This document shows, piece after piece, positions 1-46,172 of a DNA stretch of 46,172 bases. Source of the stretch: Lactobacillus sp. (lineage in GTDB: Bacteria; Bacillota; Bacilli; Lactobacillales; Lactobacillaceae); assembly GCA_030455605.1 (NCBI GenBank), contig JAKDPD010000010.1, positions 1-46,172 of the forward strand. Direction: 5' to 3'. Within the stretch, counting starts at the first letter, position 1. Each line of letters opens with the position of its first letter. The notes under the pieces are model-generated. The model saw only the letters and a list, made by a program, of their open reading frames with translations, was not told the DNA's origin and searched no databases. The position numbers and the translations under genes were made by a program.

Positions 1-440
1 CAAGTTGGCAAGCTGATTGTGCAAGCAGGCAAACAGATTAAAGTACAGCAGCAGTCTGAGGAAAGATACGATGGTATTACTCAAAAGAAAAAGGTGCCAG
101 TGCTTTATCTTGAAGGCGATGGCGTTGTGATTAAAGGCACCAAGAAGCGACTGGAATTTCATCGCTATCAAGTCTGCGAGGATATTATTAATTTAAGCAA
201 GACGCGCAGAAAGAGAGTACAGGCCAAAGAGTTTGTTTCTTTAAGCCGCTTGGATGCTTTACAAGAAATTAAAGCTTATTTAGCCAATACCTATGACTTA
301 AGCGATACTTTAATCATCAGTAATGCCGATGGCGGTGCTGGCTATGCCAAGAAAGACTTTGATGAAATAGTTGGCTATTGCCGGCAGCACGAACACTTCT
401 TAGACGTCTTCCACTTGAACAAAAAGATCAAGGACCGTTC
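1..440 (+). pseudogene. ISLre2-family (UPF0236) transposase, internal fragment
   Basis: The reading frame is open from the left edge, so the true N-terminus lies outside the window. The protein has features typical of the ISLre2/UPF0236 transposase family: a Lys-rich stretch, then VPVLYLEGDGVVIKG, a conserved ISNADGGAGY block, and DVFHLNKKIKDR near the break. After about position 437 the sequence is the antisense of a sigma-factor gene, and the frame stops at 456. The C-terminal half of the transposase is therefore missing. The element either inserted into the sigma gene and was then deleted, or recombined with it. No inverted repeat end could be recognised at the junction. The product cannot be active. 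Family assignment is from remembered motifs; the truncation is read directly. Confidence 0.8.
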
Positions 441-1340
441 CACTGCAATCAGCTGATTCAACGAGGCCGTGGCGCGAAACTGTTTGTCAATCTGCTTATA
501 GCGCTTGTATGTATGCTCATCAATCTCGAGCTCTGCGCAAATACGCTCGACGTCGACTTTTCCCTGCTTCTTGAGTTGCGCCTGTTCAAGTCTGAAGAGC
601 TTATTCAGCCTTTCCACCAGGTGTACCGGAAGGCGAATCATTGTCCCATCATTAATCAAGTTTCGCTCAATCGATTGCTTGATCCAGAACGTCGCGTAGG
701 TGGAAAGCTGAATGCCCATCTCCGGGTCAAACCGCTCAATCGCCTTCATCAGCCCTTCGTTGCCATAGCCCACCAGGTCGTCATACGTCAAACAGGTATG
801 CTTGGCGCGCATGAGGTAATGCCCGGCGACTTTTCGGACCCAGCCCTGGTTGTCTCTGAATAGATTTTCGTACACCGGATCAGTCTTATCCCGGTTTTGC
901 TGATACGCGGCAACCATTTGCGTATTGCCGGTAAAGCCACGGTCCACCGCGAAAGTTTCAAAGGTGCCGGCCTGCATCTCTGCGATTGCCTGGTCGATAT
1001 CAAAGCCTTCATCTGAGCCGGTTGGGGTATCCTGTGATCTGGTTTCTGAGGCTTGCGCGTTCGCCTCCGTGCCTGGTGCCGGGGAGACGGGTTTGGCTTT
1101 CTTCGGCGCTGTAGGCGCCATGTTGCAACTAAATCCGTTGCGCTCAAGTTCCTCCCGAAAGCCGAGGCCGGTGAAGCCAAGTGCCGGATCATTCGCAATT
1201 TGCCCCGCCTTCAGCTCATCCGCCAGCGCGGCATGAACCTGGTTAACCGAGGCGGAAATGTTGCTGCCGTCGTATCTCTCTTTCAAGTAATCCTGCCAAG
1301 TCAATTGAATCATGGTGCTACCCTGCCGTTGTGTTCTCAT
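440..1340 (-). pseudogene. Sigma-70 family RNA polymerase sigma factor, 3'-truncated
   Basis: About 300 residues survive. There is an N-terminal part of about 150 residues that I do not recognise, beginning MIQLTWQDYLKERYDG, with a Pro/Ala/Thr-rich linker. Sigma region 2 follows (LTYDDLVGYGNEGLMKAIE, then FDPEMGIQLSTYATFWIKQS) with the promoter-melting and -10 recognition elements. Region 3 follows (IRLPVHLVERLNKL) and continues to SLNQLI. From about position 440 downward the frame reads antisense through the ISLre2 fragment and stops at 375, so region 4 (the -35 binding domain) is lost. Two starts are possible: ATG at 1340, with GGGGTG five bases upstream, or ATG at 1313, with AGGG upstream. 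It has its own promoter and a structured leader with a terminator. Without region 4 it probably cannot act as a normal sigma factor, though a regulatory fragment is not excluded. Confidence 0.8.
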
Positions 1341-1360
1341 CTCATCACCCCATAGAAGTC

Positions 1361-1387
1361 AAAAAGGTCGCACACAAATGCGCGACC
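1361..1387 (-). terminator. Intrinsic terminator in the sigma-factor leader
   Basis: On the minus strand GGTCGC and GCGACC form a perfect six-pair stem around a ten-base loop and are followed at once by TTTTT. It lies after the SAM-I-like aptamer and about 20 bases before the first possible start codon at 1340. This is where an expression-platform terminator of a transcriptional riboswitch would sit. Confidence 0.75.
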
Positions 1388-1397
1388 CTCCGAGGCT

Positions 1398-1494
1398 GAT
1401 CTGCATCCGTCTATGGTGGGGCACGTTGCCTTTCGGTACGTTGCCGGTTGGTCACAGTGCATAGCCACTACCAACTCTCTTGATACATACGATC
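1398..1494 (-). ncRNA. Candidate SAM-I-clan riboswitch (P4-less variant)
   Basis: The minus-strand leader contains the signature TATCAAGAGAG (1485-1475) followed by CCGGCAAC (1447-1440), as in SAM-I aptamers. P1 pairs TGTATC (1487-1482) with GATGCA (1407-1402). P2 pairs GTTGGT (1475-1470) with ACCAAC (1452-1447), then AGTG with CACT, leaving a three-base bulge on the 3' side. P3 begins GGCA (1444-1441) and closes with TGCC. The P2 loop CTATG (1464-1460) can pair with CATAG (1415-1411) in the strand after P3, which is the pseudoknot position of SAM-I. No P4 helix fits, so it is not a canonical SAM-I. The ligand is inferred from the fold. A second pairing, CCCCACCATAGA with TCTATGGGG near the start codon, would compete with the pseudoknot. 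Confidence 0.6.
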
Positions 1495-1505
1495 TTTATT
1501 TAACT

Positions 1506-1817
1506 TCATGATACCATTTTCGGGTGATAAGTCAAGGCCGGTTGAGCAGGGGTCTTATCTGTCAAGAACCGATAATTACCCTTGTGTTTTGTCTTCAGAA
1601 GGCCTGGGATTCCTTCTTCAAGGTAACGATTCGTGAAATCGGTAATCGTTGAGGAACAGGCTTTCGTCGCTGCGGTAACAGCTTTAAAACGAGTCCCTTG
1701 GGCGCGAAGCATGACCACTTGAATGCGACGATGATCCTTGCCATCATCAGTGTATGTGCGATAAGCATCTTCTAATTCAGCGACTTGATCAGCTGTAAAT
1801 TTAAATCGATTTGACAT
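1506..1817 (-). pseudogene. IS630-family transposase, N-terminal remnant
   Basis: The first 85 or so residues form a helix-turn-helix region of the IS630/Tc1-like type (RRIQVVMLRAQGTRFKAVT, then a second helical part ending in GIPGLLKTKHKGNYRFL). The DDE catalytic domain is absent. The last 18 codons coincide with the promoter of the sigma-factor unit, so the deletion joint is probably near 1550-1560. No clear ribosome binding site precedes the ATG. The fragment could at most make a short DNA-binding peptide. Assignment to IS630 rests on the domain pattern only. Confidence 0.65.
1508..1535 (-). promoter_or_regulatory. Promoter of the riboswitch-sigma unit
   Basis: The -35 TTGACT (1535-1530) and -10 TATCAT (1513-1508) are separated by 16 bases. 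Transcription would begin near 1501, just before the P1 strand of the aptamer. The promoter lies inside the trailing reading frame of the IS630 remnant, so the IS junction is upstream of it, near 1550. Confidence 0.65.
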
Positions 1818-1876
1818 AGTTTCATTATACCGGAAAATCGCTTGCTTTTCAGTAGAGTTTAACTATGCGTTAGTGT

Positions 1877-1956
1877 AAAATCCCCGCCAGTCCAGCCCTT
1901 ATTCGGCCCAAACTTGGCGGGGATTTTGGCGGGGAACGCAATAATTTCCCCGCCAA
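1877..1956. terminator. Double GC-rich hairpin downstream of guaA
   Basis: Four copies of a CCCCGCCA/TGGCGGGG unit occur in 80 bases. AAAATCCCCGCCA (1877-1889) pairs with TGGCGGGGATTTT (1915-1927), and TTGGCGGGGAA (1926-1936) pairs with TTCCCCGCCAA. The two hairpins share bases, and the arms can re-pair among themselves. On the minus strand the outer hairpin ends in TTTT about 150 bases after guaA, so it can terminate guaA transcripts. It also separates guaA from the mobile-element remnants. Confidence 0.6.
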
Positions 1957-2023
1957 TCGTATCCTTTGCATCTCCCGAAAATGCCGTCAAATCAACATTC
2001 CGGGTTCAATTTACATGTACCTT

Positions 2024-3574
2024 TTATTCCCACTCAATTGTTGCAGGTGGCTTGGAGGTAATATCATAAACCACGCGGTTCACATGATCCACTTCATCCA
2101 CAATCCGAGTTGAAATCTTACTGAGCACCGGCCATGGCAACTGGGCAAAATCAGCCGTCATCCCATCAATGGAAGTGACTGCCCGAATGCCAATCGTATA
2201 GTCATACGTCCGACCATCACCCATGACGCCGACAGAACGAATCCCTGGCAGCACCGTGAAGTATTGCCAGACTTTTTCTTGCAGGCCAGCTTGTTTAATC
2301 TCATCCCGCAGAATGGCATCACTCTCACGCACAATTGCTAACTTGTCAGGCGTGACTTCGCCAATGACCCGAATCCCTAAACCAGGGCCAGGAAACGGCT
2401 GCCGCCAGACTAAATCATGCGGAATCCCGAGCTTCTCGCCCAGTTCACGCACTTCATCCTTGAATAGCTTACGCAGGGGTTCAATCAACTTGAAATGCAT
2501 GTCTTTGGGTAAACCACCGACGTTATGGTGCGACTTAATCTTCCGCGCCGTGTTCGTGCCGCTTTCAATCACATCGGTATAGAGCGTGCCTTGGGCTAAG
2601 AAATCGACATCGTGCATTTTCAGCGCTTCTTCATTGAAGACCTCCACAAATTCACGCCCAATAATCTTACGCTTCCGTTCTGGATCCGTTACACCGGCCA
2701 GCTTAGATAGAAAACGCTCAGCCGCATCCACCCGGATAATATTCACCCCGAGGTCACGGTTTAAAGCGGCCATGACTTGGTCGCCCTCGTCTTTACGTAG
2801 CATCCCATGATCGACAAAAATCGCGGTCAACTGGTTGCCAATTGCGCGGTGCAATAAGGTTGCGGTGACACTAGAATCAACGCCGCCCGAGAGGCCTAAG
2901 ATGACCTTTTTATCGCCAACTTCCTTGCGAATGGCGGCAATCTGTAAGTCGATGAAATCGCTCATCGACCAGTTAGCTTTCGCGCCGCACACGTCAAACG
3001 CAAACCGCTTCAAGATATCTAAACCATACTCACTGTTACGCACTTCCGCATGGAATTGAATCCCGTATTGGCGCTTCGCCTCATTGGCAATAATCGCAAT
3101 CGGACAATTATGGCTGGAAGCAACCACGCTAAAGCCTTTTGGAGCGGCCGTGACCAAATCACCATGGCTCATCCAGACAAATTGCTCAGCCGGTAAGCCC
3201 TTCACGATTGGTGAAGCGGCATCTTCAATGGCGAGCTTAGCGCGGCCATATTCTGAATTTGCAGCGGGCTCAACTTTGCCGCCCAAGTTATAGGACATCA
3301 GTTGCATCCCGTAGCAAATTCCTAAAATTGGAATCCCCAAGTCATAGATTGCGGGATCCACCCGTAACGCACCTTGATCATACACACTATTAGGTCCGCC
3401 CGAAAAAATAATCCCTTTAGGATGGATTGCTTTAATCTTAGCCAGACTTAAGTCGTGTGGTAATAATTCAGAATAAATGCCAAAATCACGCAGCCGCCGG
3501 GTAATCAATTGGTTATATTGACTCCCGAAGTCGAGCACGATGATTTTGTCAAAATCGTTCAGATTCTTAGCCAC
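2024..3574 (-). CDS. guaA: GMP synthase (glutamine-hydrolysing)
   Basis: It converts XMP to GMP with ATP and glutamine, the last step of guanine nucleotide synthesis, in the cytoplasm. The 516 residues are full length. Residues 1-200 are a class I amidotransferase with nucleophile Cys in GICYGMQLM and a His/Glu pair in [12 protein letters not shown]. The PP-loop [17 protein letters not shown] follows near residue 230. The C-terminal dimerisation domain contains [13 protein letters not shown] and ends KPPATIEWE. The start is GTG with AAAGGAGAG five bases upstream. It is monocistronic, with its own promoter at 3611-3639, and is divergent from xpt-pbuX. The XMP-making partner guaB lies elsewhere in the window (35186-36328). 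Confidence 0.97.
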
Positions 3575-3610
3575 TATTCTCTCCTTTTGCTGTTCAACAC
3601 CATTACCGTA

Positions 3611-3639
3611 ACTTTACTAGGATTTCGCCAACCGGTCAA
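3611..3639 (-). promoter_or_regulatory. guaA promoter
   Basis: TTGACC (3639-3634), a 17-base spacer and TAAAGT (3616-3611) give a near-consensus sigma-A promoter, with a start site about 30 bases before the guaA GTG. Confidence 0.65.
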
Positions 3640-3655
3640 CCTCGGCCTAGGAAAT

Positions 3656-3699
3656 AAAAGCGAACAAATTTGATTTTAAGTCGCCTTGTGTTCGCACTT
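3656..3699. promoter_or_regulatory. Probable PurR operator (inverted PurBox pair)
   Basis: GCGAACA begins at 3660 and its inverted copy TGTTCGC at 3689. Each is flanked by A/T-rich sequence as in PurBoxes (AWWWCCGAACWWT), with 24 bases between the CGAAC cores. In Bacillus and Lactococcus PurR binds such inverted pairs. The right-hand box overlaps the -35 of the xpt promoter and the left-hand box is upstream of the guaA promoter. A purR gene is present at 14725-15555. Binding is inferred. Confidence 0.5.
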
Positions 3700-3714
3700 T
3701 ATTTTTGGTAAAAT
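3686..3714 (+). promoter_or_regulatory. xpt-pbuX promoter
   Basis: TTGTGT (3686-3691) and TAAAAT (3709-3714) are spaced by 17 bases. They lie just upstream of the purine aptamer. The -35 overlaps the right PurBox-like half-site. Confidence 0.6.
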
Positions 3715-3729
3715 GAGGTTGATTTGAAA

Positions 3730-3859
3730 ATAACTTATATATAATCGAAATAGGGTCGATTGTTTCTACTCGTTACCGTAAATAACGAACTATAAGGGCT
3801 ATCAGAATGTTCGTCATCGGCTGATTTTCTCCTTATAGGATGGAAATCAGCCGTTTTTT
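3730..3859 (+). ncRNA. Purine riboswitch (guanine type) with terminator
   Basis: The aptamer shows P1 strands CTTATA and TATAAG, the core TATATAATCG, AATAGGG, GTTTCTACTCG and CCGTAAATAACGAACTATAAG. The specificity base in the final J3/1 segment (AACTATAA) is C, which predicts guanine or hypoxanthine rather than adenine. The terminator follows: CGGCTGATTT (3818-3827) pairs with AAATCAGCCG (3844-3853), then TTTTTT. CTATAAGG (3790-3797) can instead pair with CCTTATAG (3831-3838) as antiterminator. Guanine binding should therefore stop transcription before xpt. Confidence 0.9.
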
Positions 3860-3874
3860 GATTGGGAGGTCGCT

Positions 3875-4453
3875 TTGCAGCTTTTAGAGGAACGGATTCG
3901 TCGGGATGGGAAGGTCCTACCTGGCAATGTTTTGAAAATTAACTCATTCTTGAATCATCAAGTCGATCCAGCACTGATGATGGTGCTAGGAACCGAATTT
4001 GCCAAACGCTTCAAGGACAGTGGCGTAACCAAAATTCTAACTTGTGAGGCTTCTGGAATTGCCCCAGCCATCATGGCCGGTTATCAGCTTAACGTGCCCG
4101 TCATTTTTGCCCGCAAGAAGCAACCCAGCACCATTGACGCGGCGACTTATACCGCACCGGTGGCTTCTTATACCAAAGGCGTCACCAATACCATCTGCGT
4201 TGAGCAGCAATTCTTACCACGCGGTGAACAAGTCCTCATCATCGATGACTTCCTTGCCCGCGGCGAAGCCGTTAAAGGTATGGCCAGCATCACCAAGCAA
4301 GCCGGCTGCAGCGTCGTCGGCATTGGCGTAGTCGTGGCCAAGAATTTCCAAGGCGGCACTGCTTGGGTGAAGGCCCACGACTATCCCCTTGAGTCTCTAG
4401 CAACCATTAGTAATTTTGCTGGCAATCAAGTTCACTTTGAAGGAGAAGCCTAA
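3875..4453 (+). CDS. xpt: Xanthine phosphoribosyltransferase
   Basis: It salvages xanthine with PRPP to XMP, feeding GuaA. The 192 residues match the family length and begin MQLLEERIRRDGKVLPGN. The PRPP-binding loop is VLIIDDFLARGEAVKG near residue 125, and a base-binding region lies around LTCEASGIAPAIMAGYQL. The start codon is TTG at 3875, with GGGAGG upstream at 3865-3869; no better start fits the family N-terminus. It sits behind the guanine-type riboswitch, and its stop overlaps the pbuX start (TAATG). This gives a two-gene operon for uptake and conversion of xanthine. Confidence 0.95.
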   Translation: MQLLEERIRRDGKVLPGNVLKINSFLNHQVDPALMMVLGTEFAKRFKDSGVTKILTCEASGIAPAIMAGYQLNVPVIFARKKQPSTIDAATYTAPVASYTKGVTNTICVEQQFLPRGEQVLIIDDFLARGEAVKGMASITKQAGCSVVGIGVVVAKNFQGGTAWVKAHDYPLESLATISNFAGNQVHFEGEA

Positions 4454-5739
4454 TGACGACCGAGGTTAGTCAGAAAAAAGCCGCGGTGCTCGGCCTGCAA
4501 CACTTATTAGCCATGTACTCAGGTGCCGTCGCTGTCCCGTTACTGATTGGTGGGGCACTCGGATTCGACAGCACCAAAATGACCTATCTAGTTTCCATTG
4601 ATATTTTCATGTGTGGCTTAGCCACGCTACTCCAACTGCTCAAGAATCGTTACTTCGGCATCGGCCTCCCCGTTGTATTAGGCTGCGCCTTTCAATCCGT
4701 GGCACCGCTAATTTTAATCGGGAAGAAGTTTGGTTTTACCACCATGTACGGCGCCCTGATTGTTTCCGGGATCTTCGTCTTTCTAATTGCTGGTTTATTT
4801 GCCAAAATTAAGCGCCTCTTTCCGCCGGTGGTGACTGGGACTTTGATTACGGTCATTGGTCTCACGCTCATTCCTGTCGCCATTACCAACTTAGGCGGTG
4901 GTAACAGCCAATCACCTAAATTCGGCGCGCCGCTTAACCTGATCTTAGGTGTGATCACGATTGCGGTTATTCTGGCGGTCGAAGTCCTGGGTAAGGGCTT
5001 CATCCAATCCATTGCGACGCTCCTCGGGCTCTTAGTCGGCTCGGTCGTCGCCGGCTGCTTAGGAATGATTTCCTTTGCGCCCGTTAGTGACGCTGCTTGG
5101 TTCCACTTACCGCAACTCTTTTACTTTGGGATGCCGCGCTTTGAATGGTCATCCAGCGTGACCATGATGATCATTGCGCTGGTCTCGATGGTCGAATCAA
5201 CCGGCGTGTTCTTCGCCATTGGCGATTTACTTGGTAAAGAAATTAGCCAGGACGACTTGAAGCGCGGTTACCGCGCTGAGGGCCTCGCTCAAATCTTAGG
5301 CGGGAGTTTTAACACCTTCCCCTACACCACCTTCTCGCAAAATGTCGGTCTCTTACAATTATCGGGGATTAAAACCAAACGCCCGATTTATTGGGCCAGC
5401 GGCTTATTAATGGCGATGGGACTGCTGCCCAAAATCGGGGCAGTTGTTACCATTATCCCGGCACCAGTGCTTGGTGGCGCCATGCTCGTCATGTTTACCA
5501 TGATTGCGGTGCAAGGGATGAAAATGCTCGCCAAGGTTGACTTTGACGATAACCGCAATGTCCTCATCACTGCCATTTCCTTGGGTCTAGGTCTTGGGGT
5601 AACGGTGACGCCTAATATCTTCCAGGCCTTTCCGCCGACAATCCAGCTATTCTTAAGCAACGGGATTGTGATTGCCAGCCTCAGTGCGACCCTGCTCAAC
5701 CTCCTCTTAAAAGGTAAAGCAGCCCTCACACCAGCTTAA
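4453..5739 (+). CDS. pbuX: Xanthine permease, NCS2 family
   Basis: It is an integral membrane nucleobase:cation symporter that imports xanthine. The 428 residues contain a dozen or more hydrophobic segments, with the family's early LGLQHLLAMYSGAVAVPLL and the signature region around residues 235-300 (SMVESTGVFFAIGDLLG, then GSFNTFPYTTFSQNVGLL). It is translationally coupled to xpt by a one-base overlap, shares the purine riboswitch, and is closed by the terminator at 5750-5785. The pairing with xpt supports xanthine rather than uric acid as substrate. Confidence 0.92.
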   Translation: MTTEVSQKKAAVLGLQHLLAMYSGAVAVPLLIGGALGFDSTKMTYLVSIDIFMCGLATLLQLLKNRYFGIGLPVVLGCAFQSVAPLILIGKKFGFTTMYGALIVSGIFVFLIAGLFAKIKRLFPPVVTGTLITVIGLTLIPVAITNLGGGNSQSPKFGAPLNLILGVITIAVILAVEVLGKGFIQSIATLLGLLVGSVVAGCLGMISFAPVSDAAWFHLPQLFYFGMPRFEWSSSVTMMIIALVSMVESTGVFFAIGDLLGKEISQDDLKRGYRAEGLAQILGGSFNTFPYTTFSQNVGLLQLSGIKTKRPIYWASGLLMAMGLLPKIGAVVTIIPAPVLGGAMLVMFTMIAVQGMKMLAKVDFDDNRNVLITAISLGLGLGVTVTPNIFQAFPPTIQLFLSNGIVIASLSATLLNLLLKGKAALTPA

Positions 5740-5749
5740 AAAGCCAACT

Positions 5750-5785
5750 AAAAAAGCAACCCTTCATTTGAAGGATTGCTTTTTT
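5750..5785. terminator. Terminator after xpt-pbuX (and murA)
   Basis: AAAAAAGCAACCCTTC pairs with GAAGGATTGCTTTTTT around ATTT. The symmetric A and T runs let it work for pbuX on the plus strand and for murA, which ends at 5799, on the minus strand. Confidence 0.85.
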
Positions 5786-5798
5786 AATGTCATTATTT

Positions 5799-7085
5799 TT
5801 AAGATTCATAAGCCGGTTCTGGCACATCAACGATACTAACATCTGCCCCTAGCTGGGTTAACTTCTGCACAACACGATCATAACCGCGCAAGATATTGCC
5901 GGCATTATTAATTTTTGTCGTGCCGTCAGCCATAAGACTCGCAACCATTAAACAAGCACCGGCGCGAATTTCATCAGCCGTGACTTCTGCACCATGTAAC
6001 TGCGTGCCCGGGTGTACCAGAATAATATTATCCTCGACCTTCACCTTCGCACCCATCTTCTGTAATTCAGGGATATGACGTGTGCGTCGCGGATAAATAC
6101 TATCGAGAATAATCCCTTCACCACTCTTAGCAGTTAACAAAAGTGGGGTCACAGGTTGTTGCAAGTCCGTCGCAAAGCCCGGATAAGGCTCCGTCTTGAC
6201 TTGTACCATCTTCAAATCGCCTGCGGGATAAACATAAAGTGAGTCTTCATCGGTTTGAATCACGACCCCCATCTCTTCGACTTTAGCCAAAAAAGCATCG
6301 AGGTGCTCAGCAATAATATTGTGAATCCGAATCCCATTGCCGACGCAAGCGGCTAACGACACATAAGTGCCCGCCTCAATTCGATCAGGAATAATGGTAT
6401 GCGCAACTTCAGCCCGGAGTTCTGGTACACCATCAATCCGGATGGTGTCGGTCCCGGCACCACGAATAACCGCCCCCATATTATTGAGGAACGTCGCTAA
6501 ATCAATAATCTCCGGCTCTTTAGCGACATTGGCAATCACCGTTTTACCCTTAGCCGTCACACTTGCCATAATAATATTCATTGTGGCGCCGACGGATGGC
6601 ATCTCAAGCCGAATCTCAGCCCCATGTAAGCCACCCGCTGGAGCAGTAATGATGATCTGGTCATTTTTATTTTGGACACTAGCACCTAAGGCTTCAAATC
6701 CCATTATATGCTGGTCGATGGGCCGCGGACCAATGTCGTCCCCACCTGGAAAGCCTACAGTTGCCTGCCCAAACCGGCCTAAAAGTGCGCCCATAAAATA
6801 ATAGGACGCACGAAGACTCTTCACCTTGCCAGCTGGTAAGGGGCTTAGCTTGATCTGTTCAGGATTGACTTTGAGCGTCGTTTCGGAAAACTCACACTGC
6901 ACGTTCATTTCACTCAGCAAGTCCATCAAGTTATCAACGTCCGAAATCCGTGGGACACCTTCTAGTGTCACCGTCGTTCTTGATAAAATTGCAGCGGGAA
7001 TCAACGCAACAGTAGAATTCTTGGCGCCACCAATCCAAACATCACCCTGTAGGGGCTTTCCACCATGAATTATCATCTGCTTCAT
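5799..7085 (-). CDS. murA: UDP-N-acetylglucosamine 1-carboxyvinyltransferase
   Basis: It catalyses the first committed step of peptidoglycan synthesis, enolpyruvyl transfer from PEP to UDP-GlcNAc. The product is about 428 residues from MKQMIIHGGKPLQGD, with the GGAKNST loop, the PEP-binding loop and C-terminal GYDRVVQKL. The loop that carries the catalytic Cys in E. coli and B. subtilis (PGGC.IG) reads PGGDDIGPRPIDQH here, with codons GAC GAC. Asp therefore replaces the fosfomycin-reactive Cys. Such enzymes are known to be active and fosfomycin-resistant in mycobacteria and chlamydiae. An upstream in-frame TTG at 7115 would add ten residues (MKLEKDLFSP) but matches the family less well. It is downstream of pyrG on the same strand but separated by a terminator. 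It resembles the MurA2/MurZ type. Confidence 0.93.
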   Translation of the reverse strand: MKQMIIHGGKPLQGDVWIGGAKNSTVALIPAAILSRTTVTLEGVPRISDVDNLMDLLSEMNVQCEFSETTLKVNPEQIKLSPLPAGKVKSLRASYYFMGALLGRFGQATVGFPGGDDIGPRPIDQHIMGFEALGASVQNKNDQIIITAPAGGLHGAEIRLEMPSVGATMNIIMASVTAKGKTVIANVAKEPEIIDLATFLNNMGAVIRGAGTDTIRIDGVPELRAEVAHTIIPDRIEAGTYVSLAACVGNGIRIHNIIAEHLDAFLAKVEEMGVVIQTDEDSLYVYPAGDLKMVQVKTEPYPGFATDLQQPVTPLLLTAKSGEGIILDSIYPRRTRHIPELQKMGAKVKVEDNIILVHPGTQLHGAEVTADEIRAGACLMVASLMADGTTKINNAGNILRGYDRVVQKLTQLGADVSIVDVPEPAYES

Positions 7086-7146
7086 TGGCGAAAATAAATC
7101 CTTTTCTAACTTCAATAATCATTCTCATGTTAAAGGAAATCTAGTC

Positions 7147-7178
7147 AAAAAACAAGGGGCGAGCCTTGACTCGCCCCC
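7147..7178 (-). terminator. pyrG terminator
   Basis: On the minus strand GGGGCGAG pairs with GCTCGCCCC and is followed by TTGTTTTTTG, about 30 bases after the pyrG stop. Confidence 0.85.
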
Positions 7179-7206
7179 TTTATTCTTGATTTGATAACGC
7201 CAATTA

Positions 7207-8826
7207 TTAAATTTTCTCAGCTGGTAGGTCACTCGCTGCCCCAATAAAGGCTTTAAAGAGACCTTCAGGACGCTGCGGCCGACTCAAAAATTCTGGGTGA
7301 TATTGCGCCGCAATAAAGAATTTTTGCTTTGGTAATTCAATAATTTCCACCAAGCGATTATCCGGAGAAACCCCCGAGAAGACCATCCCGGCCTGCTCAA
7401 AGTCAGCCCGGTATTCATTGTTAAATTCAAAGCGGTGACGGTGACGTTCTTGAATCACTTCTTGATTATCATAAGCTGCTCGGGTTTTTGAACCGGCCTT
7501 CAAACTAGCTGGATAAAGACCTAAGCGCAAGGTACCACCCAGATTAGCTTCATCACGTTTGTCAGCCATAATATCAATGATATTATCAGGCGTCTTGGGA
7601 TCAGCTTCGGTCGTGTTAGCCTTCGTCAAATTCAAGACGTTGCGGGCAAATTCAACACTTGCCATTTGCATCCCTAGACAAATGCCTAAGAATGGCAAAT
7701 CATGTTCACGCGCATACTTGATAGCCGTAATCATGCCTTCTAAGCCACGGGTCCCAAAACCACCAGGAACAATTAACCCATCGGTGTCAGCCAGCAAGCT
7801 AGCGACGTTGTCAGGGGTAATATTTTCAGCTTGCAACTTATTCACTTCAAGCTTCGTATTGTACAGATAACCCGCATGTTGCAAAGCATCGGTGACTGAA
7901 ATATAAGCATCTTCAAGTTCAACATATTTCCCGACCAAGGTAATCTTCGTGTGATGCTTTAAGTTCTTAGCCCGTTCATCTAAGCGGGTCCAAGCGGTCA
8001 TATCAGCTTCTGGCAGTGGACTTTCCAAATGCAAGAAGTCGCAGACAATTTTATCCATCCCCTGCTGTTTAAAAGCTAATGGCAAATCAAACAATGATGG
8101 CGCATCGATTGATTCCATAATCCGCTCCACTGGGACATCGGTAAAAGTCGAAATCTTGTCTTTTAACTCTTGCGAAACTGGCTTTTCAGCCCGTAATACT
8201 AACATGTTGGGTTGAATCCCAATTGAACGTAAGGTCGCTACTGAATGCTGGGTTGGCTTGGTCTTCATTTCATGCGCCGCATGCAGATAAGGAACGAGGG
8301 TACAATGAATATACATCACATTGTCAGCGCCAACTTCACGGCGCATTTGGCGAATGGCTTCCATAAATGGCGTGGATTCAATATCCCCAACCGTCCCCCC
8401 AATTTCAGAAATAATCACATCTGAATCGGTGGTCATGGCTGCGCGCATCACCTTTTGTTTAATCATATTGGTCACATGTGGAATCACTTGGACAGTCCCA
8501 CCGTGATAATCACCGCGGCGTTCTTTTTCCAGGACTTCTTTATAAATTTTACCCGTCGTCACGTTGGAATACTTACTTGTCCGGACATCCACAATTCGTT
8601 CATAGTGGCCTAAATCAAGATCGGCTTCCGTCCCATCATCGGTCACATAAACTTCACCGTGTTGATAAGGATTCATCGTTCCGGGATCAATATTGATATA
8701 AGGATCGAACTTTTGCATCGTGACCTTCAAACCACGATTTTTTAACAAGCGCCCTAAACTTGAAGCGGTGATACCCTTACCAAGTGAGGATACAACACCA
8801 CCTGTCACGAAGATATATTTTGTCAT
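7207..8826 (-). CDS. pyrG: CTP synthase
   Basis: It makes CTP from UTP, ATP and glutamine. From ATG at 8826 it has 539 residues, the usual length, beginning [18 protein letters not shown] with the ATP-binding loop. The synthetase domain occupies residues 1-270. The class I glutaminase domain carries Cys in GICLGMQMA and His/Glu in [12 protein letters not shown]. The longer in-frame extension up to 8910 would read through the terminator hairpin and is not used; AAGGAGAGG sits eight bases before the chosen ATG. The leader has a GGG-initiated transcript and a terminator, so control by CTP is likely (see the attenuator entry). Confidence 0.96.
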
Positions 8827-8865
8827 TGTTAACTGCCTCTCCTTGTAATCAACTCTTAATAAAAT

Positions 8866-8908
8866 AAAAAAAGCTCCTATTCGGGAGCTAAGTGCACTAA
8901 GGGTGCCC
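8866..8908 (-). promoter_or_regulatory. pyrG leader: GGGC start and attenuator hairpin
   Basis: Seven bases after the -10 the transcript begins GGGC (from 8908). AGCTCC pairs with GGAGCT, followed by a run of seven U, giving a terminator before pyrG. The upstream strand of the hairpin reads AGCUCCC. In Bacillus subtilis and Lactococcus pyrG, low CTP stalls polymerase at the first C. Slippage then adds G residues, which pair with this C/U-rich strand and prevent termination. The same parts in the same order are seen here. Confidence 0.8.
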
Positions 8909-8915
8909 AAATCAG

Positions 8916-8944
8916 ATTCTAACTAAAACGGCTTGGCAAGTCAA
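8916..8944 (-). promoter_or_regulatory. pyrG promoter
   Basis: TTGACT (8944-8939), a 17-base spacer and TAGAAT (8921-8916) sit immediately downstream of the rpoE stop codon. Initiation is predicted at G 8908. Confidence 0.85.
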
Positions 8945-8947
8945 GCC

Positions 8948-9490
8948 TTACTCGTCATCATCGTCATCATCTAACTGTGATAATTGACCTTCAATCCCAT
9001 CAGGTAGGACGTCATCGTCATCATCGTCGTCATCACTATAGTCATCCGCAGCTGGATGTGAGTCAGCTGCTGGCTCGCTATCATCATCCAGTTCTTCATC
9101 TTCAGGATCATCATTATCGTAATCGATGATATCATCATCACCAGTTGAAGCCAAAAAGGCATTAACCTTCTTATGATGCTTTTTGCTAGACGTGTCATCT
9201 TCATCTTCAGGATGGTTCACTTCTTCATCAATGGATTCGTATGGGAACCATGAGCGTAAAGCCCACACATTATCCCCCATTGAAATAAACTCACCATCTG
9301 TATTCATGTCAGTATAGAATTGGGGCAAGCGGTCCCGAACTTCTTCGTCGCTCTTATTCAAGAATTTTTGAATGGCGTTCACGATATCAGCAAAGGCCAT
9401 TCTTTTACCATGATCCTCTAAAATAGCGCGAGCCACTTCGATCATCGATAATTCTTCACGATTTTTGTTCTTAAAGTCGTTTAATCCCAC
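8948..9490 (-). CDS. rpoE: DNA-directed RNA polymerase delta subunit
   Basis: Delta binds core RNA polymerase in low-GC Gram-positives, promotes recycling and sharpens the response to initiating NTP levels. The N-terminal HARE-HTH domain (ELSMIEVARAILEDHGKRM, then a DRLPQFYTDMNTDGEFI block and NVWALRSWFPYE) spans about 85 residues. A disordered, extremely acidic tail rich in Asp/Glu follows to the stop. The start is set at GTG 9490 (VGLNDFKNKNREELS), which matches the family N-terminus; an ATG at 9526 would add 12 residues. Its stop directly precedes the pyrG promoter, and rpoE-pyrG is a conserved pair. Confidence 0.93.
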   Translation of the reverse strand: MGLNDFKNKNREELSMIEVARAILEDHGKRMAFADIVNAIQKFLNKSDEEVRDRLPQFYTDMNTDGEFISMGDNVWALRSWFPYESIDEEVNHPEDEDDTSSKKHHKKVNAFLASTGDDDIIDYDNDDPEDEELDDDSEPAADSHPAADDYSDDDDDDDDVLPDGIEGQLSQLDDDDDDE

Positions 9491-9538
9491 AGTTGGTACG
9501 TCCTCTCTGTCTTCAATCGAGTCCATTCTACTCGGCGT

Positions 9539-9940
9539 TTAAGTAAAAATCAACGTGATTGCATAGTTACCTATTAAGTATAGTCCACTGAAGAGGTCAT
9601 ATTCAACCTGAAGTTGCTGCTTACCCGCTTTTACTTCAAAAGTCAGCTGATGAGTCTGGCTCGTTAGCGCCATTTCTCGCCCTTGCACGCGGTACTGACA
9701 GGCTTCTTGGCCATGTAAATTGAGCCGCAAGAGGGGATAATTCTGATGATCCACGCCGCGGCGAATGATGAGTTTTTCTGCCGTCAGTAGCATCTTGACA
9801 GGAATTTCATCTGCCTCCAAATAGGCGATGCGTAGCTCGCTTTCGCGCTGCTCCCAGTGACCAGTTCCCTGAACATGGCTAGTGGCGGTTTCGCCTGCCT
9901 GGGTCATTATACTTGTTAAATCAAACTTACTTGCTGTCAC
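9539..9940 (-). CDS. DUF1934 family protein (YwiB-like)
   Basis: A 133-residue protein without signal peptide or membrane segment. The sequence alternates short strands (GHWEQRESELRIAYLEADE, later RLNLHGQEACQYRVQGREM), consistent with the small lipocalin-like beta-barrel of DUF1934. B. subtilis YwiB lies in the same chromosomal area as rpoE, which supports the assignment. The start is GTG at 9940, with GAGGTGATG upstream. Only 12 bases separate it from the ATG at 9526, so it is probably cotranscribed with rpoE. The molecular function is not known to me. Confidence 0.75.
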   Translation of the reverse strand: MTASKFDLTSIMTQAGETATSHVQGTGHWEQRESELRIAYLEADEIPVKMLLTAEKLIIRRGVDHQNYPLLRLNLHGQEACQYRVQGREMALTSQTHQLTFEVKAGKQQLQVEYDLFSGLYLIGNYAITLIFT

Positions 9941-9981
9941 GATCGTCCATCACCTCGCTAAAGCATTTCTAGGCTTACTTT

Positions 9982-9989
9982 GTTATAAT
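9982..9989 (+). promoter_or_regulatory. Extended -10 promoter for the HD hydrolase
   Basis: TGTTATAAT has the TGn extension before a perfect TATAAT. No good -35 is visible 17 bases upstream. It lies about 75 bases before the ATG at 10063. Confidence 0.45.
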
Positions 9990-10062
9990 TTGTTAGGTAG
10001 TTAAATTCTAATTGATTTCAACGTAAAAATTAAGCATTTACTTTTAATACAAGGGATATGAG

Positions 10063-11430
10063 ATGGTACGTTTTAGAAGTCAGCAATTAGCTGAAACGGT
10101 CGTTGTGCGTGATCCGGTTCATGGCGACATTCAAATTAATGATCAAGTTATTTTAGAACTCTTAGAAGCCAAAGAATTTCAACGTCTGCGCCGCATTAAG
10201 CAACTTGGCCCAGTTAGCTTCGTCTTTCCAGGTGCCACCCACACCCGCTTTGAACACAATCTTGGGGTATATGCCTTAACCCGTCAGATCTGCCAGCGCT
10301 TTAACCAAAAATATGTGACGCAGACGCTAGGTGATGGTCTTTGGGATCCCGACAACCAGCTGCTCGCTGAATGTGCCGCCTTACTGCATGATGTCGGTCA
10401 TGGTCCTTACTCACATACCTTCGAGCATTTATTTGGCACGAATCACGAAAAAATTGGGCAACGGATTATCACCGACCGCAGCACCGAGATTAACCAAGCT
10501 TTACGCCGTGTTGCGCCTAATTTTCCGGATGCCGTGGCGAGTGTCATTGCCAAAACTTATCCTAACCCGCAAGTCGTAAAGCTGATTTCCAGTCAAGCCG
10601 ATGCGGATCGGATGGATTACTTGCAGCGAGATGCTTACTTCACCGGAGTGAATTATGGCAGTTTTGACCTGTCCCGCATCATGCGCGTCATTCGCCCTTT
10701 CAGCGGCGGGATTTGCTTTACCAATAGTGGCATGCATGCGGTAGAAGACTACATTGTCTCACGTTACCAAATGTATCAGCAAGTTTACTTCCACCGGGTT
10801 GGTCGCTCATTTGAAGTCATTCTGCAGCACCTCTTAGAACGGGCGCGCATCTGCTATCAGCAAGGAAATTTACCCGTCACACCAAGCTTGGCGGCCTTTC
10901 TAGCGGATAAGTGGCAACTCAGTGACTACTTGCAACTTGATGATGGCGTCATGGAAACCAACTTCTCACTCTGGATGCAAGCAAGCGACCCTATTCTGGC
11001 AGACCTCGCCAATCGCTACTTATATCGCAAGCCCTTTAGTAGCGTCAAAATTAACGATGAGACCAAGCATTTATTGCCAAAACTGACTCATTTAATTAAA
11101 CAAGCTGGGTTTGACCCAACCTATTACACGGCTACCAATTCCATGTTCGATGAGCCTTATGATGCTTACAAGCCGAGCGGTAAAAATGCCAATAGCCAAA
11201 TTGAGTTAATGCAAGATGACGGCAGTTTAATTGAGCTCTCACAGCTGAGCCCCTTAGTCAAGGCGCTTAATGGTACCTTCCAAGGGGATGAGCGGTTCTT
11301 TTTCCCGAAAATCATGTTGTCTCAATCAGCGGAGCCCCAAATTTTTGACCCCATCTATCAGGAATTTCAAAAATATGTCCGTAATGGGGAATTGCGCTAC
11401 CTGCGCCGGCCCAATCGGCAACACCATTAA
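10063..11430 (+). CDS. HD-domain deoxynucleotide hydrolase (YwfO-like)
   Basis: A 455-residue cytosolic metal-dependent phosphohydrolase of the dGTPase-like HD family. The HD signature is spread over RFEHNLGVYALTRQ (His), CAALLHDVGHGPYSHTFE (HD) and SSQADADRMDYLQRDA (Asp), with the family's early FQRLRRIKQLGPVSFVFPGA. Bacillus and Enterococcus homologues hydrolyse dNTPs, often with dGTP activation. The exact substrate here is not shown. The ribosome site AAGGGAT precedes the ATG. It is monocistronic between its own extended -10 promoter and the terminator at 11442-11475. Confidence 0.88.
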   Translation: MVRFRSQQLAETVVVRDPVHGDIQINDQVILELLEAKEFQRLRRIKQLGPVSFVFPGATHTRFEHNLGVYALTRQICQRFNQKYVTQTLGDGLWDPDNQLLAECAALLHDVGHGPYSHTFEHLFGTNHEKIGQRIITDRSTEINQALRRVAPNFPDAVASVIAKTYPNPQVVKLISSQADADRMDYLQRDAYFTGVNYGSFDLSRIMRVIRPFSGGICFTNSGMHAVEDYIVSRYQMYQQVYFHRVGRSFEVILQHLLERARICYQQGNLPVTPSLAAFLADKWQLSDYLQLDDGVMETNFSLWMQASDPILADLANRYLYRKPFSSVKINDETKHLLPKLTHLIKQAGFDPTYYTATNSMFDEPYDAYKPSGKNANSQIELMQDDGSLIELSQLSPLVKALNGTFQGDERFFFPKIMLSQSAEPQIFDPIYQEFQKYVRNGELRYLRRPNRQHH

Positions 11431-11441
11431 CCGATATCATC

Positions 11442-11475
11442 AAAAAAGACGTCCCTAACTTGGGATGTCTTTTTA
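11442..11475. terminator. Bidirectional terminator between HD hydrolase and prs
   Basis: AAAAAAGACGTCCC pairs with GGGATGTCTTTTTA around a short loop. A and T tracts on both sides serve the convergent genes ending at 11430 and 11491. Confidence 0.85.
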
Positions 11476-11490
11476 ATGACGATTCAAAAT

Positions 11491-12462
11491 TTAACGTTTG
11501 TCAGCGCGATAACGCGTATTGAACAACGGACTCAATGCTTCATGATTCTGAATGCACTTAATAGCATCCCCCATGAGCGGGCCCACTGAAACAAGTAGCA
11601 TCTTATCAAGCTTTTTCTCAATTGGCTGATTAATGGAATCGGTTAAGATCAAATTCTTAATGCAGGACTGGTTTAAACGATCAATCGCTGGGCCAGATAA
11701 CACCGCATGTGTGGCGGAAGCATAGACTTCAGTCGCACCGGCTTCCATCAAGGCTTGAGCAGCTAAGGTAATCGTCCCAGCTGTATCAATCATATCATCA
11801 ATAATGATGGCACGCTTGCCCTTCACATCACCGATAATATTCATAACTTCAGCCACGTTAGCCTTAGGGCGGCGCTTGTCAACAATGGCAATATTCGTTC
11901 CTAAGAATTCCGCTAGCTTACGGGCACGGGTTACCCCACCATGATCGGGGGAGACCACAACTGCATTTTTCTGTAAGTCATTGCTCAAGAAGTAATCAGC
12001 TAAGAGTGGTGCACCCATCAAGTTGTCAACTGGAATGTCGAAAAAGCCTTGAATTTGTGGCGCATGCAAATCAAGTGATAAGACCCGATCGGCACCAGCA
12101 GCTTGTAACATATCTGCTACCAGCTTAGCGGTAATCGGTTCACGTGCACGGGTCTTGCGATCTTGGCGCGCATAACCATAATACGGCATCACGATATTAA
12201 TCGTGCGCGCACTAGCACGCCGCACCGCATCAATCATAATGAGCAATTCCATCAAATTGTCATTCACCGGTGCACTAGTCGATTGCACCAAATACACATC
12301 TTTACCACGCACCGACTGCGAGATGTTAATCTGAATCTCGCCATCGCTAAAGCGCTCAACATCACATTGACTTAAAGGAATGCCAACCCGATCCGCAATA
12401 ATTGTGGCTAAAGGTACATTAGAATTAAGCGCGAAAATCATCATATCGTCTTTATAAGACAT
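11491..12462 (-). CDS. prs: Ribose-phosphate pyrophosphokinase
   Basis: It makes PRPP from ribose 5-phosphate and ATP, feeding purine, pyrimidine, His and Trp pathways and the Xpt reaction. The 323 residues begin with [18 protein letters not shown]. It has the ATP flexible loop ([17 protein letters not shown]), the catalytic [19 protein letters not shown] region and the PRPP loop [18 protein letters not shown]. The start is ATG with GGAGGATACG upstream. It lies near glmU and purR, as in many Firmicutes, but a SLAP-like gene has come between them. A promoter fits at 12503-12531. Confidence 0.96.
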
Positions 12463-12502
12463 CGTATCCTCCGTAAAAAAGCTACCGTCTCTATTCTAGC
12501 AA

Positions 12503-12531
12503 ATTATCACATGTAATGGTGCACAAATCAA
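12503..12531 (-). promoter_or_regulatory. prs promoter
   Basis: TTGATT (12531-12526), 17 bases, GATAAT (12508-12503). The -35 lies at the T-tract end of the preceding gene's terminator. Confidence 0.55.
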
Positions 12532-12562
12532 AAAAGAAAGGCCGTTAGCGGCCTTTCTTTTG
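12526..12562 (-). terminator. Terminator of the SLAP-like gene
   Basis: GAAAGGCCG and CGGCCTTTC form a strong stem with a four-base loop, followed on the minus strand by TTTTTTGATT. It insulates prs from the upstream secreted-protein gene. Confidence 0.85.
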
Positions 12563-12582
12563 AACTGTGCTGACTGAGCAAA

Positions 12583-13200
12583 CTATTTACCAGTATAAAC
12601 ACTAACCTTACTGATATTCGTAGCTTTTACATAAACATTTGGTGCTAATTTGTAATATTTAACACCCTTCAGGGTTACTGGCTTCTTATAAACCGTAATG
12701 AGCCAGCCACGTTTCCATGATTTGTTCCCTAAGAACGTCGTTGCTTGACCAGAACGCGTATAAAACTTAACTGGCTTCTTGAGCGTTAACTTATATTTGC
12801 CAGTTGCAGCTACTGCCTTCTTAGTTGTCTTTTTAGTTACTTTCTTAGTCGTCCTGACAGCTTTCTTAGTCAACTTAACCGACTTCTTAGTAGCTGAAGC
12901 TGGCAAGAAGTAAGCTAAATCAGATTGAATGGCATAGTAAGTCTTACCATGTAACTTCTTAACTGCCCAAATACGATATTTAGCTGACTTATAAAAAGGC
13001 TTATGCGTCTTTTTGCCATTGGCAGAGACAAACTTACCGTTTCTAGTGGCGACAACGCTACCGGAAATCTTCTTGACTTTGCTAGCAACCGTTGTCTTAG
13101 CTGCAGCTACCGTGGTGACACTGGTTAAGGCTGGCAAGACCGGCGCAACAGTTAGCAAGGCACTAGCAGATACTAAAACAAGTTTCTTTGTTAATTTCAT
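12583..13200 (-). CDS. Secreted SLAP-domain-like surface protein
   Basis: A 205-residue exported protein. The signal peptide is MKLTKKLVLVSASALLTVAP with a likely AXA cleavage at VAAA. Two short basic beta-rich modules of S-layer/SLAP type follow, each a Lys-Tyr-Arg-containing sequence (THKPFYKSAKYRIWAVKK; KFYTRSGQATTFLGNKSW). They are joined by a Lys/Thr/Val linker (about residues 104-130) with repeated TKK units. The high pI suggests binding to teichoic acid or other anionic wall polymer. The start is ATG 13200 with AAAGGAA upstream. The extended frame to 13221 would use a GTG inside that binding site. There is no LPXTG. The role is inferred. Confidence 0.75.
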   Translation of the reverse strand: MKLTKKLVLVSASALLTVAPVLPALTSVTTVAAAKTTVASKVKKISGSVVATRNGKFVSANGKKTHKPFYKSAKYRIWAVKKLHGKTYYAIQSDLAYFLPASATKKSVKLTKKAVRTTKKVTKKTTKKAVAATGKYKLTLKKPVKFYTRSGQATTFLGNKSWKRGWLITVYKKPVTLKGVKYYKLAPNVYVKATNISKVSVYTGK

Positions 13201-13248
13201 TAGAAAAATTCCTTTCTTCACTCAACGAACTTTATTATACGTCTAAAC

Positions 13249-13280
13249 AAAAAAGTTGCGTCAGAATCAACGTAACTTTT
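13249..13280 (-). terminator. glmU terminator
   Basis: On the minus strand AAAAGTTACGT pairs with ACGCAACTTTTTT, ending in a U run just after glmU. One G-U pair is included. Confidence 0.75.
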
Positions 13281-13291
13281 GAAAAGCTTTA

Positions 13292-14677
13292 TTATTTCCA
13301 TTCTTCTGAATCAGCCAAAGGCAACCGATGCCAGTAATCAGGCTTATTCACCTGGCGGCCACGCGCAATCGCCATATCATAGCGGGCCACATCTTTAGTT
13401 ATGGTCGAATCCGCCGCAATAAAGACATGATCAGCAATTTGAAGCGGTGCAATTAGCGTTGCACCAGCACCGACAAAGCTATGATCACCAACCGTGGTAT
13501 GGAATTTCTTAACGCCATCAAAGTTAGAGAAAATTGTCCCACAACCAACATTGATGTCTTTACCTAGAGTCGCATCCCCCACATAAGTCAAATGCCCTAA
13601 TTTGGTATTTTCACCAATTTCAGCATTTTTGACTTCCACAAAGTTACCAACATGAGCGCCGCGACCAATCACAGCACCTGGACGCAAATGGGAATTCGGA
13701 CCAATATCAGTCTGATCAGCCATTTTAGCATGCTCAAGCGTTGAAGCCGTTACGGTGACGTGATTACCAAGTTGTGAAGCGATAATCCGTGAACCCGCGG
13801 TAATTTCACAACCTTGACCAATCGTCGTGGCGCCTTTGATGACCACGTCAGGTTCAATCACCGTATCGTTGCCAATCTTGACATTACAATCAATATAGGT
13901 CCGCTCAGGATCAATCAAGGTGACCCCATCACGCATATGTGATTCATTAATCCGGCGCTGCATCAGTTTGGTGGCAGCAGCTAGTGCTACGCGATCATTA
14001 ACCCCGAGACTCTCACTGAAGTCGCTCATAGCATACGCCCCAACGGGTTCGCCTTGCTGTCTAAGAATTTCCAAGACATCAGTTAAATAGTACTCGCCTT
14101 GCGCATTATGATTGGTAACCTGCGCAAGCGCCGCAAAGAGTTTTTGATTATCGAAACAAAAGACCCCGGTATTAATCTCATTAACAGCCAGTTCTGCTGG
14201 CGTACCATCTTTTTGTTCCACAATCCGCAAAACATGGCCTTGTTCGTCACGAATAATCCGGCCATAACCAAACGGATTTGCTGGTTTCGCAGTTAAAACC
14301 GTCGCCGCATTGCCAGCCGTTAGATGATGGGCAAATAGGGCATTGAAAATGTCACTGGTGAAAAGCGGGGTATCGCCAGTTGTCACCAAGGTAACCCCAG
14401 CCTCTTTAGCAAGTAACGGTTTCGCAGCTAACACCGCATCACCCGTTCCCTGTTGCTGATGCTGCACGACAAAGTCACTCTTGCCGGCCAAGATCTGTTC
14501 AACCTGCTCAGCGCCAGCACCAACGACAGTCACAATCTTAGTTGGCTGGGTACCGGTCGCCGCATCAACCACATGTGCGACCATTGCCTTCCCGCAGACT
14601 TCATGTAACACTTTATACAAGTGCGATTTCATCCGCTTCCCATTACCTGCTGCTAACACGACTACAAATTTTTTCAT
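13292..14677 (-). CDS. glmU: Bifunctional GlcNAc-1-P uridyltransferase / GlcN-1-P acetyltransferase
   Basis: It makes UDP-GlcNAc, the substrate of MurA in this window, for peptidoglycan and teichoic acids. The 461 residues comprise an N-terminal pyrophosphorylase ([12 protein letters not shown], with [11 protein letters not shown] at about residue 75) and a C-terminal left-handed beta-helix of hexapeptide repeats ([37 protein letters not shown]). The acetyltransferase region with catalytic His lies in HLTYVGD. It starts at ATG with GAGGTTG upstream, 47 bases after the purR stop, so purR-glmU form an operon as in many Bacilli. Confidence 0.96.
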
Positions 14678-14724
14678 CTACGCAACCTCATTCAAAACTC
14701 AAACTAGCGTTTAGTATACCATTT

Positions 14725-15555
14725 TTAAAAACGACTAAAATCAGTTTGACTTAAAAAATTACCTGGTTGGGCCACAATAAGTCGCTTGCCAGCATCAATC
14801 TGACTAATCTTAACCAGTGAAATATAGTCCTTGACCAATTTTTCTTTATCAAAATCAGCCTCACATAGCACACAGATACCGGCAATGGTACCTTCAAACT
14901 CTTTCACCAGCTGTTCCATGCCAGTTAGCGTGCCACCAGCCTTCATAAAGTCATCAATAATCAGCACGTTGGCACCCTTTGGTAGTGCGCGTGTTGGGAG
15001 TTCCATCTTTGATACTCGCTTTAAAGAAGACGAAATATAGTTGACCGAGACGGTCGCACCTTCTGTTACCTTCGAGCGTTTACGCGCCGTCACAAACGGC
15101 ACATTTAAGTAGCTGGCGACCGCTTCTGCTAGTGGAATTCCTTTGGTCTCTACCGTCATCACGGCATCAATTTGGCTATAGGCATAGCGTGTTGCTAGCA
15201 ATTCACCAATACGGCGAATGTCCTGTGGACTGCTTAAAATATCTGATAAATAGACAAAATTCCCTGGCAAAATCCGAGTGGGATCCTCAATCCGAGCAGC
15301 TAAATCAGCCAAATAAGTGGCGGCATGCGTTTTCCCTAAATAAGGGGTATATCTCACGCCACCGGCAGCACCAGCAATCGTTTCTAAAATGCCATCTTGA
15401 TTAGCAGCTAATGTATGCTTTAAAATTGCCAAATCTTCGGAAATCGATGACTTTGCGGCATCGTACCGCTTAGCAAAAAATGGCAGCGAAATTAACGTAT
15501 GTGGCCGATCTAATAAGTATTTGGTCATGTCCACGAGTCTTTCTGAACGTTTCAA
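14725..15555 (-). CDS. purR: Pur operon repressor PurR
   Basis: A PRPP-sensing transcription regulator of purine genes in low-GC Gram-positives. The 276 residues comprise an N-terminal winged helix of about 70 residues (MKRSERLVDMTKYLLDRPHT) and a phosphoribosyltransferase-like domain with PRPP loop VLIIDDFMKAGGTLTGMEQL near residue 200. High PRPP relieves binding in B. subtilis and activates transcription in Lactococcus. The start is TTG 15555, with GGGGAGGATAG upstream. A palindrome, ATTTACC-T-GGTAAAT, lies at 15580-15594 in its own promoter area. The PurBox-like pair at 3656-3699 is a plausible target. Confidence 0.95.
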   Translation of the reverse strand: MKRSERLVDMTKYLLDRPHTLISLPFFAKRYDAAKSSISEDLAILKHTLAANQDGILETIAGAAGGVRYTPYLGKTHAATYLADLAARIEDPTRILPGNFVYLSDILSSPQDIRRIGELLATRYAYSQIDAVMTVETKGIPLAEAVASYLNVPFVTARKRSKVTEGATVSVNYISSSLKRVSKMELPTRALPKGANVLIIDDFMKAGGTLTGMEQLVKEFEGTIAGICVLCEADFDKEKLVKDYISLVKISQIDAGKRLIVAQPGNFLSQTDFSRF

Positions 15556-15579
15556 ATGACTATCCTCCCCAATGTTTGT

Positions 15580-15598
15580 ATTTACCTGGTAAATTCTA
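15580..15598 (-). promoter_or_regulatory. purR -10 box overlapped by a perfect palindrome
   Basis: ATTTACC-T-GGTAAAT (15580-15594) is a perfect 15-base palindrome that overlaps the -10-like TAGAAT (15598-15593) upstream of purR. It looks like a dimeric repressor site but does not match a PurBox (no CGAA core). The -35 is poor. Confidence 0.45.
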
Positions 15599-15609
15599 CG
15601 CCATCAGGC

Positions 15610-15646
15610 AAAAAAAAGCACTAACGCTTTTTTGAAAATGTTAGTG
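15610..15646 (-). terminator. veg terminator
   Basis: CACTAAC pairs with GTTAGTG and is followed on the minus strand by an eight-base U run, between veg and purR. Confidence 0.8.
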
Positions 15647-15698
15647 GTAGATGCTATCTTTTCAATTTTTTGGTGCTAAATGCTAAAATTGCTTAACT

Positions 15699-15935
15699 TT
15701 AATCGTTAAACTCCAGAGCAATGTTCTTAGTTAACAAATCGGTATAACTATAAGAAACATGTTCAAAATTATTCTGATCTTGATCTAAGTCGACGACAAA
15801 GACAGCAGGAAAAGTTCGCTTCAAAACACCATGGCGTCTTGTTACTTTTTTGCGTCCAGCCTGGGCAACCACAGTAATGGATTGACCTAAATGTTCATCT
15901 AACTTGTCTTTGATGGTACTAATTGATGTTGGCAA
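15699..15935 (-). CDS. veg: Veg family protein
   Basis: A 78-residue protein related to B. subtilis Veg, a small beta-barrel protein that stimulates biofilm gene expression through SinR antagonism there. Conserved parts are LGQSITVVAQAGRKKVTRR, FPAVFVVDLDQDQNNFEHVS and YSYTDLL. The start is taken as TTG 15935 (then PTSISTIKDKL), which aligns with the family; AAAGGAGCC lies upstream. Longer starts at GTG 15944 or ATG 15959 would place the ribosome site inside the gene. In B. subtilis veg also follows rnmV and ksgA, so the gene order is conserved. Here it has its own promoter. Confidence 0.88.
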   Translation of the reverse strand: MPTSISTIKDKLDEHLGQSITVVAQAGRKKVTRRHGVLKRTFPAVFVVDLDQDQNNFEHVSYSYTDLLTKNIALEFND

Positions 15936-15959
15936 ATATATCACGGCTCCTTTATGCAT

Positions 15960-15988
15960 ATTTTAGCATAGCAGGCTTGACAAATCAA
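15960..15988 (-). promoter_or_regulatory. veg promoter
   Basis: TTGATT (15988-15983), 17 bases, TAAAAT (15965-15960). The -35 lies just after the rsmA stop. Strong veg promoters are typical of the family. Confidence 0.65.
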
Positions 15989-15994
15989 GTTCTA

Positions 15995-16897
15995 CTACTT
16001 TGGGGTCCGAGCCAGTTCATGACCCATAATCAATGGTACTAATTGTAAAAATTGTGCCAAACTTAACTCTTCTGGTCGCACCATAGCTGGCAAAGCGAGC
16101 TTTTCAAAAATGAGCGACTTGCGTTCCGGTGACACCAGTCCCTTTAAGTTATTGTTGAGTGTCTTCCGACGTTTAGCAAAACATAACTTTACAATCCGAT
16201 TAAATTGTTTGCGGTCCATGGTTCCTAACTTGGAATCAGCGAGCGGGGTTAGTACCACTACACTGGAATCCACTTTGGGTGCAGGCATAAAACTATGACG
16301 ATCCACCGCTAATGCTAAGTTGACACGCATCTCACTCTGAATTGCCAAAGTTAACGGGCCATAAGCCTTACTGTGAGGCTCAGCGACCAATCGTTCCGCC
16401 ACTTCTTGTTGCATCATCAGAGTCAAGCTCGTAAACCGTAGTGCACTCTGTGACAAAGCAAAGATAATGGGCGTCGTAATATAATACGGCAAATTGGCAA
16501 CTACCTTTATGGGTTGCTCCAAGTCAAAAAAGCCCGCTAAATCGGTCTTAAAGTCCGCTTTTAGCACATCCTTTAAGAGTAGTTTAAAACGCGCAGCTAA
16601 CGGCTTACCAGCAATTTTAGCCGGCAATTCGCTCATTAAAATGGGTTCCAAATCGGTATCCACTTCATAAGCCAAGACCTTGGCACCAGCTACTAGTAAT
16701 TGCTCTGTCAGTGATCCAATTCCTGGCCCGATTTCAATCACTTGATCGCCAGCTGTGATGTCAGCTGCCGTGACAATCCCAGATAAAACGGTGGAATCAA
16801 TCAAGAAGTTTTGACCCAGTGCCTTCTTAGCGCGCATCAAATACTTATTAATAATCGCTGTCGTTCTTAGTTTGGATCCAATCGGAATCTCAGTCAT
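15995..16897 (-). CDS. rsmA: 16S rRNA dimethyladenosine transferase
   Basis: It dimethylates two adjacent adenines in helix 45 of 16S rRNA (KsgA), using SAM. The 300 residues are full length. The SAM motif I is [16 protein letters not shown] (about residues 59-74), the catalytic motif IV is [12 protein letters not shown], and VVVLTPL lies in the C-terminal region. [14 protein letters not shown] is the usual N-terminal block. The ATG is preceded by GAGGTGCGCC and overlaps the rnmV stop by eight bases. It is the last gene of metS-tatD-rnmV-rsmA. Absence of this enzyme gives kasugamycin resistance in other bacteria. Confidence 0.96.
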
Positions 16898-17450
16898 GGC
16901 GCACCTCTTTAATCGCTGTGGCTAATTGTGTCCGACTAATCCCAAACATCTGCAATCGTTTGAAAAAGGTCTTGCCATTACCATAACCGACACTTAATTT
17001 AATCCCCACTGCCTCGCGCAAATGTTTCGCTGAACTATTGCCAGCTAGCCCGAGACGACGATAATCACTCAGTGTCAGGTCACTATTTGCTGCTTCAACT
17101 TCATGTAAGTCGCCTAAGGCGCGCAGTAAAGCTGCTTTCGAGGCGTGCTCAACGCCCAGACTATGACCGCGTTTCTGCGGTTCACCTTCCTTACGGCTAA
17201 TAAAAGCTTGCTTAGCAGTCGGAACAGCCCGACTTACGATTCGGCGAATCCGTTCACCATTGAAGTCTGGATCAGTAAAAATAATAATCTCCCGCGTCTG
17301 AGCTAACACTTTTAGCTGGGCTAACACTTCAGCGGACACCGCTGAGCCATTAGTCTCAACCGTTTCAATCCCTGGAAAATATTGCTTCAGCCGAATGGTA
17401 TCGTCCTTACCTTCAACGACGACGACGGCATTAAATTGTTTTTTATTCAA
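16890..17450 (-). CDS. rnmV: Ribonuclease M5
   Basis: It matures the 5S rRNA precursor in low-GC Gram-positives. The 186 residues start with a Toprim domain ([32 protein letters not shown]), the metal-binding Glu and DxD residues of the family, followed by the conserved [17 protein letters not shown] and a C-terminal DUF4093-type part. The start codon is TTG overlapping the tatD stop, with AAGGTT upstream. Both ends overlap neighbours by eight bases, so translation is coupled to tatD and rsmA. Confidence 0.93.
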
Positions 17451-18210
17451 GATGATAAACCTTCACTGTATTAGCGTACGTTTGGGCGGCAACGCGCTCA
17501 AGGGAGCAAGCTTTCAACTCCGCAATCGCTTGCGCCACATAATAAACATAGCCTGGTTCGTTTTGCTTTCCGCGATATGGCTTGGGCGTTAAATAGGGCG
17601 CATCAGTTTCAACTAGCAATCGCTCTAACGGCACTAACTTCACTGATTCGTGGACTTCGGTCGCTTTTGTAAATGAGGCAACCCCGGAAAAGGAGAACTG
17701 CACATTAAGTGTTAAGAACTGCTGGGTCATGGCAGGCCCACCATTATAGCTGTGCAAAACTGCCCCGTAACGTAAATCATGGCGCTTGAGCATCTCATAG
17801 CAGTCAGCAAATGCATCGCGAGTATGAATATTCACTGGCAAATGCAACTGATAAGCCAAATCGAGCTGTCGTTCAAAAACAGCCCGTTGGACCTCTCGCG
17901 GTGATTCATCCCAATAATAATCTAGCCCAATTTCACCTAGAGCAACCACTTTGGGTTGTTGCAACTGCTGTGTTAGTAGCTGGCAAGCTGCATCATCGAA
18001 TTTTGAGGCCACATCAGGACAATAGCCCACCATCGCATAAACCGGCTGAAATCGCGCCGCTAGTGCTAAAGCACGCAAATTAAACTCAGGATCTTGCCCC
18101 ACACAAATGAGCCGTTCGACCTGTAAATCCTTAGCACGAGCCAAATAATCAGCTTCGCGTCCGCGAAACGCTGCATCATTTAAATGGGTATGATTATCAA
18201 TCAGCCGCAT
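17443..18210 (-). CDS. tatD: TatD family metal-dependent hydrolase
   Basis: A 255-residue TIM-barrel DNase/hydrolase of the TatD family. Metal ligands are visible: DNHTHL at the N-terminus, GEIGLDYYW (Glu), NIHTRDAF (His), VLHSYNGG (His) and LVETDAPYLTP (Asp). Family members act as 3'-5' exonucleases, and some on D-amino-acyl-tRNA or peptides, so the substrate here is open. Its ATG overlaps the metS stop by one base. The metS-tatD-rnmV-rsmA order is conserved among Bacilli. Confidence 0.93.
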   Translation of the reverse strand: MRLIDNHTHLNDAAFRGREADYLARAKDLQVERLICVGQDPEFNLRALALAARFQPVYAMVGYCPDVASKFDDAACQLLTQQLQQPKVVALGEIGLDYYWDESPREVQRAVFERQLDLAYQLHLPVNIHTRDAFADCYEMLKRHDLRYGAVLHSYNGGPAMTQQFLTLNVQFSFSGVASFTKATEVHESVKLVPLERLLVETDAPYLTPKPYRGKQNEPGYVYYVAQAIAELKACSLERVAAQTYANTVKVYHLE

Positions 18211-20186
18211 TAACCGAGCACTGCTCCTAAAGCATGTTCATCCCCAACCAGCGCTAATTTAACAATGCCGTCCTGTTCGCTTGAGAGTAACATCCCTTGA
18301 CTTTCGTGCCCCAACATTTTACGTGGTTTCAAATTGGTAACCGCCAGCACCTTTTTACCTAGTAACTCACTACTATCTGGGTAGAACTTACGAATGCCAC
18401 TCAAAATCTGCCGCTCTTCACCATGACCGAGGTCGAGCTTAAATAGGAGCAACTTGGTTGACCCTGCGACCGGTTCAACCGTCAGAATTTGCGCCACTTG
18501 AATTTTAACGCGGTCAAAGGCATCAATATCAATCTGGTTAGGTTCTTTTTGCTGATTCCGGCTTTGTTTCTTGGGCTTAGCTTTTTTCATTTCATTCTTA
18601 ATATAAGCGACTTCTTCAGCCGTTTTCAACCGAGGAAAAATTGGCTTTGGTTCTGGCGTAACCATCACATTCCAGTCATAAGCACCAAAAGCTAATTTGT
18701 GAGCTGCTGCTTCGTCGTAATCAAGACCAAGCTGCTGAAACATTTGTCGTGGGCTACGCGTCATCACAGGCGCAATTAGCAAGGCCACTAACCGTAAAGT
18801 TTCAGCTAAGTTCGACAATACTCGGCTAATCGCAGCCGTTTCACCAGCTTTATTCAGGACCCAAGGCGCGGTCTCATCAATATATTTATTGCTGCGACGA
18901 ACTAACGTCCAAACGGTATCCAGCGCTTGGGCAAAGTAGAGGTGGTCCATTTGCTCACGGTAAGTCTTAATCGTCTCAGTCGCTGCGGCAGCTAGTTTTT
19001 GGCCAAATTCATCTTGCTCAGCCACTACTGGTGCCACATGACCAGCTTGATACTGGTTAATCATGGAGACTGTCCGATTGAGTAAGTTACCTAAGTCATT
19101 AGCCAAATCGAAGTTTAAATGCTGGATAAAGTCCTCTGGGGTAAAACTGCCATCTTGACCAAATGGTAAGGCATGCATCAAGTAATAACGCACCGGGTCA
19201 AGCCCGTAGCGGGAAACTAATGATTCTGGGTAAACGGCATTCCCCTTCGACTTGCTCATCTTATCTTGATAAATCAAGAGCCAGCCATGACCCACAATAT
19301 GCTTAGGAAGTGGCAAATTAAGCGCCATTAACATAATTGGCCAATAAATGGTGTGGAAACGGACAATTTCCTTACCGACTAAGTGCACATCAGCGGGCCA
19401 ATATTTCTTAAATAAGTGGTCATCAGAACTGTCATACCCAAGGGCAGTAATATAATTGGCTAAAGCTTCAAGCCAAACATAAACCACATGCTTCGGATCC
19501 GAAGTCACCTTAATGCCCCAATCAACGGTCGTCCGCGTCACGGACAAATCTTCTAGACCAGGGTTAATAAAGTTGTTCAGCATTTCCTTTTCACGTGAAT
19601 GCGGCAGAATAAATTCTGGATGTTCACGGTAATACGCCACCAACCGATCAGCATACTTGCTAACCTTGAAGAAATAAGAAGGTTCTTTGACTAACTGCAC
19701 TTCATGGCCTGAAGGTGCAATCCCACCAGTTACTTTGCCAGCATCGTCTTTGAAGACTTCCTTTAGTTGACTTTCAGTGAAGTATTCTTCGTCTTCAACG
19801 GAATACCAGCCCGTGTACTCACCGAGATAAATATCGCCTTGCTGACGTAATTGTTCAAAAATCTGTTGCACAGCTTGAACATGCTGCGCATCAGTCGTGC
19901 GGATAAATTTATCATAGTCAATATCGAGCATTTTCCACAGCTGCTGATAAGATGCAGCCATTTTGTCCACATAAGCTTGCGGTTTAATGCCTAAAGTCTT
20001 GGCTTTTTGTTCAATTTTCAGGCCATGTTCATCCGTTCCAGTTAAGAAAAAGGTGTCATACCCTTCACTTTTTTTGTAGCGCTTAATTGTATCAGCGGCC
20101 ACCGTGGTATAAGCATTCCCGATGGTTAATTTGCCAGATGGATAATAAATTGGAGTAGTCACGTAAAAAGTTTTTGAATTAGCCAT
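18210..20186 (-). CDS. metS: Methionyl-tRNA synthetase
   Basis: It charges tRNA-Met. The 658 residues have a Rossmann catalytic core with FLTGTDEHGLKIEQ, the KMSKSKGN loop near residue 300, an anticodon-binding helical domain and a C-terminal tRNA-binding (OB-fold, EMAP-like) domain of about 110 residues (IDAFDRVKIQVAQILTVEPV onward). The HIGH motif is degenerate and reads TIGN in SGKLTIGNAYTT; partly altered versions occur in other lactobacilli. The OB domain is preceded by a Lys-rich linker. No T-box leader was found upstream. It is the first gene of a four-gene operon. Confidence 0.95.
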   Translation of the reverse strand: MANSKTFYVTTPIYYPSGKLTIGNAYTTVAADTIKRYKKSEGYDTFFLTGTDEHGLKIEQKAKTLGIKPQAYVDKMAASYQQLWKMLDIDYDKFIRTTDAQHVQAVQQIFEQLRQQGDIYLGEYTGWYSVEDEEYFTESQLKEVFKDDAGKVTGGIAPSGHEVQLVKEPSYFFKVSKYADRLVAYYREHPEFILPHSREKEMLNNFINPGLEDLSVTRTTVDWGIKVTSDPKHVVYVWLEALANYITALGYDSSDDHLFKKYWPADVHLVGKEIVRFHTIYWPIMLMALNLPLPKHIVGHGWLLIYQDKMSKSKGNAVYPESLVSRYGLDPVRYYLMHALPFGQDGSFTPEDFIQHLNFDLANDLGNLLNRTVSMINQYQAGHVAPVVAEQDEFGQKLAAAATETIKTYREQMDHLYFAQALDTVWTLVRRSNKYIDETAPWVLNKAGETAAISRVLSNLAETLRLVALLIAPVMTRSPRQMFQQLGLDYDEAAAHKLAFGAYDWNVMVTPEPKPIFPRLKTAEEVAYIKNEMKKAKPKKQSRNQQKEPNQIDIDAFDRVKIQVAQILTVEPVAGSTKLLLFKLDLGHGEERQILSGIRKFYPDSSELLGKKVLAVTNLKPRKMLGHESQGMLLSSEQDGIVKLALVGDEHALGAVLG

Positions 20187-20244
20187 AGTGCTATCTAAGC
20201 TCCTTTGATTTAAATACGGTATCTCTTATATCATACAACATCAG

Positions 20245-20276
20245 AAAAGGGAATTCCGTAACAGAATTCCTTTTTT
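20245..20276. terminator. Terminator after the Mg2+ ATPase gene
   Basis: GGAATTC pairs with GAATTCC, with A and T runs on both sides. It lies just after the ATPase stop on the minus strand and upstream of metS. Confidence 0.75.
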
Positions 20277-20280
20277 CAGC

Positions 20281-22977
20281 TTAAACTAGAAATTTTTCAT
20301 GCCGTAGATAGTAATGCTTGACTACTGTGGTCAACAGAATATAACCAATTAATAAACCACCGACCATTAACAGATAACTCATTGGCATCACGCCAAATTG
20401 TAATAGCCGAGCAACACCAGAATATGGTAGCAACGTGCCTAAGATGGCAGCCCCAATGGTTGACACAATGACCGCCGTAGCAGCCCGTTGACGAATAAAT
20501 GGTAAGTGCTTGTCCCGCAAGGCATGAATCACGAGCTCCTGCGTCCATAATGATTCAATAAACCAACCAGTATGGAACAAAGCAATAAAGCTGGCTTGGC
20601 CAGCTGGATTTAAGCTGGCCAAGTGACCACCAGTAATTCCTGGACAAACAACGAAGAACAGTAAGGCGAAGGTTAACACATCAAAGATTGAAGAGGTCGG
20701 GCCAAAGTAAAACATAAACTTTGGTAGTTTTTTCGTCGACCAAGACCGTGGTGTCTCAAGGTAAGGTTCAGCCACATCGTCAAACGGAATCGACAAACAA
20801 CTCGTCCCGTACAGAAGGTCTAAAATTAACAATTGTAACGGTAGCATCGGTAAGAACGGTAAAAAGCTGGAAGCAATTAAAATCGAAAAGATGTTCCCGA
20901 AGTTTGACGATAACGTAATCTTAATATACTTCATGGTATTGGCGAAGACCTTACGACCAATCCGCACGCCTTGCTCTAAGACGCCGAGGTCTTTATGGAG
21001 CAAAATAACATCCGCTGACTCTTTGGCAATATCCACCGCCGTATCAACCGAAATGGAAACATCCGCGGTTTTCATCGCTGGCGCATCATTGATGCCATCA
21101 CCCATGTAACCGACCACGTGACCATTGGCTTGCAATAGCTGAATAATTTTCGTCTTCCATTCTGGGGATAACTTCACAAAGATATTGCAAGTTTCCACCA
21201 TTTGTTTCAGCTCGGCTGGCGTCTTGCCTTCAAGGTCGCTCCCTGTATAAACCGTATCGACATTGAGCCCAACTTGTAAGCCAACGGCACGCGTCACCGC
21301 TTCATTATCACCAGTTAGAATCTTAACCGTAATCCCGTCGCGCTTTAAGTGCGCTAGTGCGGACTTAGCACTCTCTTTTGGTGGATCAAGAAAGGCCAGG
21401 TAACCAATCAGCGTCAAGTCGCACTCATCTTTAACTGAGAATTCTCCCACTGGCGCTGGATTACGCTTATACCCTAGCATAATCACCCGGAAACCATCGG
21501 TATTCATCTCATCGATGCGCTTTAGAATTTCGGTTTTGCGATCTTCAGTCAGTGGCAGAACTTTGCCATCCACTTCAACTGCCGTCGAGACCGCAATCAT
21601 CTCTTCGGCGGCACCCTTAGTTACCAGCAGGTGTTCGCCATGCTTTTGATCAGAGTTGGCGACCACGACACTCATGCGTCGGCGACTAAAGTCAAAGGGA
21701 ATTTCATCAATCTTGTTATAGTCGCGCTGAATTTCACTCACATCGAGTTCATCCCCCGCTGCATCCATCACAGCCTTATCAATAAGATCCTTCATGCCGG
21801 TTTGGTAATAAGCATTTAGGTAGGAAAGCTCTAAGACCCGCTGGGTTTCTTTTAAGCCTAAATCGTAATGCCGCTCTAAGACCACCTTGTCCTGCGTTAA
21901 GGTGCCGGTTTTATCAGTACAGAGGACATCAGCTGAACCAAAGTTTTGGATGGAATTCATCTTCTTCACAATGGTGCCGTGCTTCGACATTTCCAGCGAC
22001 CCTTTAACCAAATTAGAGGTTACAATCACTGGGAGCATCTCCGGCGTTAAGCCAACGGCAGTGGCAATCGCAAAGATTAACGCATCTAGCCAATTTCCCT
22101 TAGTCAGCCCATTAATCAGAAAGACCAATGGTGCAATAACGGCTGTCATCGTAATGAGCAGCTTGGAGATGTCCTTAATCCCGGTATCAAAAGCAGTGGC
22201 TTTTACTTTATTATTTGAAATATCGGCAGCTAATTTACCAAAGATGGTATGGCTACCGGTCGCAAAGACTACGCCTTGACCTGAACCGGAAACAATTGTC
22301 GTTCCCTCGTAAAGCACATTGGGATAATCTAAATACTCATCCTCATGACCGGCTTTGGGCCCAACGTTGGCCAACTTTTCAACCGGATTCGACTCCCCAT
22401 TAAGCGAACTGGATGAACAAAACAGGTCTTTACTACGCACTAGCCGCATATCAGCTGGTACCATATCGCCGGCAGCTAAATTGATTAAGTCACCCAAAAC
22501 GACGTCTTTCGTAGGTAATTCTTGATCTTGACCATCACGACGAATATTCGTCGTGACCGATACCATATGTAGTAGCGAGTTGACCGCATCATCCGTTTTC
22601 ACATTTTGGACAAAAGAAGTTAAACCTGAAATCAGCACCATGGTCAACATAATAATGACGGTGCTCAGGTCTTTTTGACCAGCAGGGACAAAAATATCAT
22701 CGGTCAAGAGCGAAAGCGTCGCTAAAATTAGCAACACCACTGTGAATGGCGTTAAAAAGGCTTCCGCTAAGAAGGTCAGTTTAGAGTGTTGCTGATTAGA
22801 CGCAATCTCATTACTTCCATATTGTTCTCGGCGCTTAGCTGCCTCTGCCTCACTAAGCCCCTCCTCGCTAGCATGGAGTTTAGCCAAGACATCTGTTCGT
22901 TTAACGGTCGCAATCGTCTTCACAAGTTGTAAATCAACGTGTGCAACCTTATGCTTGGGTGTCCTTCTAAAAAACAT
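20281..22977 (-). CDS. mgtA: Magnesium-importing P-type ATPase (MgtA/MgtB family)
   Basis: A membrane P3B-type ATPase that imports Mg2+. It has 898 residues from ATG 22977 with GGAAGGAG six bases upstream; a longer frame to 23013 has no binding site. Visible parts are the N-terminal cytoplasmic region, the actuator loop (LNGESNPVEKL), the phosphorylation motif CTDKTGTLTQDK, the hinge GDGINDAPAMKTADV and about ten membrane segments, with the final four after residue 680. Its leader carries an M-box magnesium riboswitch and terminator, so low Mg2+ should turn it on. It is transcribed alone. Confidence 0.95.
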   Translation of the reverse strand: MFFRRTPKHKVAHVDLQLVKTIATVKRTDVLAKLHASEEGLSEAEAAKRREQYGSNEIASNQQHSKLTFLAEAFLTPFTVVLLILATLSLLTDDIFVPAGQKDLSTVIIMLTMVLISGLTSFVQNVKTDDAVNSLLHMVSVTTNIRRDGQDQELPTKDVVLGDLINLAAGDMVPADMRLVRSKDLFCSSSSLNGESNPVEKLANVGPKAGHEDEYLDYPNVLYEGTTIVSGSGQGVVFATGSHTIFGKLAADISNNKVKATAFDTGIKDISKLLITMTAVIAPLVFLINGLTKGNWLDALIFAIATAVGLTPEMLPVIVTSNLVKGSLEMSKHGTIVKKMNSIQNFGSADVLCTDKTGTLTQDKVVLERHYDLGLKETQRVLELSYLNAYYQTGMKDLIDKAVMDAAGDELDVSEIQRDYNKIDEIPFDFSRRRMSVVVANSDQKHGEHLLVTKGAAEEMIAVSTAVEVDGKVLPLTEDRKTEILKRIDEMNTDGFRVIMLGYKRNPAPVGEFSVKDECDLTLIGYLAFLDPPKESAKSALAHLKRDGITVKILTGDNEAVTRAVGLQVGLNVDTVYTGSDLEGKTPAELKQMVETCNIFVKLSPEWKTKIIQLLQANGHVVGYMGDGINDAPAMKTADVSISVDTAVDIAKESADVILLHKDLGVLEQGVRIGRKVFANTMKYIKITLSSNFGNIFSILIASSFLPFLPMLPLQLLILDLLYGTSCLSIPFDDVAEPYLETPRSWSTKKLPKFMFYFGPTSSIFDVLTFALLFFVVCPGITGGHLASLNPAGQASFIALFHTGWFIESLWTQELVIHALRDKHLPFIRQRAATAVIVSTIGAAILGTLLPYSGVARLLQFGVMPMSYLLMVGGLLIGYILLTTVVKHYYLRHEKFLV

Positions 22978-23002
22978 ATTGTGCTCCTTCCCGCAAACGA
23001 AC

Positions 23003-23215
23003 AAAAAAGCCACTCACATTACTGTAAGTGGCCCCAAGCCAAATAAGGCTAGTAACTAGTCGTTCAGTTTTAACACTACGTGACGTAAGCACATGCTAGC
23101 TATCTGAATCTCGCCTTAAATCGACGAGACCTTTTTAACCCGTTGGCATCTCTGGATGTTTCCGGGCGATAGCGTGTGTTCACGTAGGAGTCTCACCTAA
23201 CAGTTCATTTGCTTA
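23003..23215 (-). ncRNA. M-box (ykoK) magnesium riboswitch with terminator
   Basis: On the minus strand the hallmark segments occur in order: GTTAGGTGAGACTCCTACGTG, shown by the complement at 23181-23201; GCCCGGAAAC (23167-23158); GATGCCAACGGGTTAA (23152-23136 area); then GGTCTCG and CGAGA arms. The terminator hairpin GCCACT (23009-23014) with AGTGGC (23026-23031) and a six-U run precedes the ATPase gene. Mg2+ binding is expected to favour termination. Confidence 0.92.
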
Positions 23216-23236
23216 TCAAATTTTACGTTCACTTGA

Positions 23237-23265
23237 ATTTTAAAGAGCTATCGCGAATTAGTCAA
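23237..23265 (-). promoter_or_regulatory. Promoter of the M-box-mgtA unit
   Basis: TTGACT (23265-23260), 17 bases, TAAAAT (23242-23237), just upstream of the aptamer. Confidence 0.7.
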
Positions 23266-23285
23266 GCGCTGAAACACGATTAACT

Positions 23286-23891
23286 TTATTTTACTGATTC
23301 ATCATCATGGCGACGCCGCGTTTGTTTAAATAAATAAGCTAACGCCGAAATTAAAATGACAATTGCTAAGGCCATCGGCAGGGCTAAAGTATGGGGATGA
23401 TCTATTTTAGACAATTCATCGCCGCTTAAGTCATATTTGTCCAGTGCATATTGGTAGCGCTGATCAATTTTGGCAGCCATAGCGCGATAAACAAACCGAA
23501 TACCGCGATTTAATTTAGCAGGCTTCTGACTCTGTAAATCACTGACAGCCGCGCGAATAATATTGCCGCGAATGGTCGCTGTAAAGGAACTATGTAAATC
23601 TTTGCTCGAATAAATCTGTACCTCACGCTTAGTAGCCGTCACGCCAATCACCAGATAGACGCGGCGCGGATGGCGGTTGAGACTTTTTGGCGTTAAATGC
23701 TTCACACGTTTAAACGTCCGGACCTCAATTTGCGGTTGTTCCTTCGTCTGCAAATACCGATTATTCTTTTGCTTAATCAGCTCACGTGTCTGGCGATTTA
23801 ACAGCTGCGCACTATCGTTAATGTTAGGGTCACTAAAAGCCAGCGTTGGCACTAAGACAAGTCCCAGGAGCGCGATTAAACTAAACTTCAT
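23286..23891 (-). CDS. TPM-domain-like exported membrane protein
   Basis: From ATG 23891 it has 201 residues. An N-terminal signal segment (MKFSLIALLGLVLVPTLAFS) is followed by a soluble domain with an early NDSAQLLNRQTRELIKQ and a central strand PRRVYLVIGVTATKREVQIY, like TPM (TLP18.3/Psb32/MOLO-1) domains. A single C-terminal membrane segment (about residues 172-190) and a basic cytoplasmic tail follow. A longer frame to 23972 lies inside comEB and is not used; GGAAGGGC precedes ATG 23891. It overlaps the comEB end by 11 bases. TPM proteins serve in membrane protein quality control or phosphatase activity elsewhere. The function here is unknown, and the domain call is moderate. Confidence 0.6.
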   Translation of the reverse strand: MKFSLIALLGLVLVPTLAFSDPNINDSAQLLNRQTRELIKQKNNRYLQTKEQPQIEVRTFKRVKHLTPKSLNRHPRRVYLVIGVTATKREVQIYSSKDLHSSFTATIRGNIIRAAVSDLQSQKPAKLNRGIRFVYRAMAAKIDQRYQYALDKYDLSGDELSKIDHPHTLALPMALAIVILISALAYLFKQTRRRHDDESVK

Positions 23892-24363
23892 TGCGCCCTT
23901 CCAGGCGCTGATAGAGGCTATCAATGTATTTAAGGTTGATTTTAACTTGTTCATAAGGCACCCCACTTTCACGTAAAACTTGTACTGCTAAGGGATTGTC
24001 GCGATAGTCATAATAATAATTAATCTGCTTAATACCAGCTTGAACTAAAGCCTTACAACAATTGTAACAAGGAAAATGCGTCACAAAAATAGCAGTATTG
24101 CTCGTTGACACACCAAATTTGGCACATTGAATCAGCGTGTTCATCTCGGAGTGAATCGTGCGCACACAATGCCCATCGACCATCTGATGACCAACCTCGT
24201 CACAATGTGGCTGCCCTGAAATGGATCCATTATAGCCAGTGCCAATAATCCGTTGATTTTTGACTAACACACTTCCCACTAGGGCGCGATTACAAGTAGA
24301 GCGCTGCGCAATGACGAGCGCTTGCATCATAAAATATTGTTTCCAAGGAATACGATCGTGCAT
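23881..24363 (-). CDS. comEB: Deoxycytidylate deaminase-type protein (ComEB)
   Basis: A zinc-dependent CMP/dCMP deaminase of 160 residues. The zinc and catalytic residues are in IHSEMNTLIQ (His and Glu) and FPCYNCCKALVQ (two Cys). The early GTGYNGSISGQPHCDEVGH matches the dCMP deaminase family. It would convert dCMP to dUMP for thymidylate synthesis. In Bacillus the homologue sits in the comE locus, but no comEA or comEC is next to it here. It lies 12 bases downstream of trpS and overlaps the TPM-like gene, suggesting a trpS-comEB-TPM transcript. Confidence 0.9.
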   Translation of the reverse strand: MHDRIPWKQYFMMQALVIAQRSTCNRALVGSVLVKNQRIIGTGYNGSISGQPHCDEVGHQMVDGHCVRTIHSEMNTLIQCAKFGVSTSNTAIFVTHFPCYNCCKALVQAGIKQINYYYDYRDNPLAVQVLRESGVPYEQVKINLKYIDSLYQRLEGRNEV

Positions 24364-24375
24364 TGCAATGCCTCA

Positions 24376-25395
24376 CTAATTCTTAAAATAATTTAAGCCA
24401 ATAGCATCACGTACTTCGGCCAAGGTCTGTGCTGCTACGCGATTAGCCCGAGCAGATCCAGCTTGCAAAATTTCATAAACTTCATCAGGATGCTTGGCAT
24501 AACGTTCACGCCGCTCGCGAATCGGGGCGAGTTCTACCTCTAGGACTTCGTTCAAATAGCGCTTGAGCTTCACGTCACCTAGTCCACCGGCTTGATATTG
24601 TGCCTTAAGTTCAGCCACTTTAGCTTTATCTGGTGCAAAAATATCCAGATAAGTGAAGACAGTATTGCCTGCCACTTGTCCGGGATCACTGACATGAACG
24701 TGCTTCGGGTCCGTATACATTGACATCACCTTTTGCGTGACGGTCTTGGCATCATCGGCTAAATAAATGGCATTCCCAAGTGATTTCGACATCTTGGCAT
24801 TGCCATCTAAGCCAGGTAAGCGACCAGAACCAGCCGGCGCAAAATAGCCCTTTGGTTCAACTAGCACATTGCGCTGGTATACCCGGTTAAAAGTCCGCAC
24901 AATTTCACGCGTCTGCTCTAGCATGGGTTCCTGATCATCCCCAACTGGGATTAGGGTGGCCTTAAAAGCCGTAATATCAGCTGCTTGCGAAACTGGATAA
25001 TTCAAAAAGCCAATCGGAATCGAATCTTTAAAGTCCTTTTGTTTAATTTCAGTCTTCACCGTTGGATTACGCTCTAAGCGCGCTACGGTAACAAGGTCCA
25101 TATAGTAGGCCGTTAATTCAAACAAAGCTGGGATTTGTGATTGCACAAAAATAGTTGCTTTCTCTGGATCAATCCCCACTGCCAAATAATCTAGGGCAAC
25201 TTCAATGAGACTTTGGCGAATTTTTTCCGGATTACGAGCATTATCAGTCAGGGCTTGCGTGTCCGCAATCATGATATAAGAATCATACTGACCAGAATTT
25301 TGTAATTTAACCCGATTTTTGAGCGACCCAATATAATGACCAATATGCAACTTGCCGGTTGGGCGATCACCGGTTAATAATATTTCCTTTGCCAT
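24376..25395 (-). CDS. trpS: Tryptophanyl-tRNA synthetase
   Basis: It charges tRNA-Trp. The 339 residues are the usual length for the class Ic enzyme. The HIGH-type motif is in [19 protein letters not shown] and the KMSKS motif reads AKMSKSLGN near residue 200. The ATP/Trp site includes [14 protein letters not shown]. No T-box leader was found in the 180 bases before the start. It is divergent from tRNA-Gly and is the first gene of the probable trpS-comEB unit. Confidence 0.95.
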
Positions 25396-25525
25396 AGCTG
25401 TGTCTCACTTTCAAATGACTTTCAGAATGAATTTTAATAACTTAAAGCTAATTTTAACAAAAATAGCGCTAAGGTTAAACTACTACTAGTCTCTGCCCGC
25501 TTCAATCACACCCGCAAAATTAAAT

Positions 25526-25554
25526 TTGGCATTTTAAGGCAAGCATGCTAGAAT
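25526..25554 (+). promoter_or_regulatory. tRNA-Gly promoter
   Basis: TTGGCA (25526-25531), 17 bases, TAGAAT (25549-25554), about 20 bases before the mature tRNA start. Confidence 0.7.
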
Positions 25555-25575
25555 AAACAAGTACAAAAAAGCCCT

Positions 25576-25646
25576 GCGGGTATAGTTTAATGGTAAAACG
25601 CTAGCTTCCCAAGCTGGAGATGCGGGTTCGATTCACGCTATCCGCT
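25576..25646 (+). tRNA. tRNA-Gly (anticodon CCC)
   Basis: A 71-base cloverleaf. The acceptor GCGGGTA pairs with TATCCGC, the anticodon stem surrounds the loop TTCCCAA, and the T-arm is GCGGGTTCGATTCACGC-like. The discriminator base is T. The anticodon CCC reads GGG. It is a single gene with its own promoter and terminator. Confidence 0.93.
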
Positions 25647-25654
25647 TTTTTAAA

Positions 25655-25691
25655 AGGCGATGGACAAACAATGTCCATCGCCTCTTTTTTT
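25655..25691. terminator. Terminator between tRNA-Gly and the CPBP-like gene
   Basis: GGCGATGGACA pairs perfectly with TGTCCATCGCC around five bases, with a T run on the plus strand and an A run before the stem. It can serve both convergent transcripts. Confidence 0.88.
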
Positions 25692-25706
25692 GTCTAAGTG
25701 TGCTAC

Positions 25707-26369
25707 TTACATCATCACAATCATCAGTAAACCATTCGCGACTGCCAAAAAAGTAGGCATCCAGACGCTTTGACTGACGAGGTAAGACCACGCAAATAAG
25801 GCTCCGTAAAACGCATTTAACAAGAATAGGCTAGCCGTAAATTGAAAATTCAACCCGGCAAAAATCAAGGCCGAAGCTAAAATGCCAACCACGCCGGTTA
25901 AAACGCTTTTTCCCCGAAAGAGGTAATTAAAGAGAAAGCCACTGGCTAAGAAACCTTGCAGAATTGGAATCACGATACCTTGCGACAAAATCAAAAACCA
26001 GAATAAGTTCACAGCTTCGTGCCGTAAATAATTTTGTTGAAAACCGAAGAGCGGCAGCCGACCTGAAGCTTGCAAATATGAGACGCTAATTCGGGTCACA
26101 GCCACGACTACCGTTAAGGCGATTGTTAAGCCGCAATAATCCAGCCAGCTCAGGTTGGTATCCTTTTCAAAAAAGCGCGCTTCTCGATTAAACCGATACA
26201 CAAAAAACAGCAATACCGCTGCTGCTACCAACAAGTAGAGTACCACATCCCACGTTTTCAAAGGGACGGTCTTCACAACCAATTGATTAATGCCTAGCAC
26301 CATTAGCATTGCTAATAAATAAACGGTATACCGAATTAGATTTCCTTCTCTAGATGTTGGTGTATTCAT
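25707..26369 (-). CDS. CPBP-like membrane protein lacking protease residues
   Basis: A 220-residue protein with six or seven hydrophobic helices. The topology and helix spacing resemble CPBP (CAAX protease/bacteriocin-processing) family proteins. Where active members have an EExxxR motif this one reads PILQGFLASGFLFNYLF. The usual His-containing helices read ALIFAGLNFQ and MPTFLAVANGLL. No catalytic Glu pair or His is visible, so protease activity is unlikely. It might be an immunity-like or structural relative. It is monocistronic, with a TATAAT at 26408-26413 in an extended -10 context upstream. Family assignment is tentative. Confidence 0.5.
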   Translation of the reverse strand: MNTPTSREGNLIRYTVYLLAMLMVLGINQLVVKTVPLKTWDVVLYLLVAAAVLLFFVYRFNREARFFEKDTNLSWLDYCGLTIALTVVVAVTRISVSYLQASGRLPLFGFQQNYLRHEAVNLFWFLILSQGIVIPILQGFLASGFLFNYLFRGKSVLTGVVGILASALIFAGLNFQFTASLFLLNAFYGALFAWSYLVSQSVWMPTFLAVANGLLMIVMM

Positions 26370-26477
26370 ATGCTACCTCGCCGCCTGTTCTCTCACTAAA
26401 CTAGTATTATAACAGAAATGACTAGGCTTATAAAATTGACCTGTCGTGGGTGCCCATACCCAGGTGCAGTACCGCTA

Positions 26478-26942
26478 TTAGCGAATCGCAAGAATAACAA
26501 CTTGATAATTACCTGCTGGGGCAACCACCGTGACCTGCGCGCCGACGTGTTGATGCATGAGTGCGAGCCCCAAGGGCGAATCATAGGCGACTTTGCCATC
26601 AGCCAAATCCGCCTCAAGCGCCCCCACCAATTGGTAGTCAATTTCCTCGTCATCATCCAGAAAACGCAAAGTCACTGTTTTACCCAACTGAACCTCATGG
26701 TTAGCAGTCGTGGGTGCTACAATTTCAGCATACTTTAACTGTTTATTCAGAAAACGCAAACGACTTGCCAAATGTCCCAAGTCGCGTTTAGCTTCTGTAT
26801 ATTCCGTGTTTTCCGACAAGTCCCCTAATGCCCGAGCGGCTTTCAAGACTTTGATGCGACGCGGCCGATCTTGCTTAAGCCGGGTTATTTCAGCTTCAAT
26901 TTGCTGATAACCGGTTGGGGTCATTTTTTGATAATAAACCAT
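26478..26942 (-). CDS. greA: GreA/GreB family transcript cleavage factor
   Basis: It stimulates RNA cleavage by backtracked RNA polymerase. The 154 residues have an N-terminal antiparallel coiled coil (about residues 8-75) whose tip carries the acidic pair in LGDLSENTEYTEAKRD, and a C-terminal FKBP-like domain (GALEADLADGKVAYDSPLG). The N-terminal MTPTGYQQIEAEITRL matches GreA. It is monocistronic and divergent from the pepC genes. Lactobacilli often carry two GreA paralogues, and whether this is the main one cannot be told from the window. Confidence 0.9.
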   Translation of the reverse strand: MVYYQKMTPTGYQQIEAEITRLKQDRPRRIKVLKAARALGDLSENTEYTEAKRDLGHLASRLRFLNKQLKYAEIVAPTTANHEVQLGKTVTLRFLDDDEEIDYQLVGALEADLADGKVAYDSPLGLALMHQHVGAQVTVVAPAGNYQVVILAIR

Positions 26943-27003
26943 CTAACTTCCTCCATCAACCGCTAATACTAGCACGATTACTGGCTATTTTTGCCCAGAC
27001 TAG

Positions 27004-27047
27004 TTGAGCTGATACCACCTTTAATGATAGAATGTTGCTATCTTTAA
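27004..27047 (+). promoter_or_regulatory. pepC promoter with overlapping dyad
   Basis: TTGAGC (27004-27009), 18 bases, TAGAAT (27028-27033). A 27-base dyad, TTAATGATAG (27021-27030) with CTATCTTTAA (27038-27047), spans the -10 and start site with one mismatch. It is well placed to be a repressor operator. No known operator consensus was recognised. Confidence 0.55.
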
Positions 27048-27073
27048 TAATAGATTAAAAAGGAGTACTGACC

Positions 27074-28390
27074 ATGAATCATGAATTAACTTTACAAGAA
27101 TTAGCTGACTTTTCAGCTGCTTTCAATGAAAATCCGCAGAATCAGATTATCGCGCGCGCTGCGAAACGTAGCGGTGTCTTAGAGGCGGCTTACAATCCCA
27201 ATGTGGCAAGCCAGTTAACCCGCGTCTTTTCAACGGAATTACCTACTGACGAGGTTTCTAATCAGAAACATTCTGGCCGCTGCTGGCTATTTGCCACACT
27301 GAATGTCTTGCGCCATACCTTTGGTAAAAAATATCATGTCAAAAACTTCGAGTTTTCGCAAGCTTATAGTTTCTTCTGGGACAAAATTGAACGGGCCAAC
27401 ATGTTCTACGACAAGATGATTGACCTTGCCGATAAACCGATCGACGATCGTGAAGTTCGAGCTTATCTTGACTTTGCTGGTGGCGATGGTGGTCAATTCC
27501 ACATGGCTGCTTCCTTAGTTGCCAAGTATGGGGTAGTGCCAACCTACGCCATGCCAGAAAGCTTCAATACGAGTGATACCACTGGGCTAGCTCAAGCATT
27601 GGCGGATAAGGAACGGAAAGATGCCTTGTTACTGCGCAAGTTGCAAGTAGCTGGAAAAACCGCTGAAGTTGAACAAGCGCGCAAAGATTGTCTGAGCGAG
27701 ATTTACCGTATCGTGGCCACTGCCGTTGGTGAACCACCAAAGCAGTTCGACCTAGAATACCGCGATGACGATAAGAATTATCATCTCGAAAAACAATTGA
27801 CACCGACCCAATTTTTACAAAAATATCTAGGTGATGTCGACTTCAACGATTACGTCGTCCTGACTAACGCGCCGGATCATGATTATCAAAAAGCCTATAC
27901 GCTACCGTTTGAAGATAACGTACGCGGTCAATATGGCATTAAATTCGTCAACGTCCCAATGGATGTCTTAACCGCCGCTTCCATCAAACAATTAGCGGCC
28001 GGCGAAGCTGTTTGGTTTGGTAACGATGTCCTGCGTCAAATGGATCGTAAGACTGGCTACCTCGACACCAACCTCTACCAATTAAATGACCTCTTTGGCG
28101 TTGACCTTGACTTAAGTAAAGCCGACCGCTTACGGACTGGGATGGGTGAAGTTTCTCACGCCATGGCCTTAGTCGGTGTTGATGTTGATCGCGGTGAAGT
28201 ACGGCAATGGAAAGTCGAAAACTCATGGGGCAACAAGTCCGGTAAAGCCGGTTACTTCGTCATGAACCACGCTTGGTTTGAAAATTATGTTTATGAAGTG
28301 GCTGTGCGCAAAGAATTCCTAACCGCCGCTCAGGTCAAATTAGCAGAAGGCCCAGCGACTGAACTACTACCATGGGACTCACTAGCTTAA
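27074..28390 (+). CDS. pepC: Aminopeptidase C, first copy
   Basis: A cytoplasmic cysteine aminopeptidase of the C1B/bleomycin hydrolase family that trims N-terminal residues from casein-type peptides. The 438 residues have catalytic Cys in QKHSGRCWLFATLN (about residue 70), His in EVSHAMALVGVD (about 361) and Asn in WKVENSWGNKSG (about 382). The C-terminal end PWDSLA fits the tail that enters the active site in this family. AAAAAGGAG precedes the ATG. It is followed after nine bases by a second copy. It is oriented against most of the surrounding genes. Confidence 0.95.
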   Translation: MNHELTLQELADFSAAFNENPQNQIIARAAKRSGVLEAAYNPNVASQLTRVFSTELPTDEVSNQKHSGRCWLFATLNVLRHTFGKKYHVKNFEFSQAYSFFWDKIERANMFYDKMIDLADKPIDDREVRAYLDFAGGDGGQFHMAASLVAKYGVVPTYAMPESFNTSDTTGLAQALADKERKDALLLRKLQVAGKTAEVEQARKDCLSEIYRIVATAVGEPPKQFDLEYRDDDKNYHLEKQLTPTQFLQKYLGDVDFNDYVVLTNAPDHDYQKAYTLPFEDNVRGQYGIKFVNVPMDVLTAASIKQLAAGEAVWFGNDVLRQMDRKTGYLDTNLYQLNDLFGVDLDLSKADRLRTGMGEVSHAMALVGVDVDRGEVRQWKVENSWGNKSGKAGYFVMNHAWFENYVYEVAVRKEFLTAAQVKLAEGPATELLPWDSLA

Positions 28391-28399
28391 GGAGCAGAT

Positions 28400-29710
28400 A
28401 TGCATCAATTATCATTAACTGAAATCAAGCAATTTAAGGCAGCCTTCGCGGCGGAACCTGCCAATGCCATCAAGGCGCGTGCGACTGTTAACGTGGGCGT
28501 TAAAGCAGCTAGCTATGAGGCCAGCATTGCTGGAAAATTAAATCGCACTTTTTCCATCGAACTCCCCACTGACAATGTCACCAATCAAAAACAATCTGGT
28601 CGTTGTTGGTTATTTGCGGCATTAAATACTCTGAGACATGATTTCGCTAAAAAGTACCATGCGAAAAACTTCTTACTTTCTCAGAACTATCTCTTCTTCT
28701 GGGATCGTTTAGAGCGCGCTAATATCTTCTTTGATCATATCCTTGAGACCGCAGACAAGCCCTTATCGGATCGTGAAGTTAGCTTCTACTTACAAGGACC
28801 GGATACCGATGGTGGTCAGTGGGCCATGGCGGTCAGTCTGATTCAAAAATACGGACTGGTCCCGAGTTATGCCCAGCCAGAAAGTTTCAATGCCAATGCG
28901 ACTGATGATTTCAATGCTCTCCTGAACAAAAAGTTACGCGAGAATGCGTTGATTTTACGCCGCTTGCAAGTAGCTGGTGACACCGATATCATTGAACAAA
29001 AACGGCAAGAATTTTTAACTGAAGTGTACCGGATGGCAGTTATCGCCTTTGGTCAACCAGTCGAACACTTCGACTTAGAATACCAAGACGACGACAAAAA
29101 GCCGCAACTCACTAAAAATCTAACACCGCTCACGTTCTTGCATGACTATTTTAGTGATGACTTAGGCGACTATGTCACCCTCTTTAATGCTCCCGATCAT
29201 GATTATCAAAAGCTATATGCTTTTCCTTTCGAGGATAATGTCCAAGGCGGTACCCCAGTTCAGTTCTTAAATGTTCCGATTGAGGCGCTCAAAGCTGCCG
29301 CTATTAAGCAACTAAGTGCTGGTGAAGCCATTTGGTTCGGCTGTGATGTCGGCCAAAGTAGTGACCGCAAAAAAGGCATCCTAGCTAACGGACTTTATCA
29401 GACTGACGCGCTCTTTGACATTAAGTCGGGCCTGACGAAAGCAGAACGTTTAGCAACGCACGATTCTGGCTCAACTCATGCCATGACACTCGTTGGCGTT
29501 GATGTCGATCAAGGTGAAATTCGCCAATGGAAAATTGAAAACTCTTGGGGCGAAAAAGTTGGCCAAAAAGGCTACTTTGTCATGAGTGATGATTGGTTTA
29601 GCGATTATGTCTTTAAGGTCGTTATCAACAAGAAATACCTCCCAGCTGAGCTCGTCAAACTAGCCGAAGGTCCAGCAACGCCATTACCATGCTGGGATCC
29701 AATGGGTTAA
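28400..29710 (+). CDS. pepC: Aminopeptidase C, second copy
   Basis: A paralogue of the gene immediately upstream, 436 residues, alignable along the whole length. Catalytic Cys is in QKQSGRCWLFAALN, His in GSTHAMTLVGVD and Asn in WKIENSWGEKVG. Differences from the first copy are spread throughout (for example FYLQGPDTDGGQWAM against AYLDFAGGDGGQFHM), so the duplication is old and not an assembly artefact. AAGGAG lies seven bases before the ATG and the pair is one transcript. The C-terminus is PCWDPMG. Divergent specificity is likely but not shown. Confidence 0.95.
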   Translation: MHQLSLTEIKQFKAAFAAEPANAIKARATVNVGVKAASYEASIAGKLNRTFSIELPTDNVTNQKQSGRCWLFAALNTLRHDFAKKYHAKNFLLSQNYLFFWDRLERANIFFDHILETADKPLSDREVSFYLQGPDTDGGQWAMAVSLIQKYGLVPSYAQPESFNANATDDFNALLNKKLRENALILRRLQVAGDTDIIEQKRQEFLTEVYRMAVIAFGQPVEHFDLEYQDDDKKPQLTKNLTPLTFLHDYFSDDLGDYVTLFNAPDHDYQKLYAFPFEDNVQGGTPVQFLNVPIEALKAAAIKQLSAGEAIWFGCDVGQSSDRKKGILANGLYQTDALFDIKSGLTKAERLATHDSGSTHAMTLVGVDVDQGEIRQWKIENSWGEKVGQKGYFVMSDDWFSDYVFKVVINKKYLPAELVKLAEGPATPLPCWDPMG

Positions 29711-29718
29711 AGTGCAAT

Positions 29719-29753
29719 CAAAAAAGCGTTAAGCGATGGCTTAACGCTTTTTT
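29719..29753. terminator. Bidirectional terminator between pepC and NlpC/P60 genes
   Basis: AAAAAAGCGTTAAGC pairs with GCTTAACGCTTTTTT around GATG, with A and T tracts on both sides. Confidence 0.9.
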
Positions 29754-29776
29754 ATTTTGCTTGCTAATTCGTTAGC

Positions 29777-30832
29777 TTAAAGATGTTCAGCGAAACTAGG
29801 TGCAAAGTAAGTCGAGATGCTACTTTCACTGACATTTTGACCTGGAGCTGGCGCATTAATATATCTGCCATTACCCATATAGATTGCAACATGGTAAGAA
29901 GAACCACGGGCACCCCAGAACAATAAATCACCTGGTTGTGCTTGTGACACAGGAATTACCGTACCAACCCGCTCTTGTTGTGTGGTCGTTCTTGGTAATG
30001 AAACACCAGCCTTAGCAAACACATATTGCACAAAGCCAGAACAATCAAAACCAGCAGGTTTCGTCCCGCCCCATTTATAAGGGACGCCAAGATACTGCTC
30101 AGCAATGCCAAGCACACCAGTTGCTGAGGTGCTTGTTGTGTGTGACGACGTCGTCTGGTTGTTGCTACGCGTCGTCGTAGTTTGGGTCGTTTGACTAGTC
30201 GTCTGTGTTGACTGACTAGCTTGGCTTGATTGGCTAGATTGCTTAGTTTGAGCTGAAGAAGTTGACTTAGTAGGTTGTTGCACTGTCTTAGCGGCATTAG
30301 AACCAGTAAAATCGGCTAAAATCCAACCGCCTTGTTGTAAGTGATACCAAGTCTCACCACCAACGGATTTAGTTTCAGTATAAGCAACTGACTTACCGCT
30401 GTTTAAGTAACCAGCGATTGCTGAAATATTAGGCTGACGCCAAACCGTCACTGCACCAGCATGATAATTGGTCGTCACATTACCTGCGACGGCTTTAGTG
30501 GCAGGAGTCGCTGGCGTTAAATTAACCTTAGTTTTAGGAACGGCGGCATCCCCAAGTGATAAATAGGTTTCGGGTAACCAGCCGTGATCAGCTGTTTCAT
30601 ACCAAGTGGTACCGTAAACTTGCTTCGTATTCACAAAATTTAAGGCAGTATCTTTACTGATATAACGTTTAACTGCTTGACCTTTAACGGCTGAAGTCCA
30701 AACCGTTGTAGCTCCCTTAGTATAGGTAACTTTACCCTGAGTGGTTGCAGCAAACACCGTGGGGGTACTTACTAGTGCAGCAGAAGCCAAAGATAGGCTG
30801 GCTGCTAACGTCAATGCAAAAGTCTTCTTCAT
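29777..30832 (-). CDS. Secreted NlpC/P60 peptidoglycan hydrolase
   Basis: A 351-residue exported cell-wall endopeptidase. The signal peptide is followed by two SH3b-like modules of about 65 residues (one ending YGTTWYETADHGWLPETYL, one GGETWYHLQQGGWILADF). A Ser/Gln/Thr linker runs from about residue 185 to 245. A C-terminal NlpC/P60 domain has Cys in GFDCSGFVQYVF and His in SYHVAIYMGNGRY. It probably cuts stem peptides of peptidoglycan (D-Glu to Lys/DAP) during growth or separation. The low-complexity linker may vary between strains. It is monocistronic. Confidence 0.9.
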   Translation of the reverse strand: MKKTFALTLAASLSLASAALVSTPTVFAATTQGKVTYTKGATTVWTSAVKGQAVKRYISKDTALNFVNTKQVYGTTWYETADHGWLPETYLSLGDAAVPKTKVNLTPATPATKAVAGNVTTNYHAGAVTVWRQPNISAIAGYLNSGKSVAYTETKSVGGETWYHLQQGGWILADFTGSNAAKTVQQPTKSTSSAQTKQSSQSSQASQSTQTTSQTTQTTTTRSNNQTTSSHTTSTSATGVLGIAEQYLGVPYKWGGTKPAGFDCSGFVQYVFAKAGVSLPRTTTQQERVGTVIPVSQAQPGDLLFWGARGSSYHVAIYMGNGRYINAPAPGQNVSESSISTYFAPSFAEHL

Positions 30833-30968
30833 CTGAATTTAATCTCCCAAACAACTTACAAAATCTATCTGTCCTATTTAACAAAGCCCATTATAGTTTC
30901 TTAATGTTATCAAGTTGAGACATCAGCGTTACAGAACAGTTTCAAAACGTTATCATTTTAGTAATTAT

Positions 30969-30993
30969 TAAAAAAAGACTACATCGGTAGTCT
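30969..30993 (-). terminator. Terminator after oppF
   Basis: On the minus strand GACTACCGATGTAGTC forms a hairpin followed by a U run, directly after the oppF stop. It marks the end of the opp locus. Confidence 0.8.
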
Positions 30994-30999
30994 TCTTTT

Positions 31000-31935
31000 T
31001 TACTCATAAGTTGCGGCGATGGCTTCGTAGTGAGGCACTTCCGCCTCAGTACAGCGGACCCAGTGACCTGGACGAATTTCATGCAGGGTTTGCCCAGGAA
31101 TGCCCTCTCCCTGACTGTCATAGTTGATCCGCTTGCGCGTACGTTCAATTTCTGGATCTGGCACAGGAACAGCTGAGATCAAACTCTTGGTATAATCATG
31201 CAAAGGCCGATCATACACATCGTCAGCGGGACCAACCTCTAATAATTTACCGTAATGCATGACCCCGATACGATCTGAGATAAATTTAACCATTGATAAA
31301 TCATGGGCAATAAAAAGATAGGTAAGCCCCTGCTTTTTTTGCAAGTCAATCATCAAATTAACCACTTGGGCTTGAATGGAAACATCTAGTGCAGAAATCG
31401 GCTCATCGGCTACAATAAATTTTGGCTTAACTGCTAGTGCCCGGGCAATCCCAATTAGTTGGCGTTGACCACCTGAGAATTCATGGGGAAAACGACTCGC
31501 ATGACTTTCATTGAGACCGACTTCGGTTAACAGTTCCTCAACTCGTGCTCGCCGTGCTGCCTTATTGGCCACTAAGTGGTGGATATCTAGGCCTTCGGCA
31601 ATAATATCTTCAACGGTCATTCGGGGATTCAGCGAAGCATATGGATCTTGAAAAATCATCTGCGCATCCCGGCGAAATTGCCGTTTTTGCTCCTGACCAT
31701 GTAATTGACTGACATCTTGACCTTCGAATAAAACTTGGCCACCCGTTGGCCGATAAAGCTGTAAAATGGAGCGTCCAGCCGTGGTTTTACCCGAGCCAGA
31801 TTCACCCACAAGACCAAAGGTCTCGCCTTCGTAAATATCAAAACTGATGTCATCGACCGCCTTGGTTAAGGTTCGGCCATTTTTGAAATATTGTTTCAGA
31901 TGCTTAACTTCTAACAATTTCTTGTTTGCTGACAT
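31000..31935 (-). CDS. oppF: Oligopeptide ABC transporter ATP-binding protein
   Basis: A cytoplasmic ATPase subunit of the Opp peptide importer. The 311 residues contain Walker A GESGSGKTTAGRS, signature FSGGQRQLIGIARAL, Walker B KFIVADEPISALD and the OppF/DppF-type C-terminal extension. AAGGAGGGG precedes the ATG. It is the only opp gene in the window with an unbroken frame. The partner oppD, both permeases and the binding protein are disrupted, so OppF has no working complex unless other copies exist elsewhere. Confidence 0.93.
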   Translation of the reverse strand: MSANKKLLEVKHLKQYFKNGRTLTKAVDDISFDIYEGETFGLVGESGSGKTTAGRSILQLYRPTGGQVLFEGQDVSQLHGQEQKRQFRRDAQMIFQDPYASLNPRMTVEDIIAEGLDIHHLVANKAARRARVEELLTEVGLNESHASRFPHEFSGGQRQLIGIARALAVKPKFIVADEPISALDVSIQAQVVNLMIDLQKKQGLTYLFIAHDLSMVKFISDRIGVMHYGKLLEVGPADDVYDRPLHDYTKSLISAVPVPDPEIERTRKRINYDSQGEGIPGQTLHEIRPGHWVRCTEAEVPHYEAIAATYE

Positions 31936-31946
31936 GCTACCCCTCC

Positions 31947-33015
31947 TTAACCACGTTTCATCGCTTTAAATTTAGCCCAACGGCGTTTAATCTCAGCTGG
32001 CGGATCAACTTGCGGTGCCTCAGGATGTAAGAGCCACGTTGCTGCATAATGCGTATCTGAGACTTTAAAGAACGGTGGCTTATGGTCAAGATCAATTTTT
32101 AACGCATATTGATTACGTGGACAAAATGGATCACCTTTCGGTGGGTTGAGCAAGTCTGGTGGTGTCCCGGGAATTGAAGCCAAAGTCTGACTAGCCAAAG
32201 TTGGCATCGAATTAATCAGTCCCCAAGTGTAAAGTTGGCATCGAATTAATCAGTCCCCAAGTGTACGGATGCTGTGGATTGTAAAAAATATCATCCACGG
32301 TCCCATACTCCATGAGCTCGCCAGCATACATCACAGCAACGCGATCTGCCATCCCTGCAACGACGCCTAAATCATGCGTAATGAAGATAATTGAGGTTTT
32401 AACCCGTTTCTGCAAATCTTTCATGAGATCCAGGATTTCCGCTTGTACTGTCACGTCTAGCGCCGTAGTTGGCTCATCTGCTAGCAGAATCTCTGGTTCA
32501 CAAATCAGCGCAATCGCAATCACAATTCGTTGCCGCATCCCACCTGAGAATTGGTGAGGGTACTCATTGATGCGTTCTTCAGGATGAGGAATACCCACAG
32601 CTCGCATCATCTCTAGTGCTTTAACCCAAGCCTCTTTTTTCGAAGTGCCACGGTGCTTAATGAGTGGCTCCGCAATCTGCTGTCCAATTTTCATGGTCGG
32701 GTCAAGCGACGTCATGGGGTCTTGAAAGATCATGGCAATCTCATTCCCACGAATTTTTTGCCATTGCTTTTCCTTAAGCTGAAGCAAATTCTGACCATGG
32801 AAATTGATTTCACCGCCCATGACTTGGGCATTTTTAGCCAAAAGTCCAATCACACTACGCGTTGTGACCGATTTGCCAGAGCCAGATTCACCCACAATGG
32901 CCAAGGTTTCCCCAGGATCAAGGTGGAAAGAAACATCGCGAATGGCCTTAACATCACCGCCATAAGTATGAAAATCAATCTTTAAATGTTTGACATCTAA
33001 AATACGATTTGTCAT
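31947..33015 (-). pseudogene. oppD: oppD, frameshifted by a 34-bp tandem duplication
   Basis: Oligopeptide transporter ATPase. The start is ATG 33015 with AGGAGG upstream. The first part carries Walker A GESGSGKSVTTRS, signature FSGGMRQRIVIAIAL and Walker B EILLADEPTTALD. It reads normally to INSMPTL, then enters the second copy of a 34-bp direct repeat (32197-32264) and stops after LHLGTD. The remaining 80-odd residues (IPGTPPDLLNPPKGDPFCPR, with the OppD Cys-rich type tail) continue in another frame to 31947. Removing one repeat copy restores a 344-residue OppD. The shortened product still holds the complete nucleotide-binding core. Confidence 0.92.
32197..32264. repeat. Perfect 34-bp tandem duplication in oppD
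   Basis: Two identical copies (32197-32230 and 32231-32264), starting AAAGTTGGCATCG, directly adjoin. Thirty-four is not a multiple of three, so the duplication shifts the oppD frame. Such duplications can be lost by slippage or recombination, which would restore the gene. Confidence 0.97.
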
Positions 33016-33025
33016 TAGCAACCTC

Positions 33026-34061
33026 CTAGTTCTGTCCCTTAGGGTCAAAAGCATCGCGTAGTCCATCACCTAATAAATTAAAGGCAATCATCAAAATACA
33101 CAGCACAATTGCGGGGTACCACATCTGATAGGACAAAAACTGAAAGTTCTTCTGTCCTTCATTTAACAACACCCCAAGTGATGTTTCTGGCGCGCTAATC
33201 CCAATCCCAATAAAGCTTAAGAAGGCCTCAAAGAAGATTGCGTTTGGAATCGTATACATTGTTTGAATGATAATGATACTCGATAAGTTGGGAATGAGGT
33301 GTTTCGTGGCAATCTTCCATGGCGATTCTCCTAAGGAACGGGAAGCGAGCACGTATTCTTCATTCTTTAAACTTAACGTTTCCGCTCGTACCTGCCGCGC
33401 CATCGTGGTCCAAGAAGAAATGGCAATCGCGATAATAATGGAACCAATCCCTGGTTTTAGCACCACTAGCATGAGCACCACAATGACGAGATTTGGTACT
33501 GAGGAAATAATTTCGATAATTCGCTGCATGATATTGTCAGTACGGCCACCAATCTAACCGGAGATAATGCCATAGGCCACACCGATGGTTAGGTCAAAAA
33601 AGGCCGCAACTAGGGCCACAATTAGTGACACCTTAGTCCCATAAATAATCCGTTGTCCCAGCGAACGACCAAGATAATCGGTCCCAGCTACAAAGTACTT
33701 ATCCTTAGGGACATGGTTCTGGGCATAAGCATTAACCCAGACGCCGCTTTGTTTCAACTTACCGTTTAGACCCATTGACGGCGCCAAAACCAGGCACCTT
33801 GGCGGGTAAATTGGCATATTGGGGATGTGATTTTACCAAAGTCGCATTCGTAATAAAGGGAATCGAGCCAAACGCGACCACGACCATGACGATAATTAAA
33901 ATTGCTGAAACCACCGCTGACTTACGTGCTTTGAAACGTAACCAAACATTTTGTCCAAAAGACAGCGACGGACCAGAAATTTGTTCGCGATCAATCGTTT
34001 CATCTTTCGTTACGGGCGTAAACAGCGCTGAATCAAATTCAGTTGAAATATCTTTAGCCAT
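33026..34061 (-). pseudogene. oppC: oppC, frameshift plus in-frame stop
   Basis: Permease subunit of the Opp importer. From ATG 34061 the first 95 or so residues include a membrane segment and the periplasmic entry (PFITNATLVKSHPQYANLP). One extra G in a GGG run (33771-33773 on the plus strand) causes a frameshift after FGAVNG; deleting it joins to LNGKLKQSGVW. A second lesion is TAG at 33554-33556 after AYGIISG, where family members usually have an aromatic residue. The rest is intact, including the EAA-like loop (ASRSLGESPWKIATKHLIP). The repaired length is 344 residues. With two separate lesions it is clearly a pseudogene. Confidence 0.92.
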
Positions 34062-34992
34062 TAAGCTGCCTCACTTCCTGCTAAGCGAATTCTTGGGTCA
34101 AGTAGACCATAAACCACATCAGTCACTAATAAAATGACAACCAGGCCAATGGAGTAAACCATCGTAACCCCCATAATTGTCGGATAATCATTCGTTAAAA
34201 TTGATTTGACAAACTGCTCACCAATTCCAGGAATGTTAAAAATGTTTTCGACCACCATTGATCCAGTCATTAAAGCGACTGCATAAGGACCGATAAGCGT
34301 CACTAGCGGAATCATGGAATTGCGCATCGCATGTTTACGAACGACTTCCATCCGGCTCAGTCCCTTAGCCTTACCAAGTTCAATATAGTCACTGGACAGG
34401 GTATCGACCATGCTCGTTCTCACAAATCGAGCCGTCTCCGCTAATGGCCCAACCGCTAAGGCAATCGTTGGTAAAATTGTTTGGGACCAAGTTCCCCAGC
34501 CAGCGATTGGGAACCAGCCAAGCTTGAGGCCAATGTAGTATTGCAATAAAACAGCCAAGACGAAGTTAGGGACAGACTTACCGATAATGGCGACCACTGT
34601 AGACGTCGAATCGGCCCAGGTCCCCTGTTTCATGGCGGCAATTGCCCCGATAATCACCCCTAAGATGACCCCGACAATTAAAGCTCGCAAACCGAGTTGC
34701 ACCGATGCACCGAGCCGTGCCCCAATTAAACTCGCCACCGGTTGGTTGCTGTACTGGAATGACACCCCGAAATCACCATGAGTGACACCCAGTAGTAGAT
34801 TAAATATTGCTGGAATATTGGCTTATTTAAACCATACTGGACATTCATAATCTGAATTTGTTGTGCCGTTAATTTTTCCTGATTGGCATAAGGCGATCCT
34901 GGCATTAATTTCATCAAAAAGAACGTGACAGTAGCCACAATGAACAAGGTCAGAATCATGTACAATACACGTTTTATTAGGTACCTGGCCAT
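34061..34992 (-). pseudogene. oppB: oppB, frameshifted by a one-base loss
   Basis: Permease subunit of the Opp importer. ATG 34992 begins MARYLIKRVLYMILTLFIVA. The frame is normal to QQYLIY (about 34790), where one base appears to be missing. The other frame continues GVTHGDFGVSFQYSNQPV with the full second part, including the EAA loop (KAKGLSRMEVVRKHAMRN). Adding one base gives 310 residues, the usual length. Its stop overlaps the oppC ATG (TAATG). A seven-G run lies in the leader just before the start. A promoter is present upstream. Confidence 0.9.
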
Positions 34993-35040
34993 CTAATGAC
35001 CCCCCCTCTTGAGTTATCGTGATGATTTAATCTTTTTCTT

Positions 35041-35069
35041 ATTATAGCAGATATTAAAGCGATTGATAA
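35041..35069 (-). promoter_or_regulatory. Promoter of oppBCDF
   Basis: TTATCA (35069-35064), 17 bases, TATAAT (35046-35041) with TG extension (TGC-TATAAT). It survives although the genes behind it are broken. Confidence 0.6.
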
Positions 35070-35143
35070 CATATTATGAGAAAATACAAAGCCAGCCTAT
35101 AAAACTTTCAGTTTTTTCTCTGAATTAATGCTGATCAGAAAAC

Positions 35144-35170
35144 AAAAAACAGGCCTCATTGAGACCTGTT
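35144..35170 (-). terminator. guaB terminator
   Basis: AACAGGTCTCAATGAGGCCTGTT on the minus strand forms a stem followed by TTTTTT, just after the guaB stop. Confidence 0.8.
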
Positions 35171-35185
35171 AAATCAGCTTTAAGC

Positions 35186-36328
<1,143 letters not shown>

Positions 36329-36378
36329 TCAACAGGGCTCCTTCTATCTAAACGCAACATTCCAATTAGATTATGTTC

Positions 36379-36407
36379 ACTTTACTATCCTTTGCCAGGC
36401 ACGTCAA
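36379..36407 (-). promoter_or_regulatory. guaB promoter
   Basis: TTGACG (36407-36402), 17 bases, TAAAGT (36384-36379), the same layout and -10 as the guaA promoter. No purine aptamer or PurBox pair was found next to it. Confidence 0.65.
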
Positions 36408-36423
36408 GACATCTCCGCCCGAC

Positions 36424-36454
36424 AAAAAAAGCAATCACTCTGGTGATTGCTTTT
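36424..36454 (-). terminator. oppA terminator
   Basis: AAAAGCAATCACCAGAGTGATTGCTTTTTTT on the minus strand, written as two arms GCAATCAC and GTGATTGC, lies about 20 bases after the oppA stop. Confidence 0.85.
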
Positions 36455-36473
36455 CTTTAAATAATAAGGAGGT

Positions 36474-38109
36474 TTATTTAGCCATATAGGCAGTCTTAAA
36501 GTTGTAGTTAATGCCCGCACCATTGTACTGAATGCCCTTGACACTTGGACGAACTAACCAAGCCTCATCCGCATGGAACAGTGGAATGCTACCTTGTTGG
36601 ATTAACAATAATTGTTCAGCTGAGCGTAAAATACGGTAACGCTCGGCTGGATCAGCCGTGACTTTGCTCTTGGCAATCTCACGGTCATAAGTGGCATTGC
36701 TCCAGTGACCGAAATTATAAGTATTATGCATAGTGAACAAATCTAAGAAGGAAATTGGGTCTTGGAAGTCAGCGAACCAACCGGTAAAGGCAACATCAAA
36801 GTCCCCACTGACCATCTTGGCTAGAGCGGCTTTCTTCGGAATACTTTGAACATTAACAGTCAGGCCCTTCAAGTTGCCTTCAAGTTGACTTTGGACAAAT
36901 TCCACGGCCTTCTTGGAAAGATCATCATCATAGCTCAGTAAGCTGAATGATAACTTGCTCTTGCCTAATTCTTTCAAAGCTTCTTTATATAACTTTTCAG
37001 CTTTAGCTGGGTTATAGCTATTAATAGCTTTGGTTGCTGGCGTCGTGACATAGCTGGCAAAGTCTTCACCGTTAACCTTCGAGATGCCTTCTGGTGACAT
37101 CGTCGTAGCTGGCAAGTTAGCACCACCTAAAGTGGTTGATAAGGCTTTACGGTTAATCGCCAATGACAATGCTTGACGCAGCTTCAGATTCTTGAAGTAA
37201 GGATCTTTCTTGAGGTTAGGTGAAAGGTATTGCGTAGCTGACTTACGTCTAATTAAGAAGCCGCTCTTACCCTTATAGTTTTTAGCAGCTTGTGAGTCAA
37301 GGAGCGTCCCGTCTAACTTACCTGCCTGATACAGGTTCAAGCTAGTTGCAGGTGTTTTGTTAACACTGTAGTTAATATGCGTTAACTTAACATGCTTTTT
37401 ATCCCAATAAGTTGGGTTCTTAACCAATTTCCAGCTCAAGTTGGAGCCGTTCCAACCCTTAGGAATAAATGGTCCATTATAAACCATATATTTTGAGGCC
37501 GTTCCGTATTTAGAACCAAACTTTTCAACTGCATGTTGGTTCTCTGGGAAAAAGACCCCAAAGCCCATAAGCAACTTAAAGTAAGGAATCTGGCGATCCA
37601 ACGTTACCGTTAGTTTATACTTACCATCAGCCTTAATCCCCAAGGAGCTAACTGGCGCTTTACCAGCGGTAATCTGAGTGGCATTATGAATGCCTTCAAA
37701 GATATAAGCATATTCTGAAGCGGTCTTTGGGTTGACCGTCAGGCGCCAAGAATAAACAAAGTCTTGGGCCGTAACCGGATCACCATTTGACCATTTAGCA
37801 CCTTTACGTAACCGTAAACTGCCAAGTTTTATCGCCATTAGAGACTTTTGTTGAAGTGGCCATCGCCGGCTGAATTTTAGCATCTTTGCCTAACCGATAC
37901 AGACCATCCACACTATTGTTAAGCTGATCCATACTAGAAGCATCAGTCACTTTAGAGGTATCTAAAGTCTGCACTTCCGTTGAAGTGGTCCAGTTCAGAA
38001 CCTGCTTGCCCGAAGATGACTTCGACCCACCACAAGCGGTCAAAATTGCGGTGCTTAGTAAAACGACACTGCCTGCGAGCCATTTTCGATACAATTTCTT
38101 CTCTACCAT
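36474..38109 (-). pseudogene. oppA: oppA, peptide-binding lipoprotein, frameshifted
   Basis: Substrate-binding lipoprotein of the Opp importer. The N-terminus has a lipoprotein signal (KWLAGSVVLLSTAILTACGG) with lipobox LTAC. The SBP family 5 domain starts normally (SSMDQLNNSVDGLYRLGKDA). After KTWQFTV (about 37810) one extra base shifts the frame, which ends at TAA 37804. The correct continuation RKGAKWSNGDPVTAQDFVYS lies in the next frame and runs to the end (FKTAYMAK). Removing one base gives 544 residues, a typical OppA length. The surviving 105-residue product would be a lipopeptide without binding function. The start may be ATG 38109 or an upstream GTG at 38121. Confidence 0.92.
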
Positions 38110-38207
38110 CAACCAATACACTTTCTAAAACTTGTCTAAATCAATTTAGCTAAACCGTCCGACAAGAATAAAATTACTGTTAGGGATAAGTTAAATATTA
38201 GTATATT

Positions 38208-38236
38208 AGTATATTATTAAATACTGTGAAAAGCAA
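38208..38236 (-). promoter_or_regulatory. oppA promoter
   Basis: TTGCTT (38236-38231), 17 bases, TATACT (38213-38208). The area down to 38190 is very AT-rich and holds repeated ATACTAAT units. The roughly 100-base leader before the start shows nothing else I can name. Confidence 0.55.
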
Positions 38237-38267
38237 CTGTAACTTATTGCTTTATTTAATAAATATC

Positions 38268-38311
38268 AAAAAAACCGTTATCCCCTGTGTTTCTAATCGG
38301 AGATAACGGCT
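38268..38311 (-). terminator. Terminator of the HD phosphohydrolase gene
   Basis: GCCGTTATCTCCG and the facing GGGATAACGG form the stem on the minus strand, followed by a seven-U run, 20 bases after the gene. Confidence 0.82.
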
Positions 38312-38331
38312 AATAAATAGGCAATCATGCC

Positions 38332-38982
38332 TTACTCAGCCTGCCATTCGGCCAAAAATTGGGCGACAAATTTTTTCATAAACTTGGTGCGCTCAGTCGC
38401 CGCTTTTTTACCGGCAGGCGTATTCATCAGCGCTGCTAAATGAAAGAGTTTTTCATAAAAGTGATTCAAAGTGGTCTCTTGATGCGCCCGATACTGATGA
38501 TGACTAGTCAGTTTTTGTGGTTTAACTGCCGGGTCGTAGATGAGGTTGCCATGCTTGCCACCAAAAGTAAACGCGCGCGCAATCCCGATTGCCCCCAGCG
38601 ATTCAAGGCGATCAGCATCCTGTACATATTGTCCAGTGAGCGACAATTGATAATGCTGCCCAATATTCTTGGAAAAGGACATGTGGGTAATCGTAAAGCT
38701 GATGTCCGCAATCTGTGAGGCTGTGGCGGCTGCTTCCTGCAACATCGTCGTCACCCGTGCTAATTCAGCAGCTGGCTGGGCACACACTTTTTCATCAATC
38801 GTATCATGCACCATGCCTGCAGCAAAGGCTAAATCACGATTAGCTTGCGTCGCAGCAGGATGATCCTGCAAGAGCATTTGTTCAGCCAATTTCGCCACAC
38901 GCTGACCATGATAAAAATCATGGCCCGTTCGTTCGTCTTGCAATTCTTGTTGCACAAAGGTGCTAATCACTGCGCGCCGCAT
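38332..38982 (-). CDS. HD-domain phosphohydrolase
   Basis: A 216-residue soluble HD superfamily protein similar in pattern to the YpgQ/YedJ group. Metal-binding residues are in GHDFYHGQRVAKLAEQM (His), AAGMVHDTIDEKV (HD) and YVQDADRLESLGAIGIARAF (Asp). Members hydrolyse nucleotides or related phosphates, and the substrate here is not known. GGAGG precedes the ATG. tRNA-Thr lies about 30 bases upstream on the same strand, so the tRNA and this gene may share a transcript. Confidence 0.85.
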   Translation of the reverse strand: MRRAVISTFVQQELQDERTGHDFYHGQRVAKLAEQMLLQDHPAATQANRDLAFAAGMVHDTIDEKVCAQPAAELARVTTMLQEAAATASQIADISFTITHMSFSKNIGQHYQLSLTGQYVQDADRLESLGAIGIARAFTFGGKHGNLIYDPAVKPQKLTSHHQYRAHQETTLNHFYEKLFHLAALMNTPAGKKAATERTKFMKKFVAQFLAEWQAE

Positions 38983-39013
38983 ACCTAAACCTCCATCAAG
39001 TTTTAAATGATTA

Positions 39014-39086
39014 AGCCGTTTCCCAGGTTTGAACTGGGGACCTCCTCCTTACCACGGCGGTGCTCTACCTACTGAGCTAAAACGGC
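39014..39086 (-). tRNA. tRNA-Thr (anticodon GGT)
   Basis: A 73-base cloverleaf. The acceptor GCCGTTT pairs with AAACGGC, the D-arm is GCTC/GAGC, the T-arm is CCCAG/CTGGG with TTCAAAC, and the discriminator is T. The loop GTGGTAA gives anticodon GGT. The anticodon stem is CCGCC against GGAGG, so its middle pair is G-A instead of G-C. A purine also occupies position 32. It lies between tyrS and the HD gene on the same strand. Confidence 0.85.
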
Positions 39087-39108
39087 AAAAGCCCTAATGG
39101 GCCATTTA

Positions 39109-40371
39109 TTACTTAATTCGAACTAAAGTATACTTCTTTTTACCCTTACGGATGATGACAAATTTTCCTTCAAAGTCAGCTGCCGGATCAATTTCAAAAG
39201 CTACGTCAGTTTGACGATCACCATTAACATAAATTGCGCCATTGGTCACATCTTCACGCGCTTGGCGCTTAGACTTTTCAATGCCAGTAGCCAATAAGAA
39301 ATCAATAATATTTTGCTTATCAGCACTGGCCGTAGTACTTGGTGCTTGCTTCAAAGCAATGACTAATTGCTGGACTGATAATGCTTTTAAATCACCCTTA
39401 AATAAGGCGGTCGTAATTCGCTCTGCTTCTGCCAGACCGGCTTCGCCATGAACGAACTTCGTCACTTCTGTGGCCAAGCGTTTCTGTGCCAGACGCTTCC
39501 ATGGCTCCTGCTTAACAGATTCTGCCAAGGCATCAATCTCGTCATGACTTAAGAAAGTGAAGTACTTCAGATACTTGACCACATCACGGTCATCTTGATT
39601 GACCCAGAATTGATAGAACTCATAGGGACTCGTCTTTTCCGGATCAAGCCAGACAGCGCCACCAGCTGATTTGCCAAACTTCGTCCCATCAGCCTTGAGC
39701 ATTAAAGGAATGGTTAGGCCAAAGGCCGGACGATTAGGCCCCGCCAAGCGGTGAATCAAATCAATCCCAGCGGTAATATTTCCCCATTGATCGGCCCCAC
39801 CCACTTGGAGTTGGACACCGCTGTCACGATTCAACAAGTAAAAGTCAACTGATTGTAGGATTTGGTAAGAAAATTCCGTAAAAGAAATCCCATTTTCTAA
39901 GCGGCTCGCGACAACTTCTTTATTAAGCATGTGATTTACTTGGAACAGCTTGCCATAATCACGCAAGAAATCAAGCAGTGACAATTTGCCTAACCAGTCG
40001 ACATTATTGACAATTTCAAAGTTTTCCCTGCCAAAGAGTTTTTCCATTTGGGCGGTTAAGGCTTGTTCGTTTTTATGAATTTGTTCTGGATCTTGCAAAA
40101 CCCGCTCCGTAGAACGCCCAGATGGGTCGCCAATCGCACCGGTTGCACCACCAATCAAAATCACGGGATGATAGCCAGCTAATTGAAATCGTTTCATAAT
40201 CATAAAGGGGATGAGGTGGCCAATATGCAATGAATCGCCAGTCGCATCCGTCCCACAATATAATTTCAAATCATCATGCTTGGTTAAATAATCACGCAAA
40301 CCCGCTTCATCGGTTTCTTGATTAATGGCACCACGCCACTTCAAATCTGTTAAAACATCAAAGTTTGCCAT
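39109..40371 (-). CDS. tyrS: Tyrosyl-tRNA synthetase
   Basis: It charges tRNA-Tyr. The 420 residues contain the class I HIGH motif in GDSLHIGHLIPFMIMKRFQ, the tyrosine pocket (VGGADQWGNITAGIDLI), the KMSKS-type KFGKSAGGAV and a C-terminal S4 RNA-binding domain (ENGAIYVNGDRQTD-like). GGAGGAAATAGC precedes the ATG. A T-box leader controls it. tRNA-Thr follows 22 bases after the stop, with a weak hairpin (GCCC/GGGC) between. Confidence 0.96.
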   Translation of the reverse strand: MANFDVLTDLKWRGAINQETDEAGLRDYLTKHDDLKLYCGTDATGDSLHIGHLIPFMIMKRFQLAGYHPVILIGGATGAIGDPSGRSTERVLQDPEQIHKNEQALTAQMEKLFGRENFEIVNNVDWLGKLSLLDFLRDYGKLFQVNHMLNKEVVASRLENGISFTEFSYQILQSVDFYLLNRDSGVQLQVGGADQWGNITAGIDLIHRLAGPNRPAFGLTIPLMLKADGTKFGKSAGGAVWLDPEKTSPYEFYQFWVNQDDRDVVKYLKYFTFLSHDEIDALAESVKQEPWKRLAQKRLATEVTKFVHGEAGLAEAERITTALFKGDLKALSVQQLVIALKQAPSTTASADKQNIIDFLLATGIEKSKRQAREDVTNGAIYVNGDRQTDVAFEIDPAADFEGKFVIIRKGKKKYTLVRIK

Positions 40372-40388
40372 TTGCTATTTCCTCCAAC

Positions 40389-40590
40389 AAAAAGTCCCTA
40401 GACTCCAAGAGTCTAGGGACGACTTTATTTCATTAGCCGTGGTACCACCCACATTTGCGCTAGTAGCGCCTTAACTAGTTGTTATGGAAACTACCCCATT
40501 GTAATTGACAAGTAAGACCTGCCTAGCTCACACCAACCGCTAGTTCTCTGAACGCTGAATCTTCTTGCTAAGGTTATAAGCATTATAGTA
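40389..40590 (-). ncRNA. T-box leader of tyrS
   Basis: The T-box core GGGTGGTACCACGG lies at about 40451-40438 on the minus strand. The terminator GTCCCTAGACTC with GAGTCTAGGGAC and a five-U run follows at 40389-40420. Stem I contains GCGTTCAGAGAACTAG and GGTTGGTGTGAGCTAGG. Two TAC (Tyr) triplets, at 40503-40501 and 40514-40512, could be the specifier. I favour the first but cannot decide. Uncharged tRNA-Tyr should favour readthrough. Confidence 0.92.
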
Positions 40591-40613
40591 CTGGCTTAAA
40601 GTCTGTTAGTCAA
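40585..40613 (-). promoter_or_regulatory. tyrS promoter
   Basis: TTGACT (40613-40608), 17 bases, TACTAT (40590-40585). It begins 13 bases after the end of the LtaS-like gene. Confidence 0.6.
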
Positions 40614-40625
40614 CTCCCAGTGTGA

Positions 40626-43604
40626 TTATTTAGCTGGATCGTAGAAGTTCTTGAGACCAAGCCCATAAGCTTTACCAGTCGTCATGTCATACTGAATGGT
40701 TTCATAATCCTTCAGTAAGGCTTGTTGGCTGCTAGACAAGGTTTTAACTGGAACAGCTTCACCCTTATTGTTCACCAATTCAAAGCCTTTATCACCAGCA
40801 TAATTAATGGTTACAGCCGGCAATTGACGGTGAATTTCAGTCAGTAAGGCTTGATATGGGGTAACTTTACTATTTGTCTGATCTAGCATCATGGCAATAA
40901 AATCACTACTGTTTACAAAATTCGTCTTGCTGGTTAATTTGGCTTTAGCGCCATGCTCACGCGCGTACTTATTCGAATAAATAAAGTAACGTGTCGAATG
41001 CATTTGGATCGGATATTTAGACGTATAGCTTTGACTAATAATCGATGGATAGTGGTCGCCATAAAAGACAATCGTAATTGGTTTCTTAATGCGGTTAATC
41101 GACGCAATAAACTTCTTCACCGCACGATCGGTGTACTGAGTTCCTTTGACATAAGTGGCAAATTGCAATTTCTCTGCTGCACTAGACAACAAATCGCCAC
41201 TTACTTTACCAACATAACTGTTGTTTGGATACCAATTGTTATATGGCATATGATTTTGAATTGAAATCAAATTAATGAATTGACCACCAGCACGGCTATT
41301 AATCTGATGAAGCCCATTATCATACGTAGTAAAGTCAGAATTGTACTCAGATTTGCCTAAAGTCCGCTGGTTGACCAACTTGTAGTTAGAACCCTTATAG
41401 ACAAATTTATTAAACTTGAACCGTTTATAATTTTCAATCCGAGAATAGTAGGAACCGATGAAAGGGTGAATGGCTGATTTATAGGTGAAATTCATCCCAA
41501 TCGTAGGATAGAACTTAAACTTAGGCACAACCTGTACGTATGGCGTTAATGTTGACGAGAAAAGCCCCATATTAAGCCCCGTCAAATTTTCCCATTCCAT
41601 ATTGGCAGTCCCACCGCCGTAACCGGCAGACAACATTGAACCATAAGTCGTTTTCTGCTTCAGCGAACGAATAAACTTCACTGGATCGCTACCATTAATT
41701 TTAATGGTTGGGAAAGTTTTGGGATCAACAAAGCTTTCTGATAAATTAAAAATCACTGTCTGCTTGGACAAATCATTGTGACGCGTCCGATTAATCTGAG
41801 CTGCCACCTTGGTGTACTTTTTAGCAATATCAGCAACTGTGTGTTGCGAATAATTATTAGGGCGGGTCATAATCTGTAAGTCAATATAGTTTAAAAAGTT
41901 TAGAATTGGCCCATTGATTTGAATATCACGTTCCGGATTACGGAAACTTTGTCGGTTATCAAAACCATGACTCAAATGGTGAATCCAGCTACTATCATGA
42001 TTAAAACGCGCTGGCGTCATGAACAATAATAAGCTGAGGAGTGCCCAAATCCCGCGTCGTTTCCATGAGCCACGCTTTTCAACTGGTAACTTCAATTCCA
42101 AGAAGATGACAACCACAACAACAATTAAAATACTGATCCCAGCAATAATTAAGGTGTTCTTGCCCACCATCGGCAGTAAAGTCTTCCAGTTAACAATTTC
42201 ACTGAGTTCTGTGGGATAGATTGGTTCCCCGCGCAATTGGAGTTTAATCTTATTGGAAACTGCCCAAACAATCGTAATAATCGTCACGATTAAATTACTG
42301 GTCCAATAACGCGTCGTTAAGAAGTACAGGACTGAGAAAGCCGCATCCAAGAAGATAGCGGTTAGCACAATCGCAAAGAAACGGGTAGCTAATAGGAAGA
42401 CAACGGCGTTAATGGTCGTTGCCGTATTAATTTGAATCCGCATATTGTCTGCTTCAATGACAAAAGAAGCAAAACTCAAAATGTAGAACCAAGCCCACGT
42501 CAATAGATTGATGCGGTTAGTTTTAATCCAGCGCCATAATTTGAGGACTGTGAGTTCCAATACCTCAGTCAGACGACGCGGTTGACCTAAGAACTTCAAT
42601 CCTAAGCGTACCGGCTTTAACCGATATAAATAGCGTTCAAACAAACTACTGATGATAGCGACTAGCACACTCAGAATTAAAGTTAAAATCAGTTTATTGG
42701 CAGCAGCTGAGCCAGTAAAGCGAAAACTCTTACCAAAAGCATTTGCCATTGGCGCTTGCATCAGAATGATCACTGGGATAAAGTAGCGCATCTGGCGACT
42801 ACGCAGTGACACAATGACTGGCTTAAAGAGTACAAAGGCAACGGCGGCAATTAAGAACATAACAGGTGAAGCAACATTGGCTAGAAATTCATTATTCCAT
42901 TCACCAACTGACCTGCCCGATAATAATTGTGCCCAATAAACCGCATTAAACGCCGGCACACCCATTGAGACGAACAATAGTAAGAAAGCACCTACTAGGG
43001 CAGCCAAAACCAATTGCTTTTTAGTAAAGTGCAACCGGCTTAAGAACATTCCCCAGGCAAAGAAAATGATGAGATACACGCCCGTAATCGCATAACGATC
43101 ATTGAGCATTCCGGCACTGGTAGCAAAACCACCAATGGTTAGAAACGATAATAGGATGGTAGCTTGCCGATTGGTCATTTTAGCTAACCAATCAAACAAC
43201 ATCGGCTGGACCACTAAACTAAAAATCAGACCCGCGAGTAAGACTGAGGAACTGGTCGTAATTGGCAGGAGCATTCCCCATACTTTCCACATTAAGAAAT
43301 CACTAGGTACTCTGATGAAGTAGGCCAGATACAGCAGCCATAAGCTGGCAACCCCTAATACCCAAAACTTAAAGGGTTCAGTGAGACTGACCTTTTTACG
43401 ACTATAGACCGCCCCAAAGACCATCATGACCAAAATAATCGTGGCACTCTGCGCAATAGTTGGCATGAAACGCAACAATGCAATATGACTCCGATACATG
43501 ACCCGTGACAGGTTAAACATCTGGGCAATCATGAAGAAGGTTGCAATCGCCATCGCAATAATTTGCCAAATTTTTAGTGATTTACGTTGTTTGATTTCAT
43601 TCAT
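40626..43604 (-). CDS. LTA-synthase-like phosphoglycerol transferase with extended membrane region
   Basis: A 992-residue membrane protein. The C-terminal extracellular sulfatase-fold domain (about residue 620 onward) has the LtaS-type metal and nucleophile residues: Glu in FNLSESFVDPKTFP, Thr in SAGYGGGTANMEWENLTG and the DH pair in VFYGDHYPSI. It should transfer glycerol phosphate from phosphatidylglycerol to a polymer or lipid. LtaS usually has about five membrane helices and 650-720 residues. Here an extra block of some 330 residues with about nine hydrophobic segments precedes an LtaS-like membrane part. It follows plsY by 20 bases, so an lcp-plsY-ltaS-like operon is likely. Whether it is the main LTA synthase is open. 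Confidence 0.88.
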   Translation of the reverse strand: MNEIKQRKSLKIWQIIAMAIATFFMIAQMFNLSRVMYRSHIALLRFMPTIAQSATIILVMMVFGAVYSRKKVSLTEPFKFWVLGVASLWLLYLAYFIRVPSDFLMWKVWGMLLPITTSSSVLLAGLIFSLVVQPMLFDWLAKMTNRQATILLSFLTIGGFATSAGMLNDRYAITGVYLIIFFAWGMFLSRLHFTKKQLVLAALVGAFLLLFVSMGVPAFNAVYWAQLLSGRSVGEWNNEFLANVASPVMFLIAAVAFVLFKPVIVSLRSRQMRYFIPVIILMQAPMANAFGKSFRFTGSAAANKLILTLILSVLVAIISSLFERYLYRLKPVRLGLKFLGQPRRLTEVLELTVLKLWRWIKTNRINLLTWAWFYILSFASFVIEADNMRIQINTATTINAVVFLLATRFFAIVLTAIFLDAAFSVLYFLTTRYWTSNLIVTIITIVWAVSNKIKLQLRGEPIYPTELSEIVNWKTLLPMVGKNTLIIAGISILIVVVVVIFLELKLPVEKRGSWKRRGIWALLSLLLFMTPARFNHDSSWIHHLSHGFDNRQSFRNPERDIQINGPILNFLNYIDLQIMTRPNNYSQHTVADIAKKYTKVAAQINRTRHNDLSKQTVIFNLSESFVDPKTFPTIKINGSDPVKFIRSLKQKTTYGSMLSAGYGGGTANMEWENLTGLNMGLFSSTLTPYVQVVPKFKFYPTIGMNFTYKSAIHPFIGSYYSRIENYKRFKFNKFVYKGSNYKLVNQRTLGKSEYNSDFTTYDNGLHQINSRAGGQFINLISIQNHMPYNNWYPNNSYVGKVSGDLLSSAAEKLQFATYVKGTQYTDRAVKKFIASINRIKKPITIVFYGDHYPSIISQSYTSKYPIQMHSTRYFIYSNKYAREHGAKAKLTSKTNFVNSSDFIAMMLDQTNSKVTPYQALLTEIHRQLPAVTINYAGDKGFELVNNKGEAVPVKTLSSSQQALLKDYETIQYDMTTGKAYGLGLKNFYDPAK

Positions 43605-43624
43605 TATCCTAATTGGAATCCTTA

Positions 43625-44257
43625 CTAGTTTTTCCTAATAATCCGGCTTCCACTAAGCTTGCGCTTAATAGTTTTCAGAATATCAACGCGCTTACCGCGT
43701 CCAAGACAAAAATCTACGACATCCGGCCAAAAGCGAATGAACATCACGAGTGTCATTAGACCAAAGATAAGTCGCGCTTCGAAATGCATTTGCTGATCAG
43801 TCACACTGAATAAAAGCATAAACATTAAAGGTGGAATCGTCAAATTCTGAATGATTGTGGCAGCTAAGAGCGCAATCAGTAACGCCACGAGCGCCCAGTG
43901 CCAATCGTATGACAGCAATAACACAATCGCGACAGCCACTCCCTTGCCACCCCTAAAATGGCGCCAAAGTGGAAAACAGTGACCTAGAATAAGCCCTAAG
44001 CCGGTGTAGGCCAACGCGAGCTGACTACGGTATAGCCAATAACTCAAGATTAAGGCCAAGATAGTCTTACCAAAATCACCTAGACAAGTTAAAATACCAT
44101 ACTTTTTACCAAAAACAGCCCCGACGTTAGCTGTGCCCGGATTTCCTGACCCGACTTTACTCGGATCAACATGCAAATAGTAGTGGCTAACGACATAGGC
44201 AAAGACTAAATTTCCCCAAGCATAGCCGATCAAAATTGCTCCGACGCGCCACATCAT
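43625..44257 (-). CDS. plsY: Glycerol-3-phosphate acyltransferase PlsY family
   Basis: A membrane acyltransferase that uses acyl-phosphate to make lysophosphatidate, the first step to phospholipids. The 210 residues hold several membrane helices and the PlsY motifs VGSGNPGTANVGAVFGKKYG and LGHCFPLWRHFRGGKGVAV, with a conserved Asp in GDFGKTILAL. The C-terminus is basic. It is a little divergent from typical PlsY (GTAN instead of GATN), and a second plsY may exist elsewhere. Its ATG overlaps the LCP stop (ATGA). The lipid theme fits the LtaS-like gene downstream. Confidence 0.85.
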   Translation of the reverse strand: MMWRVGAILIGYAWGNLVFAYVVSHYYLHVDPSKVGSGNPGTANVGAVFGKKYGILTCLGDFGKTILALILSYWLYRSQLALAYTGLGLILGHCFPLWRHFRGGKGVAVAIVLLLSYDWHWALVALLIALLAATIIQNLTIPPLMFMLLFSVTDQQMHFEARLIFGLMTLVMFIRFWPDVVDFCLGRGKRVDILKTIKRKLSGSRIIRKN

Positions 44258-45354
44258 GGCTGGCTCGATTCTGTATAACCAGGATAAATCTGATAGGTCT
44301 GAGTACGGGTAGCTTTAAAATCAAAACCATGTGCTTCATTACGCTGATTCTGATAAGTTTCATGGTTAGAAATCTTGGCCGCAGCTGGACCTAGTTCGCT
44401 GCGCACATAATTGGTAATCCGTTGCAACTCTGCCGTTGGCTGCACCTGGTAGCTACTACCATCAATCTCGCAGCTATAACCATGCAAATAATCACTATGG
44501 GAAGTTGCGACCGCACTACGATAATTGACTGCAATTCCCTGTAGCGCGGTAAAAGGCAAATTCGTCTTCACATTGCCTGACACTGAAGTCATGATTTTAT
44601 CCAAATTAGTCAGCGAATTTAGCGAAACCGTCTTTTCAATCAAGGTCGTGATTACTTGGCGCTGCCGCTCCTGGCGTCCATAATCTCCTAGCGGATCGGT
44701 GTAGCGCATACGCGAATAAGCTAACGCACCATCACCACCCATCCGGGTCAACTTCCCCTTCTTGAAACGATACCCACCATAGCTAAAACTCAAGGTTGGC
44801 CGGATTTCTAAGCCCCCGACATAGCGAATCATCTTCATGATACCGCCCATATTCACTAGTGCATAATACTTAATGGGCACATTGAGTAAACGTGAAACAG
44901 TCTGTAAGGACGACTGGGCACCACCTAAGGAATAAGCAGCATTAATTTTGGCCACTGGCTGATCGTGATCCTTACTACCATAGATTTTAACCATCGTATC
45001 ACGCGGAATTGAAACCAGCGAGTAGCGTTTGCGCTTAGGGTTAACGAGCGCCAAAATCATCGTATCGGTATTACCTAGCTTATCGGTACGATCTAAGGCT
45101 CCCGTATCGGTTCCTAATAACAGGACTGCAAAGGGCCGTTTTCCATTAAATTCACCTTGTTTGACAGTCACAGCATTTTGGTGGTCATAGGTCTTATCAA
45201 CGGCTTGCTTAGCACAAAAATAAACGTAGCCAACCGCTACAGCTGCAATTACCACACCAGCTACGGCAACTCGCCCCAGCCATTTAAAAAGGCGCTTTCG
45301 CCTTATCATACGCTGCCCCACTGGTTGCTTGGGCTGCTGATCATTTGACTTCAT
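44254..45354 (-). CDS. LytR-CpsA-Psr (LCP) family protein
   Basis: A membrane-anchored transferase that attaches teichoic acid or polysaccharide to peptidoglycan. The 366 residues have a short basic cytoplasmic N-terminus (RMIRRKRLFKWLGRV), one membrane helix and an extracellular LCP domain with LLLGTDTGALDRTDKLGNTDTM, VSIPRDTMVKIYG and RMRYTDPLGDYGRQERQRQV. The Arg and Asp residues that bind polyprenyl phosphate are present. The gene is translationally coupled to plsY. Upstream, GGGGAG lies about 12 bases from the ATG and an extended -10 (TGTTATAAT, 45391-45399) precedes it. Confidence 0.92.
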   Translation of the reverse strand: MKSNDQQPKQPVGQRMIRRKRLFKWLGRVAVAGVVIAAVAVGYVYFCAKQAVDKTYDHQNAVTVKQGEFNGKRPFAVLLLGTDTGALDRTDKLGNTDTMILALVNPKRKRYSLVSIPRDTMVKIYGSKDHDQPVAKINAAYSLGGAQSSLQTVSRLLNVPIKYYALVNMGGIMKMIRYVGGLEIRPTLSFSYGGYRFKKGKLTRMGGDGALAYSRMRYTDPLGDYGRQERQRQVITTLIEKTVSLNSLTNLDKIMTSVSGNVKTNLPFTALQGIAVNYRSAVATSHSDYLHGYSCEIDGSSYQVQPTAELQRITNYVRSELGPAAAKISNHETYQNQRNEAHGFDFKATRTQTYQIYPGYTESSQP

Positions 45355-45390
45355 ATTCTTTAAGGCTCCCCGCCTGAAAAATCATTCTGT

Positions 45391-45399
45391 ATTATAACA
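45391..45399 (-). promoter_or_regulatory. Extended -10 promoter of the LCP operon
   Basis: TGTTATAAT on the minus strand, about 40 bases before the LCP start. The -35 is weak, and the box follows the T run of the previous gene's terminator. Confidence 0.45.
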
Positions 45400-45427
45400 A
45401 AAAAAGCAAGCCACCCATGGTCTGCTT
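45399..45427 (-). terminator. Terminator after the mutarotase-like gene
   Basis: AAAGCA and TTGCTTT arms around an imperfect GC-containing stem, followed by a seven-U run on the minus strand. Confidence 0.6.
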
Positions 45428-45452
45428 TATTATCTTATTAAAATCATTAAAA

Positions 45453-46007
45453 TTACTTCAGCGTCAACGTCAAGCCAAAAGTCTGACTCGTATGGGGAGC
45501 TAGTGCAGCAGCAGCAGAAACCGCAGTTACTTGATCCGTAACTGACAGTTGCAATTCGGCTGATGCCACTTCTAGCTCGTGTTCCTCACCCGTCAAACGT
45601 ACTTGATTAGGTTGCTGCCGAGGTGTGAAGCCACTCGCAACCGGTAAGTTTAAACCCAGTAGGTAGGGCATTGCCTGCTCGGAATTGTTTTTCAGATAAT
45701 GCGAGATACTCAGTTGATTACCTTCAATGGCATAGGTCACCATCAACTCAAAATGATACGGAAATTGGGCTCGGGAATCGTCAGTATCAATCATCGTTAA
45801 GCTGACCCGAGCATCCCCCTTGTCAACCACAGTCCATGCCAAGGTGGTGGTTAAATTAGCCGCATTGGTAGCTGGAAAGACCAATTGCAGATGTTGATCT
45901 AGTCCCGCTAAATAGTCAAATTGACCATCTGCAGTCGTTAATTGTGCAAGCTGAGCGCCATTCTCGTCGATGGCGACGTGTAATAATGAATTTCCAATTG
46001 TTTGCAT
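45453..46007 (-). CDS. Short galactose-mutarotase-like protein
   Basis: A 184-residue soluble protein from ATG 46007, with GGGGTG five bases upstream. It shows the strand pattern of aldose 1-epimerase/LacX-type sugar mutarotases: NSLLHVAIDENGAQLAQL at the N-terminus, then FPYHFELMVTYAIEGNQLSI and HYLKNNSEQAMPYLLGLNLP. Usual family members have about 290-340 residues, and a middle part of roughly 100 residues that would hold one catalytic His is missing here. No GxHPxF-type His is seen. It may be a compact non-catalytic relative or a fixed deletion. The family call is tentative. Confidence 0.6.
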   Translation of the reverse strand: MQTIGNSLLHVAIDENGAQLAQLTTADGQFDYLAGLDQHLQLVFPATNAANLTTTLAWTVVDKGDARVSLTMIDTDDSRAQFPYHFELMVTYAIEGNQLSISHYLKNNSEQAMPYLLGLNLPVASGFTPRQQPNQVRLTGEEHELEVASAELQLSVTDQVTAVSAAAALAPHTSQTFGLTLTLK

Positions 46008-46086
46008 AATAACACCCCACTTAATACACCCATAAGGGTACAACGGAATTTTTTTAAGGTTAATCTAAAATAAACGAGATACTATG

Positions 46087-46116
46087 ATAATAATAACTAA
46101 AGCGGTTTCTAGGCAA
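46087..46116 (-). promoter_or_regulatory. Possible promoter of the mutarotase-like gene
   Basis: TTGCCT (46116-46111), 18 bases, TATTAT (46092-46087), about 80 bases before the ATG. The rest of the right edge is AT-rich without a recognisable gene. Confidence 0.35.
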
Positions 46117-46172
46117 AAATAGTCGGTTACAAATTAAAAAGATATGGCATTCTGCTTTCTAATATAATATAA

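Follow-up and report, generated by a model that had tools for sequence, protein, structure and literature searches.

A divergent SAM-I-type leader RNA lacking P4 precedes an unusual set of genes in Lactobacillaceae

On the minus strand of a 46,172-nucleotide stretch of Lactobacillus DNA (hereafter, the window) lies a leader RNA that, judged by its sequence and by the covariation of its helices, is a divergent, P4-less relative of the SAM-I (S-box) riboswitch and a member of the SAM-I clan. In the window, this RNA is intact and stands before a broken sigma factor gene between transposase remnants. The subtype to which it belongs scores below the Rfam threshold and extends from leaders of metK to about fifty others that lack a recognised sulfur gene as their first gene; its targets include a sigma/helicase pair beside Wadjet-type genes and a Pbe-like operon, and we regard the leader as a divergent SAM-I type with an unusual, testable set of targets. 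If SAM is the ligand, the SAM level at these loci would serve as a cue for some purpose other than SAM supply, and for the small proteins encoded downstream one could predict when they are induced, a prediction open to test in laboratory strains.

An intact leader before a truncated sigma gene

The first-pass annotation had described a complete unit of promoter, P1-P2-P3 RNA with a CTATG/CATAG pseudoknot, terminator, ribosome site and sigma-70 gene. All of the RNA and signal elements are present in the sequence (Table 1), including a ribosome site (GGGGTGATGAG) upstream of the ATG at 1340 on the minus strand, but the gene itself is incomplete: the open reading frame at 375-1340 (minus strand) retains sigma-70 region 2 and lacks region 4 (Pfam), being cut at about position 447. 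Its product is 55% identical over residues 3-298 to the intact sigma factor of a related locus, L056, the closest uncut homologue detected, and this homology likewise ends at about position 447, near a UPF0236 transposase fragment that we take to be of the ISLre2 type. On the other side of the leader, homology between the window and L056 starts at 1513, inside a truncated transposase-like ORF (as placed by the end of the blastn match). Because the window's sigma gene is truncated, L056, with its intact gene, is the one locus for which the envisaged link from SAM level to promoter choice can still be put forward.

Table 1. Coordinates of the leader and its neighbouring features in the window.
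Feature	Position	Strand	Basis
UPF0236 transposase fragment at contig end, cutting the sigma gene	1..456	+	Pfam PF06782
Truncated sigma-70 family gene retaining about 298 codons	447..1340	-	Pfam PF04542 region 2, E 1.3e-11; region 4 lost
Possible anti-SD segment (about 1399-1392) with SD region UAUGGGGUGAUGAG (1354-1341)	1341..1399	-	-9.7 kcal/mol in window
Intrinsic terminator with T tract	1361..1390	-	-17.8 kcal/mol, z -5.5, 0/200 shuffles as good
Proposed antiterminator: terminator 5' arm and loop pairing with the P1 3' strand and the bases after it (from 1407)	1375..1407	-	-11.6 kcal/mol in window
P4-less SAM-I-like aptamer, 90 nt	1400..1489	-	RF00162 34.1 bits; own model R1 105.5 bits (window itself among R1's 32 training rows)
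P1: UGUAUC (1487-1482) with GAUGCA (1407-1402)	1402..1487	-	Covariation
Pseudoknot: P2 loop CUAUG (1464-1460) with CAUAG (1415-1411) in J3	1411..1464	-	Pairing kept in homologues
P3 with asymmetric loop (GGCAACGU...ACGUGCC)	1420..1445	-	Covariation in alignment
P2 GUUGG/CCAAC, K-turn-like internal loop, P2b GUG/CAC	1447..1475	-	Covariation
Truncated HTH, transposase-like ORF upstream of leader	1506..1817	-	Pfam HTH_28/HTH_23
Promoter: -35 TTGACT (1535-1530), -10 TATCAT (1513-1508), 16-nt spacer	1508..1535	-	Consensus scan, 10/12 matches

Folded alone, the aptamer (1489-1400) takes P1/P2/P3 as its minimum-energy structure, and folding energies are unremarkable (z -0.96 for the 191-nt leader; z -1.5 for the aptamer, with 16 of 200 shuffles as good). 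At the K-turn position in P2, the 3' GA is kept in the window and the 5' side reads UA, with GA in some relatives. A pairing of UCUAUGGGGUG with CCACCAUAGA, spotted by eye in the window, was dropped because it is absent from L056. The window holds further RNA matches: one to the Listeria sRNA rli38 at 1874-2038 (minus strand; 52.6 bits, threshold 49), just downstream of a GMP synthase gene, as well as a purine riboswitch at 3715-3812 (plus strand) and an M-box riboswitch at 23048-23211 (minus strand), both above the Rfam threshold.

Match to SAM-I and covariation among homologues

At the gathering threshold, Rfam called nothing at the leader. A relaxed search of 701 bases returned RF00162 (SAM) at 34.1 bits and E 7.9e-6, short of the gathering score of 44.4; the identical match had an E-value of 0.00066 in a 58.8-kb search. 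This SAM-clan family (CL00012) was the best Rfam match, two weaker overlaps from the same clan being set aside, and the likeness to the SAM-I clan proposed by the first-pass annotation is thereby upheld at a relaxed cutoff. When 19 of the 20 homologous loci L036-L055 were searched, 12 yielded a total of 15 RF00162 matches, all sub-threshold, and seven were without a match at E<=1. In the genome search and in these 19 loci alike, all RF00162 matches of non-metK leaders fell short of the gathering threshold. The genome search with RF00162 missed the window's own leader, and its counts are therefore lower bounds; the homologue searches described next likewise overlook some leaders.

Homologous leaders were initially found by similarity and by pattern. 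With the leader as blastn query, 21 of 397 Lactobacillaceae genomes match (the window's own among them), and a pattern built on P3 recovered 33 stretches from the genome collection, of which 29 lie in Lactobacillaceae genera and four (from Chloroflexi, two Gammaproteobacteria and Paenibacillus) were dropped as chance matches, in addition to one duplicate that was removed. The 32-row alignment gathered in these two ways served to build a covariance model, R1, which detects leaders, metK types included, in 99 of the 397 Lactobacillaceae genomes at E<=0.001 and in 32 of 395 genomes across the order at E<=1e-4; the latter include five from another family, with R1 matches of 61-74 bits before short ORFs. 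Leader patterns were not found in viral contigs, nor did phage records match the leader at E<=1, and a single plasmid among 72,556, a conjugative one from L. plantarum, matches at that cutoff. Leaders and small-protein genes also occur as tandem units (L069 13670-12173, L068 13403-13068, L073 5979-6447, L162 1873-4211), with three leaders within about 1.5 kb in L069.

The helices are supported by compensatory change in both alignments. In the 32-row alignment, 95.2% of cells are paired, as against 26-46% with partners slid, and 12 of 29 pairs have changed on both sides. The larger alignment of 79 matches comprises 52 non-metK leaders (three of which, L095, one of L162 and one of L068, have an unclear downstream gene), 22 metK leaders and five unassigned ones; here 93.8% of cells are paired (32-41% when slid), and 465 cells show a double change, compared with a mean of 155 in shuffles. 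Changes on both sides affect three of the seven P1 pairs in the smaller alignment and five of the seven in the larger, and four of the five outer P2 pairs in both. Because the 32 rows were gathered by blastn and the P3 pattern, the invariance of GCAACGUAC/GCAACGUGC among them is partly due to selection; leaders found by R1 are less bound by that pattern, and among the 52 non-metK leaders, P3 pair 48-55 is G-C in 35 and its reverse, C-G, in the other 17. The pseudoknot, which lies outside model R1, is paired in all 260 cells of the 52 non-metK leaders and takes eight sequence forms, the commonest being CTATG/CATAG, TTACA/TGTAA, CTACA/TGTAG, CTACG/CGTAG and TACCA/TGGTA; in metK leaders it is paired in 97 of 110 cells. 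The covariation of helices and pseudoknot thus agrees with what had been predicted from the window alone.

The conserved nucleotides of SAM-I were placed on the leader alignment by a partly assumed correspondence. For 15 positions of a published list (PMC3764141, excerpted text; U4 and the P2 positions of the list fall outside the tally), 14 are invariant in 52 of 52 non-metK leaders: A6, U7, G11, A12, G43, C44, A45, C47, G56, U57, G58, C59, A87 and U88. The fifteenth, A61 of J3/4, is C in 43 and U in nine of them, and A62 is C. Among the 22 metK leaders, A45 differs in one, C-G replaces G43-C59 in 16, A61 is kept in 15 and A62 in 11. Position 46 is G in five of the 22 metK leaders and in two of the 52 others (L056 and L163), which are the two leaders that precede intact defence-like operons.

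The interval J3/1 measures 11-12 nt in the 52 non-metK leaders, too short for P4. The absence of P4 had been taken to suggest a variant class, and the absence itself is confirmed; by itself, however, P4 loss does not mark a new class, because the gap between P3 and P1 is also only 9-13 nt in the 22 metK leaders.

Genes downstream of the leaders

That a sigma gene follows the leader, as first noted in the window, holds for a minority: two of the 52 non-metK leaders (those of the window and L056) precede a sigma gene, and one (L163) precedes a protein with a sigma region-4 domain. The aptamers of the window and L056 are 97.8% identical and their sigma genes 66% identical. At L056, the leader is followed by a sigma factor of 407 aa with regions 2 and 4 and by an SF2 helicase of 1114 aa, and this unit stands directly after JetC and JetD (Wadjet) genes (PADLOC). 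Among four L056 proteins scanned, the sigma factor alone matched a component of the Mza defence system, MzaA, in its C-terminal part. N-terminal sequence of the sigma factor is present in three of 397 genomes, and in the third pair, L225, the sigma factor is 44% and the helicase 57% identical. R1 found no leader at L225 or at the plasmid loci L227, L004 and L005, and the leader is therefore an optional part of the sigma/helicase unit. Exact-peptide seeds from the sigma protein recovered no relative in the genome and viral contig collections; for the genome contigs at least, this null is a miss of the seeds, because L056 exists.

A second operon of this kind is found at L224, which has the same leader as L163: the leader precedes a 1146-aa protein with a sigma region-4 domain, followed by a 455-aa helicase, a 680-aa SMC-like ATPase and a 157-aa protein. 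Homologues of the helicase and the ATPase on the L. plantarum plasmid are PbeA and PbeC (PADLOC). The plasmid has no leader upstream of its Pbe-like operon and carries one just after the operon, before a 107-aa ORF. We also observed that on the L. plantarum plasmid (L223 1895-5956) the 1147-aa protein is preceded by two tandem 93-residue ORFs that duplicate its beginning and occupy the place that the leader has in L224.

Most of the other non-metK leaders precede small orphan proteins of about 60-235 aa (picked by script), and directly downstream of the non-metK leaders there is no recognised SAM pathway gene. The small proteins fall into clusters of 23, 16, 4, 3 and 2 members plus singletons, duplicates and a few doubtful picks included. 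When 43 of them were scanned at E<=0.01, no Pfam or NCBIfam family was shared by two proteins, and the strongest isolated match had an E-value of 7e-5. The AlphaFold models made for the two main families (pLDDT 94 and 86) consist mostly of helices and have no PDB match at E<=0.001; similarity between these families is weak (hhalign probability 7%, E 0.005). A short motif is shared, scoring 180.6 against a mean of 151.8 and a maximum of 159.7 over 12 shuffles, in a set that holds related pairs; in an initial run, the motif score of 155.9 did not exceed that of its shuffles (maximum 158.1). The recurring motif, of the type P-x-[SN]-[WYLM]-A-x-[SA]-[LM]-A, can be seen in small proteins of different clusters (L075, L089, L109, L228 and L232-L234) and is not convincingly present in the sigma N-termini. 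At L064, L059, L069 and L164, a second small ORF follows the first; it starts MSKPRSKRKHR or MSKKRSKRKQN and has an acidic tail.

Ligand, switching and relation to known systems

The series of leaders runs from the non-metK group to leaders before metK, the gene for SAM synthetase. Leaders L154 and L165 (70.6 and 58.3 bits, respectively, under R1) precede S-adenosylmethionine synthetase genes, as do L170 and L173 (all by Pfam), and the remaining metK leaders were assigned by eye from protein sequence. L154 and L165 have the same J3/4 form as the non-metK leaders, and the TACCA/TGGTA pseudoknot is common to the non-metK leaders L143 and L149 and to metK leaders. Spermidine-binding variants of SAM-I alter J1/2 and the P3 loop (PMC10853860, excerpted text); in the 52 non-metK leaders J1/2 (AGA) and the P3 core are as in SAM-I, with no spermidine-class alteration. 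Since the SAM-I core is kept, metK is associated and changes of the spermidine class are absent, SAM is likely to be the ligand of the non-metK leaders.

In 42 of 46 distinct leaders, pairing of the 3' strand of P1 with the 5' arm of its own terminator is better than the average over the arms of the other leaders, a result that 2000 permutations never equalled. The two elements change together, as evident from GAUGCA with UGCAUUU in Lacticaseibacillus and AUUCU with AGAAU in L073. Pairing between the linker and the Shine-Dalgarno region is clear in several leaders and weak overall, the own partner being better in 28 of 46 (seven of 2000 permutations as good). These comparisons used 46 of 58 leaders, leaving out nine duplicates, one metK leader and two without a trusted gene, and gene starts were picked by a rough script. 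We consider it highly probable that the leader is a SAM-sensing OFF switch: when SAM is plentiful, P1 and the pseudoknot would be stabilised, the terminator would form and the gene would be off, and when SAM falls, the 3' strand of P1 would instead pair with the terminator arm and allow transcription to continue, with an anti-SD helix perhaps adding translational control in some leaders. The leader would then belong to a set of switch-and-gene units in Lactobacillales, and our leading guess for why such genes might respond to low SAM is SAM stress linked to infection or methylation.

For the window's own genome, it is rather probable that leader and cut sigma gene are an inactive relic that mobile DNA brought in and transposase elements disrupted, which is compatible with a SAM-sensing OFF switch in the relatives. 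Sigma region 4 is lost at the transposase fragment, the genome (86% complete, 47 contigs) has no good match to the partner helicase (best E 9.5e-7), and the segment has a GC content of 52.8% as against a mean of 44.8% in the rest of the window (sd 2.5%, maximum 52.0%, 78 windows); yet the RNA is intact, with promoter and terminator present, and a sigma fragment with region 2 alone might still act. The leader could also be a mobile DNA repeat, such as a transposon end, rather than an RNA, since near-identical copies precede unrelated genes and copies stand in tandem in L069, L073 and L068, but compensatory changes in helices and pseudoknot, the matching of each leader to its own terminator and the metK association render this extremely improbable. 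A changed ligand on a SAM-I scaffold, for which the spermidine class provides a precedent (PMC10853860, excerpted text), would have the non-metK group sense another metabolite, and fits both the replacement of the J3/4 AA by pyrimidine-C in 52 of 52 leaders and downstream genes without a known tie to SAM synthesis. Against this stand the invariance of the remaining 14 tallied core positions and the occurrence of the same J3/4 form before metK in L154 and L165, and we judge such a change of ligand unlikely.

Some loci adjoin restriction-modification genes, i.e., a D12 methylase and FokI (L079), HsdR (L155), GmrSD (L064) and an Eco57I-type methylase (L072), as would be expected if the switch guarded restriction-modification, with low SAM denoting unmethylated host DNA and the small proteins or the sigma operon damping or retuning restriction. 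However, several loci lie in ordinary surroundings, judged by eye, and a PADLOC scan at E<=1e-20 (ORFs cut at 400 aa) detected no overall excess of defence genes, with 52 families both in the leader set (140 ORFs near 45 loci, of 142 in the range used and 191 in a wider range) and in the control (40 regions drawn at random from the same genomes, with 140 of their 206 ORFs), the ranges being not quite equal. Among the matches listed, which cover 25 of the 52 families in each set, the leader set has REase_I, II and III, several MTase_II and PbeA, and the control has type III Cas genes, AbiEi and RT_UG29; an excess of restriction-modification genes near leaders is only suggested, and a role in guarding restriction is, in our estimate, improbable. 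Because two defence-like operons stand under the switch and phage T3 makes a SAM-destroying enzyme first (PMC8406200, excerpted text), one can also imagine an alarm, in which mobile cassettes use the P4-less SAM-I switch to free expression of a sigma/helicase pair, a Pbe-like operon or a small helical protein in response to falling SAM in the course of phage attack or to a failure of DNA methylation. An anti-restriction role of the T3 enzyme is described as refuted for T3 in the same excerpted source (PMC8406200). We hold the alarm to be doubtful; if true, it would place immunity or restriction control under a metabolite riboswitch.

Published accounts of SAM-I riboswitches name SAM, methionine, cysteine and other sulfur genes as their targets (PMC10853860, excerpted text), and among the matches listed, the titles and abstract openings of a mostly open literature report no SAM-I-type leader before sigma, helicase or defence genes. 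With SAM-I/S-box (RF00162) the leader shares the order P1-P2-P3, the AGAG of J1/2, the P3 core, the P2-loop pseudoknot and the predicted OFF logic through a terminator; unlike it, the leader has no P4, has lost the J3/4 AA, scores under the gathering threshold and precedes a target not recognised as a sulfur gene. The P4-less SAM-I leaders of metK in Lactobacillaceae have the same P4-less layout and pseudoknot, and two of them (L154, L165) the same J3/4 form, but they differ from the non-metK leaders in their SAM synthetase target and in the frequent presence of A61, A62 and C-G in place of G43-C59. The spermidine riboswitch is likewise a termination OFF switch on a SAM-I scaffold (PMC10853860, excerpted text), from which the leaders differ by an unchanged J1/2 and P3 loop and by the absence of P4. 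Plasmid pairs of a sigma-70 factor and a DEAD/DEAH helicase (L003/L227, L004) have the two-gene order of L056 but no R1 leader; in one of them (L003 3431-4804), the sigma factor beside the helicase carries a DpnI_C (Dam-replacing HTH) domain, a possible link to methylation sensing. The SMK box (SAM-III) is, like the leader, a SAM sensor of lactic acid bacteria, with a structure unrelated to that of the SAM-I-type leader. Because metK of L. paracasei is reported to use an SMK box (PMC6004538, excerpted text), some Lacticaseibacillus may possess two types of SAM RNA.
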